Made by a program: the position numbers and the translations under genes
In this document: positions 1 to 47,284 of the stretch, piece after piece
Layout: every line of letters starts with the position of its first letter
Position numbering within the stretch: position 1 is the first letter of the stretch
The notes under the pieces: generated by a model
The model's input: the letters and a program-made list of their open reading frames with translations, nothing else
Database searches by the model: none
What the model was told of the DNA's origin: nothing
Assembly: GCA_002716765.1 (NCBI GenBank)
Contig: PBBY01000003.1
Coordinates: forward strand, 1-47,284
DNA: 47,284 nt
Direction of reading: 5' to 3'
Origin: Candidatus Magasanikiibacteriota bacterium
Lineage (GTDB): Bacteria; Patescibacteriota; Patescibacteriia; Magasanikbacterales; UBA922

Positions 1-64
1 GGAGGTTTTGGCGGAGCCGGAGGTTTTGGCGGAGCCGGAGGTTTTGGCGGAGCCGGAGGTTTTG
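1..64. repeat. 18-bp tandem repeat encoding PPAPPK
   Basis: Three and a half perfect copies of GGAGGTTTTGGCGGAGCC lie head to tail at the left edge. Read on the minus strand, in frame with the partial gene described next, each 18-bp unit encodes the hexapeptide PPAPPK. The unit is a multiple of three, so copy-number change would keep the frame. The array may continue beyond the window. Confidence 0.9.
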
Positions 65-173
65 TTTGACTTTGCTTTTTTCTGTATATGCGAAATTCAC
101 TCAATGTCATATGAACCATTGAGCCATCCGGTTTTTTTACTGGAATTGTTGGTTGAAGTGCATCTGCTGGCAT
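1..173 (-). CDS. partial protein with PPAPPK repeats (C-terminus outside window)
   Basis: An ORF starts at ATG 173 and runs off the left edge (57 complete codons visible). It begins MPADALQPTIPVKKPDG, has a short charged stretch (FRIYRKKQ), then enters the proline-lysine repeat. It is in the same frame as the upstream gene and follows that gene's TAA by 12 nt, so it is probably the next gene of the same operon. No strong SD is seen; a GGAG lies about 16 nt upstream of the ATG. PPAPPK-type tracts usually form extended linkers or wall-spanning segments, but no function can be assigned from this fragment. A plus-strand ORF over the same bases looks like a shadow of the repeat. Confidence 0.6.
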   Translation of the reverse strand, partial: MPADALQPTIPVKKPDGSMVHMTLSEFRIYRKKQSQTKPPAPPKPPAPPKPPAPPKP

Positions 174-185
174 ACATAGTACTGT

Positions 186-1280
186 TTAACTCCAAGAAAA
201 AGTGCCGGTTTCTTCATTAAAATACACCATATCTTTTTTGGAGCCAAAATTATTATTGCGTAAAAATGTATCAACTTGAAGCAACATTGTTGCAGTTTCG
301 TCGTCTAATTCTTGTGGTAAATTTTGTTTTAATTCTGTTGCAAGTGCGGCATGTGCAATGTCTGCCGAACCAAATGATTTCATCCAAGAAAGCAATAATG
401 CCAATGTATCTTCTTCTAAAATCCAAAGAGCAAAGTCATGTTTATGTAATCCTAATTCTTGCGGAAAATCTACCGCTACTGTTTCTACTTGTGGGATTTC
501 TGCACTTTTTTCTGATTGTGTTGGCATTTCAACTTGCGACTCAGTAGGTTTTTCTTCTGGTGGAATACCCAATGCTTCTGCTCGCTCTTCTTTGTTTAAA
601 GAGTGTAATGTTTCAAAAAAACGTTCTGGGCTTTCTAATAATAACACCATTGAGTGGATGTTTTCTTTTTCTATTGCAATAAATGTTTTTAGTAATCCAA
701 TAAGTGTAAGGACAATAGCATTTATATCCCTATCATTAAAATATGATTTTTTTAATTCCAAAGCAATACGTTTTTCGAATTTACTAAAATATTCTGCTTG
801 CGCCAAAGAATCTTTATTATCTAATGCAATTACTTCTTGAACAAGTTTTTCTATAGTAAATGGTTTGCCGTTTTCCATATATACCACTTCTTGTGAAGAA
901 AGAATGGTGTCTCGAATCATTTTATCGTAAACCACACCTCTATCGCTATACGGTGATGTGTTTATAGCAAGCCAAGAAACAAGTTTATCTAGTATTTTTT
1001 GTTCCTGCAATATTGCAAGAAAAAATGTATGTTGCAACACATGCTGCAATTCAAATACATCTAACGACCGAAGTCTTTTCCATGCGATTGTGCTATACCA
1101 ACGAAGATACGTTTCTCGAAACGGAAAAAACTGTTCTGGTGTAAAATTGCTTGTTGCTATATACAATTCTTTTCGCAATGTATGCGCGACATCGGCATTA
1201 GAATACGCATCACTTACATATTTTTCATATGCGTGCAATTCTTCTGAAGTTAATTGTTTTGGAATATACGAAAATTTCAT
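186..1280 (-). CDS. hypothetical protein, 364 aa
   Basis: I do not recognise a family. The protein is soluble, with no signal peptide or membrane segment. Residues 1-230 look mostly helical and charged. A low-complexity Pro/Glu/Gln linker follows (about 235-275, EEKPTESQVEMPTQSEKSAEIPQ), then a second helical region to the C-terminus. It lies 22 nt downstream of the VirB6-like gene and 12 nt upstream of the PPAPPK gene, so it probably belongs to that operon. The two-domain layout with a flexible linker would suit a cytoplasmic partner of the membrane protein, but that is inference. The start is ATG 1280; there is no SD, as is usual for core genes in this window. Confidence 0.75.
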   Translation of the reverse strand: MKFSYIPKQLTSEELHAYEKYVSDAYSNADVAHTLRKELYIATSNFTPEQFFPFRETYLRWYSTIAWKRLRSLDVFELQHVLQHTFFLAILQEQKILDKLVSWLAINTSPYSDRGVVYDKMIRDTILSSQEVVYMENGKPFTIEKLVQEVIALDNKDSLAQAEYFSKFEKRIALELKKSYFNDRDINAIVLTLIGLLKTFIAIEKENIHSMVLLLESPERFFETLHSLNKEERAEALGIPPEEKPTESQVEMPTQSEKSAEIPQVETVAVDFPQELGLHKHDFALWILEEDTLALLLSWMKSFGSADIAHAALATELKQNLPQELDDETATMLLQVDTFLRNNNFGSKKDMVYFNEETGTFSWS

Positions 1281-1302
1281 ATGGTATTATTTTGGTCTAC
1301 GT

Positions 1303-4300
1303 TTACCCTTCTTCTTCTTCTTCCTGTTCACGAAGGTCTAAACTATCTAAAAGCGCCTTAAGCCTTGCTGTGTTCAATATCATATCTTTATGAGGTCTAC
1401 CTTTTTCACGACCCTCATTATAAAATTCTCGCATTGCCTCGCCAACTGCAAACTCCTTATTTTGTCCTTCCCCAGTATTAAACACCTCTTTTGCTTTTCT
1501 AATACCTTTTGCAATTTCAGAAGCATTCATAAAACCAAAACCTAAGTGATTTGCAATACTTTCATTAGTATTACCCGCATCTGTCAAAGCTCTATTAACA
1601 CCATCTAAATTAACAGGATCTGGATCAGCATTGGTATTAAGGTTACGAATAGCCTCCTGCAAACCTGTAAGATCAAGAGAGCCAACTTTATTTGTTGTTT
1701 CACTATGCGTGTTTTTAAATTCTGGTTCATCTGCAATTCTGCTCTCTAAACCTCTTTTATTACCAAATTGTTCCGTGCGTTTTAGTTGTTGTTTGCGGTG
1801 TTGTTGTTGTTTTGCTGCTTCTTTGTCTTGTTCTTTATAGTATCTATCACCAACTTTGGTAGTATGTTCGTCTTTTGGGGTCATACGACCTATTGGACTA
1901 ACAGTCGCTCCAACTGTACCACTCCACTTTTCTGGCGCCTCTTTTGAGGCTGGTGTGTATTTTAACTTCGCGTCATCTATGGATCGCGAAATACGTTCTC
2001 TTGCTTCTGGTCTAAGAGACTCTAAAAGCGCAATAAATCCTTGTGTGTCGCTTTCAAACATAGCCCTTATGTTATTTTCTATCGCAGGGTTAAGTTTTGA
2101 CTGATAAGTTAATGAATTTGCAGCGGTAGACAATGTACGAATAACAGAAGCATCGAGCTGTTTATTACCTTCTTCATCTATAATATATTCCCCGCTTGAA
2201 TCCACCATATGAAAAGTGCTACTTCCATTAGCATCGGCATTCATCATTCCATCTATTCCTGTAATCTTTGCAAAATCCACTCTTTCTGCTCTGTATAACT
2301 GTGTCTCTTCACTCTTAGACTGTGCTTTCATACGTGCTTCTGGAGAAAGCCAACCACTTTCATCTAGTGCGGCAGCAATAGTATAGTTCATAGTTGTACC
2401 TATTTCTGCATCATAGCCTTCTATCGTAGTACCTTGGGCAGCACTATACCCTTCCGAGGCCAATGCTTTTTCGGTGTCTCTGGCTTGTTGCATATATGCG
2501 TTTACTCTTTCTGCGCCATAACGTTCTTTTTGTCTTTTTAACGCAGCGTCAAGTGCTTGTGCCTGAACTAACTCTCTGTCTTCACCTCTAAAACCGTCGC
2601 AAGTATACGTGCCGTTATCTTCTTTAAGTTCTAAGACTTCTCCAAAAGTAATAGCATGCTTTCTTCTTTGTAGTCCGATATCATCATTTTTATTTATATT
2701 CTCAACAAACCCAACCCTTTCTAATATTTTTTGTTCTACATCATCTGCCACCTCTGCGTCATATTTACGCATTGCATTAAGCAGTCCTTGTGTATCGGCA
2801 AACTGGTCGGTAGTTACAACACCCTCTGCCATTCTCCCGATAGCTTCTGGTACAAGATGTGCAAAGTTAGCCGCTTTAAGGTGTTCATAATCAGCGCTTG
2901 CGTTTTGTATCTCTCTTCTGACTTGATCAGCCTTGTGTATTTGTGGTCTTCCTTCTTTTTTTGCTATAGCATCTCTGGCACGCCCTGCAATTTCTGCAGT
3001 CCTTCTTTCTTTCTTTTTTCTTTCATTTTCAGAAACAGCCTCGCCTTTTGCTGACGCTTTTTCTATTTTTCCATACTTTTCTCCCCTTCTGAACATAGCC
3101 TCAAACCCACCACTTGTATCTATAGATTTTCGTTTTTTAGCCGCCTCTTTTGTGTCTGTAATACCTAATGACCGTATCAGGCCATTAACCAGTTCTTCTT
3201 GCCCTTGTGTAGTGTATGTATTTCTTGCTTGCTTTTCCATTTCTTTGGTAATTCTCTTCTTCTCTTCAGGGTCAGTGGCATTATTTACGTTTCTTGCATC
3301 AGCTAACTGTGACTCAATCAAACCTTTTTGAAATTCAGTAAGGTTTTCACCATTGACCCCTTTTTTATTGTTTAAAAAGTTATCTAGATCCAGCTGACCA
3401 TCTCCTTCTTGAGCTATAAATTCTATTGCAAGACTTGCAGTGAGCGCCGCGACGTCGTCTGCTTGGTTTACCAATCCCATTGCCACTTGCTCTACTTCTG
3501 CTGTTTTTTGTGGGAATTTTTTTGTCTTTAATGCCTCTTGTGCTATTTTATCGGTTAAGGCTGCGGTTTTTCTGTCTCCTTCAGACGTACCACCAGTGGA
3601 AATTCTCATGTCTGTTACCTGTTTAATAATTTCCATAGTTTCTTTTGCTTGGTCACCACGCTTCATGGCTCTTTCGGCAGGTTCTGCAAAGAATAATTGT
3701 ATTTTATCCTTCCAATTTCCGTCACCTTTTGCAATTTTTTCCTCTATGTCTTTTGCTCTCTGACTTCTATCCTGTATACTCCTTGCCCTCATGGCAGTAT
3801 AGCGTTCTGCAATACCCAATCCAGCCCTGCGAAGTTGTGCCCCACCAAGTCGCTTGACCGCTTCTTTTCCTGCCCACTTTCCTGCTCCTTTTGTCACTCC
3901 CCACGCCTTTCCTTTTACGGCGCCAAATGCTTGTACTGGCAGTTCTTTTGTTTTTCTTCCGGCCCATTTTGCCACGCCAAAACCTGCAATGAATCCCCCG
4001 CCGGCAAGACCCACGGCTTTTGCTTTTCCGACCATATCTGCACCACGTGTTCCAAGTTTTTGAACTCGTTCTATCCCTAACCACATAAAACCAAGGGCAA
4101 TAAAATAATTTGCCAAGTTTGGCCATGTGGCTGCAGCATTATTTGCTACAGCTAGATTATCGTCTGTACCATACACGGTATCGGCTAGTTTATATGGATT
4201 ACCTCTATTTATTTGGTCTAATCCATCTCCCCCACCAAAAGAAGCAAATGCTAAATACAAGAAAAATACCATTATTGGTGCAACCAGAACATGATTAAGG

Positions 4301-5100
4301 AATTCTTTCCAGAAGTCATCCGCAGCAGACTTTGTGGTTTGTAATACGCCAAAAATAAATGCAAGTGGAGATAAAACAATGCAAATCCACAGCACCACAA
4401 GCCGCTGAATTAACATCCACAAATAGGCGCCAAGCGTAAGCATGGTAGTAAAAGCAAATATGACGGCAACTGTGGTTCCAATAAAAACGGTATAGTCTAA
4501 GTTTTCATCTGCTGTGGATCCACCACCTTGAATCATGTTAAATATTTCACTAAAACTGAACATTTTTAACAGGTTTCCTCCGGCCACACTTGCCACTGCA
4601 TTTAAAAAAGTAATAGTAAATACTTGTGCAATATCTATAATTAACTGTGTAATGGAATTACTGAAATTAACAAAAATTGCCGCAAACACTAATTTGGTTA
4701 ATGTTTTTTTCCATTCGTATTGTTCTAATCCTAAAATAGTACCAAACGCAATTACCATTAAAATAACGATAAAAAACATATTGGCAAAATCTCTTATTAC
4801 TTGCCATCCAAGCCTAACCACATCTGCGTTTATATAGTCGTTATATGCTGCAATTGTAATAAAAAACTTTAATTCAAAAATAGCCAAATTTACAAACATT
4901 TTGGCAAAGTACAGGTTTATATTTATAAGCGCTTCTAAAATACCACTTTTAATAACACTTGCATCTACTTCGGCAGAAACTGGCATGGCCAAGAAAAACA
5001 CAAACCCAATAACAGATAACAACCCAAAAGAAAGCACTGTTTTTTTTGTGCGTTTGGACAAATGACGAGATGTATATTGTTTTGCGCCTATGTTTTTCAT
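1303..5100 (-). CDS. VirB6/TrbL-like polytopic membrane protein with long cytoplasmic tail
   Basis: About 1,265 aa from ATG 5100. A start at 5226 is also open, but 5100 places a normal signal sequence at the N-terminus: basic KRTKK, a hydrophobic core, then AMPVSA before EVDA. The first 370 residues carry about six hydrophobic segments. One includes the pattern LVVLWICIVLSPLAFIFG, which resembles VirB6/TrbL inner-membrane channel proteins of type IV secretion systems. After a Gly/Ala-rich stretch, about 850 residues are charged, soluble and Lys/Glu-rich, ending in a Glu run. That tail is far longer than in classical VirB6 (about 300 aa). The gene lies between the giant secreted protein and the 364-aa protein. 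The VirB6 relationship is judged from topology and the SPLAF segment only; a generic export-channel protein is the alternative. Confidence 0.65.
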   Translation of the reverse strand: MKNIGAKQYTSRHLSKRTKKTVLSFGLLSVIGFVFFLAMPVSAEVDASVIKSGILEALININLYFAKMFVNLAIFELKFFITIAAYNDYINADVVRLGWQVIRDFANMFFIVILMVIAFGTILGLEQYEWKKTLTKLVFAAIFVNFSNSITQLIIDIAQVFTITFLNAVASVAGGNLLKMFSFSEIFNMIQGGGSTADENLDYTVFIGTTVAVIFAFTTMLTLGAYLWMLIQRLVVLWICIVLSPLAFIFGVLQTTKSAADDFWKEFLNHVLVAPIMVFFLYLAFASFGGGDGLDQINRGNPYKLADTVYGTDDNLAVANNAAATWPNLANYFIALGFMWLGIERVQKLGTRGADMVGKAKAVGLAGGGFIAGFGVAKWAGRKTKELPVQAFGAVKGKAWGVTKGAGKWAGKEAVKRLGGAQLRRAGLGIAERYTAMRARSIQDRSQRAKDIEEKIAKGDGNWKDKIQLFFAEPAERAMKRGDQAKETMEIIKQVTDMRISTGGTSEGDRKTAALTDKIAQEALKTKKFPQKTAEVEQVAMGLVNQADDVAALTASLAIEFIAQEGDGQLDLDNFLNNKKGVNGENLTEFQKGLIESQLADARNVNNATDPEEKKRITKEMEKQARNTYTTQGQEELVNGLIRSLGITDTKEAAKKRKSIDTSGGFEAMFRRGEKYGKIEKASAKGEAVSENERKKKERRTAEIAGRARDAIAKKEGRPQIHKADQVRREIQNASADYEHLKAANFAHLVPEAIGRMAEGVVTTDQFADTQGLLNAMRKYDAEVADDVEQKILERVGFVENINKNDDIGLQRRKHAITFGEVLELKEDNGTYTCDGFRGEDRELVQAQALDAALKRQKERYGAERVNAYMQQARDTEKALASEGYSAAQGTTIEGYDAEIGTTMNYTIAAALDESGWLSPEARMKAQSKSEETQLYRAERVDFAKITGIDGMMNADANGSSTFHMVDSSGEYIIDEEGNKQLDASVIRTLSTAANSLTYQSKLNPAIENNIRAMFESDTQGFIALLESLRPEARERISRSIDDAKLKYTPASKEAPEKWSGTVGATVSPIGRMTPKDEHTTKVGDRYYKEQDKEAAKQQQHRKQQLKRTEQFGNKRGLESRIADEPEFKNTHSETTNKVGSLDLTGLQEAIRNLNTNADPDPVNLDGVNRALTDAGNTNESIANHLGFGFMNASEIAKGIRKAKEVFNTGEGQNKEFAVGEAMREFYNEGREKGRPHKDMILNTARLKALLDSLDLREQEEEEEG

Positions 5101-5216
5101 AAACGCCGTCCAACGAGTAATAATTTTTTTACAAAATATGAGCATAAAAACACAGAAAAAAGTGTAGACGTGCTGAGATTTCTGTTTTATATAAAACAAA
5201 TAAATAAGATAGTTAT

Positions 5217-5245
5217 AGTATATCACAGATTGGAAAAAAAAGGGA
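5217..5245 (-). promoter_or_regulatory. possible promoter for the VirB6-like gene
   Basis: A good -10 hexamer (TATACT, at 5217-5222 on the minus strand) lies between the terminator of the giant gene and the VirB6-like gene. The -35 position (TCCCTT, 17 bp away) is poor. A separate promoter is expected here because a terminator precedes it. Confidence 0.3.
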
Positions 5246-5275
5246 TAATGGACGTGGGGAAAAATCGAAACAAAA

Positions 5276-5303
5276 AACCACCCGGGTTTGGGTGGTTTTT
5301 TTA
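5276..5303 (-). terminator. intrinsic terminator after the giant gene
   Basis: The inverted repeat AACCACCC / GGGTGGTT has a 6-nt loop and is followed on the minus strand by a T run. It begins directly after the TAA of the giant gene. The stem is flanked by A and T runs, so it could work in either direction. It should uncouple the giant gene from the VirB6-like gene at least partly. Confidence 0.8.
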
Positions 5304-8300
5304 TTACTGTTCTGGTGCAATAATAATATATCCGTTATATTCGGTCCATGGGTCAGATATTTGACCCAGAAAGTTGTCACCGTTACACTGATTACTTTTT
5401 ACAACTAAATCACCTTCTTGCTGTGGTTCTTCATCTGGCTCAAAAGCACCATGACAATACCTATTATCTTCACCTTCAACACCACAAAATCCATTACACC
5501 ATCCCCAATTATCTAAGACTTGTACTTTTGGTTTAAAGACGCAGATGCGGTCCTCTGACTCATATCCATATTCTTCTAATCGAGCCTGTGTCCCTGAAAG
5601 CTCCTCGCCAAATTTAGAAAGTAAGTCACCGACTTCTAAGGAGTATTCATCGCTTGTAAGCATATCTTCGTCACAAATATAGGCGTGACCAAATCGTATT
5701 GGCCCTTCAGAACAAGCGCGTGGTAAATTACCAAACTCTTTTCTTTTGGATCCAATTTCGCACCCAAAAGGAGTGTCACCTTGTCCCTGAAACCCCTCAT
5801 GAACAAAACCGCATATATCAGATTCCTTTTCACATAATATATCTGTATTATACGAACATCTATCAAAACTTGATTGACCTTTAGTATTATTATTCTCACA
5901 CAATGGTTTTGCGTTTTTATATAGACCTATTTTATCTCTCCCAGTTATATTTCCATCATCCCAGTTTACCATTATTCTTCTAATTGGCATATGATTGTGG
6001 TCTGCCCAGGCAAAGAATTCTATATCTGCAGAATAACTCTCTTTTCCCACCACAAGAATATATTCAATATCATTATTTACTGGGTCAATAAACTCGTCCC
6101 CGTTACCATCACCATCGTAATCCGCTGCTGTACCATTCTTCCCGTTAACAGTAATATTATCTCGTTCACCAAGACCACAAACACCTTCTTGCCCACCTCT
6201 TCCACACGTATATGGATTGGTTGAGTATATTTTCGGCACACGCTTAAACTCCTCTATACCTATGGAAAAATCAGCGTCTTTTAGACTTGTATTATACGTA
6301 AAATTATTAGTATCATCGTTTAGTCCTACTAAATGGACATAATTGAAAGTTTTTGCAAAAATTTTTCTTAATGCAACATGAGGTTGAGCATTTGGCACTT
6401 CTGTGGAGAAATCATGCCTACAATCACCTCTTGAAGAAGGAAGAAATATGTGTCTCTTTTGGCAAGCATATGGTACACCATCAGAAACAGCATTGTCGAT
6501 AAAAGTGATTGACCGTAAAGTGTTTAGTCTGGAACCTTGTACATCACTATTTTCCAAAGGCAAACTACCGTATGGCTGATGTGTTTGGTTAAATTCTAAT
6601 TTAATACCAATGTCATCAGGAACTTCCCCACCTTCCCAAGTTCTATCTGTCCATGCTTTATTTGTTGTTTCAGATATTGGGTTACCCTGCTCCTTGTAAA
6701 CAGAAGCAAACTCTACACACTGGTCATTTATTGTTGCAATAATAGATAATTGTGGAACCGCAATCTCCTCGGGGTTATTGTTACAGTTTTTAGTAATGTA
6801 CCCAAGAAATTCTCCGTCAGAATTAAAGTCCATACCAATTGCAAACCAATTTTTTCCATCATCTTTTTTATTATCAATTCCACACTCATTATCTTTATCA
6901 AAAGGATCGAAAAACCGATTATTCGCATAATTTATAAGATTTCCCAACTTATTATCATAATAAATAACAAAATACCTTCTACTCACCGTATTTCTTTCAT
7001 CTAGTGCGGTGCATGGCTGATTATTACAGACCGAATCTGTAAGTTCAGAGTAATCATTACTTTTTTCTGGGTTTATTATAAGGTAATTACCAATCAATGC
7101 CCTTTCTCCCTGCCTATCGTTTCCTTCTGGCTCTCTATTATTTAGACAGGCATTCTTGTTTCGTCGATTCATTCTCCAATCACCGTAAAGCCCTTTTATA
7201 CCATCATCTTCACTACCAAAAGGGAACTCTTCATTACTACCCAAACATTGTGATGATGCAACAGTTGGATCCTCAGACAGTTCACCTCTTATTTCCCCAC
7301 TTTGACCTATTTCATACTTTTCTCGAAGATCATTGATGTCAAGAGACACTTCAAGAGAAAATAGTTCTGGTAAAACTTGGTCATCTAATCCCTGTGCAAT
7401 TCCTGTGGTAATAAAGTAAACAGTATCCAAATCATAATCTCGGATTGTTTTTTCTACATCATGTCGCTTAAGCGAGCTATTTAAGCTATTTGCAAAACTT
7501 TCTTTTATTAAGGCTCTTGTATTATCTGATCCGTAGATAGTATTATCAGGATCATTATTACTGCTATGCTGTATTAGTGTTTGCTTATTTCTTGTACGAA
7601 AATCTTCTTCGTTAAATATCCTATTTACATAATCTGCATCTACATTTGTTGGTGTAATTTCACTTGCATAGGTACCTCCAGGTGAAAACAATGCGGGAAA
7701 CACTATACTTCCCTGGGAGTTTTTATAGTGCAAGGTGTGATAAAATTTATCTGTACCAAAACGATTATTGGATACAAATCGTTTTGGATGCATTAGAATA
7801 CCAAGACTACTGATACCACTAGAAAGTAATCCAACAGGTAGGACCCTATCGCTATCACCATCCTGGAATCCTAGGCTTTTTCTGTCGTTACTTATTACAT
7901 GATCTCTAGAAAAGACTGGGACCTCTAGAGGTTGAAATCCCTCTTTTTCGACCTTCCTACAACCATCTTGTGCAGCCCACATCCCGGCTGAACAGACGTT
8001 ATCGCATTGACCACCAAGGCCGTTGTCCACCTGATTATTTCCAAAATCTCCGTCCCCCTGATTATTTCCCAACAAACCTCCCCCTAGACAATTTTCATGA
8101 CACGGGCAACCCTGTATTACAGCCTCCAAATAGTTATACTCAAAACCTGTCCGCCATTTATATCTTTTAAAAAGATCAAACAATGGTGCCGTTTCTCTTA
8201 CATAGCGAAGTTCGGGGTTGTTATTGGTAGTGCAAGTTTTACAATACTCAACTGTTCGTGTATCTATTAACCTTTCCGTTCTTAATGATACAAATCCTTT

Positions 8301-11300
8301 TGTTATATTTTTCACGCCTTTATTCCTTTCGAACCATCTATACACAAACTTATCTAGATCTTCTGCATCCCAAAGATACTTTTTACACGTAGAATCACCA
8401 GGCTCGCATTGACGCCCTTCGTCACCTTCCATTGTCAGTACCCCATTAGACAATATATTTTTTCGGTTTATAGGGGGTACATTTTTATCTTGGTTAATGT
8501 TTAAACCTTTTTTTGTGGAAATAGCTCCCAACGCCTGCATACCGTAACCCATACGGTACCTTCGTGGAAGACCGTCTTCTAAAACAGATGTATTCCCACA
8601 CATAGCGGTTTTATACCCGCCGTCTGTACAATAACTAAAACAAGACCTCTTATCTGCATGCATATCATTAATACCGAACGGACTATCACAGTTACTTCTT
8701 GCGGTGACATTTACAAAATACCCATCCTGAAGCCGGTTCTGAAAGTTCCCACCCTTTGTATAACCTCCGGTAGCCCAGGCACGACGTAGCTCATCGTTAT
8801 CTCCCCCTGGTTCATTATCAGACGGTAAATAAACGTCGGTAGACATCATCTCACTTCTATAATACCCGCCTTTTGTATCTGTGGAGTTGGTACAATAGAC
8901 CTGACCACCATCACCACCATCACCTTCCGCAGCATCTAATGTAAGAGAATATCCGGCATCTTGACTAGATGCTAATACGTCAAATTTGGATGTTGAAATT
9001 CGTAGTGGCAACCAGGTTAAACATAAAGTATTAAAACCATATTCCACAGAACGGCTATCGTCATATTCCAAACAATACCCTTGTGTTCCAAAACGTTTAT
9101 ATTTTTTATCTACCGGACTACAAATTCCTCCCGACTCACGAGGTCCACACTCATTACCGTCAATCGTACATGGTATACCAACAAACTTTTGACCTCCTTC
9201 TTGATCCACAGCGGTGCAAATTCCTTTTGGTTCTTTATATTCTTGTTTATCTTTCTCTATTCCATCTATGGGCCAAAAATCTGTTTCTCCATTTCTATAG
9301 GTTAGCTCGGTGTACTCACAGGAACAATTTCCCTGTTCGCAGACATTTGCATTTTCATAGGTATCAATAGTTTGTTTTTTGTAATACCTAAAGTAGCCAC
9401 TATCATCTTTAATGAATGACGTAACCTCTGTTTCATCTTTGTTTAGTAGATCATTTGGAAATGGGCTGTCTTCTTCTGGATATGTCTTACACTGACTTTT
9501 TTCTTTTTCTATCTCCTTAACTAATGTTTTAATATCCTGAGAAATAGGTATCCCATCTTCAGTATTTACAACGGTTCTAAATACTCCATCAATTGGATAT
9601 AAGCATAACCCACCATAACACCTTCCCCCATCTTCTGTTCCACAATTACTCCAATTAGGTTCGTACTCAGCACTAACACCTGTACCTGTACTAACACAAT
9701 CTTTTTCATCACCTGTAATAGTCGTCGTTGCTTCACGAAGCATATAGCTAGTATTTTCTATTTTTTGAATATCCTTATCTGGTTCTGAAATACCAAAACT
9801 AAAACTAATCGACCGTAAATTATTTACTTGATATTTTTTAAAGAGTGAATACCCAACATAATCCTCGGCATGCCAAAATGTACCACGCTTTTTATATAGA
9901 TTTTCTGTAAGTATTGTTTGTTGTATTTGTGCATTTTCTGGATCATCTGCATCAACCCATTTTCCACACGTTTCTCCTGCTTCTGGCAACCCTTCACACG
10001 CCTTAAATTCACTACATAAATTTTGCTTTGTTATTGGGTCATATTTCCAACTTCTACATGCTAACCATTCACTACACTCTCTGTCTCGTACAACCTTTAA
10101 TAGTAGATTGGTGTCTGCTATTCCTTGTGGTGCCGTTACAATTGGTACTGCACTATATGGTGGGTTTGCACGCTTGCTTACATCATAAAGCGCCGCACTA
10201 TTGTACAATTTATTTACATCGTCTGTTTTGTTAAACAAGACACACCCGTCTAATAGCCCTACTTTTCCTTCGCAATCGGCAGTATCTCTGGTTACTTTAT
10301 CATTATAAATAACATAATACGGTTTTCCTTCTGGATGAAGGTTGGATGAGTCTGACGGATCAATAAGTTCGGTACATAAATTTTGATCGACAGGACATTG
10401 ACCAACATAGCCATCGTAATTTCCAAAGGTTTCATTTGCATAAATACCATATTCGGAACCACCTTGAATAAAGTTTGCGTAACACGGTACATTTCCTTTG
10501 TTTATACATGCACTGTCCCCGTCACAATCTATATCCTCTGTACAAATTTGTGTACTATTATCCTCACAAAATCCCACATTTTGGTCGGCTAAATACCAGC
10601 CAAAGAATTCTTGGTCTTCGTCTTCTTTTTCTCTGTATTCACATCGCTTGTTTCCGGTAATTGTAGGATCTTTAAAATACCAAACACTCGCACCATGACC
10701 AAAAGCAGCACACCCCGAAACTTCTTCTTGGCATAATGCCGAATCATACATATCTGGATCATTTTTCACCATGACATCTTCATAAGAATATGATATGTCT
10801 GCCGTTTCATCTGGTAAAATTTGTTCTTCTAGTCCAACCACCATACAACCTCTTTCTGATTCAGTACAAACATGCTCTGGGATAACCGATAAATATATTG
10901 GCTCACTTGCCAAAGTATCTGCAGGGATAACAGTGGTAGAGATTCTCACATTCTGCCTTTCGAAAGCTGCTAATTCCCGATATACCGCTGCGTCTTCTAA
11001 AATTATTGGTTCACGCAAATAACACCCTTGTTCTCCGGCAAGAATAGTGCACGTGTATTTTCTTTCTTTAAAACAAGTTGCACCTTCATCACCAGCCACA
11101 CCTCCTGCAATACACTCTTGCTCATCTGATGGAATATTGTCGTTTTCTATATTACAAGTTTGATCTCCTGTTACAACCTCACAACTATATTGTTTTGGTA
11201 CAGAGATTTCACAATCTTGTTGTTCAAATCCATCACCTGACCTCGGGCAAAAAGCATTATATATATGCATTTTTTCTGCATCTGACCCAACTTCATGCGC

Positions 11301-14300
11301 ATCATCTACGGTATTAAATGTGTCCCAAAGCGGTTGACAGCCAATAGCTTTTTCTCGGCATAATCGCTCAAATCCTGTTGCATGTCGTACTTGTTCTGAA
11401 TTATTTTCTATAGCATATTCTCTACAACCCAAAGCTTCTCCAGGAAAACCATTTGCTGGAGTACTATCACAAGCAAGTGGTACTTCGTACAATTCCGGAC
11501 GAACCTTCCACGCATCTTTAATAAGGTATTTTTTGTCTTGTACACGAATAAGCCTAACATTGTCTATAAAATAAACTCCAGCACCATCGCGATTAAAAGC
11601 TAATTTTACCACCTCTTCTGGATTTACAGTATCCTTTTCTATAGTAATTGGCCCAAGTCTGTACTCTTGCCACGCAGACCCAAGAGATATATTTTCTGTA
11701 AATACACCAAGCGATGAAACGTCTTGTTCTAATGTTATATTAAGTGTAAGAACACCTTGTTCTCCACGAAAAACTCCACGTTGTGCCCAGAAATGGAGTT
11801 CGTATAAAGTGTCTTCATTTGCTTCCATACTTCCCGGAAGGATTTCTTTGTGGACACTATTTTCATCTACACGAAGTGAGTGTAATCCAACATCTGTTGC
11901 TTGTGCGGCAACTCGAATAGTATTATTCTCTGGTTTCCATCCTTCTTTTGCTCTTGTCAGTGCCTCTTCGCTATCGCCACTTGGTTCAAAAGAGTCTAAA
12001 AACAATTCCTCTATATTGTCTGCTGTGTTTCCAGCATAAGCCCTACATCCACTGGTATTTTCAAAACAGGTTTGCGATTCGTTTGTTCCAACCATTGCCA
12101 TATAAACACAAACACCATCGCGGATTTTTCCTCCACCAACACAACGTGTACAGCTATTATCTTCAAAAGTACCGCCACGCTCTTCACATATTCGCTCACC
12201 TAAATTTTCTTGTTTGTAGAGATTTGTTATGGTTTTTCGTAATGGATGACAGTCTTCTGAAACAGTAATAAGCCCTTCTAAGATTCTATATGTTACCTCA
12301 CCATCTGTGTTATATAATGCTAAACATTCTGGTGGTGCAATTTGTGCATCTTCTGCTAATTCCTCTCTATTTCTAATTTTATTGCTATAGGTTTCTGCAT
12401 TACAGACATCGGCAAATTGATTTAAAACTTCTGGAGTATCGTCGGCATACATTGGTGTATCTTGAGTAAAATCACTATACCCAATATCACCTTCGACAGC
12501 ATTTAAGTATGCAAGATCGTTGTTATTAATCCCACGCAATGTGTGCGTACGTAATACAAACCCTGACTGCTCTGACCCTTCCCAAGAATAAAATGTATTC
12601 TCTGTAACTATATCCCCTGGTTCTTCACAATATTTAAATTTTGTGTAATACTCTAGACCCTCTCCGCCACGCTCTACTGCGTCTAAATTAGTAAACTCGT
12701 CACAGCCAATGTGTTCTGCGGCACAAACCAAACCATTTTCTTGCATATATGTTTCTGCAATTTGCGGAATGAAGTGTAATGGAAACACCTCTTCCTCAAA
12801 ACCTTGTCCGGCTTGTTTGTACCCAACCTGTTTAAAAGTATCGTATCCGTTACATTCTGGTGCACACGCATATTCTGGGCCAATTTTTGCAGGAATTCTT
12901 ACTCCTCCATCTACTGGAATATATGCATCACACCCCACTTCTTCGGCAACACAAACTGCAGCAAAATTATTACAAGCAACATCATTTGACACACCGCTTC
13001 GTGCTTCTTGAATAGTGGTTGGCCATTCTGTTTGCGACGTGTTTTGTTCGGTATCATAACACCCAAGATAGTCTGGTGCCTTCTTAATATGAATTGGTGA
13101 TTTTGTATTATTTTCTATTCTTTGGACAAAAGAATCGGTTTCATCTGTAATATAAGCACCAGTACTTTCTCTTGCAGCCACATACATTGCACTACACCCA
13201 TCACTTTCTGGTTTACATTCATTTGCGGCATCGATAATCTTTTTTGTGAAAAAGCTTTTTTGATTTCTTCCTTGTTTCTTATATCTCTCATCAACTTGTA
13301 AAACACTGTACCAATCACCACCCTCTTTTTCTGTCGCAAAAGCTCTACACCCGGCATTATCCGCGGAGCACTGTCCATAGTCAACTGTTTTTGCCAAAAG
13401 AGATTCTACTTTTCCGGTTTCTTTTTGTGTAAATGTTTTACATGTTGCATATTGCTCGTCACAACTATTTCCTGGCATGCGCCATACATTTTTCTGTTTT
13501 AGACAATACCCAAACTCCTCACATGTTTCGCTATTTTCTCGTTGTTTTAAACATGTTTGTAACCCAAAACATTGCTTTTGTCTGTTTGGTACGTTTTTTG
13601 AAACAAGTTCTGGACCATATGCTTCAAAGGCACATTGTGCTTGCGGTGCCTTTAATAACCAATTTGGGTTTATAAGGTTACACCACGGATACTGCCTGTC
13701 TGGAACTATATTACCATCGCGATCATACTTACAATCATAAAATCCATCAACAACTTCTTTAAGTGTTACTGGATTATCTGGATTGGATTTTTGTACCGCA
13801 ATCTCAAAGCCAAGTGGTAAAATACCAAATTTTCTTAATTTTTGTATATTAGAAAAACAAAATCTATCGGTAAGACACTCTCTAATAAGACGCTGATCTT
13901 GACTACTTCTTGGATGATCAGCATGTCTGATAGAAATAAGTTGAGCATTTCCGTTAAGTAAACGAGGATTTTCCATTGCTTTTGCAATAGTTAAAAATTC
14001 ATTTGGAGAAAATTTTAACGCATCGGCAAATGAAGAATTCATAGCACAGTTAAATTGTCCTGGATTTTCTGAAGGACAAGCCGATAATTCCGTAATAATG
14101 TCATATTCTTCTGCTGGCTTGAATTCTACGGTAAATAAATCAGCCAAACCAGCTTTTCCTTTTTCAATAGAAGATCGTGATGAATCTGCAGTGTAGGAAA
14201 AGATACCGCTTCCTGCACCACCGTCAGGCCCCTCAATTACTGTATCTTGTGTGTCTGATTCATCGGCAAAAAGTCCTTCTATAAGTCTGTTTACCAATGT

Positions 14301-15203
14301 TGAAACAAATGTGGTTAAAAAGGTGCTTCCGGCAATAATTGGCATAGACTCTAAATCCGAACCATAGGTTCCTGCAAGTTGTGTGGCTTGAATGTATTTT
14401 TGATGCACAGCTGTTAACCCTTCCTGCTCTTTTTTTGCATGTTGTGCAGGTTGTTTAATTTTGTTATCGATTTTTCCGGTTACCGGCTTAAACCCTTGTC
14501 CTTCTGTACGATCGGCTTTGGCACCAACAACAGCACTGGTCTTTATTGCGTTTACTTTACCCATGGCACCTGCCGCAATACCAAATTCACTTTGATCCAC
14601 ACTAAGGTTTGCTCCGAAAGATTCTGCTAAACCCTCTTCTGTTCCATATCGCTGCTTCCAAGCATCCCCATCAAACATTCCCCCTTCTGTAAGTTGCTGC
14701 CAACTACATGTTGGTTTTGGATCCCCAATACCGCTTAAATTTCCTAATCCTAATTGTAGGGAAATCTGACCTCCTAGATTTGGCATATTACACAAATCTA
14801 ATCCAAGCTCTTTTCCTAGGGTACCAACAGCATCTCCAGCAGCATCTTTACCAACTTTTTCAAAATATTCCCCAGGACTATCGCCAAATATTTGAGCCCC
14901 TTTTCCTTTTCCACCATAAGCAAGCCACACCGCTGCGTCATGTGCCAACTTATTCAGAAAAAACTGACCACCATGCAATAATGTGGTCATTGCTATAGTT
15001 TTAAATGATTTTCTAGTCATTTTTTCCGCCTTATCGGCATACCATATTAAAAACCTCTGCTGAATGGCTGCGTAATCAGTCACAGGCGCCGCCTGAACGG
15101 GTTGTGCAAAAAGAAAGATACCAAACACTTGTGAAAAAACAAAAAACAAAAGCACCAAAGAAAGTTTTATTTTTTGTGCTTTTTTCTTAAAAAAAGACTG
15201 CAT
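5304..15203 (-). CDS. giant secreted cysteine-rich protein, 3299 aa
   Basis: One uninterrupted frame of 9.9 kb. The N-terminus is a signal peptide: basic FKKKAQKIK, a long hydrophobic core, then PVQA before APVTD. Residues of about 600-1650 hold at least ten copies of a loose Cys module, C-x(4-8)-GC-x-x-(Y/F), for example CSADNAGCRAFA, CVAEEVGCDAYI, CFENTSGCRAYA and CQEEVSGCAAFG. Residues of about 1070-1225 read like a jelly-roll carbohydrate-binding module (LHFWAQRG, FIDNVRLIR). Near residue 3030 there is a Ca2+-loop-like DYDGDGNGDEF, followed by a PKD-like strand (IMVNWDDGN). No C-terminal anchor or membrane segment is visible. The many paired Cys suggest a disulfide-stabilised extracellular fibre or adhesin. 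It lies directly upstream of the VirB6-like gene. Function is inference. Confidence 0.85.
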   Translation of the reverse strand: MQSFFKKKAQKIKLSLVLLFFVFSQVFGIFLFAQPVQAAPVTDYAAIQQRFLIWYADKAEKMTRKSFKTIAMTTLLHGGQFFLNKLAHDAAVWLAYGGKGKGAQIFGDSPGEYFEKVGKDAAGDAVGTLGKELGLDLCNMPNLGGQISLQLGLGNLSGIGDPKPTCSWQQLTEGGMFDGDAWKQRYGTEEGLAESFGANLSVDQSEFGIAAGAMGKVNAIKTSAVVGAKADRTEGQGFKPVTGKIDNKIKQPAQHAKKEQEGLTAVHQKYIQATQLAGTYGSDLESMPIIAGSTFLTTFVSTLVNRLIEGLFADESDTQDTVIEGPDGGAGSGIFSYTADSSRSSIEKGKAGLADLFTVEFKPAEEYDIITELSACPSENPGQFNCAMNSSFADALKFSPNEFLTIAKAMENPRLLNGNAQLISIRHADHPRSSQDQRLIRECLTDRFCFSNIQKLRKFGILPLGFEIAVQKSNPDNPVTLKEVVDGFYDCKYDRDGNIVPDRQYPWCNLINPNWLLKAPQAQCAFEAYGPELVSKNVPNRQKQCFGLQTCLKQRENSETCEEFGYCLKQKNVWRMPGNSCDEQYATCKTFTQKETGKVESLLAKTVDYGQCSADNAGCRAFATEKEGGDWYSVLQVDERYKKQGRNQKSFFTKKIIDAANECKPESDGCSAMYVAARESTGAYITDETDSFVQRIENNTKSPIHIKKAPDYLGCYDTEQNTSQTEWPTTIQEARSGVSNDVACNNFAAVCVAEEVGCDAYIPVDGGVRIPAKIGPEYACAPECNGYDTFKQVGYKQAGQGFEEEVFPLHFIPQIAETYMQENGLVCAAEHIGCDEFTNLDAVERGGEGLEYYTKFKYCEEPGDIVTENTFYSWEGSEQSGFVLRTHTLRGINNNDLAYLNAVEGDIGYSDFTQDTPMYADDTPEVLNQFADVCNAETYSNKIRNREELAEDAQIAPPECLALYNTDGEVTYRILEGLITVSEDCHPLRKTITNLYKQENLGERICEERGGTFEDNSCTRCVGGGKIRDGVCVYMAMVGTNESQTCFENTSGCRAYAGNTADNIEELFLDSFEPSGDSEEALTRAKEGWKPENNTIRVAAQATDVGLHSLRVDENSVHKEILPGSMEANEDTLYELHFWAQRGVFRGEQGVLTLNITLEQDVSSLGVFTENISLGSAWQEYRLGPITIEKDTVNPEEVVKLAFNRDGAGVYFIDNVRLIRVQDKKYLIKDAWKVRPELYEVPLACDSTPANGFPGEALGCREYAIENNSEQVRHATGFERLCREKAIGCQPLWDTFNTVDDAHEVGSDAEKMHIYNAFCPRSGDGFEQQDCEISVPKQYSCEVVTGDQTCNIENDNIPSDEQECIAGGVAGDEGATCFKERKYTCTILAGEQGCYLREPIILEDAAVYRELAAFERQNVRISTTVIPADTLASEPIYLSVIPEHVCTESERGCMVVGLEEQILPDETADISYSYEDVMVKNDPDMYDSALCQEEVSGCAAFGHGASVWYFKDPTITGNKRCEYREKEDEDQEFFGWYLADQNVGFCEDNSTQICTEDIDCDGDSACINKGNVPCYANFIQGGSEYGIYANETFGNYDGYVGQCPVDQNLCTELIDPSDSSNLHPEGKPYYVIYNDKVTRDTADCEGKVGLLDGCVLFNKTDDVNKLYNSAALYDVSKRANPPYSAVPIVTAPQGIADTNLLLKVVRDRECSEWLACRSWKYDPITKQNLCSEFKACEGLPEAGETCGKWVDADDPENAQIQQTILTENLYKKRGTFWHAEDYVGYSLFKKYQVNNLRSISFSFGISEPDKDIQKIENTSYMLREATTTITGDEKDCVSTGTGVSAEYEPNWSNCGTEDGGRCYGGLCLYPIDGVFRTVVNTEDGIPISQDIKTLVKEIEKEKSQCKTYPEEDSPFPNDLLNKDETEVTSFIKDDSGYFRYYKKQTIDTYENANVCEQGNCSCEYTELTYRNGETDFWPIDGIEKDKQEYKEPKGICTAVDQEGGQKFVGIPCTIDGNECGPRESGGICSPVDKKYKRFGTQGYCLEYDDSRSVEYGFNTLCLTWLPLRISTSKFDVLASSQDAGYSLTLDAAEGDGGDGGQVYCTNSTDTKGGYYRSEMMSTDVYLPSDNEPGGDNDELRRAWATGGYTKGGNFQNRLQDGYFVNVTARSNCDSPFGINDMHADKRSCFSYCTDGGYKTAMCGNTSVLEDGLPRRYRMGYGMQALGAISTKKGLNINQDKNVPPINRKNILSNGVLTMEGDEGRQCEPGDSTCKKYLWDAEDLDKFVYRWFERNKGVKNITKGFVSLRTERLIDTRTVEYCKTCTTNNNPELRYVRETAPLFDLFKRYKWRTGFEYNYLEAVIQGCPCHENCLGGGLLGNNQGDGDFGNNQVDNGLGGQCDNVCSAGMWAAQDGCRKVEKEGFQPLEVPVFSRDHVISNDRKSLGFQDGDSDRVLPVGLLSSGISSLGILMHPKRFVSNNRFGTDKFYHTLHYKNSQGSIVFPALFSPGGTYASEITPTNVDADYVNRIFNEEDFRTRNKQTLIQHSSNNDPDNTIYGSDNTRALIKESFANSLNSSLKRHDVEKTIRDYDLDTVYFITTGIAQGLDDQVLPELFSLEVSLDINDLREKYEIGQSGEIRGELSEDPTVASSQCLGSNEEFPFGSEDDGIKGLYGDWRMNRRNKNACLNNREPEGNDRQGERALIGNYLIINPEKSNDYSELTDSVCNNQPCTALDERNTVSRRYFVIYYDNKLGNLINYANNRFFDPFDKDNECGIDNKKDDGKNWFAIGMDFNSDGEFLGYITKNCNNNPEEIAVPQLSIIATINDQCVEFASVYKEQGNPISETTNKAWTDRTWEGGEVPDDIGIKLEFNQTHQPYGSLPLENSDVQGSRLNTLRSITFIDNAVSDGVPYACQKRHIFLPSSRGDCRHDFSTEVPNAQPHVALRKIFAKTFNYVHLVGLNDDTNNFTYNTSLKDADFSIGIEEFKRVPKIYSTNPYTCGRGGQEGVCGLGERDNITVNGKNGTAADYDGDGNGDEFIDPVNNDIEYILVVGKESYSADIEFFAWADHNHMPIRRIMVNWDDGNITGRDKIGLYKNAKPLCENNNTKGQSSFDRCSYNTDILCEKESDICGFVHEGFQGQGDTPFGCEIGSKRKEFGNLPRACSEGPIRFGHAYICDEDMLTSDEYSLEVGDLLSKFGEELSGTQARLEEYGYESEDRICVFKPKVQVLDNWGWCNGFCGVEGEDNRYCHGAFEPDEEPQQEGDLVVKSNQCNGDNFLGQISDPWTEYNGYIIIAPEQ

Positions 15204-15242
15204 AGAAATATGTGGTAAAAATATGGGTCACATTAATCGATA

Positions 15243-15956
15243 TTATTCATTTCCTACTAGAGGTTGTTCTGCATGTGCAAGGTCTAGCTCAACAGACTCT
15301 TTATCTTCTTTCGTTTCTGTAATTGTTTCTTGGGTTTCTGGTGTATTTTCTGCAAAAATATTATTAACAATATTTATTAATTCTTTGTCTGAAATATTTC
15401 GTAATTGCCGCTCCGAAACCATACCAGAATCAAGGAGCATAGTTTTTACCTCTTGTGGATCTTGTAAAACCTCTTTGAATGTATTTATATCAACTTGGTT
15501 TTGAAATGGGGCAAACAAGTTATTTGCTTCAGCCTGTAATGATGGTGAAGTTGCCATTTCTTGGTTTACTGTTGGTAATGCATCTGCCGGAGCGCTGCAA
15601 ATTTTACCAATCGGACAATTTGGGTCTTCGTTTTTATTTATTTCTTCCTTGTCTGTTACACCATCTGAATCGGTGTCTGGAATATATGCACTTGTATTAT
15701 AAAAAAATATTTCTTCATAATCACTTAGCCCGTCTTGATCGGTATCTATGGATTGCAAACGAACCATTTCTTGCTGCTCTAAGTCTTCGTACAATACAGA
15801 TGGTGTTTCTGGAGTAACATAAGCAAAAGGTCCGTAAATATTATTACGTAGTTGTAGAAACCCCAAACCAATAGTTAATAACGCAAAAACAAACAAAAGA
15901 GAAAAACCTACCTTTTGTTCTTTGGAAAGCGATTGTTTGTTTTGGTCATTGTACAT
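15243..15956 (-). CDS. membrane-anchored protein with TSP3-type Ca2+-binding repeats
   Basis: About 237 aa from ATG 15956. The upstream ATG at 16001 is rejected because it lies inside the terminator of the preceding gene. After a short basic start there is one membrane segment (VGFSLLFVFALLTIGLGF). Two thrombospondin type 3-like Ca2+ loops follow, DTDQDGLSDYEE and DTDSDGVTDKEE, then a CPIGKIC pair and an acidic, Thr/Glu-rich tail. TSP3 loops bind Ca2+ and are common in secreted proteins of CPR bacteria. The gene lies 39 nt upstream of the giant Cys-rich gene and is probably cotranscribed with it, so a role at the cell surface beside that protein is likely. The exact role is unknown. Confidence 0.8.
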   Translation of the reverse strand: MYNDQNKQSLSKEQKVGFSLLFVFALLTIGLGFLQLRNNIYGPFAYVTPETPSVLYEDLEQQEMVRLQSIDTDQDGLSDYEEIFFYNTSAYIPDTDSDGVTDKEEINKNEDPNCPIGKICSAPADALPTVNQEMATSPSLQAEANNLFAPFQNQVDINTFKEVLQDPQEVKTMLLDSGMVSERQLRNISDKELINIVNNIFAENTPETQETITETKEDKESVELDLAHAEQPLVGNE

Positions 15957-15974
15957 ACATACAATTTTTCTCTT

Positions 15975-16003
15975 AGTATACCAAAAATTAAAACAATGCA
16001 CAA
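15975..16003 (-). promoter_or_regulatory. promoter of the TSP3-giant protein operon
   Basis: On the minus strand TTGTGC is followed, 17 bp later, by TATACT (15975-15980). It sits just past the rsmA terminator. The -10 lies 18 nt before ATG 15956, giving a leader of only about a dozen nt. Confidence 0.45.
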
Positions 16004-16026
16004 TTATTGTATGTGCATTGTTTTTT
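15986..16026 (-). terminator. intrinsic terminator after rsmA
   Basis: A 12-13 bp perfect stem (AAACAATGCACA / TGTGCATTGTTT) with a 9-nt loop is followed on the minus strand by TTTTAATTTTT. It ends the rsmA transcript and separates it from the export locus. Because of flanking T runs it may act in both directions. Confidence 0.85.
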
Positions 16027-16084
16027 ATACCAAAACTAAAGTCATGGTTTGTATACGAAAAGTATTCTATTGATATGTTTCTAC

Positions 16085-16921
16085 TTATTTACCCAAACAG
16101 ACCGCAAGCTGTTTCCATTGTGCAATAGATAATTCTTGTGCCCGAATTTTTGTATTTCCTGTCACCTCTTGCAAACACTCTTTTACCTGTTCGGGAGCTA
16201 TATGTAAACCATTTACCAAATTATGCCACAACTGCTTTCTTTTACTAGAGAAACCCGCTTTTACTATACGAAAAAATACATCACGTTCTTTTACATCTTT
16301 TTTCTCTATATGGGTAATTGCCAGAACTGCTGAATCAACCTTTGGTTCTGGCCAAAAAGCAGTTCGTGGCACCTTTGTTATAATTTTTGGTGTACCAAGA
16401 TATTGCACAGCAACCGACAAAAGACTCATGTTTCCTGGCACGGCACATATCCGATCCGCCACCTCTTTTTGCACCATTACCACCATTTTTTCTGGAGGAT
16501 GTTCTGCTTCTAAAAAAAGACGCAATATTTGCGATGTAATTTGATAGGGTAAATTTGCCACCACTTTGTATGTCTCTTTTTTGGGGATATGTTCTGGTAC
16601 AGTTTTTAATGCATTTCCCCAAATAACAGAAAGAGTGTTACATGTAGATTCTTTTTGATCCCAGTATGGTTGCAACTTTTTTTCTATTTCAAAACTAACT
16701 ACGTTTTTTGCGCGTGGTAATAAGGCAAAAGTAAGCACACCAAGCCCTGGACCAACCTCAAAAACACAGTCTTCTTTTTGTATATCCGCAGCTGCACATA
16801 TTGCATCAATGGCACGTGAAGAAATAAGATAGTTCTGACCAAAATGTTTTGATGGGGTAAGATTGTGTGTATTCAAAATATGTTTTATATTCTGAATATT
16901 ATATAGTGATACAGTATCCAT
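16085..16921 (-). CDS. rsmA: 16S rRNA (adenine1518/1519-N6)-dimethyltransferase
   Basis: 278 aa, the normal length for RsmA/KsgA, which dimethylates two adjacent adenines near the 3' end of 16S rRNA using SAM late in 30S assembly. The N-terminal SKHFGQNYL and the SAM-binding motif I (FEVGPGLGVLTFALL) are clear. The catalytic NLPY motif is at about residue 124 (VVANLPYQITS). The C-terminal helical domain contains FWPEPKVDSAVLAI, typical of the family. The start is ATG 16921. There is no SD, and a TATAGT hexamer lies only 8 nt upstream of the ATG, which suggests a nearly leaderless message. Terminators bound the gene on both sides, so it is probably monocistronic. Confidence 0.97.
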   Translation of the reverse strand: MDTVSLYNIQNIKHILNTHNLTPSKHFGQNYLISSRAIDAICAAADIQKEDCVFEVGPGLGVLTFALLPRAKNVVSFEIEKKLQPYWDQKESTCNTLSVIWGNALKTVPEHIPKKETYKVVANLPYQITSQILRLFLEAEHPPEKMVVMVQKEVADRICAVPGNMSLLSVAVQYLGTPKIITKVPRTAFWPEPKVDSAVLAITHIEKKDVKERDVFFRIVKAGFSSKRKQLWHNLVNGLHIAPEQVKECLQEVTGNTKIRAQELSIAQWKQLAVCLGK

Positions 16922-16929
16922 ATATAAAG

Positions 16930-16935
16930 ACTATA
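16930..16935 (-). promoter_or_regulatory. -10 element of rsmA, leaderless arrangement
   Basis: TATAGT on the minus strand ends 8 nt before the rsmA ATG. A start site 6-8 nt downstream of the -10 would fall at or next to the initiation codon. The -35 region is weak (TTTTAT). Confidence 0.35.
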
Positions 16936-16954
16936 ACATAAAGTGTTCCAAAAT

Positions 16955-16979
16955 AAAAAGAAGCCCTGAGCAACAGGGC
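16955..16979 (-). terminator. intrinsic terminator after the RNB-like gene
   Basis: GCCCTG / CAGGGC stem with a 5-nt loop, followed on the minus strand by TTCTTTTTATTTT. It lies 28 nt beyond the stop codon of the RNB-like gene. Confidence 0.8.
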
Positions 16980-17006
16980 AAAAAAGAAAAAACATGGTGG
17001 CGTAAT

Positions 17007-18068
17007 CTAGGATCGATTTAACTCATTAACGATCCTGCCAATGTCATTATCACTTAAAAAATATTCCTCTCCACGTAAGAACATTGCGAGATTTACTATG
17101 TTGAGTAACCCAACTATAGTCCGAATAGGAGTCGTGAACCAGGCATATTCCCGTACTGCCAAACGATAGTGACCCAATGGACTTACAGAGAAAAATGCTG
17201 GAACCCCTTCTATTTTACTATATACATCTTTTTCTAAAAGAATACACATGTGCTCGACACTTTTATAAAAGGTATAGCCTAATACCGCATCCCTTAGTTT
17301 TTCTAGAAAACTTTTGGAAGATTGCTGTATTGATATATTAAAACCAAATACCTTTTTTTCTACCTTTCCGGCATTTCTGTATATTATTGGTACATTGTAT
17401 TCCGTACAATACACCGAAAGAGTCGTATTAATAAACACAGATAGCTCCTCTACAACAGCCTTAGCCAGGTCCACACTATTTTTTCCTGATGACCCTTCTA
17501 AAAAGTTATCAAATGCACGAATATTCTCTGATGCAACCCAAGCCCCCCGATCAATACGATAAGCACACAAGGCACTTGCAAGACGGGTAACATCTTGTGC
17601 AACCTCTGAAAAAATGGTTTGGTCTTGCATAGTATCAGCAAACCCTTGGAAAGTAACCCTCTTTTCGTTAAGAAATACAGTTTCGTAAATAACCACATCT
17701 CCGTTAACTAAAAATTCAGCATCTAGCGGTATGTCCACAGAAATAACTTTTCGCTCTGCCTCTTGGAGCAGTAGACTCAGCACCTGCTGTTCTCTTGTAG
17801 TAAAAATTGTGAAACCGTAGGGACTAGAGTCTTGATTATTCCGAATTTTATCACAAAGTGCATCTACAAAGAAATCCTTCCCTTTATCAGCAACAAAATT
17901 TTCCACCTGCTGTAACGGGTTTACTAAATGCATTGAAAAAATCCAGCCGGTAGATGTTGGTTTCATCCAAAATGCCTGCTCTGGAATTTTTGTCCTTTGA
18001 CTATCGAGGGTAATACCTCTCGGATACGGTGTATCTACTGGATGATATGTGACCGTTTGCGCATTCAT
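17007..18068 (-). CDS. degenerate RNB (RNase II/R-like) domain protein, likely catalytically dead
   Basis: 353 aa from ATG 18068, preceded by an SD-like AAGGAAAGGG; a longer frame to 18209 would overlap the upstream gene. The order of motifs follows an RNB exonuclease domain. ITLDSQRTKIPEQAF lies where RNase II has its metal-binding aspartate cluster. SVYCTEYNVPIIYRNAG matches the helix ending in the YR segment, and FTTPIRTIVGLLNIVNL matches the terminal TSPIRRY-DL-hRqL signature. Only the first aspartate of the cluster remains; the others read K, I, E and Q. The cold-shock and S1 RNA-binding domains of RNase II/R are absent. I infer an RNB-fold protein that may bind RNA but is unlikely to hydrolyse it. 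It has its own promoter and terminator. Confidence 0.65.
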   Translation of the reverse strand: MNAQTVTYHPVDTPYPRGITLDSQRTKIPEQAFWMKPTSTGWIFSMHLVNPLQQVENFVADKGKDFFVDALCDKIRNNQDSSPYGFTIFTTREQQVLSLLLQEAERKVISVDIPLDAEFLVNGDVVIYETVFLNEKRVTFQGFADTMQDQTIFSEVAQDVTRLASALCAYRIDRGAWVASENIRAFDNFLEGSSGKNSVDLAKAVVEELSVFINTTLSVYCTEYNVPIIYRNAGKVEKKVFGFNISIQQSSKSFLEKLRDAVLGYTFYKSVEHMCILLEKDVYSKIEGVPAFFSVSPLGHYRLAVREYAWFTTPIRTIVGLLNIVNLAMFLRGEEYFLSDNDIGRIVNELNRS

Positions 18069-18114
18069 AATCCATACCCTTTCCTTTCTTTTTTTGTGTA
18101 TGATTACACGCTCT

Positions 18115-18143
18115 ACACTACTAGAAAAAACCACTTTTGTCAA
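18115..18143 (-). promoter_or_regulatory. promoter of the RNB-like gene
   Basis: Perfect TTGACA (18138-18143, minus strand), a 17-bp spacer, then TAGTGT, a weak -10. The predicted start is about 40 nt upstream of ATG 18068. Confidence 0.5.
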
Positions 18144-18162
18144 GGGTACTATACACAAAGTG

Positions 18163-19305
18163 TCAATTACTTGGTGTAATTCCTGCTGAAGAATACCTAT
18201 TTGCTGCATTCCACAAAAGCCAACCAGCTTCTGGATATTTCTCTATTTCTACTATTTGTTCTCGTATTTTTTGTGCATCATATACTGCGCCTATATTAAA
18301 AGCTTGTATCCAAGGACGCACAATAGCTCGTTTTTCTGTAAAGTGCGGCACACCCATTTTCATACCATTTTCTATAACTTTTCCAGGCTCAGCGGCAGGA
18401 TTTATTAAACCAAGATGCCCACTTGGGTAATGCGATGGATACATCATGGGGCAAATATAATCAATATGATCGACCGCATCCTGTAGCCGCTGACCAATAG
18501 TCATACCATCATGTCGTTCCATTACAAACCCAAACATGTCTATAGAAATCCACGCTGGTTCGTGAGAAAGTTTTTTGTCTAGAAAATGAAAGAAGTCTCC
18601 CATAACCGCGTACTTTTCTTGATCACCGGTCGTGTATACCACGTTTCTCATATTTCCATCACTTGGAAATCGTACATAATCAAAATTTATCTCATCAAAC
18701 CCAAGTGCAATAGCTTCTTTTGCAATTGCTGCATTATATTCCCACACATCTTGAATAGTGGGGTCAACCCACGCCAAACCTTTGTGGTCTTTCCATAACC
18801 CACCTTGCCTATGTTTTATTGCCCACTCTGGTTTGTTTTTTGCCAAAACTGGATCTTGGAAAACAGTTTGTCTGGCTATAACATATATATTATTTTCGTG
18901 CAGTGTTTCTATTATTTTTTCTACATCCCCAAGCCTATTATCTTCTAATTCTAATGCATTTACCAACGGGACATTACTGTCGTAAAGCACATACCCACTT
19001 GCATCTTTTATATCTATTACAATAGCGTTTAATTCTGTAGCATTAATTAATTCAATAGTTTGTTGTAGTTTTTTTGATGATCCAGCTGAATATGCCGTAA
19101 GATACAACCCTTTTGCCACAATTTTTTTTGGCTTCACTCTTTTTTTCTGTGATGAAAAATTAACTTTCGATGATTGGAATACAGTAACCAACATATCTTG
19201 ATTATATATTGTTTGTTTTGTTGCGCAACCAACAAAAAAAACCGAAAACAGTACAATCCCAAATAGATAAAGCCAGTACCGTTTTACTTTGTTTTCCTCC
19301 TTCAT
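18163..19305 (-). CDS. lipoprotein with DUF4015 putative glycoside hydrolase domain
   Basis: 380 aa. The N-terminus is a lipoprotein signal: basic KVKRYW, a hydrophobic stretch, then VFFVGC with Cys26 as the probable lipidated residue. From about residue 65 the protein matches the TIM-barrel DUF4015 family: GLYLTAYSAG, NAIVIDIKDASG, then INFDYVRFPSDG, CPMMYPSHYP, and the C-terminal GWLLWNAANRYS. Members are putative glycosidases acting on extracellular polysaccharide or wall glycans; the substrate is unknown. The gene lies 10 nt downstream of tsaC and is probably cotranscribed with prfB-tsaC. The start is ATG 19305, without an upstream SD. Confidence 0.85.
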   Translation of the reverse strand: MKEENKVKRYWLYLFGIVLFSVFFVGCATKQTIYNQDMLVTVFQSSKVNFSSQKKRVKPKKIVAKGLYLTAYSAGSSKKLQQTIELINATELNAIVIDIKDASGYVLYDSNVPLVNALELEDNRLGDVEKIIETLHENNIYVIARQTVFQDPVLAKNKPEWAIKHRQGGLWKDHKGLAWVDPTIQDVWEYNAAIAKEAIALGFDEINFDYVRFPSDGNMRNVVYTTGDQEKYAVMGDFFHFLDKKLSHEPAWISIDMFGFVMERHDGMTIGQRLQDAVDHIDYICPMMYPSHYPSGHLGLINPAAEPGKVIENGMKMGVPHFTEKRAIVRPWIQAFNIGAVYDAQKIREQIVEIEKYPEAGWLLWNAANRYSSAGITPSN

Positions 19306-19315
19306 AAATGTAGTG

Positions 19316-19936
19316 TTAGAATATATCTGTTTTTTTTATTATTACCTCTCCTTGGCGCAGAATCTGGAGTGTATTTTCCTGAACAGAGACAATGGTTGAT
19401 CCAATTTTATGTGGTAAATCTCCTGCGTCAATAACAATGTCTGGCTGAATGCGTTGACTATCAAACATGGCATGCACATGCGTAATATCATATGGACTTT
19501 CCATAGAAGAAATATTAGCCGAAGTAGCAACAAGCGGTGCGGCAAGTTGTTCTGAAAGCGCAGCAGCAAGAGGATGATCGGTAATACGAAAAGCTAGTGT
19601 ATTATTTTTACTTTTTACCCCATCTGCCAAACCATTTTCATGTGCAAGATCTGCCACAACTGTAAGTGGTCCTGGCCAAAATTTGCGTGCAATATTTTCC
19701 AACACATCGCTCCATACCACATATTTTTGAGCCATGGTAATATCTGCCATTATTACAAGAAGTGGTTTATCTGTTTGTCTTTTTTTTATACGAAAAATAG
19801 TATCAACAGCATGTTGATTAGTGCCATCACATCCAAGCCCATAACAGGTTTCTGTTGGATATACAATAGTTTTTCCTTTTCGTAATTCTTTTGCAATACA
19901 TGGAATATCTGCGTCTTTTTGTAAAATAGTTTTCAT
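19316..19936 (-). CDS. tsaC: L-threonylcarbamoyladenylate synthase (TsaC/Sua5/YrdC)
   Basis: 206 aa, typical of the short TsaC form. The enzyme makes threonylcarbamoyl-AMP from threonine, bicarbonate and ATP, the first step of t6A37 formation in ANN-decoding tRNAs. Visible family features are TIVYPTETCYGLGCD, the nucleotide-binding IKKRQTDKPL, FWPGPLTVV, and the TSANIS motif near residue 140, followed by GSTIVSV. It starts 3 nt after the prfB stop, so the two are translationally close and probably in one operon. Confidence 0.95.
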   Translation of the reverse strand: MKTILQKDADIPCIAKELRKGKTIVYPTETCYGLGCDGTNQHAVDTIFRIKKRQTDKPLLVIMADITMAQKYVVWSDVLENIARKFWPGPLTVVADLAHENGLADGVKSKNNTLAFRITDHPLAAALSEQLAAPLVATSANISSMESPYDITHVHAMFDSQRIQPDIVIDAGDLPHKIGSTIVSVQENTLQILRQGEVIIKKTDIF

Positions 19937-19939
19937 ATA

Positions 19940-21037
19940 TTATTGGGTATATTTCCACGATAAATATGCTGTCACAAACCCATCCAGATCGCCATTTAAC
20001 ACATCATCTGGTTGTGCTGTTTCGTATTTGGTCCTTGTGTCTTTTACCATTTTATATGGATGCAAAACATATGACCTAATTTGATTCCCCCACTCCGCTT
20101 TTTTGTGTTCACCTTTTAGTTTACGTTGCTCTTCTGCTTCTTCTTCGTCCTGTTTTTGTTGTAATTTTGATTGCAAAATACGCATTGCTGTTTGCTTGTT
20201 TTGTAATTGTGATCGCTCATTTTGACACTGTACCGTAATACCTGTTGGATTATGTACAATACGCACTGCTGAATATGTAGTATTTACACTTTGCCCACCT
20301 TTTCCGCTTGCCATAAAGGTATCTATCCGCAACTCTTTTTCGTCAATTACCACCGCATCTTCTTCTGTAATTTCTGGAATAACATCAATATTAGCAAAAG
20401 AGGTGTGACGCATTTGTTCGGCGTCAAATGGTGAAATACGTACCAACCTGTGTGTTCCGTGTTCTGACTGCAGGTGACCAAAAACATGTTTTCCTCGTAC
20501 CGAAAATGTTACTGACTTAATCCCTGCTTCTTGTCCGCGTGTTTCGTCAAGTAATTGAACTTGCCACCCCTTTTTTTCGGCATATCGCATAATCATTCGT
20601 AATAACATTTCTGCCCAGTCTTGCGCTTCTGTTCCACCACTCCCCGAATAAATAGTGATAATTGCATTATGTTTGTCATATTTTCCAGAAAAAAGCATGA
20701 CAAAAGACGCGTCAGCATATTCTTTTTCAAGACTAGAAATACGGTCAGTAAGCTCTTTTTCTAACTCTTCATCTGGGGTTTTTTGTAAATCACCTAACAA
20801 TGCCAAGAGTTCGGTAATAGTGAAATGTAATCTATCCCAAAGCGCTAGCTCTGATGCAAGCTGTTCATGTTCTTGGGAGATATTTTTTGCTTTTTCATGA
20901 TTATCCCAAAAATCTGACGCTTGCATTAATATTTCGCATTGTGCAATTCTCTCAACCTTTTCTGGTAAATCCAACAAGCTTCTGGCTTTTTCCACCTTTT
21001 CTTGCAATGCCATAAGTTTTTGCTGATGCTCTTTCAT
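19940..21037 (-). CDS. prfB: peptide chain release factor 2
   Basis: 365 aa, full length for RF2, which releases peptides at UGA and UAA. The stop-recognition tripeptide SPF is present (RISPFDAEQMRHTSFA), which separates RF2 from RF1 (PxT). The catalytic GGQ is in ASGKGGQSVNTT. The frame is continuous from ATG 21037; there is no sign of the programmed +1 frameshift that autoregulates prfB in many bacteria. An RF2 gene argues that UGA is a stop codon here. A candidate promoter ends 8 nt before the ATG, so the message may be leaderless. Confidence 0.97.
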   Translation of the reverse strand: MKEHQQKLMALQEKVEKARSLLDLPEKVERIAQCEILMQASDFWDNHEKAKNISQEHEQLASELALWDRLHFTITELLALLGDLQKTPDEELEKELTDRISSLEKEYADASFVMLFSGKYDKHNAIITIYSGSGGTEAQDWAEMLLRMIMRYAEKKGWQVQLLDETRGQEAGIKSVTFSVRGKHVFGHLQSEHGTHRLVRISPFDAEQMRHTSFANIDVIPEITEEDAVVIDEKELRIDTFMASGKGGQSVNTTYSAVRIVHNPTGITVQCQNERSQLQNKQTAMRILQSKLQQKQDEEEAEEQRKLKGEHKKAEWGNQIRSYVLHPYKMVKDTRTKYETAQPDDVLNGDLDGFVTAYLSWKYTQ

Positions 21038-21045
21038 ATACTGGT

Positions 21046-21074
21046 ATTTTAGCTACAATTATAGAAAAAAGCAA
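21046..21074 (-). promoter_or_regulatory. promoter of prfB, leaderless arrangement
   Basis: TTGCTT (21069-21074), a 17-bp spacer, then TAAAAT (21046-21051) on the minus strand. Only 8 nt separate the -10 from the ATG, so transcription should begin at or beside the start codon. Confidence 0.5.
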
Positions 21075-21148
21075 TATATTTATAAAAAACGACTACTTTG
21101 TAAATAAGTTTGATAAAAAAGAATAAGCTTGATACCATAAGTAATATA

Positions 21149-21166
21149 TTAGGTATACGTGCCTAA
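21149..21166. promoter_or_regulatory. imperfect palindrome upstream of the DUF4440 gene
   Basis: TTAGG and CCTAA flank an 8-bp centre, with partial inner symmetry. It lies between the divergent prfB and DUF4440 genes, 50 bp upstream of the latter, and could be an operator. No regulator can be named. Confidence 0.3.
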
Positions 21167-21216
21167 TATCTGACAAAATCCTATTAAAGTAACCACTAAA
21201 CAGAACAGAATGTATT

Positions 21217-21594
21217 ATGACCAAACACATAACTGCGCTATTCTTAGAGAAAGAGAAAAAAGTATGGGAAGCATTGAAAAACGGAGATAGTAACGCGGAT
21301 GCCGCACAACTGACAGATGATTTTTTAGGTGTTTATCCTACAGGATTCTCAAATAAAAATCAGCACCGTAAAATGCTTGATAACGGACCAATCGTGGCAG
21401 AATACTCACTACATAATCCAAAAATTCGCACCCTTACAGAAGACATGGTCCTTCTCTGTTATCTTGCGCACTACACTCCAATCACTAGTGGCAAGATTGA
21501 AACGAAATCCTCTATGTACATATCATCTATATGGGAAAAAGTTGACGGAGTTTGGAAAAATTCCTTTAGTCAAGATACTCCTACTAAAGTATAA
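21217..21594 (+). CDS. DUF4440 (SnoaL/NTF2-like) protein
   Basis: 125 aa and the only protein gene on the plus strand. The opening, LEKEKKVWEALKNGDSNADAAQLTDDFLGVYPTGF in three visible blocks, matches the DUF4440 branch of the NTF2-like cone fold: a helix carrying W-A-L-NGD, then DDF-GVYP. The ending WEKVDGVWKNSFSQDTP matches the last strands. Members are small dimeric proteins, usually of unknown ligand. The gene is flanked by a palindrome upstream and a terminator downstream and stands alone between minus-strand operons, so recent acquisition is possible. No SD precedes ATG 21217. Confidence 0.85.
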   Translation: MTKHITALFLEKEKKVWEALKNGDSNADAAQLTDDFLGVYPTGFSNKNQHRKMLDNGPIVAEYSLHNPKIRTLTEDMVLLCYLAHYTPITSGKIETKSSMYISSIWEKVDGVWKNSFSQDTPTKV

Positions 21595-21612
21595 TTTTAT
21601 TGCCTAGACCTT

Positions 21613-21640
21613 AAAACCACCATCATTGGTGGTTTTTATA
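21613..21640 (+). terminator. intrinsic terminator after the DUF4440 gene
   Basis: AAAACCACC / GGTGGTTTT with a 6-nt loop, continuing into a T run. It lies 18 nt after the TAA. The remaining bases to 21791 show an A/T-rich stretch and a GC-rich patch before a T7 run on the minus strand (about 21735-21770), which may end the UbiA transcript; that stem is weak. Confidence 0.8.
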
Positions 21641-21791
21641 ATACTAAGATATTTTTCCCCACAAAAAAACACCTTCTGAAGAAATAAAACCACACATAAA
21701 CATAAAATATTACACATTGACAGAGGTTAATAAAAAAAGCCCGCTACCCTCACAATAACGCGCCCGAAACACACTTTTTACTCACAAAATA

Positions 21792-22691
21792 CTATACAAT
21801 AACCAACCTTTCTCCAAGCAACAGAATCACAGATAGCAGAAAACCACAAAAAATACCATAACAACACTTCTTTGCCTTTATTTCTAACAGACCTAGCGGA
21901 ATAAACAAAGAACAAATCATGCAAAGTAGTGTGATACATAAAAACACATTTGTACCAACCATCTCAAAGCGACCAAAAAGAAGTGTTAACGCCACAATAA
22001 CAATAGCACACCTAATCGTATTTTTCTGTCCATACTTAACAGCGAACGTATTAATACCAGCAGCTTTGTCTGCGCTCACATCTATGACAGTAAAAAAGGC
22101 ATGAATAGCCCCTAACGTTAAAAAGAACAAATAGTACCGAAACGACATGGAAAAAACGGACTCACCACTATACGTGTACCCAACCGTAAATGGCCCATAA
22201 CCATATAGCACACAATTAATGATGGAGTCGAATGGAGCCCGCCCCTTCAACCGAACGGGAGGTGCGGAGTATAAAAAAGCACAAGCTACCACACCAGCCA
22301 TAACACAGCTATTTGCCATATTCCCTGTCGAAAATCCACTTAGTACCATAAAAGTGGCCGAGACATATACGCCTACTTTGATCAACCTAAAGTGCGCAAG
22401 AGACAATGGCACACCATCAAGATACTTGTAGGTCTTACGATCATTGAGTAGGTCCGTACCCCGATCATACATATCATTAATACCGTACCCAATCAGACTG
22501 GCAGGAAATGAAAAGAGAAGTAGCTGCACAAATGGTAGGAATCCATATTCGGGATGACTTAATAAGTGAGTGAACAGTGGATGCTCCACCCGCTCATAAA
22601 AGCCCATAATAAATACAAGAGGTAAAACAATCCATCCAATAGGACGACTTACCTTGCACAACACATACACTGCTTCAAAAAAATGCTTCAT
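21792..22691 (-). CDS. UbiA-family prenyltransferase
   Basis: 299 aa from ATG 22691, fixed by a strong SD. Multiple hydrophobic segments are present. Both Mg2+-prenyl-diphosphate motifs are intact: NDMYDRGTD at about residue 72 and DVSADKAAG at about 196. UbiA enzymes move a prenyl chain onto an aromatic acceptor or other ring in the membrane (quinones, hemes, chlorophyll-like or archaeal lipids). No quinone pathway genes are visible, so the acceptor is unknown. The gene follows a 145-aa unknown protein by 46 nt, and the pair looks like a cassette between groEL and the DUF4440 gene. The strong SD, unlike neighbouring core genes, hints at transfer. Confidence 0.88.
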   Translation of the reverse strand: MKHFFEAVYVLCKVSRPIGWIVLPLVFIMGFYERVEHPLFTHLLSHPEYGFLPFVQLLLFSFPASLIGYGINDMYDRGTDLLNDRKTYKYLDGVPLSLAHFRLIKVGVYVSATFMVLSGFSTGNMANSCVMAGVVACAFLYSAPPVRLKGRAPFDSIINCVLYGYGPFTVGYTYSGESVFSMSFRYYLFFLTLGAIHAFFTVIDVSADKAAGINTFAVKYGQKNTIRCAIVIVALTLLFGRFEMVGTNVFLCITLLCMICSLFIPLGLLEIKAKKCCYGIFCGFLLSVILLLGERLVIV

Positions 22692-22695
22692 TATA

Positions 22696-22703
22696 CCTCC
22701 TTT
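22696..22703 (-). promoter_or_regulatory. strong SD deciding the UbiA start
   Basis: AAAGGAGG on the minus strand ends 4 nt before ATG 22691. It overrides a longer open frame reaching 22748 and sets the start. Confidence 0.85.
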
Positions 22704-22737
22704 GTTTTTCGTTTTTAGTTTCATACACCAGCCTGGT

Positions 22738-23175
22738 TTAGACACCATGTCGCTCTAGAACCTGACTAAAACCAGGTATGGCATCACGAAGGACACTTTC
22801 GGCAAATTTACGTAAGCCGAAGTAGATCTTTCTGAGTGCCCACCACTGGCTGGCTTTGGCTCGTCTATCAGTGATACTCAACACAGCCTGGATGATCCGT
22901 TCGGAATTATCCAAAGTATAGGTTTTAATACTTGGCTCAGAACATGCCATGTGTTCTACATAGAAAGACTCAAACATTTCTGACATTTCTGGCAGAAGTA
23001 CGATCATGGTCTCTTGTACAATATCAGACCGAACCTTTGTTGCAGCCTTAAAACCATTCCGCAATAGGAATCCTAACTTTCCAACCTCTGCGTGTGTTAA
23101 ATCACAAAAGTCTTTGACAACCTCAGGCCTTGGAACACCGTGCTCATCAAGTATAATATCTGCAAATCTCTTCAT
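22738..23175 (-). CDS. hypothetical protein, 145 aa
   Basis: I recognise no family. The ORF can be extended to a TTG at 23199, but ATG 23175, preceded by AAAGAGAA, is preferred. The protein is soluble and largely helical, with many charged residues and conserved-looking aromatic spots (SQWWALRKIYFGLRKF). It lies just upstream of the UbiA gene and shares its transcript, so a functional link to prenyl transfer is possible but unproven. Confidence 0.65.
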   Translation of the reverse strand: MKRFADIILDEHGVPRPEVVKDFCDLTHAEVGKLGFLLRNGFKAATKVRSDIVQETMIVLLPEMSEMFESFYVEHMACSEPSIKTYTLDNSERIIQAVLSITDRRAKASQWWALRKIYFGLRKFAESVLRDAIPGFSQVLERHGV

Positions 23176-23273
23176 TTTACAATTCTCTTTCTTTTTCAAT
23201 GTAAAGGAACAAAAAAATTAAACCACATCCTCTTTCGAGGTAACGAACTAGTCCACATAGTCACTTACTGACA

Positions 23274-23294
23274 AGTATACCATACCATGTATAC
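23274..23294 (-). promoter_or_regulatory. -10 element within an inverted repeat, upstream of the UbiA cassette
   Basis: GTATAC repeats flank an 8-bp centre (23275-23294), and the TATACT -10 candidate (23274-23279, minus strand) overlaps one arm. A -35 is not clear. About 100 nt of leader would follow, containing two small hairpins (GTCA/TGAC, and CCTC-GAAA-GAGG). An operator role is possible. Confidence 0.35.
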
Positions 23295-23324
23295 TGATTA
23301 TTTTCCAAACTTTTTACAGGGAAC

Positions 23325-23357
23325 AAAAAACCAATAGGTATACCCTATCGGTTTTTA
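23325..23357 (-). terminator. intrinsic terminator after groEL
   Basis: AAAACCGATAGG / CCTATTGGTTTT with one G-T pair and a short loop, followed by T on the minus strand. It starts about 20 nt after the groEL stop. Confidence 0.75.
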
Positions 23358-23377
23358 GTATCTAATACAGAATATTG

Positions 23378-25033
<1,656 letters not shown>

Positions 25034-25046
25034 TTACGTAAACCTA

Positions 25047-25337
25047 TTATTCAATAATTGCTAAAATATCTTCTGCATCAAAGATTTTAAATTGCTCACC
25101 ATCTACTTCTACCTCATCCCCACCCCAAGATTTAAGCAATACTGTCTGTCCAACAGCAACTTCAAAAGATGCGCGTTCTCCGTTTTCTAACAGTTTTCCC
25201 GGCCCAAGCGCAATCACTTCTGCTTCGGACTTTTTTTCTTTGTCAGCTGTATCTGGTAATACAATTCCAGACTTTGTTACCTCTTCTTTTTTAAGAAGTT
25301 TTACCAAGACTCTTCCACCAAGTGGTTTAATAGCCAT
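25047..25337 (-). CDS. groS: co-chaperonin GroES (Hsp10)
   Basis: 96 aa, the usual length. It forms the heptameric lid of GroEL. The opening (IKPLGGRVLVKLLKKEE), the mobile-loop region (VTKSGIVLPDTADKEK), and the ending (KIFDAEDILAIIE) are typical. It is first in a groES-groEL operon, 33 nt downstream of a CIRCE operator. No SD is visible upstream of ATG 25337. Confidence 0.99.
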   Translation of the reverse strand: MAIKPLGGRVLVKLLKKEEVTKSGIVLPDTADKEKKSEAEVIALGPGKLLENGERASFEVAVGQTVLLKSWGGDEVEVDGEQFKIFDAEDILAIIE

Positions 25338-25370
25338 ACACTATATATTTAAATAAATAATATTTTTATA

Positions 25371-25397
25371 TTAGCACTCATTATATTTGAGTGATAA
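25371..25397 (-). promoter_or_regulatory. CIRCE operator of groESL
   Basis: TTAGCACTC, 9 bp, GAGTGATAA, against the consensus TTAGCACTC-N9-GAGTGCTAA: one mismatch. It lies between the promoter and groES. CIRCE is bound by the heat-shock repressor HrcA, so groESL is probably HrcA-controlled; hrcA itself is not in the window. Confidence 0.93.
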
Positions 25398-25408
25398 TAA
25401 CACCTTAT

Positions 25409-25436
25409 ATTTTACATGAACTAAAATTATTGTCAA
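25409..25436 (-). promoter_or_regulatory. promoter of groESL
   Basis: TTGACA (25431-25436) and TAAAAT (25409-25414) on the minus strand, spaced 16 bp. It sits immediately upstream of the CIRCE element, so HrcA bound there would cover the start site. Confidence 0.7.
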
Positions 25437-25464
25437 GAAATACACTTAAACAAATTATATAATA

Positions 25465-25586
25465 AAAAAGCCCAAAAGCGGTAACACACCCAATATGCCG
25501 TCTACAGGTTGATATCGTGATGCCTGTCGAGAAACACGATATCATATAGCGAACACTTGCGTAATGTTACCACTTTTGTGCTTTTT
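25465..25586. ncRNA. candidate structured small RNA with a possible pseudoknot
   Basis: The outer stem pairs 25465-25485 with 25566-25586: 19 of 21 positions pair, with two single mismatches. Inside it is a 9-bp perfect stem (GATATCGTG 25511-25519 / CACGATATC) with a 15-nt loop. Eight nt just 5' of this stem (TCTACAGG) can pair with CCTGTCGA in the loop, with one mismatch, giving an H-type pseudoknot. Both ends carry A/T runs, so the outer stem could act as a terminator on either strand. On the minus strand there is a TTGACA promoter at 25649. On the plus strand a perfect TATAAT lies just upstream (25458-25463). The strand is undecided. A simple terminator for the O-antigen-ligase-like gene is the alternative, but it would not need this inner structure. 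I do not recognise a known RNA family. Confidence 0.55.
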
Positions 25587-25625
25587 AAAAGATCGTAAAA
25601 TGCCACGTTGTTTATTGTGGTCTAT

Positions 25626-25654
25626 ATTTTGCCATGTATTTTTTTTCTTGTCAA
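25626..25654 (-). promoter_or_regulatory. promoter toward the structured element
   Basis: TTGACA (25649-25654), 17-bp spacer ending TGG, then CAAAAT (25626-25631) on the minus strand. It lies just after the stop of the O-antigen-ligase-like gene and points into the structured element, with a predicted start near 25619. Confidence 0.45.
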
Positions 25655-25666
25655 GTAAGGTACCCC

Positions 25667-27088
25667 CTATTTGCGTGACCTTTTACGAGCAGAAGTGGAT
25701 AAATTGTGGATAACGTGCTCCATGTATTGACCAATAAGTCCAAAATATATTGCACCAAAAACTAAGCCAGAATAAGAAGAAAATAAATAATGATCAAAGA
25801 GAAGTAATACTGCGTACGGGATACATAACAAAACAAAGAACAATGTATATTCGGGATATTTTTTTGGCACACGAGAAAAAAAGTATACTAAAAAGTAACA
25901 CAGAATAAGTAATGCAAGTATTGCACCAAGAAATCCAAGCTCAGCAAATACTAATAATATAGCATTATGAACTGGTTGATACTGCCAACCTGGTGCTCCG
26001 GGACTCATGATCATTGCTGCAACAGTATAATTACCAACACCAACTCCGGTAAGCGGTGCTGCAGAAAATATATGCAGCGACTCGGTGTATCCACTTATTC
26101 TCTCGGAAACCGAACGAAGTTCGTGTGGCGCACTACCTAAAAATCTACTTGCTACTAACGGTTGAAAAAATAATACTAACGCAACAATACCACACACACA
26201 AAAGAGAGAAAAACTAGTAAACTGCTCTGCTTTTTCGGCAAATACTTTGTGAGATTTTGCGGTATAGTACACAAGAAAAAAAGCAATAAATGAAAATACC
26301 CACAAGCCAAACGCAATCCACGCACTTTTGCTAAATGTCACAAAAAGCGCAAAGAGTTGAACACCAACAATAAGATATCGAAACAATGGATCCCACATAC
26401 TTTTTCCTCTTTTTACAGACGAGAAGAATAGAATAGAAATAATAAGAGATAAACATAAAAATCCACCAAGAATATTTGGGTGTGGAAATGTGCCATATGC
26501 ACGCAACCATCTACCAATAGACTCTCCAACAAGTACAGCCGCACCACCTTCCCACGCATGATGTGCACCAACACCCATAAGTGTGGTGCGCCCAACGGAT
26601 TGTGTAAAAAACTGCATTATTCCCAAAGCACCTTGCGTTGTTGCACCAATAATAAACCATATACTCGCCTGATGCCATGACAAAGGACCGAGATAGAGCA
26701 TAAAAAAGACAATACCCGCCGCCATAACCCACAACGCTTGCTGCAATGCCAGTTCTGGATGAATTGCCCAAAGTGCACTAATAAGACAGTACACAATAAA
26801 CGCTCCAACCGCCATGGTAAATGCTCGATCCTTAGTAAAAGAAAATACTATCTTTTTTTTCTTTTTATATAAGTGTAATTTTTCCCAAAACCAAAATAAA
26901 AACAATACACAAGAAAACCATAATATGATTTCTGTAAGATATATTTTCATCGTACCAAATTCCCAAACAAAACCATTTACAATTGGTTGACTATATAACC
27001 AAACAGTTTGCCAAGGAATAAGAAAAAGTAATGCGCACAAACTAATACGTAACAAAGATTCGAGTCGAGAGGATTTTTTGACAGGCAT
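25667..27088 (-). CDS. O-antigen ligase/polymerase-like (Wzy_C) membrane protein
   Basis: 473 aa with about 11-12 hydrophobic segments. The central-to-C-terminal part matches the Wzy_C O-antigen ligase family. RAYGTFPHPNILGGFL is the conserved periplasmic/external loop start, ERISGYTESLHIFSAAPLTGVGVGNY (in two blocks) lies near 330-355, and QPVHNAILLVFAELGFLGA follows with the conserved His. Such proteins polymerise or ligate lipid-linked glycans outside the membrane, so it may complete the glycans begun by the operon at 31864-36674. It lies 27 nt downstream of the nucleotidyltransferase-like gene. The start is ATG 27088. Confidence 0.88.
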   Translation of the reverse strand: MPVKKSSRLESLLRISLCALLFLIPWQTVWLYSQPIVNGFVWEFGTMKIYLTEIILWFSCVLFLFWFWEKLHLYKKKKKIVFSFTKDRAFTMAVGAFIVYCLISALWAIHPELALQQALWVMAAGIVFFMLYLGPLSWHQASIWFIIGATTQGALGIMQFFTQSVGRTTLMGVGAHHAWEGGAAVLVGESIGRWLRAYGTFPHPNILGGFLCLSLIISILFFSSVKRGKSMWDPLFRYLIVGVQLFALFVTFSKSAWIAFGLWVFSFIAFFLVYYTAKSHKVFAEKAEQFTSFSLFCVCGIVALVLFFQPLVASRFLGSAPHELRSVSERISGYTESLHIFSAAPLTGVGVGNYTVAAMIMSPGAPGWQYQPVHNAILLVFAELGFLGAILALLILCYFLVYFFSRVPKKYPEYTLFFVLLCIPYAVLLLFDHYLFSSYSGLVFGAIYFGLIGQYMEHVIHNLSTSARKRSRK

Positions 27089-27115
27089 ATGTATACATTA
27101 TTATGCAATGAAATA

Positions 27116-28066
27116 TTATGTTGTAGTACGCAATGCTTGCCACTTTTTTTTCCACACGGCGCAAAAGTGTGATCGTCTGTCGTTTTCGTGAAATTTAAGC
27201 ATTGTGTCAGATATACGTACATCGCGTACGCTACCTTGTTCTGGTTGCTGCGACAGTATATCCATTTTTTTCTTTTGTAACTCTTTTGCTTGCTTTTCTA
27301 TCATGTCTCCATACCCACCTTTCCACGCAACGGTAAAAAATGTGTGTATTGTTTTGCTAAAACGTGCTGGTGGTGTTGTGGTATTTTGACTGGTAACCAA
27401 CATTCTTTTTGGCGAAAAATATTCATTCAACCAATTATTTTGCTGCTCCATCTCTTTTTGAATAGACCTATCTGTAAAAATCGGCTCAAGCAGTATCAAC
27501 CAATATGCCAAATAAATGTCTGGTTTTTCTATTGCAATCTGAGATAAATCTAATACATCGTCTGTGCAATAAAAACTAAGACACAATCTATTTGCAACAC
27601 AATTCCCATGTCGACGAAAACGAAACAAGTGTAGTGTAATAGTAAGAAGCAGTCGTGTAATCCACAATCGGTTCTTTTGTACAACAATAAACACATCTAT
27701 ATCACTGTCTTTTTGTGCAGTAACTTGCAACATATTGCAAATAAACACACCGCGCAAAAATGGAATCCACCGAAGTGTTTTTACCGCTTTTTTTGCTTTT
27801 TTTATGCGCTCTTCCACAAACCACACACGCCGTTCTCGGGTATATATATCTTGTCTTTTTCCTACAAGAAAATAATACCCACCATATGTTTCTATACTAT
27901 TTGTTTCCTGTAATATGTTTTCTAATTGTTGCACAAAAGTAGTAAACGAAATGTCTTCTGGATATTGCCATAAATACCGATACAATTCCTCTTTTGTTAA
28001 CGGAAAAGAAAAAATATCAAAAAAGGAAATGGTTTGTATTATTGCCAAGAACAATCTATCATTCAT
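27116..28066 (-). CDS. nucleotidyltransferase-fold protein
   Basis: 316 aa. Residues 1-70 look like a winged-helix segment (FPLTKEELYRYLW). FLRGVFICNMLQVTAQKDSDIDVFIVV, in two blocks at about 104-129, resembles the catalytic strand pair of the Pol-beta nucleotidyltransferase superfamily. The usual GS is replaced by CN, but the metal-binding D-x-D (DIDVF) is kept. The helical C-terminal part has no known domain. The substrate is unknown. It is placed between a PRC-barrel gene and the O-antigen-ligase-like gene. A TATACT hexamer touches the ATG, too close to serve this start. Confidence 0.65.
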   Translation of the reverse strand: MNDRLFLAIIQTISFFDIFSFPLTKEELYRYLWQYPEDISFTTFVQQLENILQETNSIETYGGYYFLVGKRQDIYTRERRVWFVEERIKKAKKAVKTLRWIPFLRGVFICNMLQVTAQKDSDIDVFIVVQKNRLWITRLLLTITLHLFRFRRHGNCVANRLCLSFYCTDDVLDLSQIAIEKPDIYLAYWLILLEPIFTDRSIQKEMEQQNNWLNEYFSPKRMLVTSQNTTTPPARFSKTIHTFFTVAWKGGYGDMIEKQAKELQKKKMDILSQQPEQGSVRDVRISDTMLKFHENDRRSHFCAVWKKKWQALRTTT

Positions 28067-28112
28067 AGTATACCGTATTTACGCGAAAAAATAAAATGCA
28101 CCGTATCGTGTT

Positions 28113-28409
28113 TTATACATCTTCACGCATTGTTGCAGATTTTGGCCTCATGCGAGGTGTCTGTTTTTTTGTGCGCGACGCTATTTCTTTTGATATTGCC
28201 GCATCGTCTACAATTATTACTCCGGCATCAAACCGAATTACTTGCGCAACACTAATAGTGTGTGTTTTTCTAGAAAAAATCGTTCTTACATCGTATTGTA
28301 TAATGCCATGCGTTTGTGTATCAAAGACAATATCAACCACATTTCCTAAATCAGTACCAGAAACTGTTTTTACGCGATACTTTTTTACTTGTTTATAACG
28401 TAAACGCAT
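28113..28409 (-). CDS. PRC-barrel domain protein
   Basis: 98 aa. The pattern KYRVKTVSGTDLGNVVDIVFD followed by GIIQYDVR and a VIIVDDAAI ending fits a single PRC-barrel, the small beta domain also found at the end of RimM. It starts 9 nt after the yidC stop and ends 46 nt before the nucleotidyltransferase-like gene. The basic C-terminal tail (RTKKQTPRMRPK) may contact nucleic acid or membrane. The specific role is unknown. Confidence 0.75.
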   Translation of the reverse strand: MRLRYKQVKKYRVKTVSGTDLGNVVDIVFDTQTHGIIQYDVRTIFSRKTHTISVAQVIRFDAGVIIVDDAAISKEIASRTKKQTPRMRPKSATMREDV

Positions 28410-28418
28410 AGATACTTG

Positions 28419-29180
28419 TTACGACACTATCTCTCCTTCTAATACATCGGGATCTTTTTTTGGTGTATTATTTTTATCACTTTTTTTAGTTAGTATTACC
28501 TGTTGTACTGCCATAAACAATGTGGAAAGGAACCAATAGAGTGATAATCCTCCAGGAAGTTGCATACCAATAACCACCGTAATTACTGGCATAAAATATA
28601 ACATTTGTTTGTTCATCATTGCTGCCATTCCTTCGTCTTTTCCACCTTTTCCAGCAGCTTTTGGTGGCCTTTTGCGAGATAAAGACTTTGCTTGCCAATA
28701 TTGCGCACCACCTGCCAAAAGTGCAAGAGCTATTTGTGGTTTACTTAAATCAAAAAGCCCAAGCGAAATTGGATTGATTGTTCCAGGATCTTGTACAAAA
28801 GAATAGAGTATACTAAAATCATTAGTCGTAAGCCCATCTTGCAATACCCAATAAAGCGCAATAAAAATTGGTAATTGAATAAGTAGTGGCAAACATGAGC
28901 CAAGTGGATTTACTTTGTGCTCTTTATACAACTTCATTGTTTCTTGTGCCAACACTTGCTGATTATCTTTGTGTTTCTTTTTCAGCTCTTCTAATTTTGG
29001 CTGTAATTCTTGCAACGATCGCTGCGCTTCTATAGAAGAAGTATTCAGTGGATATAACAATAATTTTATAAGCACCGTAATAAGCAAAATAACGATCCCA
29101 ACATCTGGAATAAGTGAATACACCCCAACAAAACCATTAAACAAAGGAATATACAATATAGTATGAAAAAATTCTATCAT
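28419..29180 (-). CDS. yidC: membrane protein insertase YidC/Oxa1
   Basis: 253 aa from ATG 29180; an open frame extends to 29351 but overlaps the MFS gene and adds an odd Cys-rich stretch. It is the short form without the large periplasmic domain. The family pattern is clear: a first membrane segment (ILLITVLIKLLLYPLN), the cytoplasmic hairpin (LQPKLEELKKKHKDN to KLYKEHKVNPLGSC), then LPLLIQLPIFIALYWVL and LPGGLSLYWFLSTLF. YidC inserts and folds membrane proteins, alone or with SecYEG. A charged tail ends the protein. There is no SD. Confidence 0.95.
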   Translation of the reverse strand: MIEFFHTILYIPLFNGFVGVYSLIPDVGIVILLITVLIKLLLYPLNTSSIEAQRSLQELQPKLEELKKKHKDNQQVLAQETMKLYKEHKVNPLGSCLPLLIQLPIFIALYWVLQDGLTTNDFSILYSFVQDPGTINPISLGLFDLSKPQIALALLAGGAQYWQAKSLSRKRPPKAAGKGGKDEGMAAMMNKQMLYFMPVITVVIGMQLPGGLSLYWFLSTLFMAVQQVILTKKSDKNNTPKKDPDVLEGEIVS

Positions 29181-29304
29181 AGAAATACTAATAAATAATA
29201 CCCGTATTGTATCAAACAAAGCCTTAAAAATCAAGCATAAGATAAAACAAAAAACAGCCGTAACAACGACTGCTCCCCTAAAAAACACGTAATACGCATA
29301 ACCT

Positions 29305-30486
29305 TTAAACAGAGAACACTTTTCTATACAATGACAGTATTCCAACACCAAACACTAGTAAGAAGATCGCAAGGATTTGTAAGGCAATTGGCAAGGAATA
29401 CACACCAAGGACATATGCAAATACCGCCATACCAATTACCTCAACCAATCCAGAAATGGCAGATTTACAAGAGATGACTGTTGCCCGGTGCTCGGATTTT
29501 GTATATTTGTTATATACACTACTAATAAACGGATTCATAAAACCACGCGCTATATTTTGAAATAACACCATAGCGACCATGTATTTTGTCACACACAAAC
29601 CCATCGCAAGCATAGGAAGTGCTACTATTCCAATTAATACAGTGCAGCACACAAACCAAGAAACACTCTTCAAGATTAGATGTGCATATCTACTTGCCAA
29701 GAAAGCAACTATGTTGAGCAGAAAAAATATAACACCATAATACGCAAAGCGTAAATCAACAAGTTCAAAGTATGGATTATACGTAAAAAACCACAATTTC
29801 GAACTCACACTTACCACACAAACAAAGACAATCACCCAAAGTAATTGTGGCGATTTGGCAACCTCTTTTATTCCTTCTTTCATGTGGGTGATATGCTCAC
29901 CAGCGTTATATCTCTTTGTGCGAACTGGCTCCACAAACAAACAAGTAGTACAAAAACCCACAAAAACACCCAAAACAGAAAGGTACAGAGGTATGCGTAA
30001 ACCATACTCAGACACCCACCCTGCAAAAAGCGAACAAATAGCGGTTAACAACAAAAACCCCGAACGTGCTTTTCCTTGGATTTTTGCATAGTCATGAGCT
30101 TGTCCAATTTGCGTCAAAGAGTCATATAACAATGCTTGATCCGCTCCAGATTTAAGGGCAAAACTAATAACCCATAATATATTTGCAATCCAAACGTCGG
30201 TTCTACCTGTCATAAAAGCAAGAAATAGTAGGTTTACTATCCGAAAAAACAAACCAAACAATAATACCTTTTTTCTGCCTAGCAGATCAGCAAGCGCACC
30301 AGAAGGAATTTCTAATACCAGCAATAATCCAATACAGACCGACTCCATCGTATAAATTTCGTGCAAAGTCAAGTGTCCCAGTTTTTGCAAACAAAGAACA
30401 ATAGTAGGACCCAAAAAGAGTGGCTCTGCAAATATCATATACCAAAAGTATACAGATACATTTTTTTTAGCCTGATTACTTGTCAA
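29305..30486 (-). CDS. major facilitator superfamily transporter
   Basis: 393 aa, twelve hydrophobic segments. The loop between segments 2 and 3 carries MFS motif A (GALADLLGRKKVLLFG), and a related pattern lies mid-protein. The closest general resemblance is to drug/sugar efflux-type MFS proteins; the substrate cannot be read from sequence. The start codon is TTG 30486, supported by ACGGAG 8 nt upstream. It precedes yidC by 124 nt. A start with an SD, unlike most neighbours, suggests an accessory gene. Confidence 0.88.
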   Translation of the reverse strand: MTSNQAKKNVSVYFWYMIFAEPLFLGPTIVLCLQKLGHLTLHEIYTMESVCIGLLLVLEIPSGALADLLGRKKVLLFGLFFRIVNLLFLAFMTGRTDVWIANILWVISFALKSGADQALLYDSLTQIGQAHDYAKIQGKARSGFLLLTAICSLFAGWVSEYGLRIPLYLSVLGVFVGFCTTCLFVEPVRTKRYNAGEHITHMKEGIKEVAKSPQLLWVIVFVCVVSVSSKLWFFTYNPYFELVDLRFAYYGVIFFLLNIVAFLASRYAHLILKSVSWFVCCTVLIGIVALPMLAMGLCVTKYMVAMVLFQNIARGFMNPFISSVYNKYTKSEHRATVISCKSAISGLVEVIGMAVFAYVLGVYSLPIALQILAIFLLVFGVGILSLYRKVFSV

Positions 30487-30537
30487 AATATTACTCCGTA
30501 AATGAAATAAAAGTTATAAAAAGAACTCTAAACAAAA

Positions 30538-30560
30538 ATTCGGCTTCTGTTTAGCCGAAT
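30538..30560 (-). terminator. intrinsic terminator of the 39-codon unit
   Basis: ATTCGGCT / AGCCGAAT with a 7-nt loop and TTTTTG after it on the minus strand. It ends 22 nt after the stop of the short ORF. Confidence 0.75.
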
Positions 30561-30582
30561 AGTTTCTTTACTGTTGAAGATA

Positions 30583-30702
30583 TTACACACAAGAAAAAAC
30601 TCGGTTAAACACAAGACTGGTGACTGTATCTGAAGACACCATAATATGACCAGCGTGATTGCTAGACATAAACCCTTTGTGTTGTTCGAGTTTCTTTTTC
30701 AT
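30583..30702 (-). CDS. possible 39-aa small protein with its own promoter and terminator
   Basis: ATG 30702 opens MKKKLEQHKGFMSSNHAGHI and ends with TAA at 30583. It has no known relatives that I can name and no membrane segment. What makes it credible is the setting: a TTGACA promoter ends about 20 nt upstream and a clean terminator follows 22 nt after the stop, giving a transcript of roughly 170-180 nt with nothing else in it. It could equally be a small RNA with a chance ORF. No SD is seen. The rest of 30487-30961 holds the two terminators and no other convincing gene. Confidence 0.35.
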   Translation of the reverse strand: MKKKLEQHKGFMSSNHAGHIMVSSDTVTSLVFNRVFSCV

Positions 30703-30721
30703 AAATAGTAATTATCTTCAT

Positions 30722-30750
30722 AAATTACCACATTCTTTTTATTTTGTCAA
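30722..30750 (-). promoter_or_regulatory. promoter of the 39-codon unit
   Basis: TTGACA (30745-30750), 17-bp spacer ending TGG (extended -10), then TAATTT (30722-30727), minus strand. Confidence 0.55.
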
Positions 30751-30904
30751 GATGGTGCCAAAAAGTGGATGAACAAGAATTCATTGTATTTGAGCATTGC
30801 CGTTCCAAACCGAATGTAAGAAATCTGCCACAAAACATAATACCACTCTCAAAACAAGCCTGCCATCAGCACTGAAACAACCATCTTCACTTTTCTTATC
30901 TAAA

Positions 30905-30931
30905 CAAAAAATACTCAGAATCCTGAGTATT
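30905..30931 (-). terminator. intrinsic terminator after the methyltransferase-like gene
   Basis: AATACTCAG / CTGAGTATT, a perfect 9-bp stem with a 4-nt loop, followed by a T run on the minus strand. It lies about 30 nt past the stop codon. Confidence 0.88.
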
Positions 30932-30961
30932 ATAGAAACCGTTAGAGTAGGTTTTTAAATA

Positions 30962-31630
30962 TCAAACCCACATATCTTTGGCATCTTCTGCCAAGAATCT
31001 TCGGCGATAAAAAACAAAATCTTTGTATATACTTCCACCTCGGTTGCCCAAATCCGTTAAAAAACCTCCTTTAGTTAGTGTGTAAATCTGAGGGAATATA
31101 CTATTGTGCAGTATTTTCTTTGACGCTGTGTTGTCAATCCCCAGTCTACACAGATTTTGGGCTTCTTCTGGATCATGTGTTTCTGCAAGATGAGAAAAGC
31201 ATGGGGAGTTATGAACTTGATGAGCAAATACCAGGTCGAACTCTCTCCCTTTTAACATATTAAGAGAGTTAGATTCTAGAAGGTTTACTCCACCATAAGC
31301 CTCAAAGGGTTCGCCTTCTAAGTGGCCAATATCTACACCCACTACATTTACACCTAGTTGGTGAAGTAGTCTTGTAAACCACGGTCTCCAACCATCATTC
31401 AGATAATAATCTTCATGATCTCTTGTGGTGCCACATCCTAAAACTAACACACTGAATTTACTTAAACTATCAGATTCATCATAACCCAATAGATCAGTTA
31501 GTACATAAGATAAGATTCTTTGGCGTCTATCCAATCCCCAGCTTCCGCAGCTGTATGGATCAGAGTTTTCTAAAACACTTTCAGGATCCATGTTTGCCAG
31601 ATCCTTGATTGTATACTTTCTCAAGGGCAT
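30962..31630 (-). CDS. SAM-dependent methyltransferase-like protein
   Basis: 222 aa from ATG 31630, set by a strong SD. SVLVLGCGTT at about residue 68 matches methyltransferase motif I, and VNVVGVDIGHLEG fits the acidic end of strand 2. FDLVFAHQVHNSP resembles motif IV, in a Rossmann-like order. The C-terminal part (NRGGSIYKDFVFYRRRF) is unfamiliar. The substrate is unknown. It is a single-gene unit with its own promoter, leader hairpin and terminator. It favours AGA arginine codons at its 5' end and has a strong SD, unlike core genes here, so transfer is possible. Confidence 0.65.
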   Translation of the reverse strand: MPLRKYTIKDLANMDPESVLENSDPYSCGSWGLDRRQRILSYVLTDLLGYDESDSLSKFSVLVLGCGTTRDHEDYYLNDGWRPWFTRLLHQLGVNVVGVDIGHLEGEPFEAYGGVNLLESNSLNMLKGREFDLVFAHQVHNSPCFSHLAETHDPEEAQNLCRLGIDNTASKKILHNSIFPQIYTLTKGGFLTDLGNRGGSIYKDFVFYRRRFLAEDAKDMWV

Positions 31631-31632
31631 AA

Positions 31633-31643
31633 CCCCCTCCTTT
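31633..31643 (-). promoter_or_regulatory. strong SD deciding the methyltransferase-like start
   Basis: AAAGGAGGGGG ends 2 nt before ATG 31630. It makes the longer frame to 31654 unlikely, since that frame would include the SD. Confidence 0.8.
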
Positions 31644-31648
31644 GTAAA

Positions 31649-31673
31649 CCACAAACCTTAACTAAGGTTGTGG
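31649..31673 (-). promoter_or_regulatory. leader inverted repeat before the methyltransferase-like gene
   Basis: CCACAA-A-CCTTA pairs with TAAGGTTGTGG across a 2-bp centre (one bulged A). As DNA it is a 25-bp palindrome suited to a dimeric regulator; as RNA it would need a wider loop. It lies directly upstream of the SD. Confidence 0.45.
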
Positions 31674-31715
31674 GAAAATGGTAAATATGAAAGCTGAATA
31701 GCTCTCAATAGTTAA

Positions 31716-31744
31716 AACTTACCATATTTTTCTATTTTTGTCAA
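31716..31744 (-). promoter_or_regulatory. promoter of the methyltransferase-like gene
   Basis: TTGACA (31739-31744), 17-bp spacer ending TGG, then TAAGTT (31716-31721), minus strand. The weak -10 is offset by the TG extension. About 80 nt of leader precedes the ATG. Confidence 0.5.
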
Positions 31745-31863
31745 TAAAAAGAATTAGTATTTATATATTTTTTACGTTGTTTTAGGTAAATTTACTAATG
31801 TTGTCTAAAATATAGACAATAATTGGCTTTGGTCTTTTACTTCAAGTATTTTACTTTATACGT

Positions 31864-32973
31864 CTACTTCTCATACACCCTCACCGTTTCACAGGCAAGC
31901 TTGCTCCACGAATACTTCTGTAAAAGTATTTTTGCCTCTTCTTTTACTGCATACCTTGCGCCAATATCATCTAAACCACGATGTATTGCCTCTGCAATAC
32001 CTCTCGTATTTAGCGAATCAAAGTATATTGCTGCACCACCTAAGACTTCTGGTAAACAGGTGGTAGATGAAGATACCACCGGGATACCATATTGCATAGC
32101 TTCAAGTGGCGGAATACCAAATCCTTCGTATAGGCTTGGAAACACATACAGTTTTGCTTTTTTGTATAACGGAACCAACTCTTCGTCTGGCACAAAACCG
32201 GTGTAGACAACACCATTCAAAGCATTGATTTTTTCTTGTAATTTTGTATAAAAATAATTTTCTTTCCCCACCAAAACTAATTCATGTGTGTTTCCGTGCG
32301 TTTCTTGAAATATTTGCCACGCATCTACAAGTCGATCAAGGTTTTTGTGTGGATATGCAGCACCAACATACATAACATACGGTTTTGAGATATGGTATTT
32401 TTCTAATACCTGTGTTGCGTCCTGCCCAACCTGTTCTTCTTCGAGTGTAAATGGCGCTTGATACGTTGTTGTCATTTTTTCTTCTTTTACCCGTAAATGT
32501 TTCGCAACATCATGTTTGGTAAATTCACTTGTAACAAGAATATGTTTTGCTTTTTTGACGGCATTTTTTAATACAACTCTATGAATTTTATCTTTTACAA
32601 AAAACTTGATCGGCCCAAGTGTGGTGGCTTCTGGTCGCGGAAAATGATACATAATTAAGTCATGAATTGTTACTACAAATTTTCCCGTGTAAAACAGTGG
32701 CACATTCCAATGTGGAAAATGCATTACGTCTAGTTTTTCTTTGTTTAGCAATTTTGGTAACTGCACTTGTTCGGCAACAGAATACCACGGAATATCTGCG
32801 AGCACCTTTTTTATTCTTTTGTGCGGCAAAACATTATCCCAATTATCTTTACGCAAAAAAAGCACATAGGTATGCGTTGTTTCCACCTCCAACAGATGTT
32901 GAACCAATTGTTGTGTATACCTGGCAAGCCCAAAACCACTACCAAGCATTCGTGCGTCTATTCCTATATTCAT
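31864..32973 (-). CDS. GT4-family glycosyltransferase
   Basis: 369 aa, GT-B fold. The N-terminal MNIGIDARMLGSGFGLARY is the usual opening of RfaB/GT4 enzymes with a glycine loop. The C-terminal domain has PYVMYVGAAYPHKNLDRLV (sugar-nucleotide side), then FPSLYEGFGIPPLEAM, the E-x7-E motif that binds the donor. The last gene of the four-gene glycan operon, its ATG overlaps the previous stop (ATGA). It would add one sugar to a lipid-linked glycan on the cytoplasmic face; donor and acceptor are unknown. Confidence 0.93.
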   Translation of the reverse strand: MNIGIDARMLGSGFGLARYTQQLVQHLLEVETTHTYVLFLRKDNWDNVLPHKRIKKVLADIPWYSVAEQVQLPKLLNKEKLDVMHFPHWNVPLFYTGKFVVTIHDLIMYHFPRPEATTLGPIKFFVKDKIHRVVLKNAVKKAKHILVTSEFTKHDVAKHLRVKEEKMTTTYQAPFTLEEEQVGQDATQVLEKYHISKPYVMYVGAAYPHKNLDRLVDAWQIFQETHGNTHELVLVGKENYFYTKLQEKINALNGVVYTGFVPDEELVPLYKKAKLYVFPSLYEGFGIPPLEAMQYGIPVVSSSTTCLPEVLGGAAIYFDSLNTRGIAEAIHRGLDDIGARYAVKEEAKILLQKYSWSKLACETVRVYEK

Positions 32974-34118
32974 ATCTGTTGTTTAAGGTATGTTAAAAAT
33001 TGCGATGCAGTAGCGTTCCAAGAATATTTTTGTGCGTGCTTTTTTCCCATTTCTTTTCCTCTTTGTGCCAATTCTTCACTGAAGAGTAGTTGTTTTATAC
33101 CCAAAGCAATCTCTTCTTCATTATTTGGATTGACTAAATATGCAGCGTCTCCTACCACTTCTGGAAGCGAGGATCTGTTTGAGGTAATTACTGAAACACC
33201 CATTGCCATTGCTTCTACAACCGGAAAACCAAACCCTTCGTATAAACTTGGATACACAAAAAGTGATGCATTGGTATATATTCCTGGCTTGTCTGCTTCT
33301 GGAATATAATCAATATAAGACACACCTTTTGTATTGCCAATTTTCTGCAATACATCTTTGCACTTCCATCCAATTGACCCAGCAATAAGGAGTGCATATC
33401 CATTTTTTCTTATATTTGATTTTGTATATGCAGAAATAAGTCGCAAAATATTTTTTCGTGGTTCAATCGTTCCTAAAAATAATATATATTTTTTGGGTAA
33501 GTGGTATTTTTCTTTTATCTGGATTGTGTTTGCCCGTGTTGTGTTATAAAAAATATGTGATAATCCGGGATACAACACATGTACTTTTTCTTTTTTTATA
33601 CCAAAGACATCTTCCACATCACGCTTAGTATTGTATGATGGTGTAATAATAATATCTGCGCGTTGGCATTGTTTTTTTGGTTGCAACATATAATGCCACA
33701 ACTGTCTTTTTTTTGTAAGACACGACGTATAAAGAACAAAGGAAAGGTCATGAATAGTGAGCACTTGTTTGCATGTTGCAGAAAGCGCACAGAACCCAAT
33801 ATTTGGTGAAAAAAAATAATCAAGCTTTTTTATATTTCCTTTTGTTTTTTTACACAAAAGCGTATCCAGTTTTGGGTATTGTAATAATAACAATGATGCA
33901 TTAAGCACTTTATTTGGTATACGCGTAAAAACAATATCGACTTGATCGGGATTATATTTTGGCAAATCAAGAGATTGTTTTGTGTATGCATTAGCAAATA
34001 AAATATATTTATGCTCCGGGTGATTCGTAAACAATGCACGCAATAGTTCATAGGTATACTCTCCAACACCTGTTTTTTGTGCGCTCATAAGAGAGCGAAT
34101 ATCTATGCCAATAATCAT
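32970..34118 (-). CDS. GT4-family glycosyltransferase
   Basis: 382 aa from ATG 34118 (MIIGIDIRSL); a start at 34145 would overlap the upstream gene. MSAQKTGVGEYTYELL is the N-terminal glycine loop, and the C-terminal domain has YILFLGTIEPRKNILRLI and FVYPSLYEGFGFPVVEAMAMG with the E-x7-E pair. It resembles WbpY/mannosyltransferase-type GT4 enzymes. It is the third gene of the glycan operon, closely coupled to its neighbours. Confidence 0.93.
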   Translation of the reverse strand: MIIGIDIRSLMSAQKTGVGEYTYELLRALFTNHPEHKYILFANAYTKQSLDLPKYNPDQVDIVFTRIPNKVLNASLLLLQYPKLDTLLCKKTKGNIKKLDYFFSPNIGFCALSATCKQVLTIHDLSFVLYTSCLTKKRQLWHYMLQPKKQCQRADIIITPSYNTKRDVEDVFGIKKEKVHVLYPGLSHIFYNTTRANTIQIKEKYHLPKKYILFLGTIEPRKNILRLISAYTKSNIRKNGYALLIAGSIGWKCKDVLQKIGNTKGVSYIDYIPEADKPGIYTNASLFVYPSLYEGFGFPVVEAMAMGVSVITSNRSSLPEVVGDAAYLVNPNNEEEIALGIKQLLFSEELAQRGKEMGKKHAQKYSWNATASQFLTYLKQQI

Positions 34119-34126
34119 AAACAAAA

Positions 34127-35248
34127 TTATAATGGCATACGGCACTGATGAAGATCTCTTTGAAAATCTTCATATTTTTCTTCTATAAAAAGACGTATTC
34201 TTTTTTTAAAATGATGTGCACCAAATTTTTGCGCATAATTGTGAATATATTCTCTGTTCCACTCTTCTACATTAAACTGTAGCAATGTTTCTAGTAATGA
34301 CTCCCACGTTTGTTCGGAAAAAAATACACCGGTCTTTCCTGGAATAACAGTTTCTGTAACACCCCCTTTATTAAACGCAATTACCGGACAACCACTTGCC
34401 ATAGCCTCAATTGGTGTAATACCCAAATCTTCGATCTGCGGATGAAGAAATGCTTTAGCTTTACTATAAAGTTGTGCTTTTTCTTTATCGCTTACTCGCC
34501 CTAAAAACGTAATGTTTGGTCGTGCCATGGATTGTAGTTTTTCTAACTCTGGACCAGAACCAAATATTTTGAGCGGCCAACCAAGTCTATTAAACACCTG
34601 AACCAGCAAATCAAACCGTTTGTACGGCACCAACCTGCCTCCAGAGACAAAATAATTATCCACATTTTCTGATACAAAAAAATTATGTGTGTCTACCGGT
34701 GGATATAATATGCTACTATTTTTACGATAAAACTTTTGTATTCTTTTTTGTACGGTATTTGAATTTGCAATAAAATGATCCACTCTATCGGCACTTGCTT
34801 TATCCCACAACCGAAGCTTATGAATAAGTTTTGGTAATATATATTTTACTATTCTATTACATCTTAAATCATTCATATATGAATGCGTATCTGTCCACAA
34901 ATACCGCGTTGGCGTATGACAGTACGACACGTGCAAGGTTTCTGGATGTGTTAACACTCCTTTTGCAAATGAACTGGCAGAAGAAAGTACCACATCGAAA
35001 TCTGTTAAATTATGCTGTTCGGTTGCAAGTGGCATAACCGGCAAAAGCCAACGGTATTTTGTTTTTGCAAAAGGAACAGTATGAATAAACGATGTCTTCA
35101 CATGTGCTTTATCAAACCCTTCTACACTACCCTCTTTATGAAATAACACAAAAATAGGCGCCTCTGGCCATATTTCATGAAACGCTTTTAATACTCGTTC
35201 GGCCCCTCCATCCTGAACTAAATAATCATGTACCAATGCAATATTCAT
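34127..35248 (-). CDS. GT4-family glycosyltransferase (WbaZ-like)
   Basis: 373 aa. MNIALVHDYLVQDGGAERVL is the classic opening of GT4 enzymes of the WbaZ/mannosyltransferase type. YCHTPTRYLW is a further family hallmark. The donor site reads FLHPQIEDLGITPIEAMASG. It begins 1 nt after the sugar-transferase stop and so is translated directly after it, consistent with adding the second sugar. The specificity is not readable. Confidence 0.93.
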   Translation of the reverse strand: MNIALVHDYLVQDGGAERVLKAFHEIWPEAPIFVLFHKEGSVEGFDKAHVKTSFIHTVPFAKTKYRWLLPVMPLATEQHNLTDFDVVLSSASSFAKGVLTHPETLHVSYCHTPTRYLWTDTHSYMNDLRCNRIVKYILPKLIHKLRLWDKASADRVDHFIANSNTVQKRIQKFYRKNSSILYPPVDTHNFFVSENVDNYFVSGGRLVPYKRFDLLVQVFNRLGWPLKIFGSGPELEKLQSMARPNITFLGRVSDKEKAQLYSKAKAFLHPQIEDLGITPIEAMASGCPVIAFNKGGVTETVIPGKTGVFFSEQTWESLLETLLQFNVEEWNREYIHNYAQKFGAHHFKKRIRLFIEEKYEDFQRDLHQCRMPL

Positions 35249-35249
35249 A

Positions 35250-36674
35250 TTACGCTACCGTTCTTCTTTTACACAAAATATACGGTGTTTTTAGAAATAT
35301 AATAATATCTAACCACACGCTCCACTTTTCTATATATAACATATCAAGAGCCAGTTCTTCTTCATAAGACAAATCACTTCTTCCGGAAATTTGTGCCAAA
35401 CCACTCATCCCAGGTTTTACTATAAACACACCGCGATGTTCTTTGTTATATCCAGCAACTTCGCGTGGTTGATGCGGGCGTGGTCCAATTAAACTCATTT
35501 CCCCTTTTAACACATTAACAAACTGTGGTAATTCATCTACACTCCATCTTCTAATACACTTCCCAAACGGTGTCACTCTTGGATCATTTTTAATTTTATA
35601 AATAGGTCCTTTTCTGGTATTGTGCTTATCTATTAATACTCTTTCTCTTTTTTCTGCCTCTTTTCCAGATACACCAAACTGTGGCCCGGTAGAATCTTTT
35701 TGGAACATAGAACGAAATTTTAGGGTAAAAAATGATTTTTGCCCATAACCAACTCGTTTATTTTTATACAATATCGGTCTACCCGTTTCGCACAAAATAA
35801 TAATAGCCGTAATAAACATAATTGGACTGGTAAGAATAAGCAAAAGAATGCTTCCAATAATATCGGCGATTCTTTTAATAATTTTCCCCCACCCTTCTAG
35901 CGGTGTTCGTTTTAGTGAAACAACAGGAATTCCTGCCACGGGATATATTTCCATATGAGCACTTTTTGTCGCAAATATGTCGGCAGAATACGTAAATATA
36001 ATATTACGTTCTTGTGCAAAATCAAGAATACGTAAGGCATCTTTTTTATTATTATTTGAACCAATAGTGTATATTTCGTCCAAAGCCATATGCTGCAACT
36101 CTTGTAACGCTACATCTTGCAAAGTGTCGTATCTTTTTAGGACCGTATACCCAAGTGATGTATTTTTTGTGAAATATGCCTGAAGATCTTTTGCTCCTGC
36201 TGTGTCGCCAAAAATAACAATACGTCTATGACCAATACCAAAATAATACGCAAGCTTTTTTGTTCCAAGTAAAATTATTCTCCCAAAAATAGTAAAGATT
36301 ATAGCAAAAAAACAAGTAAATACCACCAAAAACCTAGAATCAAAAAACTGCAAACTAAACATAATATAAAGCGCAACAAGGGCCAACCCACAGATATTTG
36401 CCACCGTAACAGCAATACACTGTGCAGAAAAACGTTTCCGTGCTCTTGTTTTGTATAACCCAAAAAGTCCATACAAGATAAACCAGATTGGAAGAACAGT
36501 AAGAATATCTAGAATGTACTCTTCTAATGAAATATCAAAAGCAACCGCACGTTTTTGTACGGCCCAACCAGAAAGACGCAATGCGTAGGCACACATTGCA
36601 GCAAAAACTAACATAATGCCGTCGACCGGAATTTGAAGTATGGTAAATAATGCGTCAAAACGCTTCATAAGCAT
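35250..36674 (-). CDS. undecaprenyl-phosphate sugar-1-phosphate transferase (WcaJ/WbaP-like)
   Basis: 474 aa. It has four hydrophobic segments in residues 10-140, a Rossmann-like middle domain (RRIVIFGDTAGAKDLQAYF), a further hydrophobic segment (IIGSILLLILTSPIMF), and the bacterial sugar transferase domain: LKFRSM, DPRVTPFGKCIRRWSVDELPQ in part, GEMSLIGPRPH, and KPGMSGLAQISGRSD. These polyisoprenyl-phosphate hexose-1-P transferases start glycan assembly by moving sugar-1-phosphate onto the lipid carrier. It heads the operon, ahead of three GT4 genes, with a good promoter. The start is ATG 36674; an alternative is the ATG at 36668. Confidence 0.95.
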   Translation of the reverse strand: MLMKRFDALFTILQIPVDGIMLVFAAMCAYALRLSGWAVQKRAVAFDISLEEYILDILTVLPIWFILYGLFGLYKTRARKRFSAQCIAVTVANICGLALVALYIMFSLQFFDSRFLVVFTCFFAIIFTIFGRIILLGTKKLAYYFGIGHRRIVIFGDTAGAKDLQAYFTKNTSLGYTVLKRYDTLQDVALQELQHMALDEIYTIGSNNNKKDALRILDFAQERNIIFTYSADIFATKSAHMEIYPVAGIPVVSLKRTPLEGWGKIIKRIADIIGSILLLILTSPIMFITAIIILCETGRPILYKNKRVGYGQKSFFTLKFRSMFQKDSTGPQFGVSGKEAEKRERVLIDKHNTRKGPIYKIKNDPRVTPFGKCIRRWSVDELPQFVNVLKGEMSLIGPRPHQPREVAGYNKEHRGVFIVKPGMSGLAQISGRSDLSYEEELALDMLYIEKWSVWLDIIIFLKTPYILCKRRTVA

Positions 36675-36710
36675 AATTTCTTTAGGAAGATTCGCAAAAA
36701 ATATAAGGTA

Positions 36711-36770
36711 AATATACCGTATTTTTAGCCAATAGTCAATATTGACAGTATACCATTTTTATGCTATACT
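36711..36770. promoter_or_regulatory. divergent promoters of the glycan operon and rnpB
   Basis: Minus strand: TTGACT (36734-36739), 17 bp, TATATT (36711-36716), reading into the sugar transferase. Plus strand: TTGACA (36742-36747), 17 bp with TG extension, TATACT (36765-36770), reading into rnpB. The two -35 boxes are only 2 bp apart, so two polymerases could not bind at once. Confidence 0.85.
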
Positions 36771-36775
36771 TTGCA

Positions 36776-37182
36776 GCATCTACAAGAGATGGTCGCTTAA
36801 TTTTATTAAGAGGAAAGTCCGAACTCCCTGTGGAAACACAGAAGACGGTAGTGGGTAATACCCACCCATTATATGGCGACATATAATGCGGGAAAGTGCC
36901 GCAGAGACAATACTATTCCTGCAATTTACAGGAAGAAAGGTGAAAAGTGTGTACAGGTATGTATTATTTACGCATATGCATATAATCCATGCGAGTACAC
37001 TCGCACACTGGCAACAGTGCCGCGTGGTAAACCCTACCTGGAGCAAGAGCAGCCCTTTTTAACACAGGTTAAAATTGGAAAAGTTCGCTCGCAAAGAATA
37101 CTGCAGTAATGTAGTATCAAGATACATGACCATCCTTTGGTGCAATCCAAAGAACAGGATTCGGCTTATTCTTGTAGATAGC
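36776..37182 (+). ncRNA. rnpB: RNase P RNA, class A
   Basis: The catalytic RNA that removes tRNA 5' leaders. The conserved 5' core AGAGGAAAGTCCG lies at about 36810, GTGGTAAACCC near 37024, and the 3' core ACAGGATTCGGCTTAT near 37153. The two ends form helix P1: ATCTACAAG (36779-36787) pairs perfectly with CTTGTAGAT. Length is about 407 nt, normal for bacterial class A. It has a strong promoter upstream and a terminator at the 3' end. Short ORFs inside it on either strand are not genes. Confidence 0.95.
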
Positions 37183-37216
37183 AAAACACATCGCACAAAC
37201 GGTGTGTTTTGTTTTT
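37183..37216 (+). terminator. intrinsic terminator of rnpB
   Basis: AAAACACA / TGTGTTTT with a 12-nt loop, followed by TGTTTTT, immediately after helix P1 of rnpB. Confidence 0.75.
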
Positions 37217-37224
37217 AATAACAC

Positions 37225-37251
37225 AAAAAACTCCCACTAAGGAGTTTTTTA
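37225..37251. terminator. bidirectional terminator between rnpB and tRNA-Leu
   Basis: A 10-bp stem AAAAAACTCC / GGAGTTTTTT with loop CACTAA. The A/T flanks give a T run in both directions, so it can stop rnpB on the plus strand and tRNA-Leu on the minus strand. Confidence 0.85.
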
Positions 37252-37252
37252 G

Positions 37253-37338
<86 letters not shown>

Positions 37339-37387
37339 ATGGTATACAGCATACAATATGGCGTGAGATAAATCAAGTTTCCACATA

Positions 37388-38149
37388 CTAAAACCGCCTT
37401 TTTCTTCCCACAATCATTTCTAGTCTTTTTTTTGCCAAACGAATTGTTATTTTCTTTTCTTTTGATCGTTTCCCGTCTGTTACCATAACAAATGGTGTTT
37501 TTCCTGTAACCACCATTTCTTCAAAAGGAAAAATACTCGGCTCTTCATACACCTCTTTAAAAACATGTTTCTTTTTCATAGGTCGTAAGAACGCCTCAAG
37601 CTTTCCATCTTGCGGATGCACGGTATAATCCCCCGCTTTACTATTTTTCCAAAAAAAAGGCTGAAGATTGCAAACAACTAATTCCATTTTTTTATACCGC
37701 GCACTTACAGAAAACATATCATCGTATGACACAGAAATATCGTGTGGTGGAATGTGTAATTGCGAAACAAAATACCTATTATTTACCCACCCAATATCAA
37801 GCGGTATCTTTCTTCTTCTTGACAAGATTTCACAAGCTTCTACCCCTACAGGAATACCTAAAACATCGGCTATGGTATTTTCTGGCCCAATTGGCAAAAA
37901 ACCAAAAAGCGCTTTTCCAACCGCACCACGAGATAATACATGACCAAACGTATTGTCATTACCTACCATAATAATGGTTTTTGCGCCTTTTGCTATTTCT
38001 TCTTCTATGGTTGAATGTGCGTTTATTGACTTTTGTAATCGTAAAATTTTTCCTGCAATACCAAAATCAGTCAACCGTGTTTCTATTTCTTTTATAGTTG
38101 ACTCATATTTTTTTCTTTTGAGGAATTCATCGTACAAATACACATACAT
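37388..38149 (-). CDS. diacylglycerol kinase-like protein with altered active-site motif
   Basis: 253 aa, length and order as in the DAGK/YegS catalytic family. KTIIMVGNDNTFGHVLSRG occupies the place of the GGDGT nucleotide loop, and FGFLPIGPENTIADVLGIP the place of P-GTGNDFA. SRRRKIPLDIGWVNNRYFVSQ matches the following strand pair, and EEMVVTGKTPFVMVTDG lies near the end. The fold assignment is good, but both glycine-rich ATP-binding motifs are changed (GGDGT to GNDNT, GTGND to GPENT). It may phosphorylate a lipid poorly, use another ligand or be a binding protein. It follows the bactofilin gene. Confidence 0.7.
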   Translation of the reverse strand: MYVYLYDEFLKRKKYESTIKEIETRLTDFGIAGKILRLQKSINAHSTIEEEIAKGAKTIIMVGNDNTFGHVLSRGAVGKALFGFLPIGPENTIADVLGIPVGVEACEILSRRRKIPLDIGWVNNRYFVSQLHIPPHDISVSYDDMFSVSARYKKMELVVCNLQPFFWKNSKAGDYTVHPQDGKLEAFLRPMKKKHVFKEVYEEPSIFPFEEMVVTGKTPFVMVTDGKRSKEKKITIRLAKKRLEMIVGRKRRF

Positions 38150-38205
38150 ACGCCAGTGTTAAAAAAGATAAGTTATGCTAAAAATGCGCACTCTTCTTTT
38201 CCTCA

Positions 38206-38694
38206 CTAACTTTCTTCATCTACTTCGTTTTGTGTACGTGTACCGACCGATCTATCTTTTTTTGTTTTTACACTTCCTGCCACACGACGTTTTGCTGGTT
38301 TTGATGCTGATTGCATTTCTATACCACTCATCGTAATTTTGCCGGAAATTAGTGCACCAGGCTGCACCGTAAGAGATTTGCACGAAATATCACCTAAAAT
38401 TTGAGCAGTAGCGCTAATTTCTATTGTTTGATTTACTCGCACACTTCCTTTTACCTGGCCACAGATAACAGCGTCAGCAGCTTTTATGTTTGCAATAATC
38501 TTCGAACCTTCTTCTGCCCGAAGTAATTTACTCGTTTTTACAGTCCCGGAAACCGTCCCTTTTACTATGATACTCCCCTCCGAAACAAAATCCCCTTCAA
38601 CCTGCATAGATGGACCAACCACCGTTTCTAAATCTTCTGGACTAGTAGTGTTAGCGTATTGTTGTGTTTCTTCATCTTGATTTTTTTGGAACAT
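38206..38694 (-). CDS. bactofilin
   Basis: 162 aa. A disordered acidic N-terminus is followed by the beta-helix core from about residue 28: GPSMQVEGDFVSEGSIIVKG, then repeats of the type G-V-G-V-x-T/A-x-x-I (GTVSGTVKTSK, CGQVKGSVRVN, LGDISCKSL, ISGKITMSG). The tail is basic. Bactofilins polymerise without nucleotide into filaments tethered at the membrane and organise wall or appendage proteins. It has its own promoter; no SD precedes ATG 38694. Confidence 0.93.
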   Translation of the reverse strand: MFQKNQDEETQQYANTTSPEDLETVVGPSMQVEGDFVSEGSIIVKGTVSGTVKTSKLLRAEEGSKIIANIKAADAVICGQVKGSVRVNQTIEISATAQILGDISCKSLTVQPGALISGKITMSGIEMQSASKPAKRRVAGSVKTKKDRSVGTRTQNEVDEES

Positions 38695-38728
38695 AGAAAA
38701 TTATTTTAGTATAAATGCGTATAGTATT

Positions 38729-38757
38729 AGTATAGCGTATTTCTGCACTTTGCTCAA
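38729..38757 (-). promoter_or_regulatory. promoter of the bactofilin gene
   Basis: TTGAGC (38752-38757), 17 bp, TATACT (38729-38734) on the minus strand. The predicted leader is about 30 nt. Confidence 0.65.
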
Positions 38758-38767
38758 TAAAAAAGCA

Positions 38768-40447
38768 TTATTTTTTATGTTTGTATTGGTTGACAACAGT
38801 TTGCTCGTCTTTTACTGTACGTTCTTCTGTTATTTTGTGTGCATGGGTTCTCTTTTTTGGAATCCAAAAACCAAATTCACTTCCTGTACCAGGTCCCATA
38901 CTTTTTCCCCAAACATACCCACCATGAGCACTTACAAATTGCCTACACACATACACACCTAATCCAGTTCCATTTACATTTATTCCTTCTACATTTTTCC
39001 CTCTATAGAACTTAGTAAACAAACTCGCTTCGTCTTGTTTGTCAAAACCAATTCCCGTATCTTTTATACGAACAATAACACCGTTATCTTTTTGAGTAAA
39101 CGTAATGGTAACACTCCCTTTTTCAGTATACTTGATTCCATTATCTAAAAAATTAAATATAACATTTCGCAATTTATCCTCGTCCACGTATACCAAACCA
39201 ATATTCTTTTTTGACTTCCAATTAATTTTAATTTTTTTCTTTTTTGCCTTATCGGCCATTTCTTCTACAACGCTCGCAATAATATGGTTGACATCAACTT
39301 CCTCGAAATGATATTTTGTGCGCCCTTGCTCTATGTGACTAATATTTAAAAACTCGTCAACCAACTTTACTAAACGCTCGTTACTTTCTTCCATGTCTGT
39401 AAGTACGTGGGTTAATTTTTTTTCTACCTTTCCGTACGCACCATCTTTAATAAGTTCTAAGTACCCTTTTATAATAGAAAGTGGAGTACGTAATTGATGC
39501 GCAGCAATAGAAAGAAATTCTGTTTTCTGTCTATCTAATACTCGCAAACGAATATTTGCTTTTTCAAGTGACTTTGCTAAACGAGATACCTGCTCTTTTT
39601 TTTGTATCTGACCATACACTGACTTAATAAGAGAGCCACCAATAAGTGTAATAAGAAAAACCATAGCGGTTCGGAAAGACACTTCGTATATACTTTTTGA
39701 TAAAAATATATCAACAATAAGAACAAAAATTGTGGCACCTACCAATATTTCTGTTACGATAACCCGAATATCTAAAAAGTTATATTTCGACACCGCGTAA
39801 AATAAAATAACAGGGAAAATAAACCCACTTAAGTAGGCAAAAGGGAAATGAGTGTCTATACCATACGCATAAAGAAATGCCGAGCCGCCACCAAAAATAA
39901 CTGCAGCAAAAGCAATACAAACAAGTGCGACCTGTTTTCTTTGGTGTTTGGTGCGAATCTTTTTTATGTACTTAAGTATATTAAAGAAAAATAAACCAGT
40001 TCCTATAAAAAAGTATAAGAGGAAAAAGTGGTGTAATATTTTTGCCTGTGTATGTACACCCCAATTATAAACAAATAATTCATCAACAAAGTACGGTGTT
40101 CTACTTGCAACCAAAAACAAAAAGGAAAGAAAATAGTTGATGCGCAATATTATTTTCTGACGCTGAATCCTTGTGAAGACTATACTAAAGTGATGCATAA
40201 GTGGTGGCATAAACACCACACCAATATACACAAATCTATCCCAAAAAATTGATGCTTGTGTATTTTCCCCCCCTAAATAAAACATCATAAAAGTACCAAA
40301 CATCCAAAAAAACATACTCAGGCAAAAACCAAACAACAGCTGGTTGACTCGTACACTTATATTTTTTGCAACAACAAAAAACCCAAAGATGAGTACAAAA
40401 ATAGCACATGCAAGCGGAAGAATTGTAACAAGATTAGCAAATAACAT
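38768..40447 (-). CDS. sensor histidine kinase with N-terminal 7TM domain
   Basis: 559 aa from ATG 40447; a frame from 40525 is open, but 40447 places the first membrane segment at the N-terminus and follows a TATAAT hexamer. Seven or more hydrophobic segments fill residues 5-290, like the HisKA_7TM sensor class. The kinase core is complete: H-box FLSIAAHQLRTPLSIIKGY, N-box NVIFNFLDNGIKYT, G1 IKDTGIGF and G2 GTGLGVYVCRQF. It should autophosphorylate on His in response to an unknown membrane signal. No response regulator gene lies beside it, so it is an orphan in this window. Confidence 0.93.
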   Translation of the reverse strand: MLFANLVTILPLACAIFVLIFGFFVVAKNISVRVNQLLFGFCLSMFFWMFGTFMMFYLGGENTQASIFWDRFVYIGVVFMPPLMHHFSIVFTRIQRQKIILRINYFLSFLFLVASRTPYFVDELFVYNWGVHTQAKILHHFFLLYFFIGTGLFFFNILKYIKKIRTKHQRKQVALVCIAFAAVIFGGGSAFLYAYGIDTHFPFAYLSGFIFPVILFYAVSKYNFLDIRVIVTEILVGATIFVLIVDIFLSKSIYEVSFRTAMVFLITLIGGSLIKSVYGQIQKKEQVSRLAKSLEKANIRLRVLDRQKTEFLSIAAHQLRTPLSIIKGYLELIKDGAYGKVEKKLTHVLTDMEESNERLVKLVDEFLNISHIEQGRTKYHFEEVDVNHIIASVVEEMADKAKKKKIKINWKSKKNIGLVYVDEDKLRNVIFNFLDNGIKYTEKGSVTITFTQKDNGVIVRIKDTGIGFDKQDEASLFTKFYRGKNVEGINVNGTGLGVYVCRQFVSAHGGYVWGKSMGPGTGSEFGFWIPKKRTHAHKITEERTVKDEQTVVNQYKHKK

Positions 40448-40534
40448 AGATAAAAAAAGTATACCAATATTATACCGTAAATTTATAAAATTAGCTAGAT
40501 TAAAAAACAGTGTCCTCCAGTACACTGCTTTATA

Positions 40535-41767
40535 TTAGTTTGCCCCTTCTAAAGTAGACAAAGATGCATTAGAAGAAGATAAGATATCTGCGCCAATGAG
40601 TGCTTGGATCTGATTTCTTACAGTACCCCAACTTACGACTACACCATCTTTTGTGACTGGTTGCGGGTGAATTCCTAATATACCAAACTGTCTTTTACAC
40701 CATTGCACCTCTTGCCAAGGAATATCTTTTCCAACAGAGTGACTACTTACAGTCCCTACAGCGGCACGGCACACTGTTTCCAAAAAACACCCCCAAGCAA
40801 CATTTTCTCCACCGGCACCAATATCCCACAAACTACCACTTCCGTTTGGGCCAAACCCTTCGGGAATCACTGTAGGATTATCAATCTGACCACAGCCTGC
40901 ACGAATTACTATTCTATCTCCCCAGTCATCGGAAATCCTGCACGCAGACGGTGTGGTGGTGTCAAAAATAACACAGCGAGGTGGTAAGATTTCTGGCAGT
41001 AAGCGAACGCCAGTAGTTGCAACAATCACTATCTGTATATTTTCATCTATACAAACTGTACTTTTGATTTCCCGTTCTGACTCAGTGTTTGTCAACACCT
41101 GCACTTCTGGATTATGTTCAGAAATAAAAGTGCTGAGTTTTGTAAGTCTATCTACGTTTCTACCAACAAGCAGCATCTTGTTTGGGGACTTTTTAGCCAA
41201 CATCTTGGCGGTAACACTACCAATTGCACCTGTGGCGCCCAAAATAGCAATATTTGCACCGTCCCCTTTAATGCCCGCATACGAAAGAGCCTCAATAAGA
41301 AGCGCGGCAGTTCCAGCATCTCCATGTGTAATGGAAAATCGACTCACCATAGATGGATCGTGCTGCATATAGTGCTGCAATATACCCATACCATGACCAG
41401 TGGCGTTTTTTGTTAGAGCACCCAAACCAAGGTATGGATGTTTCCCCGAAGAGATCTCGGACTCAATAATACTGCTAATACCTCTTTGAACAGGACCAAA
41501 AGCTTTTTCCTTTAAAACATCTTCGTAAAAATGCTCCGCAAATACAGGAAAAAGATAAAATTTTATATTTACAGGACCTAACCCTGATGCATGTGTGGGG
41601 GGAATAAATGGAAATTCTAGCCAAAGAAATGGTTCGTGTGACTCTAACAAAGAGCGAACGTTTAACACTCCCATTCTTTTCATTTTTTCCAAAATTAGTT
41701 TTGTAGAACGCTCATCTCTTAACAGAAGATGAGCAAAAAAGCACACCGTTTCATATGTAGTGCTCAT
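40535..41767 (-). CDS. NAD(P)-dependent oxidoreductase resembling acyl-ACP reductase (AAR)
   Basis: 410 aa. A Rossmann site AILGATGAIGSVTAKML lies near residue 175, followed by LLVGRNVDRL. The layout matches cyanobacterial long-chain acyl-ACP reductase: LGLGALT then THGDAGTAALLIEAL before the Rossmann loop, and CRAAVG then GILGIHPQPV at the end. AAR reduces acyl-ACP to fatty aldehyde; the catalytic Cys of AAR cannot be placed with confidence here, so the substrate is open. Shikimate dehydrogenase-like enzymes share the fold. It has a strong promoter and SD and is followed by the kinase gene. It probably belongs to the accessory genome. Confidence 0.7.
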   Translation of the reverse strand: MSTTYETVCFFAHLLLRDERSTKLILEKMKRMGVLNVRSLLESHEPFLWLEFPFIPPTHASGLGPVNIKFYLFPVFAEHFYEDVLKEKAFGPVQRGISSIIESEISSGKHPYLGLGALTKNATGHGMGILQHYMQHDPSMVSRFSITHGDAGTAALLIEALSYAGIKGDGANIAILGATGAIGSVTAKMLAKKSPNKMLLVGRNVDRLTKLSTFISEHNPEVQVLTNTESEREIKSTVCIDENIQIVIVATTGVRLLPEILPPRCVIFDTTTPSACRISDDWGDRIVIRAGCGQIDNPTVIPEGFGPNGSGSLWDIGAGGENVAWGCFLETVCRAAVGTVSSHSVGKDIPWQEVQWCKRQFGILGIHPQPVTKDGVVVSWGTVRNQIQALIGADILSSSNASLSTLEGAN

Positions 41768-41773
41768 AGCAAT

Positions 41774-41780
41774 CTCCTTT
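41774..41780 (-). promoter_or_regulatory. strong SD of the AAR-like gene
   Basis: AAAGGAG, 6 nt before ATG 41767 (minus strand). It confirms the start. Confidence 0.8.
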
Positions 41781-41811
41781 GTTGTAAAATGAGCGAAATT
41801 AATTCATCGGA

Positions 41812-41840
41812 ATGATACTATATTTTTAATTTTTTTTCAA
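41812..41840 (-). promoter_or_regulatory. promoter of the AAR-like gene
   Basis: TTGAAA (41835-41840), 17 bp, TATCAT (41812-41817), minus strand. It separates this gene from the aminoacyl-tRNA synthetase array. Confidence 0.65.
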
Positions 41841-41902
41841 GCATTAAGGGTGCAGGGCGTGATCAATCTGTGGATAATGTTGTTCTACAAAAAATAATCT
41901 TC

Positions 41903-43606
41903 TTACATTTCTTTTACGGTTGAAATACCAAGCAGGTGTAATCCATTCTGTAACACTGTTTGTGTGCAATGCAATAGTGCTAATCGAAATTGTTTTTGCT
42001 CTCCTTCTGACTGTAAAACGGGACACATGGTATAAAATGTATTAAAACATTGTGCCATATCAAATAAATATCGTGCGACATAAGATGGGTCATACATTTG
42101 TGCTGCTTTTTTTGTTATATCTGGAAATTGCCCCAACATAAGCATTAGTCGCTTTTCTTCGTCGGTTATCCCAGTATATTTTTTTGTATCAACCATATCT
42201 TCTTTTTTGACCTTATCTAAAATACTTGCAATCCTTGCACCAATATACAGTAAATACGGCCCACTATCTCCTTGGGTTCGTACCGCGTCATCCATATCAA
42301 ACGCAACATCTTTGGTGATATCGCTTTTTAGAGTTGTGTATTTAATTGCTGCCATTACTACCGCGTCAACAACTGCTGATTTATTTTTTAGCACCGAATC
42401 AGTCATGACGTTTTCTACCTCTTCTTTTGTGATCTGAACAAGGGTATCTCCGGTAACAACACTCCCCGCTCTTGAGCTCATCTTTTTATTTCCTTTTAAT
42501 TGCAAAAAACCTCCCGGTATATGATATTCCTTTCCAATACTTTCTGGTAATGTTTGTTCTAGCGCCTTAAAAACCACTTTAAAATATTCAGTTTGCTCCT
42601 TGCCTACAATATGAATAATTTTCTCTGGCGAAAAGTCTTTGATATGTTTTTCTGCCAAAGCTAAATCTTTTGCTTCATAAGTAGGAAAACCTTCGCTGTT
42701 TATAAAGACCCTATCGTGAAGTCCGTAATCACTTCCTGTAAAAATAATAGCACCATCACTTTTTATAAATATATTTTTTTCTACACCTTTTTGCACAATC
42801 TCTACACCCCTTTCATACATTTGTGACTCAAAATACAAAGCATCGAACTTGGTGCCGAATACCGTATATAATTCATCAAAATAACTCAGACTCCAATCAA
42901 TTGCTTTTTTATATACTTCTTGGATACTCGGATCTTTTGTGTAGACTTTTTTATTATAGGAAACCACCTCTGCTTTTTGTACCTCTCCTTTTTCGAAGTG
43001 CGCAGCACCATGCGCATAGACTTTACCAAGATATGAAATTCTTTCTTTAAGTGACTTACCTTCTAGCGCATCAAACTCTTCTTTTGAGTTATATATCCCC
43101 CACAAAGATTTTGCCACATGCATACCTACATCTCCCTGATAATTTACCCGCTTTATCGTGTATCCGGCATTTTCTAATACTCGTGCAACACTTTCTCCGG
43201 TAATAAGGTTTTTTACATGGCCCAAATGAAATGCTTTTAGTGGATTTGGGCAACCATACTCAACAAGTATTTGTGTTTTTTTACTTTGTGTGTGTTTTCC
43301 ATAATCTTCTCCTTTTTCCAAGACCTCTTCCATGATGTGGCCTGCTAAAAAACTTCGTTCTATAAAAAAATTAATGTATGGTCCAGAAACCTCTACGCGA
43401 CTAATAATCTCGGAGGGAATATTTGATAGTTTTTCTTGTACTTCTAATGCAACGTCTACAGGACTTTTTCCATATTTTTTTGCAAAAGGAAAGCAAGCCA
43501 ATGCGATATCTCCCATTACCATGTTTGGTGGTGTTGAGAATACAAAAGGACCCTCAAGTCCTACTGACTCGAGCAATGGTTCAATATACGAAACAATGCT
43601 GTTCAT
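41903..43606 (-). CDS. argS: arginyl-tRNA synthetase
   Basis: 567 aa, full length. It charges tRNA-Arg with arginine. It has the N-terminal Add-1 domain (residues 1-80), then a class I core with a HIGH-type motif (NPLKAFHLGHVKNL), VNYQGDVGMHVAK, and KGNKKMSSRAGSVVTGDTL in the KMSKS place. The C-terminal DALR anticodon-binding domain begins near residue 450 (GPYLLYIGARIASIL). It is third in the valS-tyrS-argS array, 20 nt after tyrS. No SD. Confidence 0.97.
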   Translation of the reverse strand: MNSIVSYIEPLLESVGLEGPFVFSTPPNMVMGDIALACFPFAKKYGKSPVDVALEVQEKLSNIPSEIISRVEVSGPYINFFIERSFLAGHIMEEVLEKGEDYGKHTQSKKTQILVEYGCPNPLKAFHLGHVKNLITGESVARVLENAGYTIKRVNYQGDVGMHVAKSLWGIYNSKEEFDALEGKSLKERISYLGKVYAHGAAHFEKGEVQKAEVVSYNKKVYTKDPSIQEVYKKAIDWSLSYFDELYTVFGTKFDALYFESQMYERGVEIVQKGVEKNIFIKSDGAIIFTGSDYGLHDRVFINSEGFPTYEAKDLALAEKHIKDFSPEKIIHIVGKEQTEYFKVVFKALEQTLPESIGKEYHIPGGFLQLKGNKKMSSRAGSVVTGDTLVQITKEEVENVMTDSVLKNKSAVVDAVVMAAIKYTTLKSDITKDVAFDMDDAVRTQGDSGPYLLYIGARIASILDKVKKEDMVDTKKYTGITDEEKRLMLMLGQFPDITKKAAQMYDPSYVARYLFDMAQCFNTFYTMCPVLQSEGEQKQFRLALLHCTQTVLQNGLHLLGISTVKEM

Positions 43607-43626
43607 AAATAGATATAAATAATATG

Positions 43627-44808
43627 TTATACAATCTTTACAAAAAACCGTTTTCCTTTTTGAATTATGTCACCACATTTCACTTGTGCGCTAAAACTAC
43701 TTATTTTTTCATTATTTATCTTTACTCCACCACCCTCTACTGCTCTACGTGCGTCAGAATTACTCTGGCAAAACCCCATTTCAACCAAGACTGAAATAAT
43801 GTCAGGCTGTTTTGGAGAAATTTCAGGTATTTCATCTGGGATTTGTTTTTTTGCAAATGTATTAACAAAATATGCTTCAGCCTCTTTTGCAGCACTTTCA
43901 TTGTGATACATCGTAACCAATTCTTTGGCAAGTTCAACCTTTAGGTCTCTAGGGTTTGCCCCAGTTTCTATTGCCTCCTGCACTTCTGCGATCCTTTCCA
44001 CAGAAATACGTGTAACTAATGTCATGTACCGAACTATATACTCATCTGGAATTTTCATTGCCTTACCAAACATATCATTTGGCTCGTCTGTAAGATTTAT
44101 TGTGTTCCCCCAGCTCGAGCTCATTTTACGCCCATCAATACCTTCAATCAGTGGGTTTGTTAAAATATCTTGTGGCTCTTGCCCAAACCGCTCTTGCAAA
44201 CTGCGGCCTGCCAATAAATTAAAACGCTGGTCTGTGCCACCCAACTCCACATCGGCTTTTACATGAACAGAGTCATAACCTTGCATGAGCGGATACAACA
44301 TTTCACGAAGTGATACTCTTGTTCCAGCTTCAAGTCTCCGACGAACATTATCTCGAGCAATAAACTCTGCTACAGAGAATGCATCGGCGTGTTCCCCAAC
44401 ATCAGCATAAGATAAGCGACCAAGCCAGTCGCTATTTCTTAGAACGCTACATTTACTAATATCCAATATTTTTCCAGCTTGCTCTTTATATGTCTTTAGG
44501 TTTTCTTCTACAACATCTTTTTCTAACATTGGCCTTTCACTGTCTTTGTCAGAGGTGTCACCAATAACACCAGTAAAATCACCAATAATAAACACAATCT
44601 TGTGACCAAGTTCTTGAAAATCCCGCAACTTTAGTAGTGGAATTGATCTACCAATATGAATATTAGGGCTTGTTGGGTCAATACCAAGTTTTACTGTCAA
44701 CTGATGACCACCTAACAACTTCTTGCGCAAACTCTCTAACGAGATTACTTCATCGACACCACGAATCAGTAATGCTTCAATCTTTTTTGGGTCTGTGCTT
44801 ATTTGCAT
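43627..44808 (-). CDS. tyrS: tyrosyl-tRNA synthetase
   Basis: 393 aa. Class I motifs are LGIDPTSPNIHIGRSIPL (HIGH type) and DGRKMSSSWGN (KMSKS type). Tyrosine and tRNA selection features include GYDSVHVKADVELGGTDQ. The C-terminal S4 RNA-binding domain is present (VEGGGVKINNEKIS). This is the TyrRS-Z/TyrS2-like form with the KMSSS loop. It starts 4 nt after the valS stop. Confidence 0.97.
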   Translation of the reverse strand: MQISTDPKKIEALLIRGVDEVISLESLRKKLLGGHQLTVKLGIDPTSPNIHIGRSIPLLKLRDFQELGHKIVFIIGDFTGVIGDTSDKDSERPMLEKDVVEENLKTYKEQAGKILDISKCSVLRNSDWLGRLSYADVGEHADAFSVAEFIARDNVRRRLEAGTRVSLREMLYPLMQGYDSVHVKADVELGGTDQRFNLLAGRSLQERFGQEPQDILTNPLIEGIDGRKMSSSWGNTINLTDEPNDMFGKAMKIPDEYIVRYMTLVTRISVERIAEVQEAIETGANPRDLKVELAKELVTMYHNESAAKEAEAYFVNTFAKKQIPDEIPEISPKQPDIISVLVEMGFCQSNSDARRAVEGGGVKINNEKISSFSAQVKCGDIIQKGKRFFVKIV

Positions 44809-44812
44809 AATA

Positions 44813-47284
44813 TTATTGTAATGTGTGTAATTGTTCTTGTAATTTTTTTAATTTCTGTTTTGCTTCTGCAAGTTTGTTCTTTTCGCCACTCACGACTGCT
44901 TCTGGTGCTTTTTTTGCAAAGTCTCCGGCTAACTTCTTTTCTAAATTGTCTATATATGGAGAAATACTTTCCATTTCCTTTTGTATTCTTTTCTGCTCTT
45001 TTTCTTTGTCGACTGCACCAGCAAAATCAATAGAAAATTCTATACCAGCCTCCACAAAAGAGACGGTATCTTTTGGGATTGTATCAACGGCGGATAATGA
45101 TTCTAAACGAGCTAGCGAAAGTATGATCTGTGCATTTTCTTCTATTACTGAAGTATTTTTCCCTGATTTTATATACCCAATCAGTTTTTTTGCTGGTGGA
45201 ATATTATTTTCTGCACGTAAATTACGAATTTTTGTAACACTCTGTTGAATACGTAAAAAATCCTGTGGATCTTGTGAGTCCATTTCCAAAGGTTTTGGCC
45301 ATGGGACAACCATAAGTATGCTTTTCTTTGCATATACCTCTTGCCAAATCGCTTCCGTAACAAAGGGCATAAATGGATGCCAGAGTTTAAGTATTGTGTT
45401 TAATATGTAGTTTAGTATAACAGACTTTTCACCTTCTATCTTTGCAATTTCTAAATACCAATCTGCAAGTTCGTTCCAGGTAAAATCTCGGAGCAGCTCT
45501 CCTGCTTGTGAAAATCGATATTGTTCGATATCTTCTGATACCTGCGTAACAACATTCGCAAGCCGAGAGAAAATCCACACATCAGCAAGTGTTTTTGGTT
45601 TTGGTAATTCAACATCAATAGCCGGATTACTCATGTTCAGCAACATGAACCGTGAAATATTCCAGAGTTTGTTAGCAAAATTTCGATAACTCGCAATCTT
45701 CTCTTCTGAAAGTTTGGAGTCATTTCCTGGCGTTGCCCCAATCATAAGAGATAACCGAACCGCGTCAGTCCCATACTTCTTACACACATCAAGCGGATTA
45801 ATGATATTGCCTAACGATTTACTCATCTTTCTTCCCTTTTCGTCGCGAACAAGTCCATGAAGATATACTGTTTTAAACGGCACCTCACCACGCAGGTATG
45901 TTGTCATAAGCACCATTCTAATCAACCAAAATGTTAATATATCATACCCTGTTTCAATAACACTTAGTGGGTGATATGCGTGCATATCAGTTGATTCACC
46001 AATAACATCTTCTGCAGAAGCAGGCCAACCAAGCGGAGAAAAACTAAACATACCAGCACTAAACCACGTGTCGAGAGTGTCCGGATCCTGCACCCACCCT
46101 TCTCCTGGTGATTCAGTTCGTACTTGCACTAATGATGACAATGTATATTCAATAGGTTCTCGACTTGCATGAGCACAAAGATTCTCATGTGTAAATGCTA
46201 CATCGTACAAAATATTATTAAGTGCTTTACAGATACCCGAATGACCTACAATAACAATATGCTTTCCTGAATGCGTCTCTGCGACCTCATTCAAAAATTC
46301 ATACACTCGATTCCTCACGTCAGTGTAACTTTCTCCATTTGGATATGTTGACATTCTGAGCGGATTTACTTCTTCTGTTGCAGCACCATTTAAATCACCG
46401 TAATCTATCTCCCGAAGACGAGCATCATAAACTATTTCTTTATCTCCAAAAATAATACTTGATGTTTCTTTTGCTCGCCCTAAATCAGAAGAAAATACCG
46501 CGTCATACTGCGAAATATTTTTTAATAATTCTTTTGCACGTAATGCATCTTCCTTTCCATTGTCAGTAAGGGCTGTCTCCATTTGCCCAGCGGCAAGATT
46601 AGATAGATTTGCCTCTGATTCCCCATGCCGTACAAAGGTAATTTGCACTGGCTGTATTAATTTTTTATACCACGCAGGAATTCTATGTCCGTACCACAGC
46701 TGTCGACTAATACACCAATCAAGGTAGTTGTCTACCCAATTAAAATAATCCTTCTCGAATCGTTTTGGAATAATGTCAATCTGACCACTATTTACAACAT
46801 GTTGAGATATTTTTTGAATAGTAGTTTTTTCTCCTGAAGCAATACCATCAATTTTAGAATCTTTTACAATAAACTCTTTTTTGACTCCAACCCACCACTG
46901 TTTCATAATCTGCGGCTCAATAACACCACCGCCACGACTATTTGTTGCAAGTTGATGTACATAGTCCTCGTCTGTTTTAATCAACAACCCTTTTTTGTCT
47001 AACTTCTCTACAACTTTTAGTCGCGCTTCTTCTATACTCATGCCAGCAAATTCTCCGGTCACCTCCATGAGATTTCCGTGTAAGTCTATAATCTGCTCTT
47101 TATCAAGTCCGTGTCGTTCGGCAATAAAAAAATCTTCTGTACTATGCCAAGGTGTTATAGTCATTACCCCTGATCCGAACTCTGGATCAGCAGCCTCATC
47201 TTTAATAATAGTTGCCGTAATCGGCCCATTTATCCACTCACATTCAAATGTATCACCGTGTGCATATTTCGCATAACGCGCATC
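44813..47284 (-). CDS. valS: valyl-tRNA synthetase with inserted histidine phosphatase domain (5' end outside window)
   Basis: 823 aa are visible; the frame is open to the right edge. It starts inside the editing region (ADPEFGSGVMTITPWHSTEDF). The synthetase core reads DYFNWVDNYLDWCISRQLWYGHRIPAWYKK, in two blocks, and resumes at WVQDPDTLDTWFSAGMFSFSPLGWP. KMSKS is in GRKMSKSLGN (near 45820). The C-terminus has the anticodon-binding domain and a coiled-coil arm. Between the two core halves, where usual ValRS has roughly 30-60 residues, lies a 185-residue histidine phosphatase domain (46109-46660) with FVRHGESEAN, SSDLGRAKETS, LREIDYGDLNG, NGESYTDVRNRV and IVGHSG. The frame is unbroken through both junctions. 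It is first in the valS-tyrS-argS array. Confidence 0.95.
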   Translation of the reverse strand, partial: DARYAKYAHGDTFECEWINGPITATIIKDEAADPEFGSGVMTITPWHSTEDFFIAERHGLDKEQIIDLHGNLMEVTGEFAGMSIEEARLKVVEKLDKKGLLIKTDEDYVHQLATNSRGGGVIEPQIMKQWWVGVKKEFIVKDSKIDGIASGEKTTIQKISQHVVNSGQIDIIPKRFEKDYFNWVDNYLDWCISRQLWYGHRIPAWYKKLIQPVQITFVRHGESEANLSNLAAGQMETALTDNGKEDALRAKELLKNISQYDAVFSSDLGRAKETSSIIFGDKEIVYDARLREIDYGDLNGAATEEVNPLRMSTYPNGESYTDVRNRVYEFLNEVAETHSGKHIVIVGHSGICKALNNILYDVAFTHENLCAHASREPIEYTLSSLVQVRTESPGEGWVQDPDTLDTWFSAGMFSFSPLGWPASAEDVIGESTDMHAYHPLSVIETGYDILTFWLIRMVLMTTYLRGEVPFKTVYLHGLVRDEKGRKMSKSLGNIINPLDVCKKYGTDAVRLSLMIGATPGNDSKLSEEKIASYRNFANKLWNISRFMLLNMSNPAIDVELPKPKTLADVWIFSRLANVVTQVSEDIEQYRFSQAGELLRDFTWNELADWYLEIAKIEGEKSVILNYILNTILKLWHPFMPFVTEAIWQEVYAKKSILMVVPWPKPLEMDSQDPQDFLRIQQSVTKIRNLRAENNIPPAKKLIGYIKSGKNTSVIEENAQIILSLARLESLSAVDTIPKDTVSFVEAGIEFSIDFAGAVDKEKEQKRIQKEMESISPYIDNLEKKLAGDFAKKAPEAVVSGEKNKLAEAKQKLKKLQEQLHTLQ
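46109..46660 (-). other. histidine phosphatase (phosphoglycerate mutase-like) domain inside ValRS
   Basis: Part of valS, listed separately because it is a domain of a different superfamily. The catalytic His follows Arg in RHG (46625-46630). The second catalytic His is in GHSG (46241-46243). Arg of SSDLGR and Glu of LREIDYG complete the expected phosphate pocket. All residues usual for an active branch-1 histidine phosphatase (PhoE/GpmB/CobC-like) can be seen. The substrate is unknown. Confidence 0.93.

Follow-up and report, generated by a model that had tools for sequence, protein, structure and literature searches.

What is the elaborate inverted repeat that separates an O-antigen ligase gene from groESL in the genome of a Candidatus Magasanikiibacteriota bacterium? 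It was singled out in a contiguous stretch of 47,284 nucleotides (referred to below as the window) as a structure too intricate for a simple terminator. The answer that emerges is a rod-shaped RNA of ~130 nt, encoded on the minus strand, for which the sequence provides a promoter of its own and an intrinsic terminator. The place first assigned to it is borne out: the upstream neighbour is an O-antigen ligase gene (25667-27088; Wzy_C, PF04932), groES and then groEL lie downstream of the RNA, beyond an operator described below, and the neighbouring genes shown are all on the minus strand.

Structure of the element

The outer inverted repeat is imperfect (22 nt, 91% complementary) and encloses a perfect hairpin of 10 bp (Table 1); a long outer stem and a perfect inner hairpin had been correctly perceived in the original prediction, and only their sizes (21 positions with 19 pairs, and 9 bp, respectively) need adjusting. 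Folding of both strands, which had been proposed as a check, finds structure in each: the minus strand folds to -57.7 kcal/mol (z -6.5), a value equalled by none of 200 shuffles and far beyond chance, and the plus strand folds more weakly (-47.2 kcal/mol, z -4.2). The match of the covariance model to the element in its own genome (R1) scores 101.9 bits (E 6.9e-23); a search of that genome for further copies yielded only short, mostly AT-rich chance matches.

Table 1. Features of the locus (window coordinates)
Feature	Position	Strand	Basis
Rod-shaped small RNA, 45 bp	25460..25589	-	covariance-model match; covariation across 41 homologues
Outer stem, 5' arm	25565..25586	-	repeat; helix 1, 16 of 18 pairs changed on both sides
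Outer stem, 3' arm, with T-run (intrinsic terminator)	25465..25486	-	repeat; T-run conserved among homologues
Apical stem, 5' arm	25535..25544	-	perfect hairpin; helix 5 of covariation analysis
Apical stem, 3' arm	25510..25519	-	perfect hairpin; helix 5 of covariation analysis
Apical-loop seed, 5'-GACAGGCAU-3'	25520..25528	-	unchanged in all 41 family homologues and both sister-family copies
Predicted RNA promoter: TTGACA (25654-25649), 17 nt, TG-extended CAAAAT (25631-25626)	25626..25654	-	motif scan; equivalent conserved in homologues
Separate groESL promoter, TTGACA-16-TAAAAT, downstream of and outside the RNA	25409..25436	-	motif scan
Candidate site AUGCCUGUC, spanning the first three codons (start included) of the O-antigen ligase gene	27080..27088	-	exact match; predicted duplex -16.1 kcal/mol

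By the standard of sequence covariation the fold is proven and the structure can be regarded as settled. In a 41-sequence alignment fitted to the model, 94.6% of the cells are paired and 37 of the 45 pairs have changed on both sides; the covariation score of 0.561 falls to 0.245 in shuffles and to 0.121 or less with slid partners (which pair at no more than 47%), and on each of five measures the real alignment surpasses all 500 shuffles. A MAFFT alignment made independently of the model leads, through RNAalifold, to a 45-bp rod in which 31 of 45 pairs are compensatory. Three kinds of feature are conserved: the outer terminator stem; an inner segment (helices 2 and 4) that contains C-G and G-C pairs without any variation; and the apical loop. 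The homologues covary massively and keep the inner hairpin, and the element is, as had been surmised, more than a terminator.

One embellishment of the fold has to be given up. The 8-nt pseudoknot proposed to join the loop to its flank requires CCTGT on the 3' side of the hairpin, and the window and a relative of the same genus (G001) are the only two of the 41 copies that have it and can form the ACAGG:CCTGT pairing; covariation places that flank in helix 4, where its partner is the opposite arm of the rod.

Distribution and novelty

A first DNA search of relatives produced matches that lay mostly directly upstream of groES. Nineteen homologues were aligned (MAFFT) for RNAalifold and a covariance model was then built, with which the RNA is found in 41 of the 46 genomes belonging to Candidatus Magasanikbacteria, the family of the window, in 31 of its 32 genera, and in 37 of the 39 family genomes that are at least 90% complete. 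Each genome has a single RNA locus, the weaker matches on the opposite strand being the same palindromic place. The genomes compared are draft assemblies, and in three of these (G007, G038, G042) the RNA was not found although sites of the SIMPL type, introduced below, are present. Searching 380 genomes of the phylum with this first model and strict filters found none in other families; a second model, built from all 41 copies and used with laxer filters, detects two divergent copies in the sister family f8 (G066 and G070), both directly before groES. When named genomes were scanned, 13 matches labelled Magasanikbacteria or Patescibacteria group fit the RNA model and the other 14 do not.

Rfam 15 yields no match on the element at either gathering or permissive (E<=10) thresholds, the homologues having been likewise checked, which upholds the early impression that it is not tmRNA, 6S or SRP RNA; nor was an earlier description found in the open-licence literature. 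The element is the gene for a small RNA not catalogued before, the representative of a new RNA family.

The apical loop and start codons

What might the invariant loop recognize? The search word was its exact complement, fixed before any context was examined. A first look at four genomes placed several matches on start codons, among them those of the window's own ligase gene and of a YqeY-like gene. The search was made in all 46 family genomes and contexts were analysed for the sites listed, which come from 25 genomes; open reading frames were called by rule (first ATG, at least 100 codons), not taken from annotation, and the same rule was applied to 807 kb of unselected family sequence for the controls. 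Among the matches listed, 43 of 134 ATGCCTGTC sites outside the element (32%) are the first ATG of an open reading frame of at least 100 codons, and these 43 are spread over 22 genomes and 18 protein clusters. The corresponding figures are 777 of 24490 (3.2%) for all 9-mers starting with ATG, 7 of 154 (4.5%) for permutations of the same composition (Fisher p 3e-10 against the loop complement), and 2 of 59 (3.4%) for synonymous 9-mers encoding Met-Pro-Val (Fisher p 2e-6). The excess persists when each protein cluster contributes one site (18/109, p 1e-8) and when the SIMPL cluster is dropped (27/118, p 9e-16). Sites with one mismatch show no enrichment on starts (2/51), and in G001 not one start codon carries an exact site. 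Where sites lie at genes, they always keep the same register and orientation with respect to the ATG. Targeting of start codons is, at the level of sequence, well supported statistically, and the conserved seed is predicted to be complementary to several unlinked mRNAs near their initiation sites. This match between an invariant loop and start codons, the key feature of the element, had no part in the original prediction.

The initiation context of this lineage is itself unusual, with T before the ATG and few Shine-Dalgarno sites: among 629 predicted genes in the control regions, T directly precedes ATG in 76% and Shine-Dalgarno-like motifs are present in ~10% (66 of 629; the figure for the candidate targets is 1 of 43). 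That T at -1 and the run of A that follows the site (A at +10 included) are general to the lineage, and were rejected as parts of the motif.

The element might still be a protein-binding or housekeeping RNA of the 6S or 4.5S sort, its loop a protein site and the match to start codons a by-product of codon or N-terminal preferences. A single copy per genome, a strong promoter, a rod shape and an invariant loop would all suit such an RNA, as would the fact that Rfam finds no SRP RNA in the window genome. The enrichment, however, is confined to the exact complement of the loop and is not seen for synonymous codons or permuted words; 6S-like candidates lie at other loci in G003 and G022, and failure to find an Ffh M domain in the window's own genome makes an SRP role unlikely. 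A housekeeping function is accordingly judged improbable, if not negligibly so. Much less credence is due to the idea that the shared 9-mer is the DNA site of a transcription factor, overlapping start codons and also occurring inside the element: the 9-mer is certainly identical in the two settings, but in the element it is the loop of a covariation-proven RNA hairpin, and at genes its register and orientation are fixed on an ATG for which a DNA site has no need.

The predicted transcription unit and its neighbours

The minus-strand TTGACA that had been noticed facing the element is found, and is followed by a TG-extended -10 sequence (Table 1). Transcription is predicted to start near 25619 and to end at the T-run near 25460; with a promoter-to-element gap of 36 nt in the window, the RNA would be ~160 nt long. 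Taken by itself, this promoter scan does not exceed chance (6 sites found, 4.6 expected). Across the homologues, a -35 sequence of the TTGAC/TTGAT type with 17-18 nt spacing precedes the element in 32 of 41 copies, and in 30 of those 32 the -10 sequence ends 2-21 nt before it, so that transcription would begin close to, or exactly at, the base of the rod; the median promoter score is 11.1, against 5.6 in shuffles. The conserved pattern of promoter and T-run terminator points to an independent transcription unit. The perfect TATAAT seen on the plus strand does exist (25458-25463), just beyond the minus-strand terminator; it has no -35 sequence at promoter spacing, is not credited as a promoter, and is probably incidental.

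(Two variations upstream of the RNA may be recorded here. A subgroup, L099, L100, L101, L108 and L109, has one more hairpin on the 5' side (CCAACTTT-GGGTTGG type); in G008 and G024, which belong to it, a TTGACA-17-GATACT or -CATAAT promoter was read by eye ~65 nt upstream. In G034 and G040 (L117, L127) a repeat-like inverted sequence, GTCATTCTGAA...GGATGACA, lies directly upstream, at the expected place of the promoter.)

Is the element perhaps an elaborate intrinsic terminator or 3' untranslated region of the O-antigen ligase operon, and nothing more? A T-run does close it, and most genomes have it 63-430 nt beyond the ligase gene, on the downstream side; but in most genomes a promoter stands between gene and element, the apical stem and loop, for which termination has no use, are the most conserved parts, and in G002 and G011 the ligase homologue and the element are ~1.4 and 2.9 kb apart. 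Retention of the RNA where groESL is absent from the locus (G022, G017, G016) or lies 2 kb away through insertions (G031, G033) also makes a mere ligase terminator unlikely, and we give this reading very little weight. Least credible of all is a cis-acting leader or thermosensor of groESL. The idea comes from the usual position of the element, which in most genomes precedes groES and shares its strand, and synteny contradicts it: between the two lie a terminator and groESL's own promoter, accompanied by a CIRCE-like operator, and an RNA that is kept where groESL is gone or distant is not a groESL leader.

Two observations concern groESL rather than the RNA. The CIRCE-like operator (TTAGCACTC...GAGTGATAA, window ~25373-25399, downstream of the groESL promoter) suggests control of groESL by HrcA. 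At L102, L107 and L108 (in G022, G017 and G016) groESL is absent from the conserved locus, and a search for groES found none at all in G022 and G017; some Magasanikbacteria may be without a chaperonin.

A proposed mechanism and its candidate targets

The reading that we prefer, and consider likely, is that of a trans-acting antisense RNA that pairs with the start codons of envelope-protein mRNAs and represses their translation. Transcription, RNA-RNA pairing and repression are what we infer in proposing the following scheme. 1) The RNA would be transcribed from its own σ70-type promoter and ended at the T-run of its outer stem. 2) It would fold into a single long rod whose apical loop displays the fixed seed. 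3) The seed would form 9 bp with the start codon and codons 2 and 3 of target mRNAs; the predicted duplex of loop and site has 9-10 bp and -16 to -17 kcal/mol. In the predicted loop, two of the seed's G's have an unpaired probability of about 0.15-0.23, being mostly held in a 2-bp mini-stem that must open before the duplex forms; the first contacts may be made by the 5' half (GACA), which is free, and by the CAU end. 4) Pairing over the start codon would block initiation on mRNAs that mostly have no Shine-Dalgarno site. Translational repression by small RNAs that pair in the start region is well established, and is to be expected of a duplex over the start codon, inside the 30S footprint; repression is the most likely outcome.

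The candidate targets relate mostly to the envelope, and the most consistent of them is a membrane-anchored SIMPL (DUF541) protein (Pfam PF04402), whose cytoplasmic tail varies and which has a single apparent membrane segment: this is the largest cluster, with the site in 16 of the 25 genomes listed. In these 16 the 9-mer is intact and positions +10 to +60 average 47% identity, a comparison for which the 9-mer served as selection criterion, so that its strength lies in the number of genera that carry the site; the SIMPL proteins having been located through the 9-mer, up to 9 of the 25 genomes could hold one without it. Next comes a lysine-rich membrane protein (7 genomes), followed by a DUF6938 protein with a weak match to MGDG synthase (4), a pilin-like N-methyl protein (2), FtsW/RodA, a GalU-type NTP transferase and the O-antigen ligase. 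The ligase mRNA would be a target in the window genome; as a universal target, an idea prompted by its place next to the RNA, it was rejected, only the window copy starting with the site and its orthologues not doing so.

If this scheme is correct, cell-surface functions (SIMPL, ligase, pilin-like protein, FtsW) would come under the control of one RNA in bacteria that are thought to depend on contact with a host and whose mRNAs dispense with Shine-Dalgarno sites. One can go further and imagine an order-wide regulatory RNA of the Patescibacteria, a fixed 9-nt reader of start codons whose regulon genes join by acquiring AUG-CCU-GUC at their start and which governs the proteins of the cell surface; this extension is tentative, its chances a little short of even. 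An RNA that almost all genomes of this gene-poor lineage have kept, with a regulon defined by nine bases, would illustrate how ultra-small bacteria that have few regulators can control their surface. Start codons are all that is needed to write down the target list, which makes it a directly testable prediction. For the Candidate Phyla Radiation, the open-licence literature yielded no earlier report of a trans-acting small RNA whose regulon had been predicted.

Comparison with known RNAs

Judged by its sequence features, the RNA has the defining properties of a trans-acting antisense small RNA, the experimental ones excepted. With 6S RNA (RF00013) it has in common a long rod-like hairpin, a single copy and, as predicted here, an independent transcript; it is not 6S RNA, since RF00013 has no match in the window genome and 6S-like candidates occupy separate loci (G003, G022, G018). 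(Two of these, G003:C2:449-546 (L058) and G022:C7:49599-49748 (L059), score about 36-38 bits against a cut-off of 46.4; sub-threshold but convincing, they suggest that the family has a divergent 6S RNA.) Bacterial SRP RNA (RF00169, RF01854) is a rod of similar length, and is rejected in turn: neither family matches, and in the window's own genome (G000, 89.7% complete) Rfam finds no SRP RNA and the Ffh M domain (PF02978) was not found. RF00169 gave no above-cutoff match in 20 relatives, controls being detected; the group may have lost SRP or have a strongly diverged one.

The seeds of RsaE/RoxS are C-rich and aimed at Shine-Dalgarno sequences, whereas the seed described here complements AUGCCUGUC and its RNA has no Rfam match to them. 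RsaE/RoxS and other loop-seed RNAs of the Firmicutes form a conserved family with targets common across species (PMC4409812, PMC5419742). In that respect, conservation of the family together with shared (here candidate) targets, the Magasanikbacterial RNA resembles them.

Among the closest known systems are also MicA, RybB and the RyhB-sodB pair, enterobacterial trans-acting RNAs that repress mRNAs of envelope proteins and pair at or near the start codon; an RNA chaperone (Hfq, ProQ) is common, if not universal, for RNAs of this kind. Shared features are a promoter and intrinsic terminator of the RNA's own and pairing in the initiation region (all predicted here), a short conserved seed, and envelope-related (here candidate) targets. 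There is no sequence relation, and the designs diverge: the enterobacterial seeds are free 5' ends or linkers, and the Magasanikbacterial seed is the invariant apical loop of a long rod that would read the start codon itself, in a lineage poor in Shine-Dalgarno sites. A loop seed of this predicted kind, one that reads start codons, is unusual.
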